Shown: positions 1 through 64,000 of the stretch, piece after piece
How positions within the stretch are numbered: the stretch's first letter is position 1
How the letters are laid out: each line of letters opens with the position of its first letter
Translations under genes and position numbers: made by a program
Assembly: GCA_002812745.2 (NCBI GenBank)
Contig: NCSJ02000206.1
Span: forward strand, 1-64,000
Direction: 5' to 3'
Origin: Scytalidium lignicola
Taxonomy: Eukaryota; Ascomycota; Leotiomycetes
DNA length: 64,000 bases
The notes under the pieces: generated by a model
Database searches by the model: none
The model's input: the letters and a program-made list of their open reading frames with translations, nothing else
What the model was told of the DNA's origin: nothing

Positions 1-1413
1 CCGGCAGCTCTTGCCTCCTATTGATTGCCCTCCCAACCGCCTCCCACACTGCCACGACTTGCCTCCCACTGCCTCCCCAGCCTTACCCGCAACGTACGTA
101 GGTATACGTACAACAAGTACGGTACTTCTTTCCCACGCTGAGATTTGCTTAAGACTGAAGTACCGGCCTCTCCTCTTGCCACCGACCGATTTACATCCAT
201 GCCTATGTATGTACATGGCTGTCTCGCTCCTGTCTCTCTTTTACGACCAACGGCGGGCTAGCCGACTGCTAATTTTGTAAACCAAACACAAACCAACGAT
301 CAACAAAAAGCATGGCGATCCGGCCCTCGGTTGGACACGATGCTGCTCTCTACCCACAATTTTGCCTTGGCTTCTGCTCAGGCGTTTTAATTTAAAAGGA
401 GACGAAGCTCGCTCATGCTTACGACTCTGAACTCTTTGGCCAGAACTATTCACGAACTCGTTGCTATTCCGGGAGGGCTAATTGCACAGGGCGAAATTGG
501 TCGTCCATCAATGCCTCCTTGATGCTTTTTGCTGATCTGGCTAGTCTTGCGGGCTTTTGCTGGTTTGTGTTGGTCCAACTAGGAGCACCCAGGGCCGCTT
601 CGGGCCATTGTCCGGAGAAACTTCTCAACAGCGCAGGTCCAGCTAGAACATCAATTTACCGGACGGTATCAGATTGAGACGGGGACCCTATCATCAGCTT
701 GCGATAATCAATCCTAAACCGAGATACGAAAGGTCATCACTTGTGTGGCGTGTGTGGGAACCGGTAGTGGATGTGCCACATCCTGTAGTCACTGCTCTCG
801 GTGCTGAGAGCAGCACCTTAACCGGAGGGAGAGTGCTTGACTGCAGCTATTTCACAGGGCTTGCGGACATATAGCCCCAAGCACAGCACCTCCGTTGCGC
901 TGCTGTTCTACAGTACTGTGTAGTTCGAAGGCGGCGAAGAAGGAAGCTGCCCTTTCCAGGTTCCTTGCCAACTTGCCAATGGTTGCATTTGCTAAGCTCA
1001 CGGCTCCCAGGGTTCACAAGTTGCATAAAACAGGCCAACGAGGGCGGCCAATCATCATGCACGATGATTTGTGAACATCCGTTCAGCCACAACAACTACC
1101 GGGCGCCACCCATCACCAAACTTCCCCTCACCGTTTCATCTCTCCATCTCTCCATCGACATCACATCTCAGGGTGCAACCACACCATCACTTACGGTGCT
1201 CTACCGTGTTGACTCTGTTGCCAGCCATTCTACGGTACTCTAATTGCCCTTCGTCTCTGCTCCCGTTGCCCTGGAGAGTGGGAATTTGCAATTTCACTGC
1301 AAGTCTAGAACGTGCCCCGTTCTCCTGAGAGAAACAAGAGTTACTTCGCTCACCCAATAATCTCCCACTTCTCCACCTACCCTGTCTCTTTCACGCCGAG
1401 CCCAACTGGAAAC
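1..1413. other. no gene seen; upstream region of the oxidoreductase gene
   Basis: I see no coding sequence with fungal-like splice structure here. The first few hundred bases are rich in CCTCCC and other pyrimidine-rich runs on the + strand. Short open frames occur on both strands but have no recognisable protein character. The last 300 bases before the gene are C/T-rich, as is common for fungal promoters and 5' leaders. Confidence 0.5.
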
Positions 1414-2602
1414 ATGTACGACTCCCAAATATCCTTCACCCTCGACACTATATGTCCATGGTATGTGCATATGTAGCATTTGATCCGCATTCCTTTCTTC
1501 TCTCCTTCCCTTCTGTGGGATTATTCTTAGTTAGGCGGAGGATCGAAGATAGGAGCTGCACCTGCATGGACTGCATGCGGCAAATAAGGACCCTCAAAAA
1601 AACACGAGCAAATCTCACATCGCGGGTCAGTTGCTGACATGGGTGTTGACCAACTGTAGGACCTACCTCGCCAAACGAAGGTGAGAAGTGTCGTCTCTTT
1701 CATGCGTTGATTGGGAGAAAGTTTTCATGCATCCCCAAACTTTCTCTAATATTTCGATCGTATTATTGACAAAAAGGCAACGTTGCATAGACTAGATGAG
1801 GGTAAGCAACTCATCACTTGGTTAGCAGTTCTCTAATCCTAGGCTTCTGCCTGTCCTTTCATTCCCGTCTATTTTACAGTAGATATCAGTTGCGCAGGTT
1901 TGACGCATTGCTAATTCACGTGGCAACCTATTCTTTCAAATTATTCATCACTTGAAGGTTAGAAATTTTTGCCCCAAAAGATCTTCTGACGCCCAGCTAG
2001 CTCTCCGTCGAGTGCGAGAAAGCGATGTCTCCTCCAAGCTAAATTTCACCGTCAAATATTTTCCCTACCAGCTTTATCCCGAAGCAAGCAAGGAAGGTGA
2101 AGACAAGTACGAGTGGTACAAGAAGTCACGGTATGGCGACTCGGAGGAGAAGATGGCCATGTACACTACGCTGATGGGAGCCTACGGAGCCTCAGCGGGC
2201 ATCCATTACAAATTCGGTGGCAAGGTCGCCAACACTATGGATGCGCACCGTGTGATCCAGCATTTCCAAGAGGCCGAGGGACCAGAGACGGCGAATAAAA
2301 TCATCGATAGTCTCTACAGGAAGTATTTCGAGGAGGAGAGGCACCCGAGCGAGGACGCCACCTTGCTCGAGGCTTGTAAAGAAGCTGGAATTGATGAGAA
2401 GACCGCAATTGAGGCCATTAAGGATGAGTATGAAGGGTTGATGGAGACCAAGAACATGATTCGGGAGCAGGCTAGCAATGGCGTGGATAGCGTGCCTTAT
2501 ATTGTATTTGAGGGAAGGAGAAGAGACCTTACTCTCATTGGAGCTAAAGAGGTTGAGGAGTATGTCAAGGCCTTGGAACAGATTGCCAAGGAGAGTATTT
2601 AG
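1414..2602 (+). CDS. FrnE/DsbA-like thioredoxin-fold oxidoreductase (2-hydroxychromene-2-carboxylate isomerase-like)
   Basis: Three exons fit: 1414-1460, 1660-1680 and 1981-2602, giving 229 residues. The donors are GTATGT and GTGAGA. A CTGAC branch point lies before the first acceptor. The phases add up (47+21+622 nt). The protein starts MYDSQISFTLDTICPWTYLA, the usual beta-strand plus CPW start of the DsbA-like FrnE family. It then has the helical insert and a late VDSVPYIVFEGRR segment, where the cis-Pro (VPY) is typical of thioredoxin folds. The canonical CxxC is reduced to C-P-W-T, so the second cysteine is absent and thiol-disulfide exchange may not be the role; fungal homologues often share this. 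Known members act on glutathione-linked or disulfide substrates, but the substrate here is unknown. The start codon is chosen because it places the CPW strand at the expected distance from the N terminus. Confidence 0.85.
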
Positions 2603-2750
2603 TGGCTCGCTGGCTGGTTGCGGCTTGATGACACAAGTACGTGCGCAAAATATTAGTACATTGCAGTAGTTGATATGCAAAGAATATAGTTACAGTTCGG
2701 TAGCGACAAAGCTAGATCTGAGATTTTAGTCGCCGGCAGGTTCCCTGGTA

Positions 2751-2782
2751 GCTAGACTGCTAAACTGCTAGACTGCTAGACT
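2751..2782. repeat. 8-bp tandem repeat, four copies
   Basis: Four copies of an 8-base unit (GCTAGACT, with GCTAAACT as the second copy) sit 150 bases after the oxidoreductase stop codon. This is a short minisatellite with one variant unit and no coding role. Confidence 0.7.
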
Positions 2783-2914
2783 GACACATTGTGTAGCCAA
2801 GTTTAGCACTCTGAACAGCTGTGCGCTGCAGATTGAAAGCTTGTTGCTTGATGTCACTTAACTGACGCCTTTCGTCATTAGAGTCTTTTAAATGCGCTCT
2901 GCTGCAAGTTGTAC

Positions 2915-2934
2915 ACAGTACAGTACAGTACAGT
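2915..2934. repeat. ACAGT x4 run (TACAGTA-type low-complexity motif)
   Basis: Four perfect ACAGT units lie in the spacer between the oxidoreductase and the NLR-like gene. The same TACTGTAC/GTACAGTA vocabulary recurs at 26.7, 27.5-27.6, 31.27 and 48.2 kb. The rest of 2603-3476 shows no gene. Confidence 0.6.
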
Positions 2935-3476
2935 GCATGCATGTTGATTCCTAGCCGTCCATTCAGTCTAGAACTGATGGGTTATGAAACATTGTAGGCC
3001 GTAGTTTCTGCGAGCTGATATCATCTCTCCTGCGTGTCTATCTGCACCATTTCAAAATTTCCTTTTATCTTTGTACAGTAGAATTCGAAACCGCCTTCTC
3101 AAACTAAACTCTCTTGGTTTTAATTTTTCGGGTGTACTAATACTATTATAGTTAGTTAAATCCCAGCCACCGAATTTTCTCTCCAAAAGCCCTGTCACAT
3201 GAAAACAGTGCTGTTACCTGAGCTGAGGTATAAGAGTAAAAGTGGCTGACAGTGGCTGACAAAGATTGAAATGGCCGATATCGGCAAACCAAGAGCAGAT
3301 TCTACTAAGGACCTTTCGATCACCGCAGAACAGACTAGAAGCTTTGTGGCAATTATAGACAATAAAAACATATGTTCCCCTTGACCCTCTATGAAATAGA
3401 GATGTAAAGAAAATAATATATTATAAGGTTATTTTAATACAGCATCAATGTAGTAGCCCTGATGTGATAAGCAACT

Positions 3477-6400
3477 CTAAGGCCTCGTCCTTTGCACTTT
3501 CTCCCTTAGGGCCAGCGTCTGGCGGTAGATGGGCTCAGCCTCGTCGTACTTGCCCTGGCTCTCGAGCAGCGCTGCGAGATTGTTCATGCTCAGGGTGCTC
3601 TGAGCCTAGCACTTTCTCGCTCAAGGCCAGCGTCTGGCGGTAGATGGGCTCAGCCTCGTTGGTATTTTGCCCTGGCGTCTTGTAGCGAGTGCTGCGAGAT
3701 TGTTCATGCTGTTGAGTGTGTTAGGGTGCTCTGGGCCTAGCACTTTCTCACTCAGGGCCAGCGTCTGGCGGAAGATGGGCTCAGCCTCGTCGTACTTGCC
3801 CTGGCTGTCGAGCAACATTGCGAGATTGTTCATGCTCATGAGTGTGTTAGGATGCTCTGGGCCTAGCACTTTCTTTCTCAGGGCCAGCGTCTGGCGGTAG
3901 ATGGGCTCGGCCTCGCTATATTTCCCAGAAATATAAAGACAATGTCCAATACTTCTAAGTAGCATATTGTGCGACTCTTCAACTCCGTCTAAGTCCTTAG
4001 TTAAAGCAAATATACTCTGTGCATGAGGTAGATATGCAGTCCATATATTTTTATTGTCATGTTCTGGCCATGGGAAAATATCTGCTATCCGTTTGAGTGT
4101 ATTTGTACTAGCCAAGTGTAGTTCTTTCTTAATATTCAACCAGTTCCGCATTGCTATATGAACCAAGTGATGCATATTGTATATGTTTCCTAAGGGATGT
4201 TCTGTAAGAAACGCAAAACCTTTTAGTATACCAATTGCTTTTACCTGTTCGAGTTTTGAGACTGGTGGTAAAATCGATAAAGGAATATTTTGTTCGTTGA
4301 TGCAAGACATAAACGCCAGATATTCAGCTGCTAAGGAATCTCGTTGCTTTACTTGTTGAAAAGAGATAAGCCATGTTGTTGCTACAGGATTTTTCATTTT
4401 TTTTATATCTCCATTGGTCTCCAAAATTCTCGCTTAAGAGTTCTATCTGATCTTTGTTGCTACTCTCATATATAGAGATATAGGTTGCAATGTTAATTTG
4501 CTTCTCGTTTATAAATGCTGCAGCTTGCTTGATAGCAAGAGGAAGATTGGTGAGGAGCTTAAGCAACATTAATGCACTTTCTGTGTCATTAAGAATGGCT
4601 TTGTTCTGTAGACTGATTCGTAGAAGTTCTTTTGACTCTGCTTCATCCATCATATCTATGGGAATTACCTCCGCTTCTGCATGCTCTGTTGCGACCTTAT
4701 GATCTCGAGTCGTGAAGAGAATTCCTCCGAGTTTGGAGTAAGGGAGATACTCAGCAAGCGAGGACGATGTATCATCGGTTGTCTGAAACAGCTGAGCATC
4801 GTCGGCATTATCGATGATTAGGAGCCATCTTCCTTTTGATTCCTTAGAAAGTTCTTGTTTCACAAGGGTCTTTAAGTCTGCTTTGTCGTCATCAATCGCC
4901 GGGATGCCAAGGGCCTCTCCAATCCTGCGATAAGAATTCTCAAAGCTTGATAAATCACTTGCCTGGACCCAGAAGACACACTGAGCAGGGGATATTTCCT
5001 GGAGTAAGAAAGCAAATTGCAGAGCAATCTGCGTCTTGCCAACTCCGCCTAGGCCGTCTAGCGCTGCACGTTGACATTTCTGTTCAGTGTTATTTGTATG
5101 GAAGATCTTGATTAATCGATCGAGGTGAGACTGGCGGCCAACGAAATTCTCATTTTGACCGAAAGGGAGAATCCTAAGCGGCTTGGACGGATCTTATCAG
5201 AGCTTTAGAGTTAGCTATACCTGAACCGTCTAAGCATAGTTAAATCATTAGAGTGTGAGCTAGAAAAATATCTGCTTTTCACTCATGGGCGGCTTACTTG
5301 ACTGCAGCAGTAATTTACTCATCATATACTCCTACACAGCGTTAATACAGGATAGATCAATAGCGTAATTCCAACTTACATTCACAACGGTAGCAAAGGA
5401 TATCTTAGTTTTATCTGTTAATATCAGCAAAGTGATGCCTTGAATTATTACTCGAACTCGTTACTATTAGTAAGATACACACTCTGTTTGAGATTTAGGT
5501 TCTGAATGCAGTCTCGCACCCGGAACTTCTGTGCCGTGTGGTCGAGGTACCCTCGTGTCGCTCCCTCAATGGCTCCTTTCTTCTTATACTCATCAAGCCC
5601 GATGTCCTGTAACCCTTGCTCGACATTAAAGCGAAAATAGCGCTTCTCGTCAAAATGTTTCGCCCACCTAGCTATAAACTTCTTTTCCGTATTCTCAGTT
5701 TCGGTAGCAATCTGTACCACCGTCTGGCCAAGGAACTGAATTATACTATTTTTAAATGCCTTCTTGCCAGGATTACCTGTACCGATAGAGATGAAGCACT
5801 TGACCAGTGGCTTCAAGTCTCCAGTTTCTGAGCACCAGATATTGGCCGCCTCTCCTTCTACCTCATCTACTGGGTTGTTCGAGCCCAGTGCACCATCGGC
5901 AAATGAGCGATCCCCGATGCTAACAGGATCAAAGAAAGTCGTCGCAGCAGATGTCGCGAGAGCAGCCTGGCATATCGTCGCTCGAATATTTAGTTCGTGA
6001 GGTAAGGTGTAGCTTCGCAGACGGACGATGTCCTTCGTATCGCGATCGACGGTACAAACGAAGCTAATTTCGTTATGACTACGGGTTCTCATATCAGCAG
6101 AATACTTACGTTCTACATCCACGCTCGGTCCCATCATTAAGCAAGTCTGTTTCGGGGACACCGCGATCGACCACCACCTTTCGGATTGCACTCTCTAGTT
6201 TGGCGGAGTCGAACCGTGACTTGACGTTACCCGCCAAGTTGAATGATATAGAACTCTGTCGCTTTCCAAAAACGGCTCCTGCGAGTTCGCTGTATGCAGC
6301 GATGCATTCATCCACGCTCATTTCGAGCCGACCAAGCATGATCGCAATCAATCTGTTTTGATCGCGTTAGTAAACGCTCACAAGAGAATAGCCATGCCTA

Positions 6401-6634
6401 CCCGCCAGTGCTGGTACCTCCGATCAGGTCAAACACTTCACACGGCTTCACTGGAGGAAGATTAGTCTTATTTCGCTCATGGTTCAGTCGAGCCATGATG
6501 CTCTTCAAAACATAGAGCGTTGAAAGCCCTCGTACGCCACCACCATCAAGGGATAGCAGACACAGCCCAGTGCTATCAAGGGGATTTCCGTCTCCGCTGG
6601 ACATAGTAGACGTTGCTTGCTCCATATTTTCCAT
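3477..6634 (-). CDS. patatin-like phospholipase / NB-ARC / TPR NLR-like protein, frameshifted
   Basis: Six exons with consistent phases: 6402-6634, 6110-6352, 5465-6063, 5380-5414, 5298-5331 and 3477-5192. The N-terminal patatin domain shows the oxyanion-hole DGGGVRG, the nucleophile motif GTSTGG and the catalytic DGALGSNNP. It would cleave acyl groups from lipids. An NB-ARC domain follows, with P-loop GGVGKTQ, a Walker B-like RWLLIIDNADD and an LPLAIKQAA helix. The tail is a run of 42-residue TPRs (SEAEPIYRQTLALRKKVLGP type). This is the known fungal NLR-like architecture: nucleotide-driven oligomerisation senses a trigger and switches on the lipase. A run of eight A (minus strand; 4397-4404) shifts the frame after NB-ARC, so the KNPVATTW segment needs a one-base change. 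Further indels, not in homopolymers, garble the final TPRs. The first shift may be an assembly error; the tail looks truly decayed. Exons 4-5 are inferred from phase only. Confidence 0.78.
3498..3915 (-). repeat. TPR-coding tandem repeat array, about four copies of ~126 bp
   Basis: The segment CCAGCGTCTGGCGG recurs at about 3511, 3627, 3759 and 3885, spaced 116, 132 and 126 bases. The two upstream (N-terminal) units are nearly identical at nucleotide level and stay in frame. The third carries +2 and +3 insertions and the fourth a deletion. This is the coding array of the NLR-like gene, and it probably expands and contracts by unequal exchange. Confidence 0.8.
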
Positions 6635-9160
6635 AGATAGTTTGCGGGGTAGTCGATCTTCAGTGGGGCAAGAAAGGTTGGAGAAGGTGCCTTGAAACGA
6701 AGTGAAAGGGACTACTACCGTTCAGGTGAGGACAGGTGGGGTGGAAGCGAGAGATCCAGAACAGAAAACCTTCTGCCAAGCCTCGCCCTTGCTCTTGCCG
6801 ATTGCTTTCTCTGCCTCGTGCCGATTGCCTTTGACGTTGCCAGAGTTCAGCTTGACTCGGGGTCTAATTGTTTTTACCTATTCATATGGGATCTGATTCT
6901 GATAAGATGCAATGCGACAACCATCAACATTGATTGCCTGTCAGCTACTTGAGTGTAAGTAATATGCATAGTACTTTTTTTCCTTTCAGAATATGGTGAA
7001 ATATTTTGTTCTAGCAGACTAGCATTATATACCTATTTTTTTCTTCTAAGTAAACAAGGAATCGGGAAAGGCGGCGAGCAGCACCAAATTCCAATTTGGT
7101 AATTTTGATTTAACTTGATAGGTTCGTATCTGGTATGTTTTCACTATTTCATCCTTTTCTCTTCTCCTATCGTTCCCTGAAGACTGGCCCACCGTTGGGA
7201 TGAGGGGTGGTTTCGATCGATCGATCAATTCAAGAATGCGGGCAGGCAGGCACAATCTCTCTCTTCTTATTCTTAACTTTTAAAAGAAACGTATAATTTT
7301 ACCATCATCTTATACCTCCCGTCTAGATCTTTGTCATTTTTTTTTATATATCTTTAAAAGGGTTCATACACGTTGTTAGAATTTATTGAAAATGGAAGGG
7401 GAGGAAAAAGAATTAAGGTCTAAAGGTTGGAGTGGAGTTAGGTCCTATTCTTTCCCCTTCACCGTTATTCCACTCTCTCTCCCCACGCGCGCGGGTAACC
7501 TAATTATCGTGCAAGGCTAATTAAATAAAGTTTAGGCCGTCGCAACCAGTGGCTGCATCATACTATATTGGGACTCGCTCAATCTGTCTTTGAATTGATT
7601 TTGATTTGTCTATCTTTGTTTTTTTGCCCCTCTGTGCTCCTCTCGGGTGATTCTTCTCTATGGTATATCCCCTCGAGCGCCAGGTTTACCAGCTGGTTAA
7701 GCCAAAATTATATACAAGGTTATCATCCACTCATAATCTTCTCATAGCCCATTACAGCCTTAATTCTGAGGCAACAGCGCTAAAAGTGGCCTCAAAGTGG
7801 CCTCTGGCGTCCAAGGGGATAAACTAATAAGTAATTTGCATGGACGTGCAAAGTGATCTTAATAGATTTCTTCAACAAACAAAAGTATATCCTAAGTTCT
7901 TCTTTACAACTTGAAAATTTTATTTTCTATGCTCGTTTTGAGATCTTTAGCTTTTGTTTGAAATTTGAAGTTAGGGGTGCCTAGAATGGCGAAAAAGGAA
8001 ATTTCGACTGTTACAAGAGTTAAAGGGAAGGACGGCTTTGCACTGTCATTCATCAATAGACATGATTTTATTGGCCAGCGCTAAGTCGGCTCGTGGATGG
8101 TCCACCAGTTCATCCCGAAGAAAAGTCTAATCCAGGTTACTACGTACGTAACGTACGCAAATAGATTGATCAGCAAACTGATCTGTCAATCCTACGTCAG
8201 ACGACATATTTCTTCCCCATGCGAAAATCCCCAAACTCACTCATGGTTTTGTGTCCCTCGTTCCTGTGAATTACCCCTCGGGACTCGGGNAAAAAAAGGC
8301 GGGGGACGGGCAGCTCCGAGTGACAGGAGTTCGCACAGAAAATCACTTTTGACAGGGGGGGATGACAGATAATGACTGAGGCAGCAGCCGCATACAACCT
8401 TGACAACGAAGGAGTCGGCCGAATCAGGCCACCACGTACCACAAACCACACCACAACGACGCCCACAGCTGCCCACCGCATGCGACATCTCGACGACATT
8501 GGAGCATATCGACATCACCAACCGGGGCAAAGCATCTGATCTCTACATTTCCAGCAACGAAACAGGAACTCGACGGGGATTCTCCTCATCATGTCCCTTC
8601 GCCCTCATTGGCACGGTGTTTGGTGATGGCGTCCTGATTTCCCTCTTGGGCAAGTGTGAGGCTGGGAAGAACAATTTCCCGCGGGACTCTCCTCCTTCCC
8701 ATTACCTTTCCCTCACTCGTGATTTGTGTGTTGTGACCTTACGTGAGGAGCCCACGAGGGTTCGGCTTTGTATCGTGGCATGTTTCCCAAGGTAAGGGTG
8801 GTGAGCATGTTTTCTCTTCTCGTATATATTAACTATTCCCCTCAAACATCTGCCAATCTGCTTTCATCTCATCATCATCTTATACATATTTGCACGTATA
8901 TACATCCNAAAAAAAGAATCTCATTCTTCTCACTTTTTCTTTCTAAGTTGAGAATATACACACTCTCACAACCCTCCTCTCCACTTAAACAATCTCTCCT
9001 CCGGTTTCCAATAGTCGTTGGTTTTATACAGGGCGTTTCTGCACTCTCTGCTCAACCTTTCGTATACAAAAAGTGAACCTCCACTCCTATTCATAGGACT
9101 GATAATTTCCACTCAAACAAACTTTTTCTTGCAAAGAATAAAAGGATCATAAAAGAAGCA
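6635..9160. other. 2.5 kb without a confident gene; AT-rich then C/T-rich leader
   Basis: From 6.9 to 8.1 kb the sequence is AT-rich with short T/A runs and a GATC tandem near 7213-7230. No frame resembles a protein. From 8.4 to 9.1 kb open frames exist on both strands but lack domain character, and the stretch is C/T-rich, so it is more likely the promoter and leader of the gene at 9161. Single N bases lie at 8290 and 8908, each before a poly-A run. Confidence 0.5.
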
Positions 9161-9448
9161 ATGGCACCAATCGCACGTCTCGTATCCGCAAGAATGTTCA
9201 GCACCGCCGCTCGTCTTCGATCAAGCGGCGCATACACCAGGGCAGCCCCTGCGGATTGGAACAGGGTGTTTAGGAGGGAGTTGAGGACTTTCAGTGTGTA
9301 AGTAACCATCTTTTGAACAGTCTCTGTCTCTATCTATCAAACATCTGTCTAATCTCTGTCTTCCTTCAACAGCTACGCTCCTCTCATGGGCTTCTTCCTC
9401 GGATGGCCCGTCGCTCTTGAAACCATGTTGGACGGTCATATTCAATAG
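9161..9448 (+). CDS. small mitochondrial-type protein, 70 residues, unknown function
   Basis: There are two exons, 9161-9297 and 9373-9448, joined in phase 2. The donor is GTAAGT, the acceptor follows TTCAACAG and a CTAAT branch point is visible. The product starts MAPIARLVSARMFSTAARLR, an arginine- and serine-rich, acid-free stretch typical of a mitochondrial presequence. It ends in a short hydrophobic segment, APLMGFFLGWPVALETML, which could be one membrane helix. I infer an inner-membrane or respiratory-complex accessory protein, but I do not recognise the family. The splice fit and presequence make it very likely real despite its size. A smaller chance is a conserved orphan with no mitochondrial role. 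Confidence 0.65.
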
Positions 9449-10858
9449 ATTTGGCGGCACACACATAAATATCCATCAAAGATGAATGGAGGTGGCTCGA
9501 ATTGATTTTTTTTTATAAAACGGTTGATTAGACCGAATTTCGGTGGTGTTGTTGGGCCAAGGGGTCTATGTCGCCAATAGATGGCACACCAGGAGGGGCT
9601 TCTTTTTGTTTTGAAGCCCACGATCATAAAGCATTTGATAGGAGTTTAGTTTTTTCATTTATTGTTAAATGTATTATATACCATAAGGGAAGCGGGGAAA
9701 TTATGAATCTCCCATCTATATTGGTAGATACAGATGGAGACGGAAAGACGGAAATACAATTTTTTACTTTAAACGTCACAAAAACCTTCTAACTCTTTTT
9801 TCGTGAGGCAATTAAAAAACAGTCCAGATTAGTAGTTGCATCAAAAAGAAGAGTTAATATAGAGTTCTTTTTGGTAAGACACTATTTAGACATTCGTGAC
9901 AAGAGAAAAAAGAAGTACTGCAACNTTTTTTCTGCTTCCCTCTAGATACCACAACCAACAGACAACCCTACAACTTTATCCTCAGAGATCAATCCAACCT
10001 ATCTAGCTATATCCAGTGATGAAAACGAGAAATTTGTATCTATCACCCAGTATTGCCCATTACAACGAGCAATGGCATCAGGTTTCCAGCGGCGTGGATT
10101 GGTGAGTATGGATGGAATCCACAAGTTCTCAAGTATTCCCCTAACTTCCCTTCTCAGTGGAGACAGGAGCCGCGTCGAACTTGAGCATGATATTCTTCTA
10201 ATAACTGGGCTGACACCCTCAGATTATTGGGTTGAAACGGATTTTCAGGTTCTGGGTTACTACTTAGAGAGTGTTGTGAATGATCATTGTTCGATTACAC
10301 GGTAGGAGTGAGCGGGAATATTAATACGAGTTGATATAATGTATAGGACGATTAATTCTTAAGGAGAAAGTTAGAGATAAGTGATAGCCTTTGAAGTAAA
10401 CTTAGTAATAGTCACAGTTAGTAATATGTCAATTTTTGGCTATGATTTGCCCTTTAATGTGACCTCTTCTAAGTCACTTGAATATTCACGGCGTGAGAAC
10501 ATAATAGTTAATGTAACTAGTAATTGATATATGGGTATTTATGGCTAGATAAAATTATAGAACCAACTGAAATGAAAACTGTAGAGAGAAACGCCTATAT
10601 CGTATTCCCGGCCTCCTGAAAGAAATAATATCCTAAAACACTCTCTCAAAAAAAGCATCGACACTCGTTGTATTGTCCTTTTCGCTTATGCCGCTATGCT
10701 ACATGCCATTCAAACATATAAGATAGGTCCGTTTTGTTTAATGCATACCTGTCCCTTCTCTACATCATGAGCCGTTGGAACAATATATATGGAGTGCTGA
10801 CACTGTATATAGCCGAATCAGGATCGAGGACCAATCTCCGGTGTCTTCTTTCCCACCA
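9449..10858. other. intergenic, no confident gene
   Basis: The stretch is moderately AT-rich. One open frame at 10072-10305 (+) encodes 77 residues with no family resemblance and no supporting exon. An N at 9925 precedes a poly-T run. I see nothing else. Confidence 0.45.
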
Positions 10859-12341
10859 TTACATCTTCAATAGCTCGGAAATAGAGACGATGCTACTCCT
10901 CTCGCTTTTCACCTGCTGTCTCGTATCACGAAGTTTTTTCTCCTGGGCCTTTGCGACGATATAATTATCCCTTTCTCGTTTGCTCGCNAAACACCTTGGG
11001 ATGTCGATCGATCATTGAAACGGAGCTGTGTTTGGGAGGTGACATTGTCGACACCGTTATATTTGGCTTGGATGATACTTTGGTGTAGGGTGGCTGAGGA
11101 AAACATGGCACCGACGCTGCTTTGGTGTGGCTGGTTGTGGCCTCCCTGGGGTATTGGGATGTTGCGAGTGGTGGCCTTGGAAGGGAGAGAGAATACCGTG
11201 ATTGTGGAATTGCATCTAAACGCTGGTCACTTCGTCTTCCTTGCGCGCCACCTAAGCTCCGTGATCGTCTCAGGGGTACATTTTCAACCCGTGGCGCGTA
11301 TATCGGATGCTGTGACTGAAAACATGCAGCCAAGATCTTCAATGCGTCGGCATTACTCTCTTTATAATCAAGAGCAACCCCTTCATCTTGAATCTCCTCA
11401 GAGTTGAACCGCAGTACCATCTCAGGAGCAAGATCGCATTCCGCGATACCATATGCTTCCATAAGTGTTTGTCTTAACTTTCGAGGAAATTGGTCTCCTC
11501 GCTCGTTTAGGAATTGAACAAGCCACTTCCTGACCTCACGGAACTCTATTGCTTTTCTTTCTCGGATCCGGTTGATATGGTGCTCTGCCAATGGCATCAG
11601 ACGAGTTGAGTCAAGATAGTCTCCTGCTAAGATGGTGGATCGAGTTTCCGATATGGAATGCCTTGATGCGCTCCTCCTTAAGCTACTGCTGTTTCCTCCA
11701 ACGCCATAGAACCGATCAAAGTCAGTGGGTTCGTCGTCTTCCGGCGGCGTGATAATGATTTTGACAGGATTGGCAGCAAACTGCTCAATGACACTAGATG
11801 TGTGTTTCAACACATTCATTGCAGGCTCCTGACCACTAGAATCGGTTCTTGAGCCCAAGGAGATGACAGTTGGCTTGTACTCCGAAGATATCTTGGAGTT
11901 GTAGAGGTCAATTGGGGTAACCACGGCGTCATCTTTATCGATTAGTACCGCGGCCTGAGAGGAGGAATTCCAGATAATTGGCACGTTGTCGGCTGCATCG
12001 CTGAGAGTAGATGATGATTTTCGCGGACGAAGAACGTGGTTGTTCCAGATCTTCTTGATTGAACGGACATGATTACGTTTCTTGGTGTCCATGTTGTCGG
12101 ACGTAGGAATGAGAGAGCTCTCTGACGGCAGGGCAAGAATGGAGATTGCAGCCTCGCTCTTTCTCCCAGTACCGTCTACCACATAGGTTACCTCAATGGA
12201 TCCCTTTGAATCTCCATGATACAACTGTTTTGCATTGTATGTCTTTCTGCTCAGAGTGTCAGTTTATTCTCTAGCACATGTCAATTGCATTGCGAAGACC
12301 CACTTTGCTTTTCCAGTCGGATTCCAGCTGAAGCGCTTCAT
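10859..12341 (-). CDS. uncharacterised fungal protein (~474 residues), C terminus disrupted by one N
   Basis: I model two exons, 12304-12341 and 10859-12246 (57-nt intron, donor GTGGGT, acceptor GAGCAG). The phases close only if the N at 10988 is deleted. The start would be MKRFSWNPTGKAK. Reading the N literally ends the protein about 35 residues early, at EQTRKG. Without it the frame continues as a charged helical tail (FASKRERDNYIVAKAQEKK...) to a stop at 10859. The middle has a compact helical block (LAEHHINRIRERKAIEFREV and following) flanked by serine/proline-rich disordered stretches. I do not recognise a domain. The regulator-like composition is suggestive only. The first exon rests on splice phase alone; an alternative is that the gene starts further upstream. 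Confidence 0.6.
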
Positions 12342-15300
12342 AAGCTCTGATGCGGATGACTTGCCAACACGACCGAGCTATAACCTAGAGAAGCAACTCA
12401 AATCTTTCCCTTTTATCTAACTACAATAATCCTCGGACAGTCCGTTCCTGGGACTGTTTATATGCAGATTTCCATGTTTTTATACCTTGATGCTTTTATT
12501 TTTTATTTTTATGTATGAAAGTTACGAGGCCTTGGAAAGCAAAAAAAAAAGTAAAAGCAAAAAAGTGGACAAGAAGGTGAGTTCGATGGCAAGAATAATT
12601 ATTGCTAGGGGATGCGCAGCTAAGGAGGGGTTGGGCAGGAGCTGAGCTCCCCTTCAAGGCGCCACCGTCATGGCGTGCCATCCAGGACTGTATCAGGGAG
12701 CGCGGCGTTGGGCTGGGTCGAGACACCGCCAACTGTCTTACAAATATTAAGCCTTTTGCTCTGCTGCACTGTGGTATCAGCCTGTTACCCTGAGCGGCTC
12801 TTATCGTTGGTCCTAGTGGTTTCAGGAGGTTCCCTATGCAAATCCTGATGATCTCTCAGCAGAGAAGTCTTGAGCTATGGATATCGACAACCGAACAGAA
12901 CAGGACAGGACAAGAGGCATCACTACTGCAACGATTCTATGATGACGATCGATGACTCTCTGGAGCAAAGTTTCTGCCTGTTCGGCGAGGTAGTGCAGGA
13001 GGACTGCCTTATCACCGTGGAACATTTTCTGCATGGCAAGAGAAAAGTGACTCTCTCGAGGGGTCCAGGGCGATTGATGATGGGACTGTCTGCCCTATCG
13101 ATTCCTAGCAGGAGCTCCCGACGATAAGGACCCTGCTGGCGTAGTATTGGTTTCCTCATCCGGACACAGGCTTGTGCCGGCCCCACTTTTCCTGCCGAAA
13201 CGTGTACTCCCGCGACGCAAGCGAGGCGGGCTGGGGCTGGAAGCGGTCTAGCGCGGGTGGTTGGATGGCGAGGATCCCTTGCGCAATCCCGCGCCAAGCA
13301 AATCAGCTCCGCCAGGCGACATCGAGGCCTCGACCACTGGCCATGGCTTTATTGTTCTGCGGCCTTGTTGTCTTGTTGTAACCGCCGTGGTATTGGTACA
13401 GCAGTAGTATTTGTGTGCTGACGAGATGTGTGCTTCAACTTGGCACCATCGAATCCAAACTTCACGTGATGGCACGACTTGAGCACATTGGTTTGTAGTC
13501 CAGGCGGTGAGAGGATGCTAGAGCAGAGACAGCCTTGACAACAAAAGACAGTTCATCAATTTTGCCACTAGTTCTCGGATCTAGAGTCTTCCATCCATGT
13601 TCCTGTATGTCCGATGTACGCTGATGACGTTGCGACTCAAGGGCTCGAAGTGCCGTAGCCGTGCCATGTGCTCTCTGCACTCTGCCTCTGGGGTTCGACA
13701 ACCCGTCCCAGCCAACCATCTCGCCAAGCCAGCGGATGATATTGAAGTCTTTGCTTTTTCAACTTGTCTCTGTGAGGCTTAAAAAAAACCATCACGAACG
13801 TTCAGGTACACTTCCAGGCACACGATTCAGGGGTATAGTTTTGCTTTTTGCCCTTTCCTTTTGGGCGTATCCACCAGTGAATTAATGATGGTTCATAATC
13901 TTTCTCTGCTCTCTTTCCCTTCTGTGCATCAGCAGCTGGATAAGGTGGCAATCTCTCGAAGATCGAGATCATGATTGCCAAGCGATAGATGTAGCAGTCT
14001 ACCCCGTCGCTGAAAGCAAGTATGCTTGACAATTGTCTTGGCTATGCCAAGAAATGATAGTATCCTGGCGACGTTATCAGTTAGCTCTTGTTAATGGGTT
14101 TCAGGGTGCAGAGAAGCAACCAAACTTGTATATTGCCAAGTATTTATACTGTATCACAAATATTCCTCTTGATGACCAGGACTAGGGCATCATTTACCCT
14201 ATTCGCATTCTAGAGTCTCGACAGAGAAACTTTCTCCAGGGCAAGCTCCCCAAGTCGGACGGATCTGGTAGATAAAGACACATAAATGATAAATGACGAG
14301 ATTCCCATCCACTACTTCGGAAAGGAACGAAACCGGGAGCTGTGCGGATTACTCTTTAGTATTTGAAATGTCATCCGGGCTAGACCGTAGCTGTCGGCCG
14401 CGAAATCAGCTTACGAAATCCACAGGGTAGAGTGTTGGAATAAGCTTATGTATGCATACATACATGTAACGNAAAAAAATCTCTCTGTCTGTCTGTTCTG
14501 ACAATATACAAGGTGATGGTAGAATATGGGTATGAATATAAGAATACTATGAACAAAGAAATTGAACGTGAGAAAAAGAAACGAGAACAGAAACAGAGAA
14601 GAGAAAAAAAGGAATACGAAAAGGTAGGTACTGTACACAATGATGACAAATGGTAGCTATTAGTCAGGCCAATTGGCTGACAATAGACTGAGAATGTTAC
14701 CTGTAAACATCCTTAAATCAGTTCGTTCCTTCCCGTTCCGGTCTTCTGTCTACTCAGGCCACGGGACCCCTGTCGTTCCTTCTTAAGTTATGCCCCAAAA
14801 TAACCTACCCCTGCGTCGATCTTACCCGTTCCAGCGCCACCATTGGCCTATCTAGCAAACCAATCCTAATATGTCCTAGTTAGTTGATCGCAAGCAGGGG
14901 TTATCGGGAGCTATGAAGTATCCATCATTGATCGTCCTGATGCGCAAACTAATGAGAGACGTTCAAGGGAGAGAAACTATAAAGATCAGGAAGATGTTTG
15001 GCATCTCAACTATCTAAACTAGACTTTGCAAATCGTTCTCCAAGCAATTAGGTGTTTGATATTTTTAATACAGTATAAAGCACAGACCGGGATGACGTGA
15101 GGCACGAACCGCCCCACAACCTACACCTTGAAACCATGCTGAGACTGCGACGATACACCTCCGCTTGAACCCTNCCCCCCAAACTGTCCCAGTCCAACGT
15201 AAGGTGAGCACTGGTGAGGAAGAAGGAATCCGACGGTGTTAAAATTGATACAACGTTGCTATGTACAGTACGATAATCCAGTAGTAAAGGAAGAGTTTAT

Positions 15301-15604
15301 CCAGCTCTGCATTTCCGATTCCTTCCTTTTGTCATCCAAATAGACTCCCGAGGGACGGCACACGACCTATAACCTACCTCTACATCTTCTTACTAAGATA
15401 CTAATACTGCCGCCCTAGTTCTTATATATATTATTAGACGCGCCTTTTCAATAATAGCTGATTTATCATCTCAAGTCTCACTGCATCGTCTGGCCGCAAG
15501 CCTGCATCTTTATTTCTATTTCTATTTCATTTTCCTTTTCCTGTCAAAGATTAATAGAGAGGTAGAGAAGGAGATAGAGTTTAGGAGGACTCTTCCGCCT
15601 CATC
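12342..15604. other. 3.3 kb without a confident gene
   Basis: Open frames on both strands (for example around 12.9-13.5 kb) overlap each other and lack domain or splice support. N bases lie at 14472 (before poly-A) and 15174 (before poly-C). The final 200 bases contain TTCTTATATATATTAT near 15418-15433, a possible TATA region for the gene starting at 15605. Confidence 0.45.
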
Positions 15605-16713
15605 ATGGCAGTCTCCGCGTCCTCTCCACGCGCTTTCAGCCGCAGCAAGACGGAACCGATCACAAAGCATAAGCCAATGAAGATCACACTCTCATTATCA
15701 TCGTCAAGAGACGCATCGAGGTCTAGAAAGGCGGAGGATACATCTTGTACGCTTCCCAATACGACTGGGAATGCCACTGATCTAGTCGGCGACGTCGATA
15801 CCAACAATGAGATCCCGACGCGCGAGATGTTGCGGCAGATAGAGGATATGGTGGTACAAGATCAGGAGGGGCAGAGTATACCGTTTAAAGAGTTGTATAG
15901 CGGACCGAGGGTCACAAGGCGAGTGCTGGTTATATTTGTCCGGCACTTTTTCTGCGGTGTAAGTCCTCCCTCCAGCACATGTACGGAATATATATATACA
16001 CACATACATCATCGAATACTAAAACAATACACTCCCTCAAACAGAATTGCCAAGAATACCTCCGCACCCTCTCAACATCCATCTCCCCCTCCTCCCTCCT
16101 CTCCCTCTCAACTCCAACCTCCATCATAATAATCGGCTGCGGCTCGCCAGCCCTGATCCCAATGTACGCCGAAGAAACCTCCTGCCCCTTCCCAATTTAC
16201 GCCGATCCAACCCAGAAGCTCTACGACGCGCTCGGAATGCTACGCACGCTGAATCTCGGCCATCGCCCAGAATACCAGCGACGCGGGACCATGGCGGGAG
16301 TGTGGGAGAGTGTGGTGCAGGGATTGAAGGTTATAAAAGCTGGGATGGCTTTAGCACCGGGAGATATGCATCAAGTGGGCGGGGAGTTTTTGTTTGAGCC
16401 GTTGGTGGAGGATGTGGATGCGATAAAACAGCAACAGGAACAGGAATCCGAGCGCAATAATAATAATGACGACGACGACTACGACGACGAAGATGAAGAT
16501 GACGATGGCGATGGTTTCATGGAAGAGAAAATCGTCACGTGGTGTCATCGAATGAAAAATACGAGGGATCATGCTGAATTACCTGAGTTGAGGGAGGTCC
16601 TTGGGTTGGATGGATATGGTATTCCTGGAAAGAACGAGAAAAGATGGGAGAGGGCGATTCTAGTAAGGAAAGGGACAGGATTGAGTGCAGCTAGCATGAA
16701 AACTGATAGATAA
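15605..16713 (+). CDS. AhpC/TSA-like thioredoxin-fold protein (PRXL2/AAED1 type)
   Basis: Two exons, 15605-15958 and 16045-16713, join in phase 0 across an 86-nt intron (GTAAGT...ACAG), giving 340 residues. The join rebuilds RHFFCGNCQEYLRTLS, the active-site region of peroxiredoxin-like 2 proteins with a CxxC-type pair. A strand follows (IIIIGCGSPALIPMYAEETS), then PFPIYADPTQKLYDALGM and LGHRPEYQRRGTM, all typical of the family. Residues 1-90 are a serine-rich, likely disordered extension. Near residue 260 an acidic run of about 20 D/E residues encoded by GAC/GAT/GAA repeats is inserted. Family members are redox-fold proteins of uncertain substrate. The Asp/Glu tract is low complexity and probably lineage-specific. 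The call is secure at fold level; biochemical activity is not established. Confidence 0.85.
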
Positions 16714-17378
16714 ATCTGGGGAGGGTGCTGCTTTCAGGGCTCACAAGTAAATGATTACGAATCGGACAGTTGGGGTTATACGACTTTCTTTTTGTGGATA
16801 TTTGGTATTGGCATACATAGGCATCTGGCATGCATATTGGCACTAGGAGTTTTAGATTGAAGTTTGTACTGGGAGCGACGGCTGGATATTATGACATATT
16901 GTCCAAAACACATGTGTACATTTCACAATAGAGATAAAGCGTAGAGGTAGCAAGGCTTCAAATTTGCCATCTGCAATAAGCAGACATTCTGGAACATGCT
17001 CAGCTGAGATTACAAGCCCTTCTGCTCATGCATCCAAACCTGTACTACCAGATTTTATAAATCTCGCATACTGACGACCGACTTCCATCAACAAAGCAAC
17101 ACCTAAAGCAACCCCTAACCCATCCAATTTCATTCTACCACACACATCTTCTCCTTCAAAATTTGTTGTAGCGGCCTCGACGGCTGCTTTGATTGTCGAA
17201 GCCATGATTGGCAATCGCCCAGACATAGCTATGAAGGCTATTTTGTCGAAACGGCCGACGAGACTCGGCGGTTTCAACCGACTTTCGCAGCTAAATCGTA
17301 GCTGTCTAAAGATCCGGAACAATTCCGTTCAATCACATTAAGTCTTTGTCCCGTAGAATGGGACATTCCAAACATCAA
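16714..17378. other. intergenic between convergent genes; no confident gene
   Basis: An open frame on the minus strand (17026 to about 17226 from its first ATG) could encode about 67 residues. It lacks an upstream ATG for its longer form and resembles no family I know. The rest is UTR-like. Confidence 0.4.
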
Positions 17379-20300
17379 TCAATCATAGCCTCCTCCAACT
17401 TGACTTGCGAATGCCGTGGACACACTTTTCTCATCGTCATCAAGGCGGCGAGCACTTAACAATGAACTGCTTCCAAAAACGCTTCCTCCATCACTGGTTT
17501 TGTAGTCAGACATGCGACCACCTGATTCAACATAGCGCTTCAAACGATCGGATTGACTCAAGCTTGCATGCTTCTGAGCTTCATTCAGATTCAGGCCAGA
17601 GCCAAGGCTGACTCCACCTTGACCGGGAGCATTGCTGGTTGCATCAGTGAGTTCGCTGGCTGCGACTGACTCTCCAGCGATGCTAGCTGCCCCACGACCT
17701 CTGTGCTTCTGACCATTGGCACGAACGCGGCCATCCAGACCGGGCCAATTATCAGGAGTAAAGCCTGAAAACATCTGGGGGTATGCAGAGCCGAGATCAA
17801 CACCACCTAGAGCCGAGGAATGAATCGAGGAGACGTCATCGGGAATGTAATTCATTAGAGAACCATTGTCTGGATAGTCTTGGTGAAGCTTGCCATTAGA
17901 ACCAGCACCACCCATGCGTCCATTTGCAGCCGCATAAGACATCTGGTAGCGTTGAGGGCCACGATATGTTGTCTTTGGGCGGCTGAATTGCAGTAAGGAA
18001 GTTTGCAAGTTCGTGAGGGGGCCTTCCACAAGACAGTTTCGGTCCTTAAAATGAAGCAAGAGGTAATGCCACAGAGGATGCTTGGAAAGAACTTTAGGGT
18101 TACCAATGATGACAAGACCGTATTTGGCTCGAGTAAGAGCTACGTTCAAACGGCGAGGATCGCTCAAGAAACCAATACCCTGATGGTCGTTTGATCTGAC
18201 ACATGAGAGCACAATAAAATCCTTTTCTCTTCCCTGGAAAGCATCCACTGACGCGACTTCAATTTCCTTGTAGTTCTCTTTCTTGAAAGTGCCCGTGTTT
18301 TGCATGGAGCTGACAACATAACTGCGCTGACCCTCGTATGGTGTAATAACACCGATATCTTGTGGTTGAACACCAGCTTTGAATAGACGTGTGACAATTT
18401 TCTCGACATTGGCGGCTTCCGTACGATTGAGATATGAAGTACCAGAAGCTGAGATCTCTTCATTACCAAGATTGGACCAGAACATCATTGGAGTATCAAC
18501 AACCGGCCATGGGAAGTCCACGTCTCTTCGAAGTCGTTGCTGCATCGTGACACCGTTCTGGAGAGAGCCTTCATAGAACATGTTTGATGGAAATTCCGAA
18601 AGGCATGGATGCATACGGTACTGGACATTGAGTCGAATGGGAGCAAGACCTAAGATTACCAGACGCTCGAATAGGGATTGGTTCAGACCTGCTTTGGCAG
18701 CCTTTTTATTCATGATAACTGGTCCCAGCTGTTGATGGTCTCCGACCAACACTACCTGTTTACATCCCAGAACGAGCGGGATCATACACTCTGGTTCAGC
18801 AGATTGGGTGGATTCGTCAATCAAGACAGTTCGGAACTTCAGTTTCGCAAGGCGAGGATCACCTGCACCAACGCAAGTACAACAGATGACATCAGCATTG
18901 CTAAGAATTTCGCGCTCAGCGGCTCTGGTCAATGTCTTGAACTTCTTTTCATCTTGGCTGGACAATTCCCCAAGTTCGCTCTTAAGTTGAGACAGCTTCG
19001 TCAGTTCAAGGTTACTATCGTTCATCCGTACTTGTTCATGAAGGGAGAGAAACCCAACTGATGATTCAACATCCTCACGAGATTTGGCTGTAAGACGCAC
19101 GACTTTCAGACCAGTTCGGTGAATCCTCTCGCAAAGTTGATCAACAGCTACGTTGGATGGTGCACAGACAAGCACTTGACCACCATTGACTTTAGCTAAG
19201 TGGTAGATGATGGTGGCAGAGGTAACTGTTTTGCCGGTTCCAGGTGGACCTTGAATAAGACTGAGTGGCTTTTGCAAGACGCTCTTGACTGCATTGATCT
19301 GACTACTGTTCAACTCGGGCAGACCAGGTACGCTGAACTTCTTCGGCATTTGGATCTTCATTGGTGCGGCTGCGACTTCGTGACCGAGAAGTTTGTGGAA
19401 GATGTATCCCGAAACGCTCATTTCATCTACAGCAAAGGTCTTCATTGCGAATTGCATCCGATCGTAAGATGTTGCCTTCCAAACATAGTCCGCAGAGAAG
19501 TTGTGAGTGCATTCGGTAGGGACTGACTTGTCACTGCCCACTTTGCGCAGCTCGATTGTGACCTCGTCGGACTGGTTATTCGGGATCTTGACCACATAAC
19601 CTACTCCTTCCCATGCTGGACGTAGCTCTCCTTTATACTTGAGGCGCATTTCGTCTCCTACTGCCAATTTAACGTCGCCCAATTCAATCTTTGGAAGAAC
19701 GAAGCTCGCAAGATGCTTGTTATTGAGACCATAATCCCAGCGAATGACAAGTCCATCTTCGGATTGCGCTTCCTTTAGCTTGCGATCATAGTCTGCTTCA
19801 ATTTTGACCAATGGCCCGAAAACATTCTGATACTGGTATGCGTCGTCGTATTTCAATAGAACAGGTGCTGGATCATCATCAATTCCGGCAGCCTTCTCGA
19901 GATCTGCGGCAGTTGCGCTCGCGTTGTCTTTCCACATTTCCTCCAGCTTTGCAATCATTGGTGGAGTTAAGTGACGAGCCCGAAGTTGCTCAGCGTCAGT
20001 CGGTACAGCAACAATCCATGACAAGAAAGAGCGGTCTTCAATCAGAGGCTGCCATCGAGAGATATCCCAACTCATATCCTTTGAGGAGGGGGTAGACGCG
20101 CATGGTTGACGGCACAAGAGAACCACAACCGAGTCCGACTTTGCCGGGATGAATCCGAGTAAGAACACGTTCTTCGTACCGCAATTGTAGCATTCTAACA
20201 CCGTATCACCCAAGGTTGAGTCAGGATGAAGCTGAACCTCCTTGTGACGAGCACGGACAAGGTGGTTGACGATATGGGAAGAAGTAGCATTTCCACGAGC

Positions 20301-20725
20301 ACTGCAAAACCATTTGCTGCAACCCAGACATTTGATAACACATTTGGGGTTATGAATTCCGCAGTACCTAGACATATATAGTCAGCAAAATCAGTCCAAA
20401 CTTGTTTGTTATATCTCTGAACTTACGCGCATGCATGTGCTGGAAGTTCTTTCTCGTCGTCATTGCCTCTGAGGCCCAGAGTTTTCATGCCATCGACTGG
20501 AACACTAGCTAAGCTTTCCGTATCATCGTCGTCGAACAATTCTGTCTCGTTATCGTCGTCATCATTCCTGCGCCTGCTTGAGCCTAGACCTCCACGGCCA
20601 CCATATTGTCCATAGAGCAAACTTTCATCGGGATCGATGTTGGACAGATCGTCTGCACCAGCATTGATAGCAGCGGCGGAATCGGAGATTAGGTGGTTTC
20701 CTAGGTGAGTGAAGGCGCCTTCCAT
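17379..20725 (-). CDS. UPF1: UPF1/NAM7 RNA helicase of nonsense-mediated decay
   Basis: Two exons (20427-20725, 17379-20367; 59-nt intron) give 1095 residues, close to the usual ~1,090. After an acidic N-terminal region (FDDDDTESL) comes the CH zinc domain, with paired Cys/His beginning [10 protein letters not shown] and including ECYNCGTKN. The SF1 helicase core has the P-loop QGPPGTGKT near residue 475, [13 protein letters not shown] near 614, [21 protein letters not shown] and [11 protein letters not shown]. The tail is Ser/Gln/Gly-rich, like other fungal UPF1 proteins. UPF1 is a cytoplasmic ATP-dependent 5'-3' helicase. It binds UPF2 through the CH domain and ribosome release factors, and targets mRNAs with premature stops. 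The start at 20725 is the first ATG that leaves the family-typical [12 protein letters not shown]. The gene is head to head with IMP4. I see no broken motif. Confidence 0.97.
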
Positions 20726-21054
20726 GTTGAAAATTGTTTTGCCTTCTACAGGAGGAAGAACGTCAGCCTCCAGTTCCACAGGTTAGACAATGCAAGAAGC
20801 TCAAACAGGTGGGTTGTGTTTGCTGGAGGATGTCTGGGCCTTGCTAAAATGGGGACCTACTTTGTTAAAGTAACCTGGTGTAAAACGGATCTCTAAAAAA
20901 AACAGGCAATAAGCCTCAGGTCATCATCGATATCCTTCAGCCCTGCCTTGATCTTTGCCCGAAAGAAGTGAATAGCAGGAAGCTATAGAGGGGCTTTTCG
21001 AGGTCGGAAGGCGAATAATGTGGGATTTTGGAAAGCCGCGATCCCACGGATAAA

Positions 21055-21089
21055 CTTTAGCGCCGGACGATAAACATTTCGCGCTAAAG
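21055..21089. promoter_or_regulatory. 9-bp inverted repeat in the UPF1/IMP4 divergent promoter
   Basis: CTTTAGCGC at 21055-21063 and GCGCTAAAG at 21081-21089 are perfect inverted copies 17 bases apart, about 80-110 bases before the IMP4 start codon. The whole spacer between the UPF1 and IMP4 start codons is 442 bases, so it likely serves both genes. A dimeric factor site is an inference; I cannot name the factor. Confidence 0.4.
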
Positions 21090-21167
21090 AATTTATATCG
21101 AAAGGACCTCTCTCTTTGCACTTTTTACATGGCCAGTTACAATAAGTACGACTAAAGGCNAAAAAAA

Positions 21168-22116
21168 ATGATTGTAAGAAAACTTGAACATTGTGATATT
21201 TACAAGCGGCTAATATGGCTTATAGCGCAGACAAGCTCGCGAGCGTCGCGATTATTTATACCGTCGGTCTTTAACTCTTCGAGATGCAGAGATCGCAGAG
21301 AAGCGGACGAAACTTCGAGCCTCGTTGGCGACGGGCAAACCTCTAGATCCAGCAATTGCAAACGACAAGAAGTTGCGCGAGGATTACAAGTACGATGAAT
21401 CTCGTCCAGACCTGACTGTGAATGAAGAACTGGATCTGGACGACGAGTATGCGCAACTTTCAGGCATAGTGGATCCGAGGGTTCTCGTGACTACGTCGAG
21501 GAACCCTTCTACACGACTTGCGGCCTTTGCCAAAGAGGTCAGGCTACTTTTACCAACGTCAATCAGAGTCAATCGTGGTAATCTTGTTCTGCCGACCTTG
21601 GTTGCCTCAGCACAATCCGCTGGGCTTTCGGATATTATCCTCCTCCACGAACATCGTGGTACGCCGACAGCAATGACAATCTCCCACTTTCCACATGGTC
21701 CCACGATATCCTTTTCATTACACAACGTCGTCCTTCGTCACGACATACCAAATAGCACCCGTGGTACCGTCAGTGAATCCTATCCGCATCTTATATTCGA
21801 GGGCTTCACCTCTCGATTAGGTCTTCGGGTAGTCAAAGTATTGAAACACATCTTTCCTCCCAGAGAGCCTATTACAGGCAAGACCAAGCTTGGAAACCGA
21901 GTTATTACCTTCAAAAATATTGAGGATAGTATTGAAGTTCGGCACCATGTTTTTGTCAAGACTGGGTATCAGAGCGTTGAGCTGGCTGAAGTCGGACCTC
22001 GGATGACAATGAGATGCTTTGAGATCAGAGGCGGCACGTTAGAGAACAAGGATGGTGACGTCGAATGGAGACTGAACCAGTATACAAGGACGGCCAAGAA
22101 GAAGGATTATCTATGA
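21168..22116 (+). CDS. IMP4: IMP4, Brix-domain U3 snoRNP protein
   Basis: Exon 1 is only ATGATT (21168-21173). A 52-nt intron (GTAAGA..CTAAT..TATAG) leads to exon 2, 21226-22116, giving 298 residues, the normal IMP4 size. The N terminus MIRRQARERRDYLYRR and the SLTLRDAEIAEKR helix are family hallmarks. They are lost if one starts at the later ATG-like codon. The Brix domain follows (VLVTTSRNPSTRLAAFAKEV, SHFPHGPTISFSLHNVV, HIFPPREP, ITFKNIEDSIEVRHHVFVKT). The protein ends DVEWRLNQYTRTAKKKDYL. IMP4 acts in the nucleolus with IMP3 and MPP10. It helps pair U3 snoRNA with pre-rRNA for the early 18S cleavages. An N at 21160 followed by poly-A lies just before the start codon, so the leader length is uncertain. 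Confidence 0.96.
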
Positions 22117-25100
22117 AACACTGGGATAGAGAAGATTTTGTTTACATAGCGTGGCGTTTGGGGGGGTAATTTGGCAGGTGGCGGGATTGCATGCATACCT
22201 AGGAAAATTGGGTTTCTTCTCAGTCTTGGGATTTAGATGTCGATCAAAAATATATCAGATCTGCAAATATAAAAAAAGCATTCATATTATGAAACTTTTC
22301 ATTTTTGCGACAAATATCCTAGTCATTGTTCGCTGTTTAATAACACGACTCATGAATTCAGTTCCCATGAATGACAACAAACCTCAACNAAAAAAAAGAC
22401 TTTCGATATAATAATTTGAACAGAATTTTCTGAACACAAATCTCGGGTATTTTATCCCAAAAGAGGAAATGGTAGATTTACTTAAGCATACAAAATTCTG
22501 AATAACTAACTACAGTAGATCCGTTTTCTTTCTTTCCCCCCTCGTGAAAACAAAAAACATTCCTGGGGGAAAGGGAGGGGAGGTGTTTTTCCGCATGTTT
22601 CGGAGAGTTATACGAGCAGGCGAGCAACCCCCCCTTGTGCCTCTGGCAATAAAACAATGTCTCAGTCCACCTTCTGGAAAGGAAAAACCGTCCAGCATAT
22701 TTCCAGATTCAGACCGCCTAAGGGGCGCGCGCATGCATGCAAGAAAAAAACTTGGAGATTTTCGATTCGGAATTCCAGATTCGTGTTAGCTTTTTTTGTG
22801 CCAGAATTGGGAAAATGGAAAGGGAAAATTATGGAGAAAAGGGGGGGGGGTGGTGGTGGTTTTTTTTCAGGTGGGTTTGGGTGTGTGTTTGGATGACGCT
22901 ATTTAATTAACCAGGCTTTGTGGACTCATCTAAATGTAAACATACCCAATCAAAGACTACTTATATTATTTCAGACTTTTGCTATTTATTCTTACGGAAA
23001 GCTCGATGAGCTAGATGGCGCTTCTGGTGTTTGTCCTCGATAGCGTTCTTCTTTGCAGCAGCTGACTCGAGTAACGGCAATCGATCTACCAAATGGCCTA
23101 GCAAGAATGCGCTTCTGCAGCTTTGCTATGTAATAGAAACAATTTGACGCATCGTCTACTAGATCCAGGACACGTCATACCAACAGGTAGATATCTACAT
23201 TGCGACGGGAAAATCAATTGACCGTCGCAGCCGAGAGACCACCGACCCAAATGCCGGGAACATCTGCCCGACAGTGGCGGGAACAAAGGCGGACGGACGG
23301 GTCGGTGCCACTGGATGTTGGGTCCACCATGGCTGTCAAGGGATCGACACCATCTTGGTTGACTTGACGGAAGGTCATTTTGACAGTATCGTCGTCTGAG
23401 TACCGTAGGCGTGGTAGGTTGTCACGGCTGGCAGACCGGCTACTTGGCCTGCTCCTGCAGCTGCCTTGACACTATCTCCTACGTGCCTTTTGGTGTCTTG
23501 GTTCCACTGTTGGTGGTAGCAGCGCTTCCAAACAGGGCTCGATGAAGAAGTCTCCATAAAAATCCCTTGCCTCTGTTGCCACTGTTGGATTGGCGTCTCC
23601 TCGCATAAAGAATAAAATCAACTTGGAAGCGTCCACTTGTCCGCCACCTTGGGTTCGGCCAAGTGCGGTGACCTTCTTAGTGCTAAGTCCGAGAGGAGCG
23701 AGTGATAGATGTAGCAGTCTCAGCACCAGGAATACTGCCTCTTGCAGACTCATAATATATACACGAAGAAGTAAGGAGAGGAAGGAGATTGAACACAGTA
23801 GCAGATATTTGGTCTTGAAAAGACAACTATCGCTCAGATTAAACTTCAAAAAGTGTAACAAGGAGCAATACTAAAAGTACTCGAGATAATGAAATGGAAA
23901 TTTACAGAAAATAGCTCCCAACTCTTATAACTCTTGCAATTTACCTCTGAAAACCTGCCCGGAAAGGGGGAGGAATTAACACCTGCCTATTTTGGATTCA
24001 TATCAGGGGGCACCGGTTGAGAGACTCTTTTTGCTTGTTTGAAAAGTTGCTTCTTAGTAAATATGATGATGGTCTTTCGAGGTCGTTTGAGGACTCCCAC
24101 GGTAGCAAACCGTAAGAGATATTGAAGCTGTGTAGCTAAAGGAGGGGTAATTTAAGGGAAGTAAGGATGCTATTTTTGACAGTTTAAGCAGCCAATCATC
24201 AAAACTCTCAGCCTGCAGCAAGAAATATGCAGTCAGGGTCACAGTCCTCCAATCACCGAATTGGATCTAATCGTCAAGCTGGTGGCGCAAGAAGATCCGG
24301 AGAATTTAGAAAGGATCTTTGCAGATTAGAAGTTGTGGAAGTTGCGCCTCCTTCCCGATTTAAAGAGCTGATGCTCAGGTTTGAGGCTGTATATGTTTGT
24401 GAAACAAGCTCATGAGGCAGATTCTCGGAACCTTCCGGCAGATTTTGGAAAGACGAGATATTGTGCAGATAGACTTTACCGAGAAAGGAGATGCATGAGA
24501 GTCTGCAGATCATGTACTGTAGATCTTCAAACATGTCTGTTCACAAAGCAAACAGGCCGATTGGACTTACGTGCATGAAGCCAAGAAACAGTGTCTTAAC
24601 GACGCATTTCTGCGAGATCATGACGGTCGAAGGAGGAAGTCAAAACATAACAGCCGTCGAAAACTGACACATGCGCTGCTTGAAGGATGACCTCACTACG
24701 CAGCGATATCTGCAACCGCTGCCTTAGACAATGATTAACTCCTATGCTAGCAGACTTAGAACAGCTTGACTTTTGAGCTGTTGCAGGCTGACCTGAAGTC
24801 CCAAAGAAGAAGGTCCAAGAACCCTCACCACACTCGAGTGCATAGCAGAGTAAACGTTTGTGTCTTGTGTCACACTCACCGTAATTAGTAATACTCCAGT
24901 CGCTCATGGGCAAAAATAGGGCAGATGTTGACGCTCAGTCTGCATCCTTCGGCCTCGATGACGAACCCCGACATCTAACAATAGGAAGATCAAGCCTCCA
25001 ATAGCTGTTCTCCCAGTGCATGTAGGGGAAACCAAATATACTCAGCTTATATCAATTTAGATTAAAATAGCTGGTTAATAATACTGTGTACTGCATTTCG

Positions 25101-26151
25101 TAAGAATAAAGAAGTCGGCGCCGCGGAGACGGAGATTCTGACTAAACCGGCGAAACGGATGTAATACTCGCACCGACTTTAGAGAAACCGATTTCGAGAC
25201 TAGAAACCTCGGAGGTTCATCTTTCCTTAAAGATATTACACGAAACGCAACTTTCTTCTTCCCCCAATAGATAGGCAATTGGCATGCATTGCTTGTCAAG
25301 CAGACTGGTACCCCGAGGCGTATTTCTCGGACTGAAGGCTTGGAACTGGGGAAATTGCCAGGGCACACCAATCAGCCTTATGGCACTTACTGTAGATGTC
25401 AGCAAGCCATTAAGATGCGCCGAGGAAACTTGTTTGAGGTTGAGGTTATCCTTCAACCTGGTCCAGAACGCAGCGTAATCCTCCATCTTACGGCAGCACG
25501 ATTTTGCCCGAGTGGGGCAGAGAGGACGTAGTATGTTGAAATAGGGACAGGTATCTGACCCGACCACGGGGTGCATGAATGAGCGGTGTGAGAAAGATAA
25601 GAGTGATGATAGGTGAGCCTTGATTGTTGGAAGAGGAGATTAATTTAGGAGATGGCGAAGTTCGCGATCTAGATGTGCTCTGCGCCACGTGATTGAGGCT
25701 CTCTGCAACCCCATCTTGGGGGCTAGAGCGAGCAGTTCAGCTGCGCTTTGCTGCAAAGATGATCGGCAGTTGACCAGGGGTTGAAGTGATTATTGGAGTT
25801 GAGAAGCCCAGCCCTGTGAGATTACGGAAGCTAAGGAATTCATCGATAGTTGTCCAGATCTCAATATTGTATTACCGGTTACACTTTGTAGATGGAAGCG
25901 GATAGGGCAACTTACGAGCCAAGTTGCGAAGTGATGGGTTTGTGCCGCAAAGCCAACGTCTTTTGTTTTTTTGTTTTGTTTTTTGTTTTGTTTTTTTTGT
26001 TTGATGCAAAAACTCAGATTGCCTCTTTTCTGCTCAGCTTTCCACCGTGACCACATCACAAGCAAAGCATCCCGATGACCTGCCTTAGTAGATTCTGGCA
26101 ACACAACACACAACAAGTTGCAGGGTCCCAAGGCATTTGATTGCTGGATGT

Positions 26152-26180
26152 GAGAGAGAGAGAGAGTGTGTGTGTGTGTG
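26152..26180. repeat. compound (GA)n(GT)n microsatellite
   Basis: A GA run of about 15 bases turns directly into a GT run of about 14 bases. This is ordinary simple sequence and likely length-variable. Confidence 0.85.
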
Positions 26181-26820
26181 CCAACGAGAATGCGCCAATC
26201 GCACGCTGACAGGCCCGCCGGTTGGAGGATCGAGGACCCTGAACGAGTACCGATCAGGCGTCAGTGCAGAATGCAAAGCAGCAGCAGCAGTCGGAGCGTT
26301 GCTCGCACGTTCAGTGGTTGCTTGCCGCACACACCAGCGATCGCGGTGTGGTTGGAGTCCAACATCCCATTTCCCAAAGCAGCGAATGTGAAAAGGTTGC
26401 CGCATGCCCAAGTGCATGGGAATTGGAATCCCAGCCCAGCCCTACCTGCCCTGGGAATGTAACGGTGAGCCACAGTCTGGATGCTGGTGAGCGACGGCAC
26501 GACAGGGTGGTACAAGAAAGCCAAGGTGAAGTGAAGCATGACCATGCTACGGGTACCGTAATCATGGTGAAGATCCATGAACTCTCTCTTCTCCCAAACC
26601 GTTGGCTGTGTCGTATCGAGTGGTATTTTTCTGCCGGATCTATTCTGGGGCAGGCACTGAGTGTGGGAGGCAAAAACCCGCTCCGATTTATGACATGTAC
26701 CGTACGTGTACGAAGCATACTATACTGTAATATACTGTACTGTACAACCTAAGACAATGTGTCTGCATGAAGAATGTGCTGTAGAGAAACTATTTGATGG
26801 CGAAAGACGATTGATGATTG

Positions 26821-26828
<8 letters not shown>

Positions 26829-26851
<23 letters not shown>
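26829..26851. repeat. (GA)n microsatellite
   Basis: An uninterrupted GA dinucleotide run of 23 bases in the gene-poor region. Confidence 0.85.
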
Positions 26852-27536
26852 TTCTGCATCGTATCAAGCAAGGCATAACCGCCGTGCTTCGGAAGATGTT
26901 GCATCACGGGGCATTTTTACGACAAGTCGGTGTGTTGGGGACAGAGATTGATCCGTGGCAAAGGCAAGCAAAAAAGACATGGACAAATTGATTGTCGTGA
27001 TGGTGATGATTTGATTGCGAGGGCCGACCACGAGCAGAGGGAAGAAAGGAGGAGGGGCCCTTCTCCAGCTGAAAAGTGCCACCAGGGCTCGTGCGCACAG
27101 CCAATGGAGGGCCGGGCGGGGAGCTAGTGGACGCCGCTGACTGTCCCACCAGATGCACGCCCGATGCACTACGACGCAGGTGGACGCTTCCCTTACCTTG
27201 GACGCTACTTTTTTCGCACGGCTGCTGCTTCTCTGCGTTCGGTCGTGCTGTCTGCCAGCGACCGAAGCGCTAGCCGAGCGGCGTAGTGCTAGCGAGTATC
27301 ACCTCAGCTGAAAAGCCCCGACCTCCTCCTCCTTCCAATCTCTCGCGGAACTGACTGATTGACTGATTGCTACTTCCAGCAACAAGACGACCAGCAGCAG
27401 GAAAGGTAAGGTAACTCCTCCCTTTCCTAATCCTAGATCAAACACGCAATGCATCGTCGTACGACCTTTGACCAACATAAAATATCCAACAAGGAGTAGT
27501 GTCTGCGCGCTACAACTCCAACACCCCCCTCTTCCG

Positions 27537-27621
27537 AGTGTACTGTACGTACAAAGTATACGAAGTACGAAGGTACTCTTGTACAGTAACAGCACAGTAC
27601 TGTACAATACTGTACTGTACG
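27537..27621. repeat. GTAC-rich palindromic cluster
   Basis: Within 85 bases there are about seven GTAC centres, including TACTGTACGTAC, TTGTACAGTA and two close CAGTACTGTAC/TACTGTACTGTAC stretches. They can pair with each other as stems. The motif recurs elsewhere in the window in non-coding DNA. Confidence 0.6.
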
Positions 27622-29239
27622 CTTCCGCTTCCGAACTTGTCCTGTATGTATGCCTTGAGACGTTTTCTCGGAGTCAACGCCGACGGTACTCGTCTCTTTC
27701 CCACGCCCAATATGTGTTCACCCGAGCTGACTCGGCAGCCTTTCGAGCTACGAGCCATCTTAATCTGGAAATCAGGGTCTCGCCGAAATACCAATGTGTG
27801 CTGTGTTGAGATGAGACCCAAGTAGCTAGTACTGTATTTGTAGCTAGTGCCTCTGTAGTCCTTGTACTCTCCGTACCTTAATTCTTGGCCCAAACCCGCC
27901 GCCCTTCGTAGCTCCCCCCAACATGCATCCAAACAACGCACCGTTTGTTGCTGCCAAATTGGGCCCTTTTTAGATGGTGCATGTGAGATCCTTCTCCCGC
28001 TGAGCTGCTGCTGCCGTTCCGAGCTCTGCCCGTAAATACCGGAACTTGCTGGCTTGTACGTACGAGGAATCTGGATCACGTCTGCCCATGTGGTGCTTTC
28101 CCCCCCGTCCAACTTTTTGCAACGAATGGCAATTGGTGAAAATACGCAAGCAGCTTCCAACTTTTCCGGGTCGAAAGGACCAAAGCTCCTTTATACTACG
28201 GTGTCGATGGCGCGGATGATGTTTGCTGAGAGAGCATCGACTGGATCCCAGCACCTGGTCGTGAGCGCATAGCATGCCATGACGGTGCGGGAGATCGACT
28301 GCAAACCGAGCTGACTGTACGATCAAGCCTTGCAGCAAATTGATGCTCGTACAGCCTTACAGGTCCGCCGTTGCTACACCCACTTGGCGGTACAAAGCGT
28401 CCGGCTGACTTGGGCTGTGCCGTCACGAATGGGGGAGAGGGGTTTTCATGGCCATTGCCAGCCACTTTCGAACAAAATCAAGCCCGATGGCGGGGCAGGT
28501 AAAGTACGGACGTACTATGTAGGTAAAAAACCAAAACGAGAGCGAAAAAAGAGGGAGATTGTTTTCCCAATGCACGCCGCAGCGCTAACTTAGAACAAGT
28601 CCATGGCGTTGTGGAAACGCTTCCAACAGCGGCTATGAAACAAGCCCTCTCATCCACTATTTGCATCCTCAATTCGCGCCCCGGACTAGCTTCGATCGCT
28701 CGGGAAGATGCCACAGAAACATGTCTAATAATTCGCCTCCATTCTTATGGGTACGGCTATCCCCAGAAATCTTCGATACCTTGTAAACCTGCAAACCCTC
28801 AGCAAGCAGGGGACGTGACCGAGGAGGCAAGAAATGGATGGGAGCATGCAGCACCAACAATAGTTCATTCACCTCCTTCTCCTGCCCATTGCCTATTGCC
28901 CGCCTTACCACCTTAGTTGCTATACCCATCTCTGCCCATAGTATGCGCGTCAGATCACTGCTGACATGGAACCTGCACGCCGCTAGTCTCTCATTCATGA
29001 ATCTCTACATAAGCCTTCATGCCACCCAACTTTAAATGTCACCTCCCTCTCACCTCCCTCAATAAACTTACTAATAGTTCCTGTCTGCCCTTCTCGTCGT
29101 ATCAAAAGCCGAGTCACAGTCACTTGTTCCTCGACATTGGACCGGGGAGAGTGAAGCAACTTTTCTGCCCTGGATACGTCACGGGACTATACATATCCAG
29201 CACTTACTCAGAAAACTGTCAATCAAACCAACAGCAGTC

Positions 29240-29908
29240 ATGTCCTTCGTTTCGGAAACCAACCAGCGCATGTCTGGTGATGCCGGTGTTGCCAGTCTTT
29301 CAGGTCTACCAACCACATGTGTGTTCCTGGGCCTCGTCGTCTTCATGGGCCTCGGCGTCTACAGCAGGAGGAAAGCCCAGGCCAAGAGAATCTCACCACT
29401 GCCCCTCTCGAATCCCAAAGGCCAGGAGGCAGGCTTGGAATTCACGTCTCACTATGTTCCTGACTCATCTCTGCGAAGCCTGTCCGAGAAGCAGGAAAAG
29501 GAAAATGAGTCCTCATCCATATGCGAAACAGCATTGACAGCAGCGCCACCACCACTCCCACCACCACCTTCCCAAGCCCTACCGGGAGCAGGTCCCGTAT
29601 TTGCGCAAAGACCACTTCCACCCCACCCACCACCATTCACACCCCCCATGCTAGACCTGTCAGCGTCATCAAACAACCCCAGTCCTGCGGACGCCGCGCT
29701 CCCGGACCTGTTTTCCTCATCATCAAGCTCAACTTTTGACTCCAGTGATCTCCCGCCCCGGAGAAGGAGTTATACGAAGATGACCACCGAAGGGACCGAG
29801 TTCAGTGGCGAGATCGTTGCCGCCGAGGGCTGGAGACGCCACACGCGCGTCTTCGGAGGCGGTGTTTGCGAGGCGTGTCTGGAGAGTGAGAGAAGAATGA
29901 GCCAATGA
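29240..29908 (+). CDS. single-pass, proline-rich membrane protein, fungal, unknown function
   Basis: This is a single exon of 222 residues. A hydrophobic helix near residues 22-42 (TTCVFLGLVVFMGLGVYSRR) is followed by a basic stop-transfer segment (RRKAQAKR), so the bulk should face the cytosol if the N terminus is outside. The middle is rich in Pro and Ser (PPPLPPPPS, PPHPPPFTPP, SSSSSTF), so likely disordered. The C terminus is different: RRRSYTKMTTEGTEFSGEIV, then AEGWRRHTRVFGGGVCEACL. It is compact and has a CEAC pair. I have seen this kind of tail in hypothetical fungal proteins, but I have no function for it. The ATG at 29240 gives the helix at the expected place and sits 20 bases after CAAACCAACAGCAGTC. 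The GC-rich codon use matches a real gene. Confidence 0.7.
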   Translation: MSFVSETNQRMSGDAGVASLSGLPTTCVFLGLVVFMGLGVYSRRKAQAKRISPLPLSNPKGQEAGLEFTSHYVPDSSLRSLSEKQEKENESSSICETALTAAPPPLPPPPSQALPGAGPVFAQRPLPPHPPPFTPPMLDLSASSNNPSPADAALPDLFSSSSSSTFDSSDLPPRRRSYTKMTTEGTEFSGEIVAAEGWRRHTRVFGGGVCEACLESERRMSQ

Positions 29909-31274
29909 CTATCCGACCAAAAGGAGAAAGCAGAGGCATGGTGAAAAAGCTAAGCTTATCCATCGAATGAATTGAGAGAAATCCAGTGTTGGATTTTCCT
30001 TTTCTTTTACCCNTTTTTTTTCTCCTTCCTTCCTTCCTTCTCTTGGAAAAGGAANGGGGGGGGGTGGGGAAAAAAGGACGCGTTTTTATCAAAAATTCAA
30101 AAGGGAAAGATTCACTTTTTGTCGCGTAATGATATTTTGCCCTTTGGGAGGGCGAATCGTGACAAGGTGGAGATTTGGGAGGTTTTTTTTTGGGTTTTTT
30201 TTTTGTCTTACGAGTTGGAAGGAAGGAGGAGGGCCCCGGACCTCGCGCTGCATTAATTAGCACGAACGCGGAAAAAGAACGATACACACTAATTTAATGT
30301 TCCCCCCTTTTTTTTCTTCTTGTTTTGGTGTTTATGGCTTTTTAAGAGCGGAGTCATGATCTGGAAGCAAAACCACATTTTTTTCNTTTTCTTTCTTTTT
30401 ACACCTCTTAGTAACGACATCTCCTTTTTCTTCTTCTTTTTTCTTTTTCTTTCCATCTCATGAGGGGCATTGGCGGTTATGGACGTTTTTATATTTGGCA
30501 TATTAAGGCAGGCAGCGATGCATAACATGAATATATGAGATCTACAATATAAAAAAANCCCCCCATCANTTTTTTTTATGATTCTAGTGGAGGAGAAAGG
30601 GAAATTCGGTGTTTATATATATATCTATACATCATTTTTTTTATACCAAAGGAGAAAATGGCGAAATATTTTTATAAAATACATTATCTTTTTGTGAGTT
30701 TTCTTTTCTGTTGTGTAACGACGTTTGTCGTTTATTGGGATGCCTTTTGTGAGTAAGAGCGTTGCATGCTCAGGTTACACGAATCCGTTCGGAAAACAAA
30801 AAAAAAAGAAAAGAAAAGCAGCCTGACTGGATATTATGTCTAAATAAAGAGATAAAAAATATTTTAGATTGGAAGGAATTCAAGCATTCAGTCATTCTTT
30901 TCTTGAAAGAAGNAAAAAAAAAAGTGGCTGTTTCGGAAGGTCAGTTATCTTATGAGGAAGATGACTCACTTAGGTCGTGAGAAGATGTCTAATTATTCTG
31001 GTCAGCTTCCATTTTCAACTTCTGCCCACCTTTGAATTAATACAACTTCTTCACCATCAAAACATCTATTCCCCTTTATAAAATCGCAAACATGATCTGA
31101 TAGATCCTGGATATCCGGAATACTTTACAGATCTCTTTCGCAGAGCTTCTGAAGGGACTTGGAAGTCTATTCAATGTAGTACCATTCAGAGTCTTACAAC
31201 ATTAGAAAATTAATCGAAGAGCTTTGAAACAAGATAGCACTTTGAATAGCGTACTGCATTTCCCCAATGTACTA

Positions 31275-31301
31275 TACTATACTGTACAGTACAGTATAGT
31301 A
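31275..31301. repeat. perfect 13-bp inverted repeat with 1-base loop
   Basis: TACTATACTGTAC and GTACAGTATAGTA flank a single A. This is the longest perfect example of the TACTGTAC-type palindromes scattered through the window. Confidence 0.75.
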
Positions 31302-33595
31302 CAGGAGACTAGTGTTTCCCTTCACAATATAATGCTCCTATCATCTATACTCTTATCTCTGATACAGAAAACTTTGGACACGAAAAGCTGTCGAGTCCNA
31401 AAATTTTATTTCATCACTCTCGGATTTGAGTGTTCAGTGGTTATACTGTTAGTCCTGACGTTAAACCCCTCGGAGACTGGAAACAAGAAAGGTGGAACGA
31501 ATAGTGTACGGGGAGTATTTCCACACTTGATCGTTACTATTGGAAGTTGGGTCTGTTTGAATTGGGAGATCCAAGGATTCGTTTAAGAGGCGTCATTCCT
31601 ATTAAAATGGCGAATACTCCCAGGATACTCCCAGGGTTTTAAGAGAATTCAAATATTCTATTCTCCAAGCTTGGTGGATCTCAGACAATCAAATCTAGTC
31701 ATTTCTATGGGGAGAGCAGAGTTTGGCCCGGCATAGGAACTAGAGGGTTTACCGGACTGTCCTTGTAGTGTTCGAGAAGTTTCAGTCAAGGAACTGGTTA
31801 TGTTTTATAATCGGAAACCTAGGCCCTAGCTTCAAGAATGCTGGTAATGTATTTCAAAAATCCTGACGATATTTTACTGGTTGTGCCTGTCACAGAAGAT
31901 GAGACTGAAATTCCCATTTGGAATTCGCCTGCCTGGATCCTGACGCTCCTGAAAGCTATATTTGCATAGTACCTGTATGAAATATTGATCTCTCGATTGA
32001 TTAAAATGCTTTGCGTGTGGTCATGTTAAAATTGGCTGAATTTACTATTATCTTATAATCACTCCCGGATATGGAAAATGTTATCTCCTTACCAGACCAG
32101 CAGACTAATAATATCTTAAAAATCAAGTATAAGCATCTAATATATTTTGTGATTATTACGGTCCTCTAATGGATGAATTTGCAGGGATTTTCACTCCTCA
32201 GGTAGAACGGATATTCAGCTTGAACTGGAATTAAGTTACAATTATACTTCGTATGGAAATTTAGATGTATACACTAATGCAAAATATAAATTTTATCATT
32301 ATCTGACTCGACTAGTTCTAAGGCAAAATACTGGTATTAAAATGTTGATAATACCACATCTACATCACTAGATATAGTACGTACATGATAGACCCTTTAG
32401 GCGCTGACAACACTCCCAGGATTACCGACTACTCTTGTTCCGGATGGAGATAATATGTGCCAAGAATGCCAAGTAATACTGATCAAAGAGGATAGTTTTA
32501 AGCAAATGCTCTTACCGATTACCTCAACTCTTCGATATATGAGTGGGTGTGGATTCCACCTGTTTCCCGATTAGGATTGATTTGAGGTTAACTTAAGGTT
32601 AATTGGTTTCCGCGATTTGCCGTTATAGCTGGCCGTTTGTCAACCATGCAAACTATTTTTATAATTCTAGCAAATATTTTGTATCGCCCCTATTGGATAT
32701 ATCGTCTGATAAAAGAGGTGATTGTTCTTCAGTTACCAGACCATTCTGTGTCATCTCTTGAATGCTCAATATTATATGATTAGTGAAGTATATTACCTAC
32801 TTCAGTATATTTTGTGGTCTTAAGGTTGGGCAAGACGGTATTCTAGCAGGCCAGACCGATATATCGCATATTAGATAATACATGGGGCAGAAGGAAACAT
32901 CGCATCCTCATGCGGCCGCGGAGGTATCTCCATACTACTCATCATCTATCTCTGTCAACGCTCAATATTTTCATTCCAGTAACCAACATGTTGATGTAAA
33001 GATTGCAGTGTAACGGGTGGTTGAATATTGCGAACATCGATTAATTCCTGCAACAATTGCCCCTCATTTTTAAGACCGGCTCTGCGGATTTTATCGCTTC
33101 TTTTAAGGATAACAGAATTTTATTCTTCATTTTCCTCTGCTACTCTATTTCATAGCATTTTTGAACAACTATTACAAATTCAAAACGTGCCAAGGATTTA
33201 ATTGAGCCTAAAATTCTACGGTGATGGTTATTTGTATTTCAAATCTCCTGGTGCCGATATTTTTCGGGACACCCTAGAACTATCGGCCGCGAACCACATC
33301 ACCTGAATTTGCAAGGTCGTCCAGATTTGTAATTTAATCAGTTCTTGGAGTTGATGGAATTAACCAATTGATATCTAAAATCTCCCTATTCTTTTCTCTC
33401 TATATGTTCGTTTGTGGTTAAAATGCTCCCGATAGGTATCAGCACCTCCTATTATTGTCGGGTTCTTAGTAACACGGAGTTAAGTCGAACTTCTAAAAGT
33501 GTCTGTTAATCAGTTATAGAAGGACTAGTGGAAATATTTGATTAGTATTCTAATCTTTACTTTCTCTCTTTCACTGTATCTCCCTATTTCTCTGT

Positions 33596-33607
33596 ATATA
33601 TAAATAT
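33596..33607 (+). promoter_or_regulatory. candidate TATA box for the SDR gene
   Basis: TATATATAAATA lies about 92-103 bases before the ATG at 33699, at a reasonable distance for a fungal core promoter. No transcript evidence is available. Confidence 0.4.
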
Positions 33608-33698
33608 ACCATGCCAAAAGTCATAGGAGATAGTTTTTTTATATCAACCTCCACATCACACCTCCCATAGCCGTACAGTTCGCAGATTTCATATCGTT

Positions 33699-34724
33699 AT
33701 GGCTTCAAAGTATGCATCATTATTTACCTCTCCAAAAGGACCCGGTGATGCCCGGCCGACGGCCCTGCAAATCGTCAACGATGAGGGCCTTACCGGCAAA
33801 CTATCAGACAAAGTCTTCCTCATAACCGGCTGCTCTTCAGGAATCGGAGTTAAAACTGCTCGTGCTCTAGCCACCACAGGAGCAAAATTGTTCCTCACGG
33901 CACGGAACATACCCGCCGCTGAGGAGACTCTTCGAGATATTTTAGAACCTGGCCGTGTAGAGCTATTACAGATGGACCTCAGCTCCCTTGCAAGTGTCAG
34001 ATCTGCGACTAAGGATTTCTTATCTAGAAGCAAAACCTTGAACGTTCTAATCTGCAATGCTGGAGTGATGGCCATTCCAAGCCCTGGAACTACAACCGTC
34101 GATGGATTCGAGACACAGTTTGGAACCAACCATCTTGGTCACTTCCTTCTCTTCAACCTGCTCAAACCGACACTTCTAGCCTCATCAACACCGACATTTA
34201 ATTCTCGTGTCGTCATGGTCTCTAGCTCAGCCCATCGCGGTGGCGGTATTAGGTTTGGAAACTATGATTTTAAATCTGGACCTGAGAATTATACTCCCTG
34301 GGGTGGGTATAGTCAGAGCAAGACAGCAAATATCTACATGGCAAATGAAATCGAGCGACGGTATGGCTCCAAGAGGTTGCATGCCACGTCACTGATGCCG
34401 GGGAGTATTTTAACACGTCTTACAAAACACTTGGATCCGAAAGTCGTTCAAGCATTTCCGACGCATGAAAGGTTGAAAAATATCCTCATGACTCCTGAGC
34501 AAGGTGCGGCAACAACTGTGTGGGCTGCAATTGGGGTAGAATGGGAGAATAAGGGTGGTGTATATCTTGAGAATTGCCAAGTAGCGCCGCTACATCCTGA
34601 TCCTAACGATCAAGGAGATATACCTCATATTCCAGGATATGCGAAACATGCTTACGATCAGGAGAATGAAGGGAGATTGTGGGCGGACTCTCTGAAGATG
34701 GTTGGACTGGAGGAGAGTGAGTAG
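33699..34724 (+). CDS. short-chain dehydrogenase/reductase (retinol dehydrogenase-like)
   Basis: This intronless gene of 341 residues has the full classical SDR set. The cofactor motif TGCSSGIG lies near residues 44-51, DLSSLASV at the Asp that contacts adenine, and NAGVM near 120. A Ser in VVMVSSSAH and YSQSK near 207 supply the catalytic Ser-Tyr-Lys. FGTNHLGHFLL is also typical of the WW-domain oxidoreductase/retinol dehydrogenase branch. It should reduce or oxidise a carbonyl/alcohol with NAD(P)(H); the substrate cannot be told from sequence. The cofactor turn LTARN suggests NADP preference by family habit. The first 30 residues precede the fold and may help positioning. The gene faces a Zn2Cys6 regulator tail to tail with a 140-bp spacer, a common pairing in secondary metabolism or catabolic pairs, but no other pathway genes are nearby. 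Confidence 0.92.
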   Translation: MASKYASLFTSPKGPGDARPTALQIVNDEGLTGKLSDKVFLITGCSSGIGVKTARALATTGAKLFLTARNIPAAEETLRDILEPGRVELLQMDLSSLASVRSATKDFLSRSKTLNVLICNAGVMAIPSPGTTTVDGFETQFGTNHLGHFLLFNLLKPTLLASSTPTFNSRVVMVSSSAHRGGGIRFGNYDFKSGPENYTPWGGYSQSKTANIYMANEIERRYGSKRLHATSLMPGSILTRLTKHLDPKVVQAFPTHERLKNILMTPEQGAATTVWAAIGVEWENKGGVYLENCQVAPLHPDPNDQGDIPHIPGYAKHAYDQENEGRLWADSLKMVGLEESE

Positions 34725-34863
34725 ATAGTGAAAGGGGACTGACTATGATTAAGCTCGTTTTGGGTATACTGTATATTCTTCAAGAAGATCATATTCATAA
34801 TCTTTATAAAAATATATACGCTATTGCATTCTAGTTGTACAAGTCTTGTTCGTAGGATGTAAT

Positions 34864-37068
34864 TCATTCATCCCATATCCAACTGAGGCTTGCTAAATCC
34901 ACATTTTCAGTCGGAACCAACTCGGAAGCCATTCGTTCGAGATCAATAGTACTGTACTCATTGCCGTTTCCTGAAATATTAAAAGGAAAATCTTGTTGAA
35001 TCATGCTTGTTTCAAAGTCACCAGCGACCCCGGATGGTACCGGATTTTCAATATTGAGAGAGTCTGATTCAACTTTTCGTCTCTGACGCTTCAACGGCGA
35101 CGTCTCCTTCTCGGCCGAGGGAAATAACTGAAGTTTCGCCACTAGAAAGTCCAAGATCAATTTCCCGCGTCTTGCTACCGCCGTATAATTCTGGAGACTA
35201 TTGAGGATAAATAAAGCCTCTTGTATTCCCGAAATAATCTCTTTTCTGTTGGGCAGCTTCCTCTTTTTATCTCGTAGTAGGATTCTACACAGATTAGTGG
35301 CGCAATCAAAAGGATAGAACGATATGGAATAGAATTTCTTTTTGGTAGGCATGTATTTATCGAAGAGCTCTCGGCAAGATCGTATGACAGAAATACTGCT
35401 AGCAATGGCGCTTTGCTGCAAAGTGAATATTTGGCCCTCATCCCCTTCCTCCATATTGGAAATGTCCTGAGTAACAACCGGCTTTAACAGCATCAGTAAC
35501 GTCATTTGGTGCAAAACATGCAGATTTATCCTCTGGAGTGGTATGTATGGATATTCAGCATCCCAGTGAGTATCTGGGGTCCTGGAGCTGAAAACAGAGG
35601 GAACTGTCAATATCCAAGCATCTAACCCTGTCTTTGTTTTATATATCGTCGCTAGGTCCAATGGTACTTTACTTTTCACCTCCATTATTCGAGATAGCAT
35701 TTTCGCTAACTGGAACTCGAGAATTCGACATTCTAATGGTGGGGGTACATCTGGGTTATCAGGATCTATGTCGATAATTATATCAGGGATGCTGAAGTTG
35801 CTGTGCTTCTGATTGATAAATGCGGGACGATTTAAGATTGCTGACATATATCTATTGTAATATTAGCTAGGAGTGTAAGAAGAAATTATAGAAATCATTA
35901 CGCGTCGGCAAAATAAAGATTGCACCATGTACGCTGCCTCATATGATGCTCAAAGTCATTGACCCGAGTAGATTCTGATTCCTTATGCAAGCCTATAGAA
36001 AAATTATTAGAATAAACCGAGAATAATAAAAGGAGACTGACCTATTTCTTGTGCTATCCGAGTAGCCTCACTCAAAACATGCCAAGACTCTATTATCCGG
36101 CCTTCGCCTTTAAACCATGCGGAACTTAACAGTAGCTGCTGTACTTGTTCGATATTTCCGTCTCCAAGTGGAGTGAGGCGGTTTAGATGTTCTGCAGCAC
36201 TGTGATATCTCTCTGTCATGGCTTGAGTGGTATCACCCAAATCATTTTCCAGGGATATGATCAGGTGATCTGGAAGATATTGTAGTGACATTGCACAGAC
36301 CTGTAATAAGAGGTTTGGAAATGTAATATCAGAGCAAGTATGCCGGTGGGACCACCATGCGGTATAAGTTGTCATAAAGGATGCGGGATGGAGGGTGCAA
36401 TAGATAGAGTTGATATCATCAAAGAAGGTTTTTACAAGTATATCTAATAGAAATATTAACAAAAGAAATTGGGTTACAAAATTTGATCCGGATTAAAGAG
36501 CTCTTACCTGTATATGGTCGAGGTGGTATCTCTCGTAGCCATTCTTTAACTTCTGGAGAAAGTTGCGAGGTAGCCTTAGCTAAAGGCTTTCCCTGGAAAC
36601 ACCTGGATTAGGACGTCTCTCAAATCCCTATCAGATATGGGATTCGTACGGAAACTGTGCCATCCCCAATAATAGCCTGGAGATCCTCCTCCATATACCC
36701 TAGACTCTTCAATGACCATGTTGGCCCGTCAGAATAGGCTTCACTCCCAGTTGACTGAACATTGATAAGCGTATCATCTTCCGTTCTTTGGTTTTGAGAA
36801 GGTCTGTAGAAATAGTAAATTATCTGCTGTTATCCTTTTGTAAAAGGCTATTATTATGTTTCATACTGGTGTCTCTTCCCTAGGATACTAGCTCCTGGAA
36901 AGATTGTCTTGCTATCATATTTGCACAGGTGAGCAACCTTTCGACCCTGACAACGGTTACAGGGCCATTGCCTATCACACTACAAAATTGCGATCAGAAA
37001 ATCTTAGAAAATGAGAATAAACTAATACGTACCTTCTGCTTTCTCCTCTGACACTCTAAACAGGACAT
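34864..37068 (-). CDS. Zn2Cys6 fungal transcription factor with fungal-trans (MHR) domain
   Basis: Seven exons fit with closed phases: 37033-37068, 36867-36979, 36650-36803, 36508-36592, 36042-36443, 35902-35992 and 34864-35851 (622 residues). The first two exons join to give MSCLECQRRKQK + CDRQWPCNRCQ..., a binuclear cluster with spacing C-x2-C-x6-C-x5-C-x2-C-x8-C in residues 3-31. The middle-homology region follows (LHPASFMTTYTAWW, WCNLYFADAYMSAILNRPAF). Such proteins bind CGG-half-site DNA in the nucleus as dimers and control metabolic or secondary-metabolite genes. The intron inside the cluster is a known arrangement in this family. The likely target is unknown. The neighbouring SDR at 140 bp, tail to tail, is the only adjacent candidate. 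The exon 3/4 boundary (acceptor TTTCCAG) is the least certain. Confidence 0.9.
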
Positions 37069-37792
37069 TAAATTCTGCCTTTTCAAGAATAGGAGGCTGG
37101 GATTGGATTATGGGGTTATGAATTCGATCTGAGATCATTCCAAGTATGAGATCATTTAAGCAGGATAAAGTGGATGACTAATTTAGATAGTTGGTATGCC
37201 ATCACGTGCCGGAAGGGTCGTTCCCTTCGTTTTGATCCAATGATTGGATTTCGGAAGCGGAGAATAGTTAAAAGCAGCGTGTTTCATGTAGGTCGGAATA
37301 TTGGGATGTTTAATGGTCAATGAAGGTATCCGATCCTACGTTCTATCTCAAAGTCAAAGTCGCAAATCAAATCAAATCTACAATAAAATCTCCCGTTGCA
37401 ATATATTTTAAGTACAACAACGATATAAGTAGTCATATATTGAGGTCTTGACATTGAATCAACCATATATTTGGATATCATATGGAAACTCTAGATCTGA
37501 AGCACATAAATAATTCCTGACATATCGCCATAGAACGCCTTCGCACATTGCCGGTTCTAGCAACGGGACTCAAAAGATCACAAAAGTGATCAGTATGTCC
37601 TAATTGTACACCAACTCCTCATAAAATGCGCTAGTAGATAAGACGTCCTCGCAAAAGAAGTAAAGCAACGTAAGGCATATATCTTTTCGTACGCATCCAG
37701 GAACAAACGACAGAATCTCGTCTGATACGAGAGGCAGACCCCGCTTACTCGAATTTGAACAAAATGAACAAGAATGAAAAAGAAATTGAATA
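37069..37792. other. intergenic, AT-rich, no gene seen
   Basis: This spacer holds the promoter of the Zn2Cys6 regulator and the 3' end of the LRR gene. I see no coding stretch, RNA gene or repeat of note. Confidence 0.5.
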
Positions 37793-40700
37793 CTATTCGA
37801 CAGCACTTTCATGTAATTCATGGAATTCATGTGGGATGCTCAGTATCGCCGAGTTTCTCTCCGCCGCTTTCTGTGATTCCAAAAATCGCTCCCATCCCTC
37901 AGGATCTCCTTTCTTGATCCTTTCGCGGAGCAGACTTGCTTCATCTCTGAGCTCCTCTAATAACACCTCCTGCCCCTCTGTTTCGATCTTTCTCTTGACA
38001 TCCTCGCCACCCAGGTCGTCTACCATCGACCGTAACAGTTGCAAGTGCGCTGGTTGTATTTCACTACCTGTGGTGCGACGTGCATGGTCTTCCGATTCCG
38101 AGTTCAAAATATCACGGCGGAATGCCTGCCCAAATCTATGCATACGGCCCTCTTCTTGAGACAATGCTCTTGAAGCGAGTGAGACATCGGAGTTATGTCG
38201 GGAGAGCGTGGGATATATCGCGCCTTCCTCATCTGATCCAGCATCTACAATGGCCTGTTCATTTTCGTGGCTGTCGATCGTTCTCTGGTCGTCGGAGACA
38301 CTTGTTTGCTCAGCCAGTCTCTGAGTGACTGAATCGACGGTTGGGGGAAGACGAGTTTCGGGGAATTCATCCTCGAAAACGTCTGATCATCCCTTCAAGT
38401 GTCTTATCTAAAAATAATAGGCGATCTAATTCATGTTAAACATCTTGACTTATCCTAACACTGGGTAGAAACTTACTGTAATTATTGCGATCGCTTGAAC
38501 TGGACTCCTTTACCAAGGCAGGCTGTAGCCGGGCTCTGATCTTTCGTGCACTACCGAGTAGGTTCTTCGACATGTCCTTTGCTTTGCCACTCGAGACACG
38601 GGAGATTGGAGTCGCTGTCCCGCTCCCTCTCCCGCTATCGCTGAAATTTGAACGAAGTCCATCGCGTGAAGGAGTTCGAGAGTCATTGCTTTTATTACGC
38701 AGACATATACCTAATGCCTTCACAACACCTGTGCCTCCAATCACGTAGTCTTCATCAGGAGCTGGATCATCATCGTCATGATTCTCAGAAACTCCTTCCA
38801 TATGGCCAACCAGATGTAAAAGGACATCGGGCACTTCTACGTCCTTGCCACTGGCAGTCGGGCCGGACTCATCCGTAACGGCATGGTTAATCTCGCCGAG
38901 TGGATCACGCTCCATGTTCCATAGACAGTATGCCACCACTTGCTTGGCCAGTGCCTTAACAACTTCACTCGACTCAGCAGAAGGAACCTCAATATCCACG
39001 CAGATTATAGTCTTGGAGACACGGACAGCAGCCATTAGAGATGCATACAAAGCACATGCTTCTTCCTGGTCAGCTTCATTTTTAGCATGTGCTAAAACAG
39101 CCAACTGTGGATTATCCATCAGGCCTATATGTGCAAGGGTTGGGCTTTCTGGTAATATCTCCGCTAGTGCAATTGCTTGCTCAGGAGTCATAGATACATC
39201 CGATAGGTGTATCCTTCTTAATATCTGCATCTTCGGTAGATATCTAGACGAAATAGAAATATTAGTAATGACAACTATCTGATAATTCATGAAATCATAC
39301 CTTCGGAATAATGATAGAGCACTCGGATTACTTGAAAATAGTTCACGGTTCTGTGACAAGTCTATGAATCGAAAGTTGTTGAGTCTCGCAAGTGTTGGGA
39401 AGAGCGTCCATAACGAATCAGGAGTCAGGTTGCAGCTAGCTAGGCTGAGGGCAATCAAGAGGTTATTTTCACCTAGGGCCTCAGCAATAACCCCAAGCAG
39501 ATCTTTGAGGTCGTTTCCACCTAAATCTAAGCCCTCGCATTTGCCTTCCTTTATATATCTAGCCACATGAGCTACACCTTCCGCTGTGAGGTCGTTGCCA
39601 GCAAGCCCTAAGCGACTTAGGCCAGATTTGATAATACCGTCTATGACAACCCCTAATTGCTCAGTGGTAATCCCGGTTTCTGCTATATTTAATAACTCCA
39701 TGTCTTGACCTGCTAATCGTTCTCCGATAGCTCTGCTTAGGATGTGGTGTATCTCGTTATGAGGGGTCTCTAATGGCTGTTTATGGTGAGGCAGATGTAA
39801 ATGCGATGCCGCAGCGTGAGTTGGTGATGGTGATTGAGGAAACGGCACTTGCGAGAGATCTATCGATTTGAGTGATCGGCACATGTTGATGAATAGGGAT
39901 ATATAACGCCAGCCATCTATACCAATCTTGGTATTATTCTTGAACACCACACGCTCCACGAATCCACCTTGGGGAATTTCGCCATCCTTCCCTCCCTTCA
40001 TTTTCCGTCTAGCATTGAACTCAGGAGACTTTGCTGCAAGTAAGCCAGCAAGAATGACGCGGACGCCTTCATCCGTGAGCCCACAGTTCTCCATTATTAA
40101 TTCTTTGACCGGAACAACTGCCAAGTAGTCTCCTAATGTAATAAGATCCGGCAATTGAAGCCAATATCCCGAAAGATCTAAAGCTCGCACGACACCAGGC
40201 AGGCCAATTTTGGAACCTGCCCCAGCGGCTAGCTGTTCCGTGATCTTCTTTAAAATTGGCGTTTCTCGAAGCTGACAGCATCTCCTGTATATTCGAACAG
40301 GATCGATTGTGGGGGATGCCTGGACCTTAGGTGTCCCAGATCTTGGAGTGCCACTTTCTGAGGAGCTATCACTGTCCCGTCTAACTAATTCCACTGGTAA
40401 AGTCCCATTTTCCTCAGCTAGTTTCCGCTTTTTCTCTTTCCGTGCTTTTCTCTCTTCCTCGCTTCGCTTCTTTTTCTCTTTCTTTTTTGAAACGTCCTTG
40501 GCATCCGCATTTCCATCTGGCTTCACTTCAGTCGTCGTCTCCAACGCTTCTTTTTGACCTTTATCAGACACAGCTTCCACAAATGAGTTGGTAGTATCAT
40601 TTGCAACCTTCTCAATTTTAGTCTCTTTCTGAGCTTCTTCTGGATGTTTCAAAGCATCGCCTTCCCCTTTCTCGATGAGTTTTTTCTTCTCCTTCTTCTC

Positions 40701-41570
40701 TTTCTTTTTTTCCTCCACAACATCATCTGTATATCGCGGGCTACTGGCAATTTCAACATCTACGCAGAACGCAACTCGACGTAATTTCGACGGGTCTAGT
40801 TCCGATATAGAACATCGCTCACGATGTGTATCGACATTGAGAACCCGGCGCTCACATGGCCCATGCTGTGCACCCCTAAATCCGGAAGAAAGCGGCCCAC
40901 TGGATGATGATAGCCTTCGTAGTGCACTCTGTAGGAAGTTGGGCTGTCCCGTTCTAGGAGGCGGTGTATCGGCGCTAGCTTTCGCTCCGGGTTGCATCGA
41001 CCCATTTCTTGCTGAAGTAGATCCTGCCGGCCGTGGACCGGAAGCATCTGGTGTATAATGAGCCGTGGTGGCAGGAGTTGAAGACGGAGGGCTCTGCTGC
41101 GCTACGGGTGAGGAAGAGAACTTGGATGATATACTCGAAAGCCATGAGTTGCGACGCGGGGAAACCGATCCAGTCTTGAAAGACCCGTTGGGATTCGACC
41201 TTAATTCTGTAGAACTACTCCTCGAGGTGAGCGGTCTAATCGGTATCGGCTTGGAGGCTGGAAGAGCGGTATCTTTTGCGTGGCCATTGGCATCGCCATT
41301 TGCTGGGTGGTGTTCTGGCGATGCAGGAGAAGATTCCTGGGCATGCTGCTGCTGTTGACCGTGATCTGGATGCAGTATGCATCAGTATTGCTCGTAGTCT
41401 TTGACGTCAACCACCAATGCCTTTGATCAAAGGCACTTGGTGCAACCACACAGAGCGACCGCACACCACTCACCTTTCTGATGAACATTCGGGGAGCGAG
41501 TCATCCAGCTCACATCGACACCCTGAATGGTATCCATTGTGTCTGGATGATGGAAGAGTTCTGCAACCAT
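37793..41570 (-). CDS. large leucine-rich-repeat protein (RNI-like), 1172 residues
   Basis: Four exons: 41474-41570, 39301-41365, 38477-39243 and 37793-38382. The 57-nt intron 39244-39300 is a multiple of three without an in-frame stop, so it can be read through by mistake. Removing it restores LFRRYLPKMQILRRIHLS. The N terminus (MVAELFHHPDTMDTIQGVDV) and a serine-rich stretch precede the segment RRVAFCVDVEIASSPRYTDD. A long Lys/Glu run (EEKKKEKKEKKKL) follows, then at least six LRRs of ribonuclease-inhibitor type (for example LSRLGLAGNDLTAEGVAHVA and FIDLSQNRELF). The C-terminal segment (RALSQEEGRMHRFGQAFRRD) is helical. It is probably a cytoplasmic or cytoskeletal scaffold; I cannot name a partner. 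The split between exons 3 and 4 uses the acceptor GATCAG because the nearer TTTTAG leads to a stop. Confidence 0.88.
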
Positions 41571-42464
41571 TGATAGCAGCTAGAGACTATACAAGGAGTA
41601 CAAGGCAAGGAGGCGATGGCAAATCTGGGTAATTCTCACTCGTTTTCACTGGCAGCGCCCGGGCCGAAGTGAGCCACCTATAGACGAGGCTGATGAGACG
41701 CCATTAAGCTTGTTGGTGAGCCTTGTCTGCCATAAGACTCGATTTATGCGCAATGAACGAAAGTCGTAACGGGATGCTCACGAAACTTCGTGATTTGAGG
41801 AGCAGAAGAGCCGGGTTTTCGAGGGAACGATCCAAGGGGTTTGGTGCGTCCACGCGATCCGTCGAGCCATCCGTGGAGAGGTCGGGAGGCAAAGTTAACG
41901 ACGGTCCCGGGGTTCTTTCATCATTTGTTACAGCGACACCGGCGATTGGCTGTGCACTGCAACGAGCTGACTGATAACCCACCCTTAGTAATGCCGCAGG
42001 GTGCCTTTTGGCGGGGTAAGATCGATCCCACTGGCCGTCAATGATCCACACACCTCGCCCTGCTGGTTCTGCGAGTTAGAATTTCATTACCAGATTACCT
42101 CCACAATCGAAATTATTACGTCCCCACAAGCAAAGAAAATGGTAGGGTACGAGGGTACGAGCATAGTTACCGAACAGCAGCTTACAGGTACAATACTGGT
42201 CACGTTGATCGTATCCACTCACGTGCCATTCCAGCATAAGCAACACGTGGGAACATGGCGGTAAGAACTGCCTTTTTTGCTGCATTTGCATATCGTACCC
42301 GCCGCATGCATAGTCAAGATTCATTCGGCAACTGCATAATTAAAGCTTACAAAATTGGTTTAATGCCTCATTAGTCAGAAATAAACTCCTTGTGATGTCA
42401 TATCTCCCATTTACCAGGAAGACCTTTTTATTTTTTAATTGTGAAAGCGATGAGAGACAAATGC
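41571..42464. other. intergenic, no gene seen
   Basis: The promoter side of the LRR gene is GC-rich with overlapping chance frames on both strands. The last 150 bases are the 3' flank of RPL5. Confidence 0.5.
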
Positions 42465-43561
42465 TTATTCCCTGAGCTCTGCAATCCTTGCCTTGACTCT
42501 GGCCACCTTCTCCTCCCGGCTCAACTTTAGGGTCCTGTACTTCAACGACTCCTTCTTGTACTCGGACTTGTCCTTCTTTGGTTCAGCATCCTCTGGCTTC
42601 TTGAATGGGTCCTCTCGGATCTGCGAGTGTGCCTCAGTGTACAACTCCTCCAGTCCATCAGCCTCAATCTCATCATCAATGTAACCCTGGAATTGTGACT
42701 TGTAGCGCTCCTCATCATCGTCGGCGAGAGTCTCCATGTACTCGGCAACGTGACCACCGAAGATGTACTTTCGGAGAGTGTCGGCGTCGAGTTCCTTGGT
42801 CTCCACATCGAAACCTGGGAAGCGGTTCTCGGAGTGAGGGATGAAGATACCACCGTCGGAAGCACCCTTCATGGCACCGAAGACACGGGCTCCAGTAGAT
42901 GTACGGGCAAGACCAACATCGAGGAAAACCTTGAATGGTCGTCGGGGCTCATCGCCTTCAGAGGCCTCGGTGAGCTTGTACTCTCCATCGGGCTCCTCAA
43001 CACCCTCGAATTCTTCGTCCAAACCGAGCTTCTTGAGGGCACGGCGGGCAATCAGAAGACCAGTGCAGTAGGCGGCGGCCCAGTTGGTAAGACCGTGCTC
43101 GATACCGTATGCCTTGAGCTCATGAGAGTATGCGGAGCAGAAAACCTTGTCACCAGTGATTTCCGCGGTGACAATCTGCATGACGATGTCCCGGTTGGTG
43201 AATCGGACAACAAGACGATACTTTGGAGCATTGTACTTGTTCTTGGCCTGGGTGATCAGACGCTTACGAGCGTAATAATCGGTCTTTCCAAGACGACGAC
43301 GCTTGTACTTAGTCTGGTAGCGACTAAAAAAAAGGTTTAGAATGGTTGTAACAAATAATAATCAGAGAAAAGGAAGTATATACCTGTAGTACGCGCTATT
43401 CTTTACCAGCTTGGTGAAAGGCTGTTGAAAAATTCCCGAGTCAGCAATTTGCGCTTCAGAATTCTATCCGAAGCATCTTGCATGGACTCTTATTCCGGAT
43501 ATTCAAGACCGCAGTGGCTAGACCACCGGAAGCATTGAGCATGCGATGTGGTACTTACCAT
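42465..43561 (-). CDS. RPL5: 60S ribosomal protein L5 (uL18)
   Basis: Three exons: 43559-43561 (ATG only), 43384-43421 and 42465-43323, giving 299 residues, matching the usual 297-301. The second exon gives PFTKLVKNSAYYS, and the third opens with RYQTKYKRRRLGKTDYYARK. The 5S-rRNA-binding region includes NKYNAPKYRLVVRFTNRD and ALKKLGLDEEFEGVEEPDGE. The C terminus EEKVARVKARIAELRE is typical. L5 carries 5S rRNA with L11 into the pre-60S particle through the 5S RNP. The start codon forms its own exon followed directly by GTAAGT, a form also seen in some other ribosomal protein genes. The gene is divergent from the HAD-hydrolase gene with 416 bases between start codons. Codon use is strongly biased to C-ending codons, as expected for a highly expressed gene. 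Confidence 0.97.
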
Positions 43562-43977
43562 CTTGACTGATTAACCGCACTATTGCTGGAGTTGAAGCTT
43601 TGGTGTTTGCAGAAAAGAGGAGGGAAAGATTCAGGATACTTGTGGGCGAACTTTTCGCTTAGGTAGGGCTGCCAGAATATGAAGCCAAAGATGTTGGTTG
43701 GCGACGACTAAATTATGTTGCCTCCTCAGGCACAAACAATGAATTTTAAGCCTCAGGCACAGTAATATTTTTCGGTACCCGGTTGGCTTGGAGTGTTGAA
43801 CCGCAGTTGAGGGCAGCGTAGCAATGCCGAGGTCCAACCAGAATAGCACTCATTAATAGACCGGAAACAACACAACTCTTGGAGCATATCCTCTATCTTA
43901 CTTCATGAATACGGATAAATTCTATGTCGCAAGAAGACTATCCAGTAGAATTTGTTTTAGACAGTATACAAGCCATC
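43562..43977. other. divergent promoter region between RPL5 and the HAD gene
   Basis: This spacer has no gene. I did not find a clear ribosomal-protein promoter motif such as the telomere-like box. An in-frame upstream ATG for the HAD gene lies at 43924. Confidence 0.4.
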
Positions 43978-45093
43978 ATGGCTCCCTCAAAGCAGCCAAG
44001 AGCATTACTTTTTGACATTGGAGGGGTTTGTGTACGTGAACGTTCAGTAGAATTAAACTCCTGCAATCATTCTCCGCTCATCAGTTGGCTTCTTAAACAT
44101 AATCATTTTGTAATCATTTCATCTTTAAGACAAGTGTCTTCAATAAATCTATATAATTACGTTTCNTTTTTTTACTCAATTAAATGGCGCAAAGGTCCTA
44201 TGGTGGATGAATGTTGTTTCTATCTCTCTCTATCAGTTATTCGCGTATCCCCATCATGCATCCGAGATGATTATATGGGATATCCATGTCTACAATACCT
44301 TTACTAAAATATCAAGCAGGTCGTCTCTCCAATGCAAGCAATCCTAGATTATGAAACTTCCAAAGGAATACCTCCGGGTTATGTGAACTACTGCATATCC
44401 AAGAATAAACCAAATGGCTTCTGGCACCGCCTCGAGAGGGGAGAGATCCCCATGGACGCAGCTTGGTTTCAAGGATTCACAGCTGATCTGAATAACCCCA
44501 GTCACTGGTCCTCATTTTACTCCGCACAAAGGCAGAAACTCAATCTCCCGGAGAAGATTCCTCCTCAACCACCTATCGACGGCGAGTGGTTGTTCTGGGA
44601 TATGATGCGTGCATCTCGAGACCCCGATCCGTGGATGTATCCCGCCTTGAAAAAGTTAAAGGAAAGCGGCCAATATCTGCTAGCTGCGTGTAGCAACACC
44701 GTCATCTTCCCTGAGGGACATGAGTATAACAACGCTCGAGGAGATCTTAGGGGATTATTTGACATCTTTATTTCCAGTGCACATGTCGGATTAAGAAAAC
44801 CCGACCCGGCAATTTACAAACTGGTCATTGCTGAAATTGATCGGTTTGCAAAGGAGAATGCATCTACGAGAGGAAAAGGATTAGGATGGGAAAATGGCAT
44901 ACAACCAGAGGAAATTGTGTTTCTAGATGATATCGGAGAGAATCTCAAAGCTGCGAAGGAAATTGGATTTGGAACCATTAAGGTTCCTTTGGGCAGATCG
45001 TATGAAGCAGTTGGTGAGTTGGAGAAGTTGACTGGTTTGAAATTGGCTGGAGATTATCCCAGAATTGCTGTTCCTCCGAAAGCGAAATTGTAG
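43978..45093 (+). CDS. HAD-superfamily hydrolase (ACAD10/epoxide-hydrolase N-domain type)
   Basis: Two exons, 43978-44031 and 44320-45093, join in phase 0 across a 288-nt intron, giving 275 residues. An in-frame ATG at 43924 would add 18 residues; I prefer 43978 because it sets the usual short leader before RALLFDIGGVC. The fold's motifs are seen in order: LLFDIGGVC (motif I), LLAACSNT (motif II), VGLRKPDPAIY (motif III Lys) and EIVFLDDIGENLKAAKEIGF (motif IV). Motif I is D-x-G rather than D-x-D, so the usual acid/base Asp is Gly. The related fungal/ACAD10-like proteins I recall also have DIGGV, so this is a subfamily trait. The reaction is unknown, plausibly phosphatase or dehalogenase-like. 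The intron holds an N at 44166 before poly-T and is longer than most here. Confidence 0.85.
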
Positions 45094-45309
45094 AGGGGGA
45101 TTATAACGGTTTGGTAGTCTTGGAGTTTTAGATATGGGATAAGATGGCAAGATGGCAAGATGGTAAGATATAAACGATATATTAGGACAATATACTAGTT
45201 TCAATGATAAACTCCTATATGCTCCACTAACTTAAAACTCCTACAGGCCGTTACATAAATTCATCATCCAAAATTACCCACCTCCAACGCCTGCCCAATG
45301 AATCCATGA

Positions 45310-47412
45310 TCAATTACCTGCAGCTTTACCTGGTGATTCTACATTCCCTCCCAAAATCAGGCTTTCTAACTCCCATGGACTAAGAGTACTCCTTCTCCGA
45401 CTAGTTCTTTTCCTTTCACTTTTACTAATTGCTTTCCTCTTCTTCGTAGCTGTTGGTTCGACTTTGGCCTCAGCGTCCACATCCGCAAGGGCAACGTCCT
45501 CTTTGACAGGCTCCTCATTAGTTTCCGGCTCTTTATTTTCTGGAGGAGGTAATTTGGTGGCATCTAGAGAGGAAATGCTAGTAGGATTTGCACGGCTCAA
45601 TCTTGCGGCCTTCAGTTTTGCCCTGACCCGAGCAGTGTCTGCTTCTCGTTCTGTGGCAGCTAGTTTGGCTGCTATAGATGCCATTGTAAGTGGGCTCTGT
45701 TGAGGCAATGTGATTTCTCTAGGACGTGGTAGCTTGTTCGAGTTATTGACCTGCAGTCGAGGAGTCAATGTGACGTCAGATACAGAGTCTGGTACCTTTT
45801 TCGAAGAGCGTTTTGGACTGTTTTGTCGTTTGACAGGAGACTTTTCATGTGCTGGAGTTGAAGCCTTGGATTTCGGTTTTTCTGCGGATGGTTGATCCAA
45901 CTGTAAAAGATCCAAGGTATTTTCCTCTACAATTGTTGTAAACCCATCTTGACCATGTCTATATCCGCCTCTATTACCTTTCGTCGTCTCGCGTAAGGGG
46001 GAAAGCTGCGGAGGAGGACCTGGAGATGAGGAGGGAGCTTCTTCTACAACCACGCTTTCTTGTTCCCTCTCTTCTAAAGGTTCTTCAGGAACTTCTTCTA
46101 CTAGGTCCTCATCCTCATCCTCATCTTCATCTTCATCTTCATCGTCCAAATCAGAATCCCCATCATCCAACTCTGGTTCAGGCGGGCTTGCAATTCTAAA
46201 ATCATCCATAGCCTCAATATCTGCCTGAGTATCACCATCTCCATCTTCATCTTCATCAAGCAAAATATGGGGAGCAACAGAGCCACCACCATCAGTTTGT
46301 CTGAGAGGACTAAGGCTTATACCCATCTTCAATTCTTCGAGGTTGACCGTTTGACCACTGCTTGCCATGCGTTTGCACCAACCCTCCATCAGCTGAACCG
46401 CATCCCGCCATCTTGATTCCATCTTCTCAAAACCGGCGCGTAGTCGAAAGATTTCTTCCTCCCTTACTTCGACCTCTTCCAAGGGGACAAATGACGGATT
46501 TGTTAACAGAGTTCCCAAGTGTTCAATTACAAAGTCCATCTCGGCAGCAATAGCCTCATATCCAGAGTCCAGTGGCATAACCTCTCCCCCGTCATGGCCT
46601 CCTTCTGCCTCACATCCAGACAAGACCTTCAAAGTCTCAATCGTTCTCTTGAGAAGTCTGCTCATATTCTCATTTTCTTCGCTGAGCCCTCTCGCCAAAT
46701 CCGTTAAGAACTCATTTGTCTCCATCCTTAGGTCGTAATTGACATCAGCAGTTTCCAAAGCCCCAGGATTTGCTGCTTCCGCTCCTACGCCTGGCACCAC
46801 TGTAATAGTCGCGACACCTGGAGCCTTCCCACTCCCCCGAGGCCGACCGGCATCCGCAACATGTTTTTTCATGCCCTCGATAACTCTTTCCCTTTTCCGA
46901 ACTTCGTTCGCACATTGTGCCCTTGTTTGCGCAACGAGCGACCTAATTCTGCTCATTTCATCTTTTACACCTTTAGCCGCCTGTTCTGCACTTCGAAGTT
47001 GCGTCTTCAAAGCTCGTTCCGTCGATTCTGCAACACCTAAGCGCCGCTGAGCTTCTGCATGTTTAATGTTAATTCTCTCTAGATCTGTTGTTTGCCGTAG
47101 AGAGTCAGTTCGCAGGCCGCGAATTGTCTGGGAGAGATTTTCGCGTTGTGTAGCATCACGCTGTAGTATGTTAGAAAGGTTATTCTAGTTTTATACACAT
47201 GCAATACCCTAAGGATTTGGTAGGTAACTCACATCTCGTCGTAAAATGAGGTCATTGATAACACCCATCACTTTCCCCATTGTTGCTTCGATGCCACCTT
47301 CACCCTTGTCTGGGGATGCGAAATCGATTGTTTGGCCATCTCGCAACAGACCCCGAGAGAGCAGCTGGTTGTTGATGTAGAAAGATGCGGTACGTAAATT
47401 GTCGAGATCCAT
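45310..47412 (-). CDS. afadin/alpha-actinin-binding-domain coiled-coil protein
   Basis: Two exons, 47233-47412 and 45310-47160 (72-nt intron, phase 0), give 676 residues. The first 60 residues contain DLDNLRTASFYINNQLLSRG and ATMGKVMGVINDLILRRD, typical of the fungal ADIP/SSX2IP-like domain. A heptad-rich coiled coil follows (RDATQRENLSQTIRGL to about residue 150), then GLSEENENMSRLLKRTIETL. The second half is disordered, with an Asp/Glu repeat from GAT/GAA/GAG triplets and basic SPVKRQNSPKRSSKK motifs. In Aspergillus a protein of this type (TinC) interacts with the NIMA kinase. In animals, SSX2IP sits at centrosomes and junctions. A spindle-pole or mitotic role is therefore an inference. The start at 47412 is the first ATG; earlier in-frame codons exist but no ATG. 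Confidence 0.85.
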
Positions 47413-48947
47413 AATGTGGTCGAAAGGCTGATTTACCACCAAGTCTCTCGATAATTAATGTTGCGATCCATTCAAGGTCGGAATTTTCGTGATGTTGCGG
47501 AATAAGCTGGCAAGGCTGGTTGCTCGGAGTGACGGAAAAGTCAATGTAAACAAGGCGAGGTTGCTATAGTGGCAGGGATATCGCTTAGAGCCAATAAGAT
47601 CAGCCGTCTACAAAGGCACTGTATTATTCAACTTTCGACTTATTGGTTCATCTTTTGAATGATTTTCACTCGTTTACTCCGTAGATAAATTTATATCATG
47701 AAATAGAAGTAGCAACTAGATAATTTTTAAAAAGAAGTTTGATTCTTGTAAAATCTTGTACTCTCGACCTGTCATAATCAAAGCAGGTTTGAATATGCTT
47801 CCGAATATCCGTTTTATAAAAAAAAAGACAGTAAGAGAACACTTGGCCAATAGGAATATTACAGCTAGTTTGAATAAGGTGGAACAGCAGTTCTGGAATA
47901 TTTGCGCAGAAAAGGCATTAATGCTCAGTCGTCAACATTTAGCTTTACGGCTGTGTGCAGATGGCCAATGCTGCTGTGATCCTCTAAGTTTAACCTTAGA
48001 TGCGAAAGCACGAAATGAATTCATACGTATAGTACTGTTCTAGACTGGTAGTCTGACAGGTAAGTTAAAATGACACCAGAAGAAGAATTGATCCAACATG
48101 ATGTAACATACTCGAGGCTCTTGAAATCCCATGTGAAAGGTTTATTATTAGTAAAGCACCGCGTAACCCTCATAACTACAGTGCTGTACAGTACATTAGG
48201 CTCGCATAGATACGAGTACGGGAGCAATCCAGGTGCTTGGATCCTGCGGGAGGGCTAGGCTTTAGCAGACCATGCAGGGCGGTTGGAGCCGAGACAAGCA
48301 GCTGCCAAACAAACGGCTGCACAGCATCTCTGGTTTCCCCATATTGGTAATGATTATCTCAAGCATGATTTCACCCTGCCACCTACGGAGTATTATTGTT
48401 CTTATTCTTACTCTTACTCACGCCACGCTGGAGCAGGGGTAATATCCTTGTGCTAGCTTCTCGTCATTTGATGTAGTGATAGCACCTGAGCAATGTTGAG
48501 CGGGTAGCCGTTTGCTCGTGTAGTAGGCCGGCAAGCTTCCAGCCTCCGTAGCTCTGCGGGAACATGCAACCTGGTTTCAGCTTCCGCGGCACAGCGACCT
48601 CCCTCGCTCCTGTGATCATGATTTCATAATCTTTAGAGGCGCTAATTGGAGTGGATTGGTCCTGATCCAGGGCCCATTGTCAGCACTACTGTAACTTCAA
48701 GCCAAAATAAGAATGCGGCTGAGGGGCACATCTCTCCACACAGCATGCGACAACAAGGCTGTGGTTGAAAGCTGATTTAAAGCTCGAGAGCTTCAAACTT
48801 TAAACTTCTCATCTTCTCATCTTCTCCAACCTTCATCTTGATTCCTTCCTTCAATAACTAACTATTCGCCCTTAATTGTGTTATTTTGGTCAGCACTTCA
48901 GCGCTGTTTTTGTCGTAAATCATATCATTTTAACGTACTCGTGAGAA
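47413..48947. other. intergenic, no confident gene
   Basis: There are open frames such as 47756-48043 (+) without a good start or family resemblance. The stretch 48.3-48.9 kb is a C/T-rich leader leading into the calpain gene. A TGTACAGTACA palindrome lies at about 48184-48194. Confidence 0.45.
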
Positions 48948-51900
48948 ATGGAGTCCGTCCAAATTAACGACAATATCAGCGAGGGCTATCCAGGCGCGGA
49001 GAAGGCCGCTCCAGAAATCCCTCTTGTTCTCGTCCCTTTAACCACAACCAAGAAACCCAAGACCAAAGCACCTCAAGATACAATAGATGAGTTCTGGGCT
49101 AAATTTACCACCAAAACTCCTGGTAAAGGTATGCCATAACTTTTTCAGCCTCCTCTATTTACAATTGCAAGCAAAAAGATAATAACTCATGTCCCTAAGC
49201 CTTCACCATCCTGCCCAAAAATATCTATGCCCAGAAAGCTGGTGAAAAGGTCCCCAAGGGCGACATTGCGGGGCAAAATGCATGCGCGTCTTATGATGAG
49301 GCAGCAGCAATCTGTAAGGCAAAGGTCGAAAAGATCGTGAAAGAATGTCGCCGAGTAAACCAGAAATATCGAGACCCGCATTTCGATATTGAATTTGACC
49401 TGAAATGGGGCAAGAGAGATTGTCTTGTAACTCTTAACCCAGCACCAAAAAAGAATGAAGATGGCGATGATGAAAGTGGATATGAGGATGATGGGTGCAC
49501 CTTTTCGCCAGGATCAGTCAAAAGAGTCGGAGATATTTTCGATAAACCACAATTCTATGTCGCTGGTCCTACATCCGGTGATATCCGCCAGGGCAACGAC
49601 GGAGACTGCTGGTTCCTGGCCGCCTTGACTGCCCTTAGTAATAAGCCTGGCCTCATCGAGCGGGTATGTGTCGCTCGCGATGAAAAAGTCGGNTGTTTAC
49701 GGCTTTGTCTTCCATCGTGATGGTGAGTGGCGGTCCGAAATTATTGATGACAAGCTGTACTTGTCAAAGCAGGACTACGACGAGGGCTTCCTTGAGCGTG
49801 TCCTTATTGAGGACAGACAGAGGATTAACTCCGAGGAGGATTATCGGAAAATATACCAGGTATGCTAATTCTTCATATTTTATCTTTTAAAATAGGGGAC
49901 TAATAGAATGCATAGAGCAACTCTGGGGCCTTATATTTCGCACAATGTTCTGATGAAAATGAAACATGGTATGTTCATGATGTGCAAGGTTGTAGGATTT
50001 ATCTGATAGTTTCATAGGCTACCATTACTGGAAAAGGCATACGCGAAAGCTCATGGTGTAAGCAAATGATGAGATCCAAATAACTGTTCGCGACTACGAG
50101 ATTTGCTAACATTAAAGCAGGATTACTCGGCAATCGAGGGAGGTTTTACAGGTGAAGGCCTAGAAGATTTGACTGGCGGAGTGACTACAGAAGTTTTCAG
50201 CACAGATATCTTAGATAAGGATTACTTTTGGAAGGAAGAACTGCTTAAAGTCAATGATGAGTTCCTCTTTGGATGCGCAACTGGGATATTTGGAGGTTGG
50301 GGTGATCGTAAGGGTATATATGAAGGTCATGCTTACTCAATCATGCGTGCTGTTGAGATTGATGGGCAAAGGCTCTGTTTACTGAGAAATCCCTGGGGAA
50401 TGGGTGAATGGAATGGACCATGGAGTAAGTTTGTGCCTCGGTGATGAGTATTTTAGTCACTAACAACGACTAGGTGATGGAAGTAAAGAGTGGACACCAG
50501 AGTGGATGCAGAAGCTTGATCATCGTTTTGGAAACGATGGGGCGTTCTGGATTTCATATGATGATCTCCTTAAGAAATACCAGACATTCGATCGTACTAG
50601 GCTGTTCTCACCAGAGTGGAAAGTAACCCAGCAGTGGACATGTTTAGAGGTTCCATGGACTGTTGACTACCACAGCACTAAGTTCTCCTTCACTCTTGAG
50701 AAGACTGCACCAGTAATGGTCGTTTTATCACAAGTAAGCATCCTATAGAGACGCTCTAGGCGTGATATTATGCTAATACATACGCACAGTTGGATGGCAG
50801 ATATTTCAAAGGCCTAGAGGGCCAGTATTCTTTCAGACTCTCCTTCCGTATCCATAAAGTAGGCGAAGAAGACTATATTGTCAGAAGCCATGGTAATTAT
50901 TGGATGAGCCGTTCAGTTACAGCTGAGCTCGAGCTAGAGGCTGGCGAGTACCATGTGCTCCTAAAGATCGAAGCGATGCGTAACCAAGATCTCCCAACGG
51001 TTGAGCAGATGGTTCGAGACAATGCCAAAACCAGACGTGATAAGCTTTTGAGAATCGGTCTTGCATATGATCTTGCTCACGCAAAGGGCAAGGTAGTTGA
51101 GACAGAAGAAGAAAAGAAGGGAAAGAAGGCTCTTGAAGCAAAGAAAAAGGAGAAGGAGAGGAAAACAATAAAGGAGAAGTTGATGAAAGAGAAGCAGAAG
51201 AGAAAGCACACTGAGAATAGGGAAAAGCGTAGGCAGTTGAAGGAGAAAGAAAAACGGAAGGCTAAGAAGGCCGCTAAGGCCCAGAAGAAGAAGGAAGAGG
51301 AGATGAATGCTAAGGCTGCAAAGGAAGAAGATAATAAGGCAGAAACAAAGAATGATGGGGTTGAACCCAAAACAGAAGAAAGCCCAGCTAATCCCGAGCA
51401 AGCCATACCGGAGAAGGCAGTCATCAAAGAGGCATCGACCACAACTCCTCAGATTCCAGTAGTAGTTGTATCAGATACCACCTCTGGTAACCAGGCTGGA
51501 GAGACTACTGAAGGCAAAGTTACTGGAAAGGAAACAGGAGCTCCAGAGACGACAACTGAAGAGCCTGCTGAAAAGACTGTGGAGCAATCTCAACCACCAG
51601 CTACGGAGGAGCCGGCACCAGGAGCTGAGGATGGAGTCTCAGAAGAAAGCGACAGCTCCGACGACGACTCTGACATCAACTCGGAAATATCCGACATTAG
51701 CAGCGGCGTAATCGACGACGAGCTCGAAGTCTTGAAATTGGATGCCGAAGCGCAAAACTCAACGCCGCCTGCCAATGATGAGGATCCAGATGAGTTCGAA
51801 CGTGATCCTTGGAACGCGATTATCGTCGTAGGAATGAGGGTGTATAGTAAGAACTCTGATGTTTCTGTGAGGATTGTGAGGCCGAAGACTTGGGGAGATG

Positions 51901-52010
51901 GAGAGTCCGGGCTTGATGTTGATGATTCGGCTGCTGATGCTACCAAGGGGACGGAAGTTGCTAAAGCTGAAGGAAAGGACGAGAGTGAAGGTTCAGAAGT
52001 TTTAGTATAA
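48948..52010 (+). CDS. calpain-family cysteine protease with long charged tail
   Basis: Seven exons: 48948-49128, 49200-49859, 49916-49968, 50018-50057, 50121-50424, 50474-50733 and 50790-52010. The phases close, giving 905 residues, only if the N at 49693 is removed; then ...ARDEKVGVYGFVFHRDGEW reads through. Catalytic residues are all present: Cys in GDCWFLAALTAL (about 196), His in EGHAYSIMRAVEI (about 380) and Asn in LLRNPWGMGEWNGPWS (about 400). A beta-sandwich domain follows (EEDYIVRSHGNYWMSRSVTAE). The last 250 residues are a Lys/Glu-rich helix and an acidic/Ser stretch (SEESDSSDDDSDINSEIS), so the protein is larger than the core. I do not see the MIT domain of PalB/Rim13, so this is a separate calpain. 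It is probably a cytoplasmic calcium- or signal-driven protease; substrates are unknown. Confidence 0.92.
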
Positions 52011-52538
52011 GCTCATAGGATATCGCTCTTCTTGGAACGCCTTGGTAATGCGAAAGTTCACGAGAATGAGGGGTTGAATGTATGTATGTGTATGATCTTA
52101 ATTCACGAACATTTTTGTTAGCTAGCTGTGTGTGGTTTTTGTCTATTTGCTATTGAATATGATATCTACATCAACTAGATAATATGAGATTAGTATCTAA
52201 GCTTCTCGTGATCAGTCCGTTATTCCTATATTTAAATTCCGAACGATGAATGAAATTGGCCGAAATCTAGATTCTAGATTCTTTACTATATCATGGGGGG
52301 GAGGGGGTTTCGCTAGTAACCCTCCTGTTTATACAGCTCCCCCTCTGAACGAGGTTTATCGGTATACAGTCCGAATCGTCTACTTAGAAAAGACTAACCA
52401 TTTATCACTATAATAAGCAAGTAGTCCAGAGCGTGGAAAAGCTAGAGAATGTAGAAATGTACTTAGATTCCAAATCTTGAGCAAGATACTTCAGAAGTGG
52501 CAAACTTTTATCCTTGAAGTCATCTAGGCGCTATACTG
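52011..52538. other. intergenic, left flank of the displaced rDNA fragment
   Basis: No gene is seen. A G-rich run (GGGGGGGAGGGGG) lies near 52284. The boundary with the 28S-like sequence is at 52539, where AGTGTGGCCTATCG begins. Confidence 0.5.
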
Positions 52539-53108
52539 AGTGTGGCCTATCGATCCTTTAGTCCCTCGAAGTTTGAGGCTAGAGGTGCCAGAAAAGTTAC
52601 CACAGGGATGGACCGCGTGTCCAATGCGATGGTCCTCGATGTTTCGAGGTACGATCGCGAAAGGCACCCCCACGTCCCAGGCTATAGCCAACCACTATAG
52701 TCTAGTCCGGCATGTCCTCCATACCACTTGGGCATGTTAAGAGAGACCTGAGAATGGCTCTTTGTAGGGCAACACACCTGGTTGCTGGGAAGCTCTCGTT
52801 AGGTGCATGGTACCAAGGCGAACACCTAACAGGTGTTCGTCAGCGTGGTTACGCAGGTGACAATCCATGTAATAGAGGCAATCAGCAGCAGACCTGGCCA
52901 TACTAGTGAATGTAATTTTTTCACAGGGCTTGGCTGTTCAACGCTCGCTAAGGTGTGGGTTGGAGATGCTCCACGACAGCATCATCTGGCTTAAGGTACG
53001 GGCTACGCCCACCGGAGACGGTGGAGTGTCTACGGGCTGTGGAGCCCAGAAGCACTCGTGAGGTATAACGGAACTGGCTTGTGGCAGCCAAGCGTTCATA
53101 GCGACGTT

Positions 53109-53144
<36 letters not shown>

Positions 53145-53185
53145 ACCGAAGCGGAATTCGGTAAGCGTTGGATTGTTCACCCACT
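52539..53185 (+). pseudogene. partial nuclear 28S rRNA gene fragment, interrupted by a group I intron
   Basis: Bases 52539-52609 (AGTGTGGCCTATCGATCC...CACAGGGAT) and 53072-53185 (AACTGGCTTGTGGCAGCC...TTCACCCACT) match conserved 3' 28S rRNA, as I know it, almost base for base. They correspond to the peptidyl-transferase region. Between them is a complete 462-base group I intron. The fragment starts abruptly and stops at the second intron's 5' splice site. There is no 5' LSU sequence, 5.8S or IGS, so it is an orphan piece, not an rDNA unit. It differs from the usual ascomycete sequence at a few sites by transitions. It is unspliced, so DNA-level transposition or recombination is more likely than an RNA copy. 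Confidence 0.9.
52610..53071 (+). ncRNA. group I intron at LSU position L2449
   Basis: It is inserted exactly between GGGAT and AACTGGC, the E. coli LSU position 2449 site known for fungal nuclear group I introns. The 5' exon ends in T and the intron ends in G (ATAACGG), as required. GTCCC at 52674-52678 can pair with GGGAT to form P1 with the terminal U-G wobble; GGTCCT at 52631 is an alternative. The core segment GGCAACACACCTGGTTGCTGG at about 52768-52788 is shared with the next intron and fits the P4-P6 (P/Q) region. CTTAAGGTACGGGC near 52990 could be the S element. I see no homing endonuclease frame. It should self-splice if transcribed, but nothing shows it is. Confidence 0.8.
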
Positions 53186-53390
53186 GGACGCAGGAGGTAT
53201 TCTACTCGATTACACCAGTCCTGATTTGTTTGTGAGAAGGCTACGGCCAAATGTAATCTTTTGAGTTTCTTCTTGGTGGGGATAGTCGGGTTCCCGAGTT
53301 CATAGGCGGGAATTATGCCGGCTAGTCATATAGTATCACGTCTGCAGGGGCTATATGGCAACACAACCTGGTTCGGGGAAGGCTGTAGCG
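53186..53390 (+). ncRNA. truncated group I intron at LSU position L2563
   Basis: Inserted after CACCCACT, the L2563 site. An internal guide GGTGGG at 53275-53280 pairs fully with the six-base exon end CCCACU, with the terminal U-G. The P/Q core GGCAACACAACCTGGTTCGGGG at about 53357-53378 matches the upstream intron. The 3' core and the downstream exon (AATAGGGAACGTG) are absent, so the insert ends within the core near 53390. It cannot splice. Confidence 0.7.
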
Positions 53391-53698
53391 GACTTTTCTA
53401 TAAAGTTTCGTTAGCAATATTCAAAAATTAATATCAGGCAACAGGGGAGATAATGACGTTATTGTCTCTTTGGTCACCCGAAATCCCAGATATATTGCCC
53501 GTTCTGGAAAATGGCTTGCATTTCGGATTACAAACCCACCTAAGCACATCATTATCCTAATGCGGGGCAAAGCCGCCCTTCCGTCAACCAGAGCACATGC
53601 TAATTATATAAAACATACAGCTCACTCTTAACCTAAATACAATAGTTAAAGGGTTTCATAAACACATAATTCACTAAAAGGACTTCAAAGGACTAGCA
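53391..53698. other. right flank of the rDNA fragment and upstream of the DUF427 gene
   Basis: The sequence becomes AT-rich directly after the broken intron. I find no rRNA sequence here and no gene. It lies just before the ATG at 53699. Confidence 0.45.
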
Positions 53699-54596
53699 AT
53701 GGCAGAGTTAGTCGTCAATTCTAAAGTGGAGTGAATATAATCTAATCACTTTTAGTCTTAAAACTCTAGCAAATACACTGGTATCTAACGGCCCTGTCAA
53801 ACTCGAAATCACCCCACGCCGTGTGAGAGGTCTCTTGGATGGTGTCTGGTTGTTTGACACTATTGAAGCTCGTCATGTGTGGGAACACAAATATTTCCCT
53901 CAGTTTTGGGTGCCTTTAAAGTCTGTTACTGAAGGAGTATTAACCAAAGGCGATGCCTTTGACTCAGATAAAAGTGCATTTATAGCCACAGCAAAGGGCC
54001 AGGAGAAATTCACATCACGTGTAATGATCTTCGAGAAAGGACCTCTTGCGGGTCTTGTTCGATTTGAATTCAAGTCTCTAGGTAAGATAGAGTTTCTAAT
54101 TTTCCTCTTACCTTTAACAGTTTCTGACGTTTCATAGATGCTTGGTTTGAAGAAGATCAACAAATATATGATCATCCCAAGAACCCATATACCCGTATTG
54201 ACATATTACCTTCGTCGAGAAAAATCACGGTAAAGGTCGGGGGCGTTCAAATAGCTGAGAGCTCAAGCTCGATGTTTCTTTTTGAGACAGGATTAAGGAC
54301 TAGATATTACCTCCCAAAGACATCGGTAAATGAGAAAGTAATCTAATTTTGATGCTGTATTTCTGACATTAACATAGGTTCAATGGAAGTACTTGACCAA
54401 GAGCGACACAACTTCAAAGTGTCCATACAAAGGCCTTGCTCAGTACTATAACATCGTGATCGATGGAAAAGAATACAAGGATACTATTTGGTGGTACGAG
54501 TATCCTATTACGGAGTCCGCTGCTGTTGCTGGACATGTTTCTTTCTATAATGAGAAAGTGGACATTTACGTTGATGGGGTCTTAGAAGAAAAGTAA
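53699..54596 (+). CDS. double-DUF427-domain protein
   Basis: Exons 53756-54081, 54138-54325 and 54378-54596 join cleanly (phases 1 and 0) and encode two DUF427 copies. Copy 1 contains RVRGLLDGVWLFDTIEARHV and WEHKYFPQFWVPL. Copy 2 contains ITVKVGGVQIAESSSSMFLF, TRYYLPKTSVQWKYL and DTIWWYEYPI. Repeats of this kind occur in fungal homologues. Members of DUF427 are small beta-fold domains of unknown activity. The first exon is unclear: ATGGCAGAGTTA at 53699 looks like the expected start, and the TTTTAG acceptor before 53756 is good, but the donor GTCGTC would give the wrong phase by one base. An indel error or a broken start is possible. The gene sits among accessory genes. Confidence 0.75.
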
Positions 54597-54742
54597 ATCA
54601 GTTCCAAGTGATGAAATATATTATGATTGGTAACTTGTGATACAGAGTGTTGCCTGTCTTGACAAAATTATGAAATTGTTACGAAGACAAATATCTTCAC
54701 TATTGTTAGTTCAGTGTTGGGCATTATTCTCTTCTATTATAG

Positions 54743-56573
54743 TTAAAATAATAAGTTATCATCCTCTCCCGCAAAGGGGATAATTTCATCCCATAATAAA
54801 GTACAATGTTGTGTATTAAATTTTTCTTGCCATAAGGTCTTGCGAATAATGTTTCTCAATGACTCTATATCGTTTATTCCCAAGAGGAAGCAAATTGCTC
54901 GTAACTCCTCCATGAACCATATTCTTTCAATTGATTCTGATGAAGATAATACCCCTATAAACAGGATCCACACTAGCCACATTTGCCTTTCAAAATCTCC
55001 CATCCACCAATCCTTGTTTTGGAAGTCCAATGCCTTTTTGAGCCTCTTTGAGAGATGATGAAATATCGGTGACGAAGGCGATATTTCTCTAATTATAAGA
55101 TAGAGATAAATGTGCAAAGCTGTTTGCAAAGCTAAAACCCCAAGTTCAGAGGCTGCTTCACTTACAGTATCATCCTTATTTAGGAGAAGTAAGCGGTATT
55201 CGGTGGTATAGATGAGATTGCTCACGGCAATCCGATCTAACCTAGGAAGGTTACTGAACTCAAGAGTGGCAGAAAGGTTCCGCAAGCAATAGATTATATC
55301 GTTAATGGATGACACTATTCCAAATAACATCTGTGGATCAAAGAGATCTGAATCCTTCACAACATATGTTGATATATCCGATAGATCAGTTGCAAAGGGT
55401 AAAAGTGGCTGGATACCCCAAATAGTAGCAAAACATAAGTCTGACCTATAGAAGAATCCCAGTCAGTATTCGCTATCCTTCGTCAACATATTAATCCTCT
55501 AAGTTACGTACCACGCCACCATTCTCTGAATTAGGCCCTTCAGAGAGTTGATTCCACCTCGAATATTGACTAATCGCATGAGACCCAAGATGTGCATCTT
55601 AGCCACATCATATTTACCACTCAAGTTCTATTCACCTAGTAAGCTAAGATGTTCCATTGAAGATGTACTAAAATAGGTGGCACGGTTTACCTCTCTGTTA
55701 GCAAGCATTGATACAGCAGCAATCGTAGCATCATCAGAACCTCCCGGAGAATCTGCCAGTCGTTCATTGATAATCCTAAAGGTTTCACCCCCATGATATA
55801 GGCATTCAACAGAATCTTGGATACCATATTCTACATCTCGATGAAGTGCAACAAGGTAAAGGATCGCATGCAGCATTGCACTATCTGCCGATGCATGATA
55901 AAAGAAGTCTCCCTCGGGATTTACAGCTATAGAATTTGTTCTATAAGCTGTGTGATCTGTCTATAATGTTAGCTCAAATAAAAGGTAGTGGAGAAAGAAA
56001 CCACACTTACAACGAACAAGCAACTGCTCGCTACGAGGCTGGAGACTAATAACCAGCGAGTCAAACGGGTCTACTTTACTTGTACTAATGACAACTGGTG
56101 GACTGCTAGGTTGTCTTAACTTTCTAGGCCGCAATATTTCTTGATCTTGTATTATGGGAGCAGGTGTGTTGGTCGTATCTATCATTTGCTCACTTGCCAA
56201 TGCTTTAACTTTTTGCTGAAGGAGGGATTTAGTCTTGGCTTTATGAGTCCAGGAGTCTAACTTGAATTTTCCTTTATATAAAGATGGCGATGTATGTGTT
56301 TGGTCGATAGAAACCTTTTCATCACCAATAACAGCTTGCTGGTGTTGTTTTCGTACATAATTTTTCATAGCATGGATACGAATCCTTTTGGAAGTTTCAG
56401 CTGCTTTGATCTCAGACGGACCGGAAATGGTGACAAATTCAAAAGATGGTCCTTCGTTGTAAGAGATATTAGAATCAGGATATCTCTCTGATTCTTGTAC
56501 TACTTAGATTTGTTAGAGTTAGATGAAATCATATTTTAAATTTAGAAGGCTCACATAGAGCTTCATGTTCCAT
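54743..56573 (-). CDS. fungal-specific transcription factor-like protein (DUF3468 type, no zinc cluster)
   Basis: Five exons: 56555-56573, 56011-56499, 55691-55956, 55512-55627 and 54743-55445 give 530 residues with closed phases. The N-terminal part has a conserved FEFVTISGPSEIKAAETSK/RIHAMKNYVRK segment typical of these proteins. The fungal-trans_2 region follows (SADSAMLHAILYLVALHRDV, GGETFRIINERLADSPGGS, KYDVAKMHILGLMRLVNIRG, GLIQRMVAW, DLCFATIWG). There is no Zn2Cys6 motif, so it may act with a partner or not bind DNA directly; many such fungal proteins lack the cluster. The tail near 54.7-55.4 kb is hydrophobic-helical and ends AGEDDNLLF. It reads away from the DUF427 gene (convergent, 146 bp). 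The target is unknown. Confidence 0.85.
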
Positions 56574-57353
56574 TGTCTGTTTGGATTTTCTGAATGGCAG
56601 CTTCGTAGCTTATCTTCCTTTCTCAATGTTCGTTGTTAAAAGTGTCAGTCTATATAAGACTAAATGCTTTTATTGATCTATTATATCAATGTACCAGATA
56701 ACTGTAGTTTATCTATGTCAAGTCGTAGTAAAACGGATCTGAGCACTGACGTAGAAACTTAGATCCGAAGTTGGAATTCTCATATCAGTAGATGCCCCTC
56801 TTTTGCTCGCGTTCTTTAAGAATAAACACTGAAAGGCTTTCCAAACAAATAAATATATCCCTCCCTGATACATTAGATATACTGAAGCTCGTCAAGCGTT
56901 ATCTCCGAAGCTGGGCTAGTTAATTTGCATGTGTATTAATAAGCTCGATTACAGAAGTATATTGGAGGTGGCGGCGACTCCAAAACGCTACTGGTTGGTT
57001 TCCGGAGAATTAGCTCTATAAATATTTATTTTATTGGAGCTAATAAATTGCATCATTCAAATCTCCCAATAACTCCTTGATTGATAAGTTTAGCTGAGAT
57101 TTATCTATATCCACCTAATCTTGGATTAACACTCCAAGGTTCTTCCATCCATCTCTCAACCTTCCCTAGGTGAGGTATTATATGAGCTCCTGAATCCTAT
57201 TATTTGCCCATTATATTTCTCTGGTGTTGTCTTCTTAGTCTTAGAAACCTCAGTTTATATCATCCCTTAACTACTGTAAGGTGATGGACTACATGAAAGA
57301 GTTTAGATAGTTGCATCCTAAACTGCTTACAGTGATCTTGTGTTTAACTTCTT
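56574..57353. other. intergenic, AT-rich, no gene seen
   Basis: This spacer holds the 5' side of the regulator at 56573 and the 3' side of the SET-domain gene. I see no coding sequence or notable repeat. Confidence 0.5.
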
Positions 57354-58655
57354 TTAGGAATTCGACAAGGAATCATCCAAGCTGTTAATTAAGTCCATAG
57401 TATTAATTGCATCATGCGAATCATTTTCTGCAAGTTGATGCATCTCCAACTCCAGTAGTGCCCACTTCTTAGCTTCTAGCCAATATCCAAGGCGTTGATT
57501 ATAGGAAGCAGCAAGGCGATAGGCTCTTGCAAGGTAGTCCGTCAGGCCCTCTTCTTCGATTAAATCAACAAGAGTTTTCGTTCTGGCAGCTGCCTTCTTG
57601 GTCACCACATCTGGTATATTCTCCAGTGAGTCAAACAGCTTGGAGATTTTTATTCTCGTGTGATCACTTTCTCTGGATTGACAGGCAATGCAATCACAGG
57701 TAAAACCATATTGACCCAACCGTGATTTCCTCTCGCTAGCTGGTTTCAAGAGTGGAATATAGCTAACGGTGAGTTCCTCACCTTCCTCGATATCAACAGC
57801 CGCAAAGATAACCCTATGGCCCATTTGCTCACTCCAATAGTTACCACAATTCGGCTTGCACGAATGATTTATTCGAGCAATTCTAGGGAAGAGACCTACT
57901 CTGTTATTGCCGGTATTATATGCATTGCTTCTGAAGATCGTCAGAAGTTTGCTCTGGTCTTGCTCAGACGGAAATCGATGTTCATGTAGATCAAGATACT
58001 GCTCCTGTTCTTCTACAGACAAATTCTCGAAAGAAAATTCAAGGTCGTTAACCATATCTACGATCCTATATCCTTGACCGGGGACTATCTTTGGCAATTC
58101 AACGGATACCAAGGGTTCTTCTATGATGATTTTGGTACCGCGTGGTATTGGTGTTATTGCAAATGCTCCTAGACCCCTTCCTGGAGAAGGGATTACTTTG
58201 TAAATAGGAGAAAGAACTGTGGTTTATTAGTTATGAATTCAATAATTGCAACCATCACAGCTATGTTTTATTCTGAGTTCTATATTATGGGATGGGTGCA
58301 AAATGCTCAAGATAGTGGTGCATACTTTCGATATAATGGCTTTCTAGTTCTTCCTTCCTTCGTCTCTCATCAATAACAGTATTAGCTAAATTTTTATCAA
58401 GTTCTGTGAGAACTTTCTATGACAAATAAGTAAGATGTAGATTCATGAAAAGGCAGAGATATATACCAAACATGTCTCAGGTCCTACAGTACCGTTCCCT
58501 CTGGTATGAGACAGATCCGGGTAAGATTGATAAGAATCTTTTGAAGAAATATGACAGGATTGTTCATAGAAAATACATGCATCTGTACGCATGATAGCTA
58601 TTAGAGGTAAAAACAGGACTGCCAAGATGTTGGAAGACACGATAGATCTCGCCAT
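57354..58655 (-). CDS. SET-domain protein with N-terminal signal peptide
   Basis: Three exons, 58467-58655, 58326-58416 and 57354-58216, fit with phases 0 and 1 and give 380 residues. Residues 1-27 (MARSIVSSNILAVLFLPLIA, then IMRTDAC) look like a secretory signal peptide. A Cys-bearing segment follows (CIFYEQSCHISS). The SET domain begins at RGLGAFAI (GxG), with NHSCKPNC near residue 210, ELTVSYIPL, and the post-SET-like cysteines YGFTCDCIACQS. The C terminus is a TPR-like helical region (DYLARAYRLAASYNQRLGYW). SET enzymes transfer methyl groups from SAM to lysine. The signal peptide would send this one out of the nucleus, which is unusual. If the first exon is wrong, the protein would be an ordinary SMYD-like cytosolic enzyme; both later exon joins fit well. 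Confidence 0.82.
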
Positions 58656-59520
58656 TGGGACTTGTCAATGCGATGTTCTTCTTCTTAAATTTTCATGATT
58701 TATATAGAACNTTTTTTAATTCTGCAAGAAAATTGGAAGATTACTGAAATATTTAAAGAAATCTGGCGTGGTTTTGAAACAAGAAGTAGGGGTATTTTGT
58801 CTGATACGCCAAGATCCCAAGTGGTGTAAGCCACAAACTCCCTCTCCCTTTCAGATATATCTCAGGTACTATTTAATTGCATTATTATTAATTGATTTCA
58901 CAAAATAGGTAATATTTAAACTCAATAACCCTACTTATCGATATCTATGCATTGATCTCTATAAAATCTAACTATCCGCAAATCTATTTTCATACAATAC
59001 AACGCATAGATGCGACCGGCTTGTACTTTCAAGATACCCATGGGACGCCCTAGTAATATCGATGCTAACTATCATCATAAAGCTTCGACATCTGCGCATC
59101 AATAATCTTGCGTATAACACCTTGAGTATTGCTAGTGTTATCTAATTCGTAAATGAGTTGTTTGATGTCTAAATTTTTGTTTGTTCGATTAGAATCTTTT
59201 CAAAAACCTCGTGCNTTTTTTGCATAGCTTTACTACCTGGTTGTACGTGACACCACCTTTTGGAACTAGTTACTAATGCCTAAGGCATAGACAATAATAG
59301 ATCCTTTCCTTGATTTTCCTCGAGTAGGCGGAAATATCGGGCAGAATTTGTGATCGAAAAATTTCCTGGGATTATTTGGGCAGCATGCGACCTGACCGCC
59401 CACGCCGCCTTCACACTCTCCAACCGTCTAGCATATTAGAGGCAGCTTGAACCATTTTATACCCCACCCTCTCATTTTTTCCCTCTCTATTCCTTCAAGA
59501 AGTATAGCCTTATTGCAGAG
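58656..59520. other. intergenic; AT-rich, two N-homopolymer sites
   Basis: N bases lie at 58711 and 59215, each before a poly-T run. No gene is seen. The last 60 bases (C/T-rich) are the leader of the methyltransferase gene. Confidence 0.5.
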
Positions 59521-60804
<1,284 letters not shown>

Positions 60805-62012
60805 TTTCTTGTGGAATGCATGTTGTTGGTGGAGGGAGGTTTTTCGCAGCTGTAAGCGCAGACCTATATATTTGGATTTGGGATCAAATGGACCATGGAA
60901 TTCATATGGCGTTCGCTCTTCGGGGGAAATTAATTCATTGGCATGGCGATGGCGATGGCTACTACTCACTATTGAATAAATCATGAAAAGTATGTCTTGT
61001 TATGACCTTTCAGATATCATGATAGATTACAAGAGCCAGAATCGATCCAATACAAGAATGATAAAAGGGTAGATTGGCATTTGAAGTGTAACTTCGAATT
61101 GAAATCTAGATAGCCAGGCGTAACGTGTGGCGAAGATTGGGATCAACCTACTTTTGGGAAAGAAACTTCGTTATATCACTTGGCTAATAAGGTAATTGTC
61201 CATATAGCAACAGTACAAGTACGTAGATTATTACATGTGATAAATAGGTAGGCGCAATAGATACACTAAACCCCACCTCACCTTCGTTAGTGATCTTCTC
61301 GAAGTGTACTTTCCTATATAAACCTAAATAAGCAGCCTACCTATCAAGGNAAAAAAAAGCGCCGTTATGGTATAACGGTCAGGTTAAAGTGTTATTCCAA
61401 GAGTGATTACTAAAAAATGGGACCTGTAAGTCTAATGTCGTGATACGGCCAATCGTTGAACGTTAGCAGAGATGTAGAGCATACAGCACAACTGTATGGC
61501 TCGAACTCTTTTATCATCCTTATCTTCTTTACTCAANTTTTTTTAATACTCGTACAATTTTTTCTAACATATTGCTTTTATTTGGCTTTGCCATCATTAA
61601 GGAACAACGTATCTAGTAAGTGTAGATAGAAACACGCTCTCTACATAAACATGAGATTATATCGACATCATGGAAAACTATCTTTTCTGGTATATTCTTG
61701 TCTCATGCTAATCATTGATTTGGGTATTATAAAATTTCAATTCGCGTTTCTTCCAACGAACAAGAAGAGAACACTTGAGGGATAACCAAGAAAATCCTGA
61801 GCCTAGCAGAGATTGAGGGGGAGTTAAACCTGCTCTACTATACGCATATGACATAATTTCAAATCAAAACAATTGGTCATGTCTGCAAATGAGGTATGAA
61901 GTACGTATGAGCAATAATACGTCTCATTGAGCGCTTCAGTCTAATAGCCTTTTAGGCAAATTTTCAAAAGCAAATAACTCCACTTTAACTTTGTTATTTT
62001 TCGTTAATCATC
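60805..62012. other. 1.2 kb intergenic; contains a Pol III-like element
   Basis: No protein gene is seen. N bases lie at 61350 (before poly-A) and 61537 (before poly-T). A tRNA-like A box is seen inside (next entry). The last 100 bases flank the PCM1 stop. Confidence 0.45.
61361..61545 (+). ncRNA. possible Pol III-type element or tRNA-derived relic (A box, weak B box, T-run)
   Basis: TGGTATAACGG near 61369 fits the tRNA/Pol III A box TRGYNNARNGG. GGCTCGAACTC near 61497 is 8 of 11 to the B box, about 125 bases downstream. A TTTT follows at about 61509 and an eight-base T run at 61538. The A/B spacing is too long for a tRNA without an intron, and the 3' side does not pair with the 5' side, so I do not call a tRNA. 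It could be a SINE fragment, a relic tRNA or chance. Confidence 0.25.
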
Positions 62013-63678
62013 TTAGTGTGATCCACCCTCTTGTTTCACTAGAGCAGCAACCTTTGCGGCGAGGTCGTCTGCCTCACTTCTTGTGGCTGCCTCAGCATAT
62101 ACTCTAACAGCATCCTCTGTTCCACTTGCTCTTGCAAATGACCGTCCATCCTTGAACTTAGCAACCATGGCATCAATCTGCTCCTGTAGTCCTTCTGGTT
62201 CGACGAGCTTTCGCTCAGCGTCGGTAGTTTTAAATATGTTCCGATTTCCCACTTCAACGCGAACAAGTCGGTTGGGAAGATCTGTATAAGTTAGATCCCA
62301 TTCTCTAGGTGACCATGACTTGTGGGCGAGGATAGTTTCCACGAGAAGCATATCTGACAAAGCATCTCCAACCGTCTGATTGATGAGATCAGCTAGAGCT
62401 CGCAGAGTCTCCAGTGCGTTAGCTTGAGCTGGAGATTGAGGTTCTTTAGTTTTGAAAGCCTTCAGGGCTTGCTGTGAAAAGACGACTGTGCCGTGTCCAT
62501 TTGCTTCGAAGTAGACACCAACATCAAACTTAGTTGCAGCGTGATGCAGCCATTTCACACCAGTGGGAGTGCAGACGACCGGCAGGCCCAGAGTCTTCTC
62601 CACGTATTTCGTACTAGCTCCATTTGCATAAGCTGTTTGTACCACTCCAATCTTCAATTCCTCTTCCAACTTGGCTTCTCGTGCTAGACCGCCAATAAAT
62701 GAAGCAGCTAGAGTAGCGATCTTGTCGCCGTCTAAGAGTCTGAATCCATGCTCTGCATCATTGAAATAGAATATAATCCTATCAGCATCGCCGTCTAAGG
62801 AACAACAACGCTCGCCTGGAGCTGCTTTAGAAGATGGGGGTGCTCTTTGTTTTGTTTTCACATAGTCTGCACCACACTAGGAACAGTTAGTATTCAGTGT
62901 ATGATGGAATGGAAATACAAACCTCATGATTTAGTGATTCTGGCTTGACCACGTCATCATTTACAACTTTGATATCTACACCACCTTCAGCTGCTGTAGG
63001 GAGATATTTCAACAGTTCTCTCAATTTAGGCCCCCCAACTCCATTTGCACAATCCACAGTAAGCCCCCCAACAGTCTTTTTGCCCTTCATAGCTCTAACA
63101 AAAGCCTCTCCCAGCTTCTCATAGTAGCCCTTCTCACTTACTTCCCCGTATGATTGTGGTGTGCCTTCAGTGTTCGTGCATCTTGTCAAATAATGCAGTT
63201 GTGGGGTCGAAAGTAACTTGTAGTCGACATATTCCGTTTCGGTCGCAACTAGTGCGTCGACCAGAGCAGCTACTAACTTCGGACCAGATGCTCGCGTGTC
63301 TCGGGCGTAGATGACTCTTGATGGTATTGTAGGATCAATCTTGAGCTGTCGCTCTAACTTACGGTACACATCGACAACATCCTCGTCCTTTGCATTGGCT
63401 AATTCGGTGGCATAGGCTTCCCAAGTGTTCTCCAACATATCTCCCATTGGGTCTACCAACTTAACTCCGTTGTCTTCCGGTGGATTATGACTGGCTGTTA
63501 TCATAACTCCAATAGTTTGACTGTCAAGCTTTCGGGAACGAAGAGCAGCGACGAGACCAACTCGAAAGACTACCGAGTCGAGGAGGTTAGCTTTCATGCG
63601 AAACCCCGCAGTGCCATACTGAAAGGTTTGGTCTGGCTTTGAGTGCTTTTTAGCAGCTTCAAGTATTTTAGCATCCAT
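62013..63678 (-). CDS. PCM1: phosphoacetylglucosamine mutase (AGM1/PCM1)
   Basis: Two exons, 62923-63678 and 62013-62876 (46-nt intron, GTTTGT donor), join as LNHE+CGADYVKTKQRA, giving 539 residues, the size of the family (about 540). Motifs: phosphoserine loop TASHNPPEDNG near residue 60-70, metal-binding LDGDADRIIF, sugar-binding FEANGHGTVVFSQ and phosphate-binding FARASGTEDAVRVYAEA. The enzyme turns GlcNAc-6-phosphate into GlcNAc-1-phosphate through a bisphosphate intermediate. It acts before UDP-GlcNAc for chitin, N-glycans and GPI anchors. It is cytoplasmic and essential in yeast. The donor is the less common GTTTGT, but skipping it leads to a stop within 11 codons. The start ATG is the first. 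All catalytic motifs are intact. Confidence 0.97.
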
Positions 63679-64000
63679 GGCTGCTAGTAGTCGGTCAACG
63701 GAGTCGTGAGGGACAGGTTAGGGCGTGAAAGTGGTGATGTTGTTCACAAATTCATTCTCATATGAGGGGTCGCCTTTCACCGTTGCATGGCGACCGCTCT
63801 GGTCAGACTACCAAGATGCGCCATTTCAGCTAGGTGGCTGCAGCTTGCAGGGGGTTCCAGCTCTCACTTAATTATTTTAAGCACCACTGCAAGTCATGTG
63901 ACAGCGCGACAGTCCTCGTCGCGTAAACTCACATTCACGTCTTCTCTCAGCCTTATGATTTTGTCTCTGGACAACTTTGATTTTGGCACATTATGCAGGA
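63679..64000. other. upstream region of PCM1; no gene seen
   Basis: The 322 bases to the window edge hold the likely PCM1 promoter and leader. I see no other coding stretch. Confidence 0.5.

What the first reader, a model, noticed from the sequence alone, without database searches (positions are those of the whole stretch)
52539..53390. Displaced 28S rDNA fragment carrying two group I introns at non-rDNA locus
A short piece of conserved 28S rRNA sits between a calpain gene and a DUF427 gene. It starts in mid-gene and ends inside a second intron. Unspliced introns mean the copy moved as DNA. This could be an ectopic rDNA insertion, a repair patch at a double-strand break, or a mobile-intron by-product. 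It is not explained by the neighbouring genes.
Basis: partly seen in the sequence, partly recalled or inferred. Interest (0 to 1): 0.8.

Follow-up and report, generated by a model that had tools for sequence, protein, structure and literature searches.

The report
Stray ribosomal-gene fragment with two introns
In this fungal genome a broken-off piece of a ribosomal RNA gene, still carrying one complete and one cut-off self-splicing-type intron, sits between two ordinary genes; it looks like a real but inert stray copy, one of a dozen or so such scraps, and is mainly of use as a fossil of past ribosomal introns.

Summary
Window 52539-52609 and 53072-53185 are adjoining stretches of nuclear 28S rRNA gene, split by a complete 462-nt group I-type insert at the L2449 site (52610-53071) and followed by the 5' half of a second one at L2563 (53186 to about 53400). 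Three window proteins match Scytalidium lignicola, whose assembly comes from about 200-base Ion Torrent reads. My queries found no rDNA unit on the contig or in the assembly. The flanks match nothing else in the genome, and calpain and DUF427, the genes on either side, lie on one contig in the two closest relatives listed, so a misjoin is unlikely. The fragment is not alone: generic rRNA queries found 14 loci (this one included) with 18S, 5.8S or 28S pieces, and one more has intron sequence only; a reversed query found none. One locus repeats the 28S/L2563 boundary fused to the 28S 3' end; another has an L1921 intron. Best reading: broken rDNA captured as DNA by end-joining repair, an inert pseudogene fragment. 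rRNA pseudogenes of filamentous ascomycetes are published; short, not RIP-mutated, intron-bearing scraps are a modest addition. Open: exact right junction, target duplication, introns of the living rDNA.

The parts
52539..52609 (+). 28S rRNA gene piece ending at GGGAT (5' side of site L2449); left breakpoint of the fragment at 52539/52540
   Evidence: 70 of 71 identical to typed generic 28S
52610..53071 (+). Complete group I-type intron at L2449, 462 nt
   Evidence: Guide GTCCC (52674-52678) pairs with exon GGGAT in the predicted fold; fold z -5.06, 0 of 100 shuffles as stable; R- and S-like motifs with P7 pairing GCTCG/CGGGC at the same offsets as in the Rfam-recognised C114 intron. Against: no RF00028 match
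53072..53185 (+). 28S rRNA gene piece from AACTGG to CACCCACT (up to site L2563)
   Evidence: 110 of 114 identical to typed generic 28S; RF02543 108.7 bits
53186..53400 (+). 5' half of a group I-type intron at L2563; right end approximate (about 53390-53420)
   Evidence: Guide GGTGGG (53275-53280) matches exon CCCACT; 28-nt stretch 75% alike to intron 1; first 27 nt shared with C566; no Q-, R- or S-like motif before 53420
48948..52009 (+). Calpain gene on the left (coding start by my reading of the exons)
   Evidence: PF00648 E 2.1e-11 on one exon; matches B7463_g8897
53699..54598 (+). DUF427 gene on the right, start codon about 300 bases downstream of the fragment
   Evidence: PF04248 E 1.3e-37 in the database protein P0121, identical to the window gene over 96% of my reading

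Best explanation
An inert, DNA-derived rRNA pseudogene fragment. A piece of about 0.86 kb of broken nuclear rDNA, from inside 28S to inside an L2563 intron and including a whole L2449 intron, was captured at a chromosome break between the calpain and DUF427 genes and sealed in by end joining. The introns came along as passengers. Shown: the anatomy of the fragment, flanks that match nothing else, no rDNA unit found nearby, sister fragments elsewhere, one of which joins two non-neighbouring 28S parts. Inferred: that it moved as DNA, that the event was break repair, and that the copy has no function.
For: Mid-gene left end and mid-intron right end, no relation to gene or intron borders. Flanks 51990-53800 match nothing else in the genome except the 82 bases shared with C566, which lie inside the fragment. 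Thirteen further loci with rRNA pieces plus one intron-only locus. C566:123174-123309 carries the same exon/L2563-intron boundary (81 of 82 bases) fused to the 28S 3' end with a 2-base overlap at the joint, as expected of ligated scraps. Unspliced introns at L2449 and L2563 here, L1921 in C114, and an intron-only scrap in C116.
Against: No empty site, target duplication or microhomology could be tested for this locus, so the repair step is inference. At other loci transposons are next to the rDNA pieces, so capture by a transposon is a real alternative in this genome. The own rDNA (MG815782) could not be compared.
Confidence: 0.7

Rival explanations
1. A transposon (Helitron or inverted-repeat element) picked up the 28S piece and dropped it here, then decayed or was lost.
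For: In this genome 28S is joined to a Helitron at C378 and C188 (PF14214, E 7.8e-54) and the C114 28S/L1921 piece lies between 183-base inverted repeats, 95.6% alike.
Against: At the window locus the flanks 51990-53800 match nothing else in the genome and no repeats bracket the fragment in 51500-54500.
Confidence: 0.1
2. Assembly chimera: rDNA reads were wrongly joined into a gene region by the short-read assembly.
For: Ion Torrent reads of 140-260 bases and the MIRA assembler (PMC6256649); three other rRNA pieces sit at contig starts, and C155 has N at its junction.
Against: Two junctions would both have to be false, and the region has no N between 52500 and 53460; calpain and DUF427 lie on one contig in Xylogone and Chlorociboria; the window exon has a base at a conserved 28S position (G where C566 and the Rfam consensus have A) that array reads should not supply.
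Confidence: 0.08
3. RNA route: an unspliced piece of precursor rRNA was reverse-transcribed and inserted.
For: Precursor rRNA with introns exists before splicing (general knowledge).
Against: Introns are retained in every scrap found here that covers L1921, L2449 or L2563 (window, C114, C566-123 kb); no poly-A tract follows the fragment.
Confidence: 0.07
4. By-product of intron mobility (homing or reverse splicing).
For: Group I introns spread by homing and, as proposed, by reverse splicing (PMC1299323, seen only as a search listing with the start of its abstract).
Against: Both breakpoints lie away from intron ends: the left one 71 nt upstream of the L2449 intron, the right one inside the L2563 intron. 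No stop-to-stop ORF of 150 aa or more overlaps the fragment.
Confidence: 0.02

Closest known systems
45S rRNA pseudogenes of filamentous ascomycetes (Li et al. 2017, PMC5555474; outline with abstract, sections 11 and 21, and passages seen)
   Same: Non-functional rDNA copies persisting in ascomycete genomes, many partial (96 of 211 there), while functional units are poorly represented in short-read assemblies.
   Different: Those are 45S repeats, complete or partial, ascribed to RIP mutation; this one is a short piece without RIP-type changes in its exons, with unspliced introns at a known gene interval. Their one passage with 'intron' says introns were removed for alignment.
Group I introns at L1921, L2449 and L2563 of fungal 28S rDNA (L1921 and L2563: PMC3112068, passages; L2449 recalled)
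   Same: Same insertion sites; guide pairing with the 5' exon; P7 pairing between R- and S-like motifs in intron 1.
   Different: Here they lie in a displaced gene fragment; the L2563 one is cut off; RF00028 recognises neither.
NUMT-like capture of DNA scraps by end joining (general knowledge; not looked up here beyond a search listing)
   Same: Scraps of abundant DNA at scattered sites, one of them chimeric.
   Different: Source is nuclear rDNA; junction signatures could not be tested.

Membership tests
Dispersed rRNA pseudogene fragment | Clear similarity to an rRNA gene | tested here: met
   70 of 71 and 110 of 114 identical; RF02543 108.7 bits
Dispersed rRNA pseudogene fragment | Incomplete, unable to give the rRNA | tested here: met
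   Only 185 exon bases of 28S; nothing of 28S on either side
Dispersed rRNA pseudogene fragment | Lies outside the rDNA array | tested here: met
   Between calpain and DUF427; no other rDNA match on C118; counts are lower bounds
RIP-mutated rRNA pseudogene as in Li et al. 2017 | C>T and G>A changes against functional rDNA | tested here: not met
   All 5 exon differences from the typed 28S are A>G or T>C; indices of the whole piece are borderline; own rDNA not available
Group I intron (first insert, L2449) | Guide sequence pairing with the 5' exon, U.G at the splice site; last base G | tested here: met
   GGGAU with GUCCC in the predicted fold; intron ends in G
Group I intron (first insert, L2449) | Catalytic core with P7 between R and S motifs | tested here: met
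   GCTCG/CGGGC at the offsets at which the C114 intron has GACTA/TAGTC; 3 of 5 pairs differ on both sides
Group I intron (first insert, L2449) | P3 and P4 helices of the core | tested here: inconclusive
   Present, but a descriptor of this kind hit 68 of 100 shuffles
Group I intron (first insert, L2449) | Match to Rfam RF00028 | tested here: not met
   No match at E up to 10, while the C114 intron scores 86.3 bits. RF00028 is a detector, not a definition
Group I intron (first insert, L2449) | Self-splicing | not testable with these tools
   Needs transcription and a splicing assay
Group I intron (second insert, L2563) | Guide sequence pairing with the 5' exon | tested here: inconclusive
   GGTGGG at 53275 is complementary to CCCACT, but the predicted fold of the fragment does not form it and is no more stable than shuffles (z -0.65)
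Group I intron (second insert, L2563) | Complete catalytic core | tested here: not met
   No Q-, R- or S-like motif between 53186 and 53420; the 3' half is missing
Transposon-carried fragment | Repeated flanks or terminal repeats around the fragment | tested here: not met
   Flanks match nothing else; no bracketing repeats
End-joining capture | No target duplication, microhomology or small deletion at the junctions | tested here: inconclusive
   Right end not fixed and no empty site available

The most novel reading that the evidence does not exclude
The stray pieces are an accidental fossil record of rDNA introns. Because they escape the homogenisation of the array, they preserve the L1921, L2449 and L2563 introns of this lineage as they stood when each scrap broke off, so intron gain and loss could be dated locus by locus. 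The L2449 intron here, complete and with both exons, might even still splice from a read-through transcript upstream of the DUF427 gene.
Probability: 0.25. Interest if true: 0.45.

Novelty: new member of a known kind. Interest (0 to 1): 0.3.

Why it matters
It shows that, besides RIP-mutated repeats, short scraps of rDNA with unspliced introns and no RIP-type changes lie scattered in an ascomycete genome. They can mislead intron surveys, barcoding and assembly checks, and could serve as snapshots of rDNA intron content that the array itself erases by concerted evolution. For most specialists it is a tidy example, not a surprise.

Tried and rejected
Rfam at gathering threshold on the whole window found nothing, and RF00028 did not see either window intron at E up to 10; the introns rest on site, guide pairing and, for the first, P7. 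A home-made P3/P4/P7 descriptor was too loose (68 of 100 shuffles hit it), so P3 and P4 are not used as evidence. RIP indices of the fragment are borderline (TpA/ApT 1.06, the other 1.05, where the exon/intron borders I used were 3-5 nt off) and decide nothing. An alignment of intron 1 with intron 2 gave no trustworthy right end.

Not possible: comparison with the strain's own rDNA (no unit found in the assembly, MG815782 not held); an empty site (no DNA of relatives available); microhomology at the junctions. Mobile-intron by-product was rejected on the breakpoints. Paper searches. None of the titles listed describes group I introns in stray nuclear rDNA fragments, but lists were cut and only five papers were opened: PMC6256649 (whole text), PMC5555474, PMC3112068, PMC12541464 and PMC11687029 (parts or passages).

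Full report
What is there. Rfam's LSU model gives the second piece 108.7 bits, E 1.7e-26. The two pieces are adjacent in 28S. Between them lie 462 bases (52610-53071) inserted after GGGAT and before AACTGG, the L2449 position; a further insert begins at 53186 directly after CACCCACT, the L2563 position. (The site numbers are my own count along the E. coli sequence, recalled; they come from no call.) Nothing of 28S is found to the left of 52539 or after the second insert.

The introns. The first insert behaves as a group I intron. Its fold is far more stable than shuffles (z -5.06, 0 of 100 as stable) and forms the expected pairing of exon GGGAU with a guide GUCCC. It has the R-like motif GTTCAACG and the S-like CTTAAGGTA, each once on the + strand of the window, and the five bases at fixed offsets from them pair (GCTCG/CGGGC). 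In the C114 intron, which Rfam does recognise as group I (86.3 bits), the same offsets give GACTA/TAGTC: 3 of 5 pairs differ on both sides and still pair. Allowing one mismatch per motif, the window holds 2 such motif pairs over both strands, and only the intron's forms the helix. Against this, RF00028 does not find the window intron at E up to 10, and a loose P3/P4/P7 descriptor was uninformative. The second insert has GGTGGG (53275-53280), complementary to exon CCCACT, and a 28-base stretch 75% alike to intron 1, but no Q-, R- or S-like motif before 53420. Its predicted fold does not show the guide pairing and is unremarkable (z -0.65, 51 of 200 shuffles as stable). I read it as the 5' half of an L2563 intron, cut off at about 53390-53420. 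L2563 and L1921 group I introns are known from Phialophora (PMC3112068, passages).

Where it is. The window is contig C118 (76,867 bases) of an assembly of 46,851,938 bases in 664 contigs. Three window proteins match B7463_g8892, g8897 and g8898 of Scytalidium lignicola, each on a contig of 76,867 bases. The genome note (PMC6256649, whole text) describes strain DSM 105466: Ion Torrent reads filtered to 140-260 bases, MIRA assembly, ribosomal cistron filed apart as MG815782; it gives 47.7 Mb in 826 contigs, more than is held here. A later paper (PMC12541464, one passage) says the strain's ITS differs by 10.1% from the type of S. lignicola, so the species name may be wrong. The fragment lies between a calpain gene (PF00648) and a DUF427 gene (PF04248).

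Do the flanks belong together? Four other species appear in both the calpain and the DUF427 list (best 120 each). In the two with the closest hits the contig lengths are equal: Xylogone sp. PMI_703 (6,927,901) and Chlorociboria aeruginascens (124,706; g3844 and g3840). In Clarireedia jacksonii and Candelaria pacifica, with DUF427 hits of 48% and 53% identity, they differ. For GIP3, a gene further left, against DUF427, lengths agree in Xylogone and Oculimacula yallundae, and for a hit whose organism is cut off and Phialocephala subalpina; they differ in Clarireedia and Caeruleum heppii; in Lachnellula suecica the GIP3 hit is a partial protein on a 2,346-base contig and says nothing. Equal length is only a proxy for the same contig: an unrelated Haloplaca hit also shows 76,867. 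Taken together, the linkage makes a misjoin unlikely but does not exclude it.

Not alone. Searching the assembly with typed 18S, 5.8S and 28S found no intact unit, but 14 loci, this one included, with rRNA pieces of 39 to 508 aligned bases: C118, C114, C566 (two loci), C543, C221, C378, C188, C365, C155, C24, C321, C225 and C110. A fifteenth, C116, has 62 bases of the L1921 intron alone. Three of the 14 (C543, C188, C155) begin at a contig start, and C155 has N at its junction, so they may be assembly ends. C378 and C188 share one junction and count as one event. C543, C221, C321, C225 and C110 are only 77-86% identical to my query: old, or in variable regions. A letter-reversed 28S half found 0 matches, the true one 8. 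The tool says its counts are lower bounds and that very common words are skipped, so absence of the array from the assembly is likely, not certain.

Clues to mechanism. C566:123228-123309 repeats window 53131-53212 at 81 of 82 bases, including the first 27 bases of the L2563 intron, and runs with a 2-base overlap into the last 56 bases of 28S. Two scraps thus carry the same exon/intron boundary, and one joins two non-neighbouring rDNA parts (or lost what lay between). Introns retained at three sites favour DNA as the source, though unspliced precursor RNA is not excluded. The window flanks 51990-53800 match nothing else in the genome. Elsewhere transposons are involved: C378 and C188 join 28S to a Helitron (PF14214, E 7.8e-54), and the two copies differ almost purely by C>T and G>A, the RIP pattern; the C114 piece lies between 183-base inverted repeats. 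In the window exons all 5 differences from my query are A>G or T>C, so they show no RIP although the genome does.

Verdict. The most likely history is capture of a broken rDNA fragment at a chromosomal break by end joining, leaving an inert piece. rRNA pseudogenes of filamentous ascomycetes are published (PMC5555474; outline with abstract, sections 11 and 21, and passages): 211 rDNA copies, functional ones included, from nine assemblies, with RIP named as the probable cause of the pseudogenes. This is a further member of that kind, differing in being short, free of RIP-type exon changes, and intron-bearing. The most that could be made of it is a record of past rDNA introns.

Noticed in passing
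G000:C566:47821-53296 (L037:1322-6797): An 18S piece (typed positions 1040-1374) is split by a 5.1-kb insert with 31-base inverted repeats near its ends, holding reading frames with HET, NACHT-like and WD40 domains, as in fungal NLR-type incompatibility genes.
   Followed up: partly
G000:C378:16285-19500 and C188:1-2887 (L038, L039): A 28S piece joined to a Helitron at the same base in two contigs; the copies differ almost only by C>T and G>A, with identity falling from 1.0 in 28S to about 0.75 over some 900 bases, a RIP gradient. C365, with a 39-base 5.8S piece, carries related sequence.
   Followed up: partly
G000:C114:47819-51885 (L036:820-4886): A 28S piece with a 527-nt L1921 group I intron lies between 183-base inverted repeats (95.6% alike), as if inside a 4-kb transposon.
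   Followed up: partly
G000:C116:11127-11188 (L034:1628-1689): 62 bases of the L1921 intron core alone, 92% alike, without rRNA exon sequence in the search.
   Followed up: partly
window 49693: A single N in a calpain exon that shifts the reading frame, probably an Ion Torrent base-calling error.
   Followed up: no
window 3494-3915: Imperfect tandem repeat, parts 85-92% alike.
   Followed up: no
G000:C566:46620-46715 (L037:121-216): Match to the snoRNA family snR69 (RF00475, 55.1 bits against a gathering score of 50).
   Followed up: no
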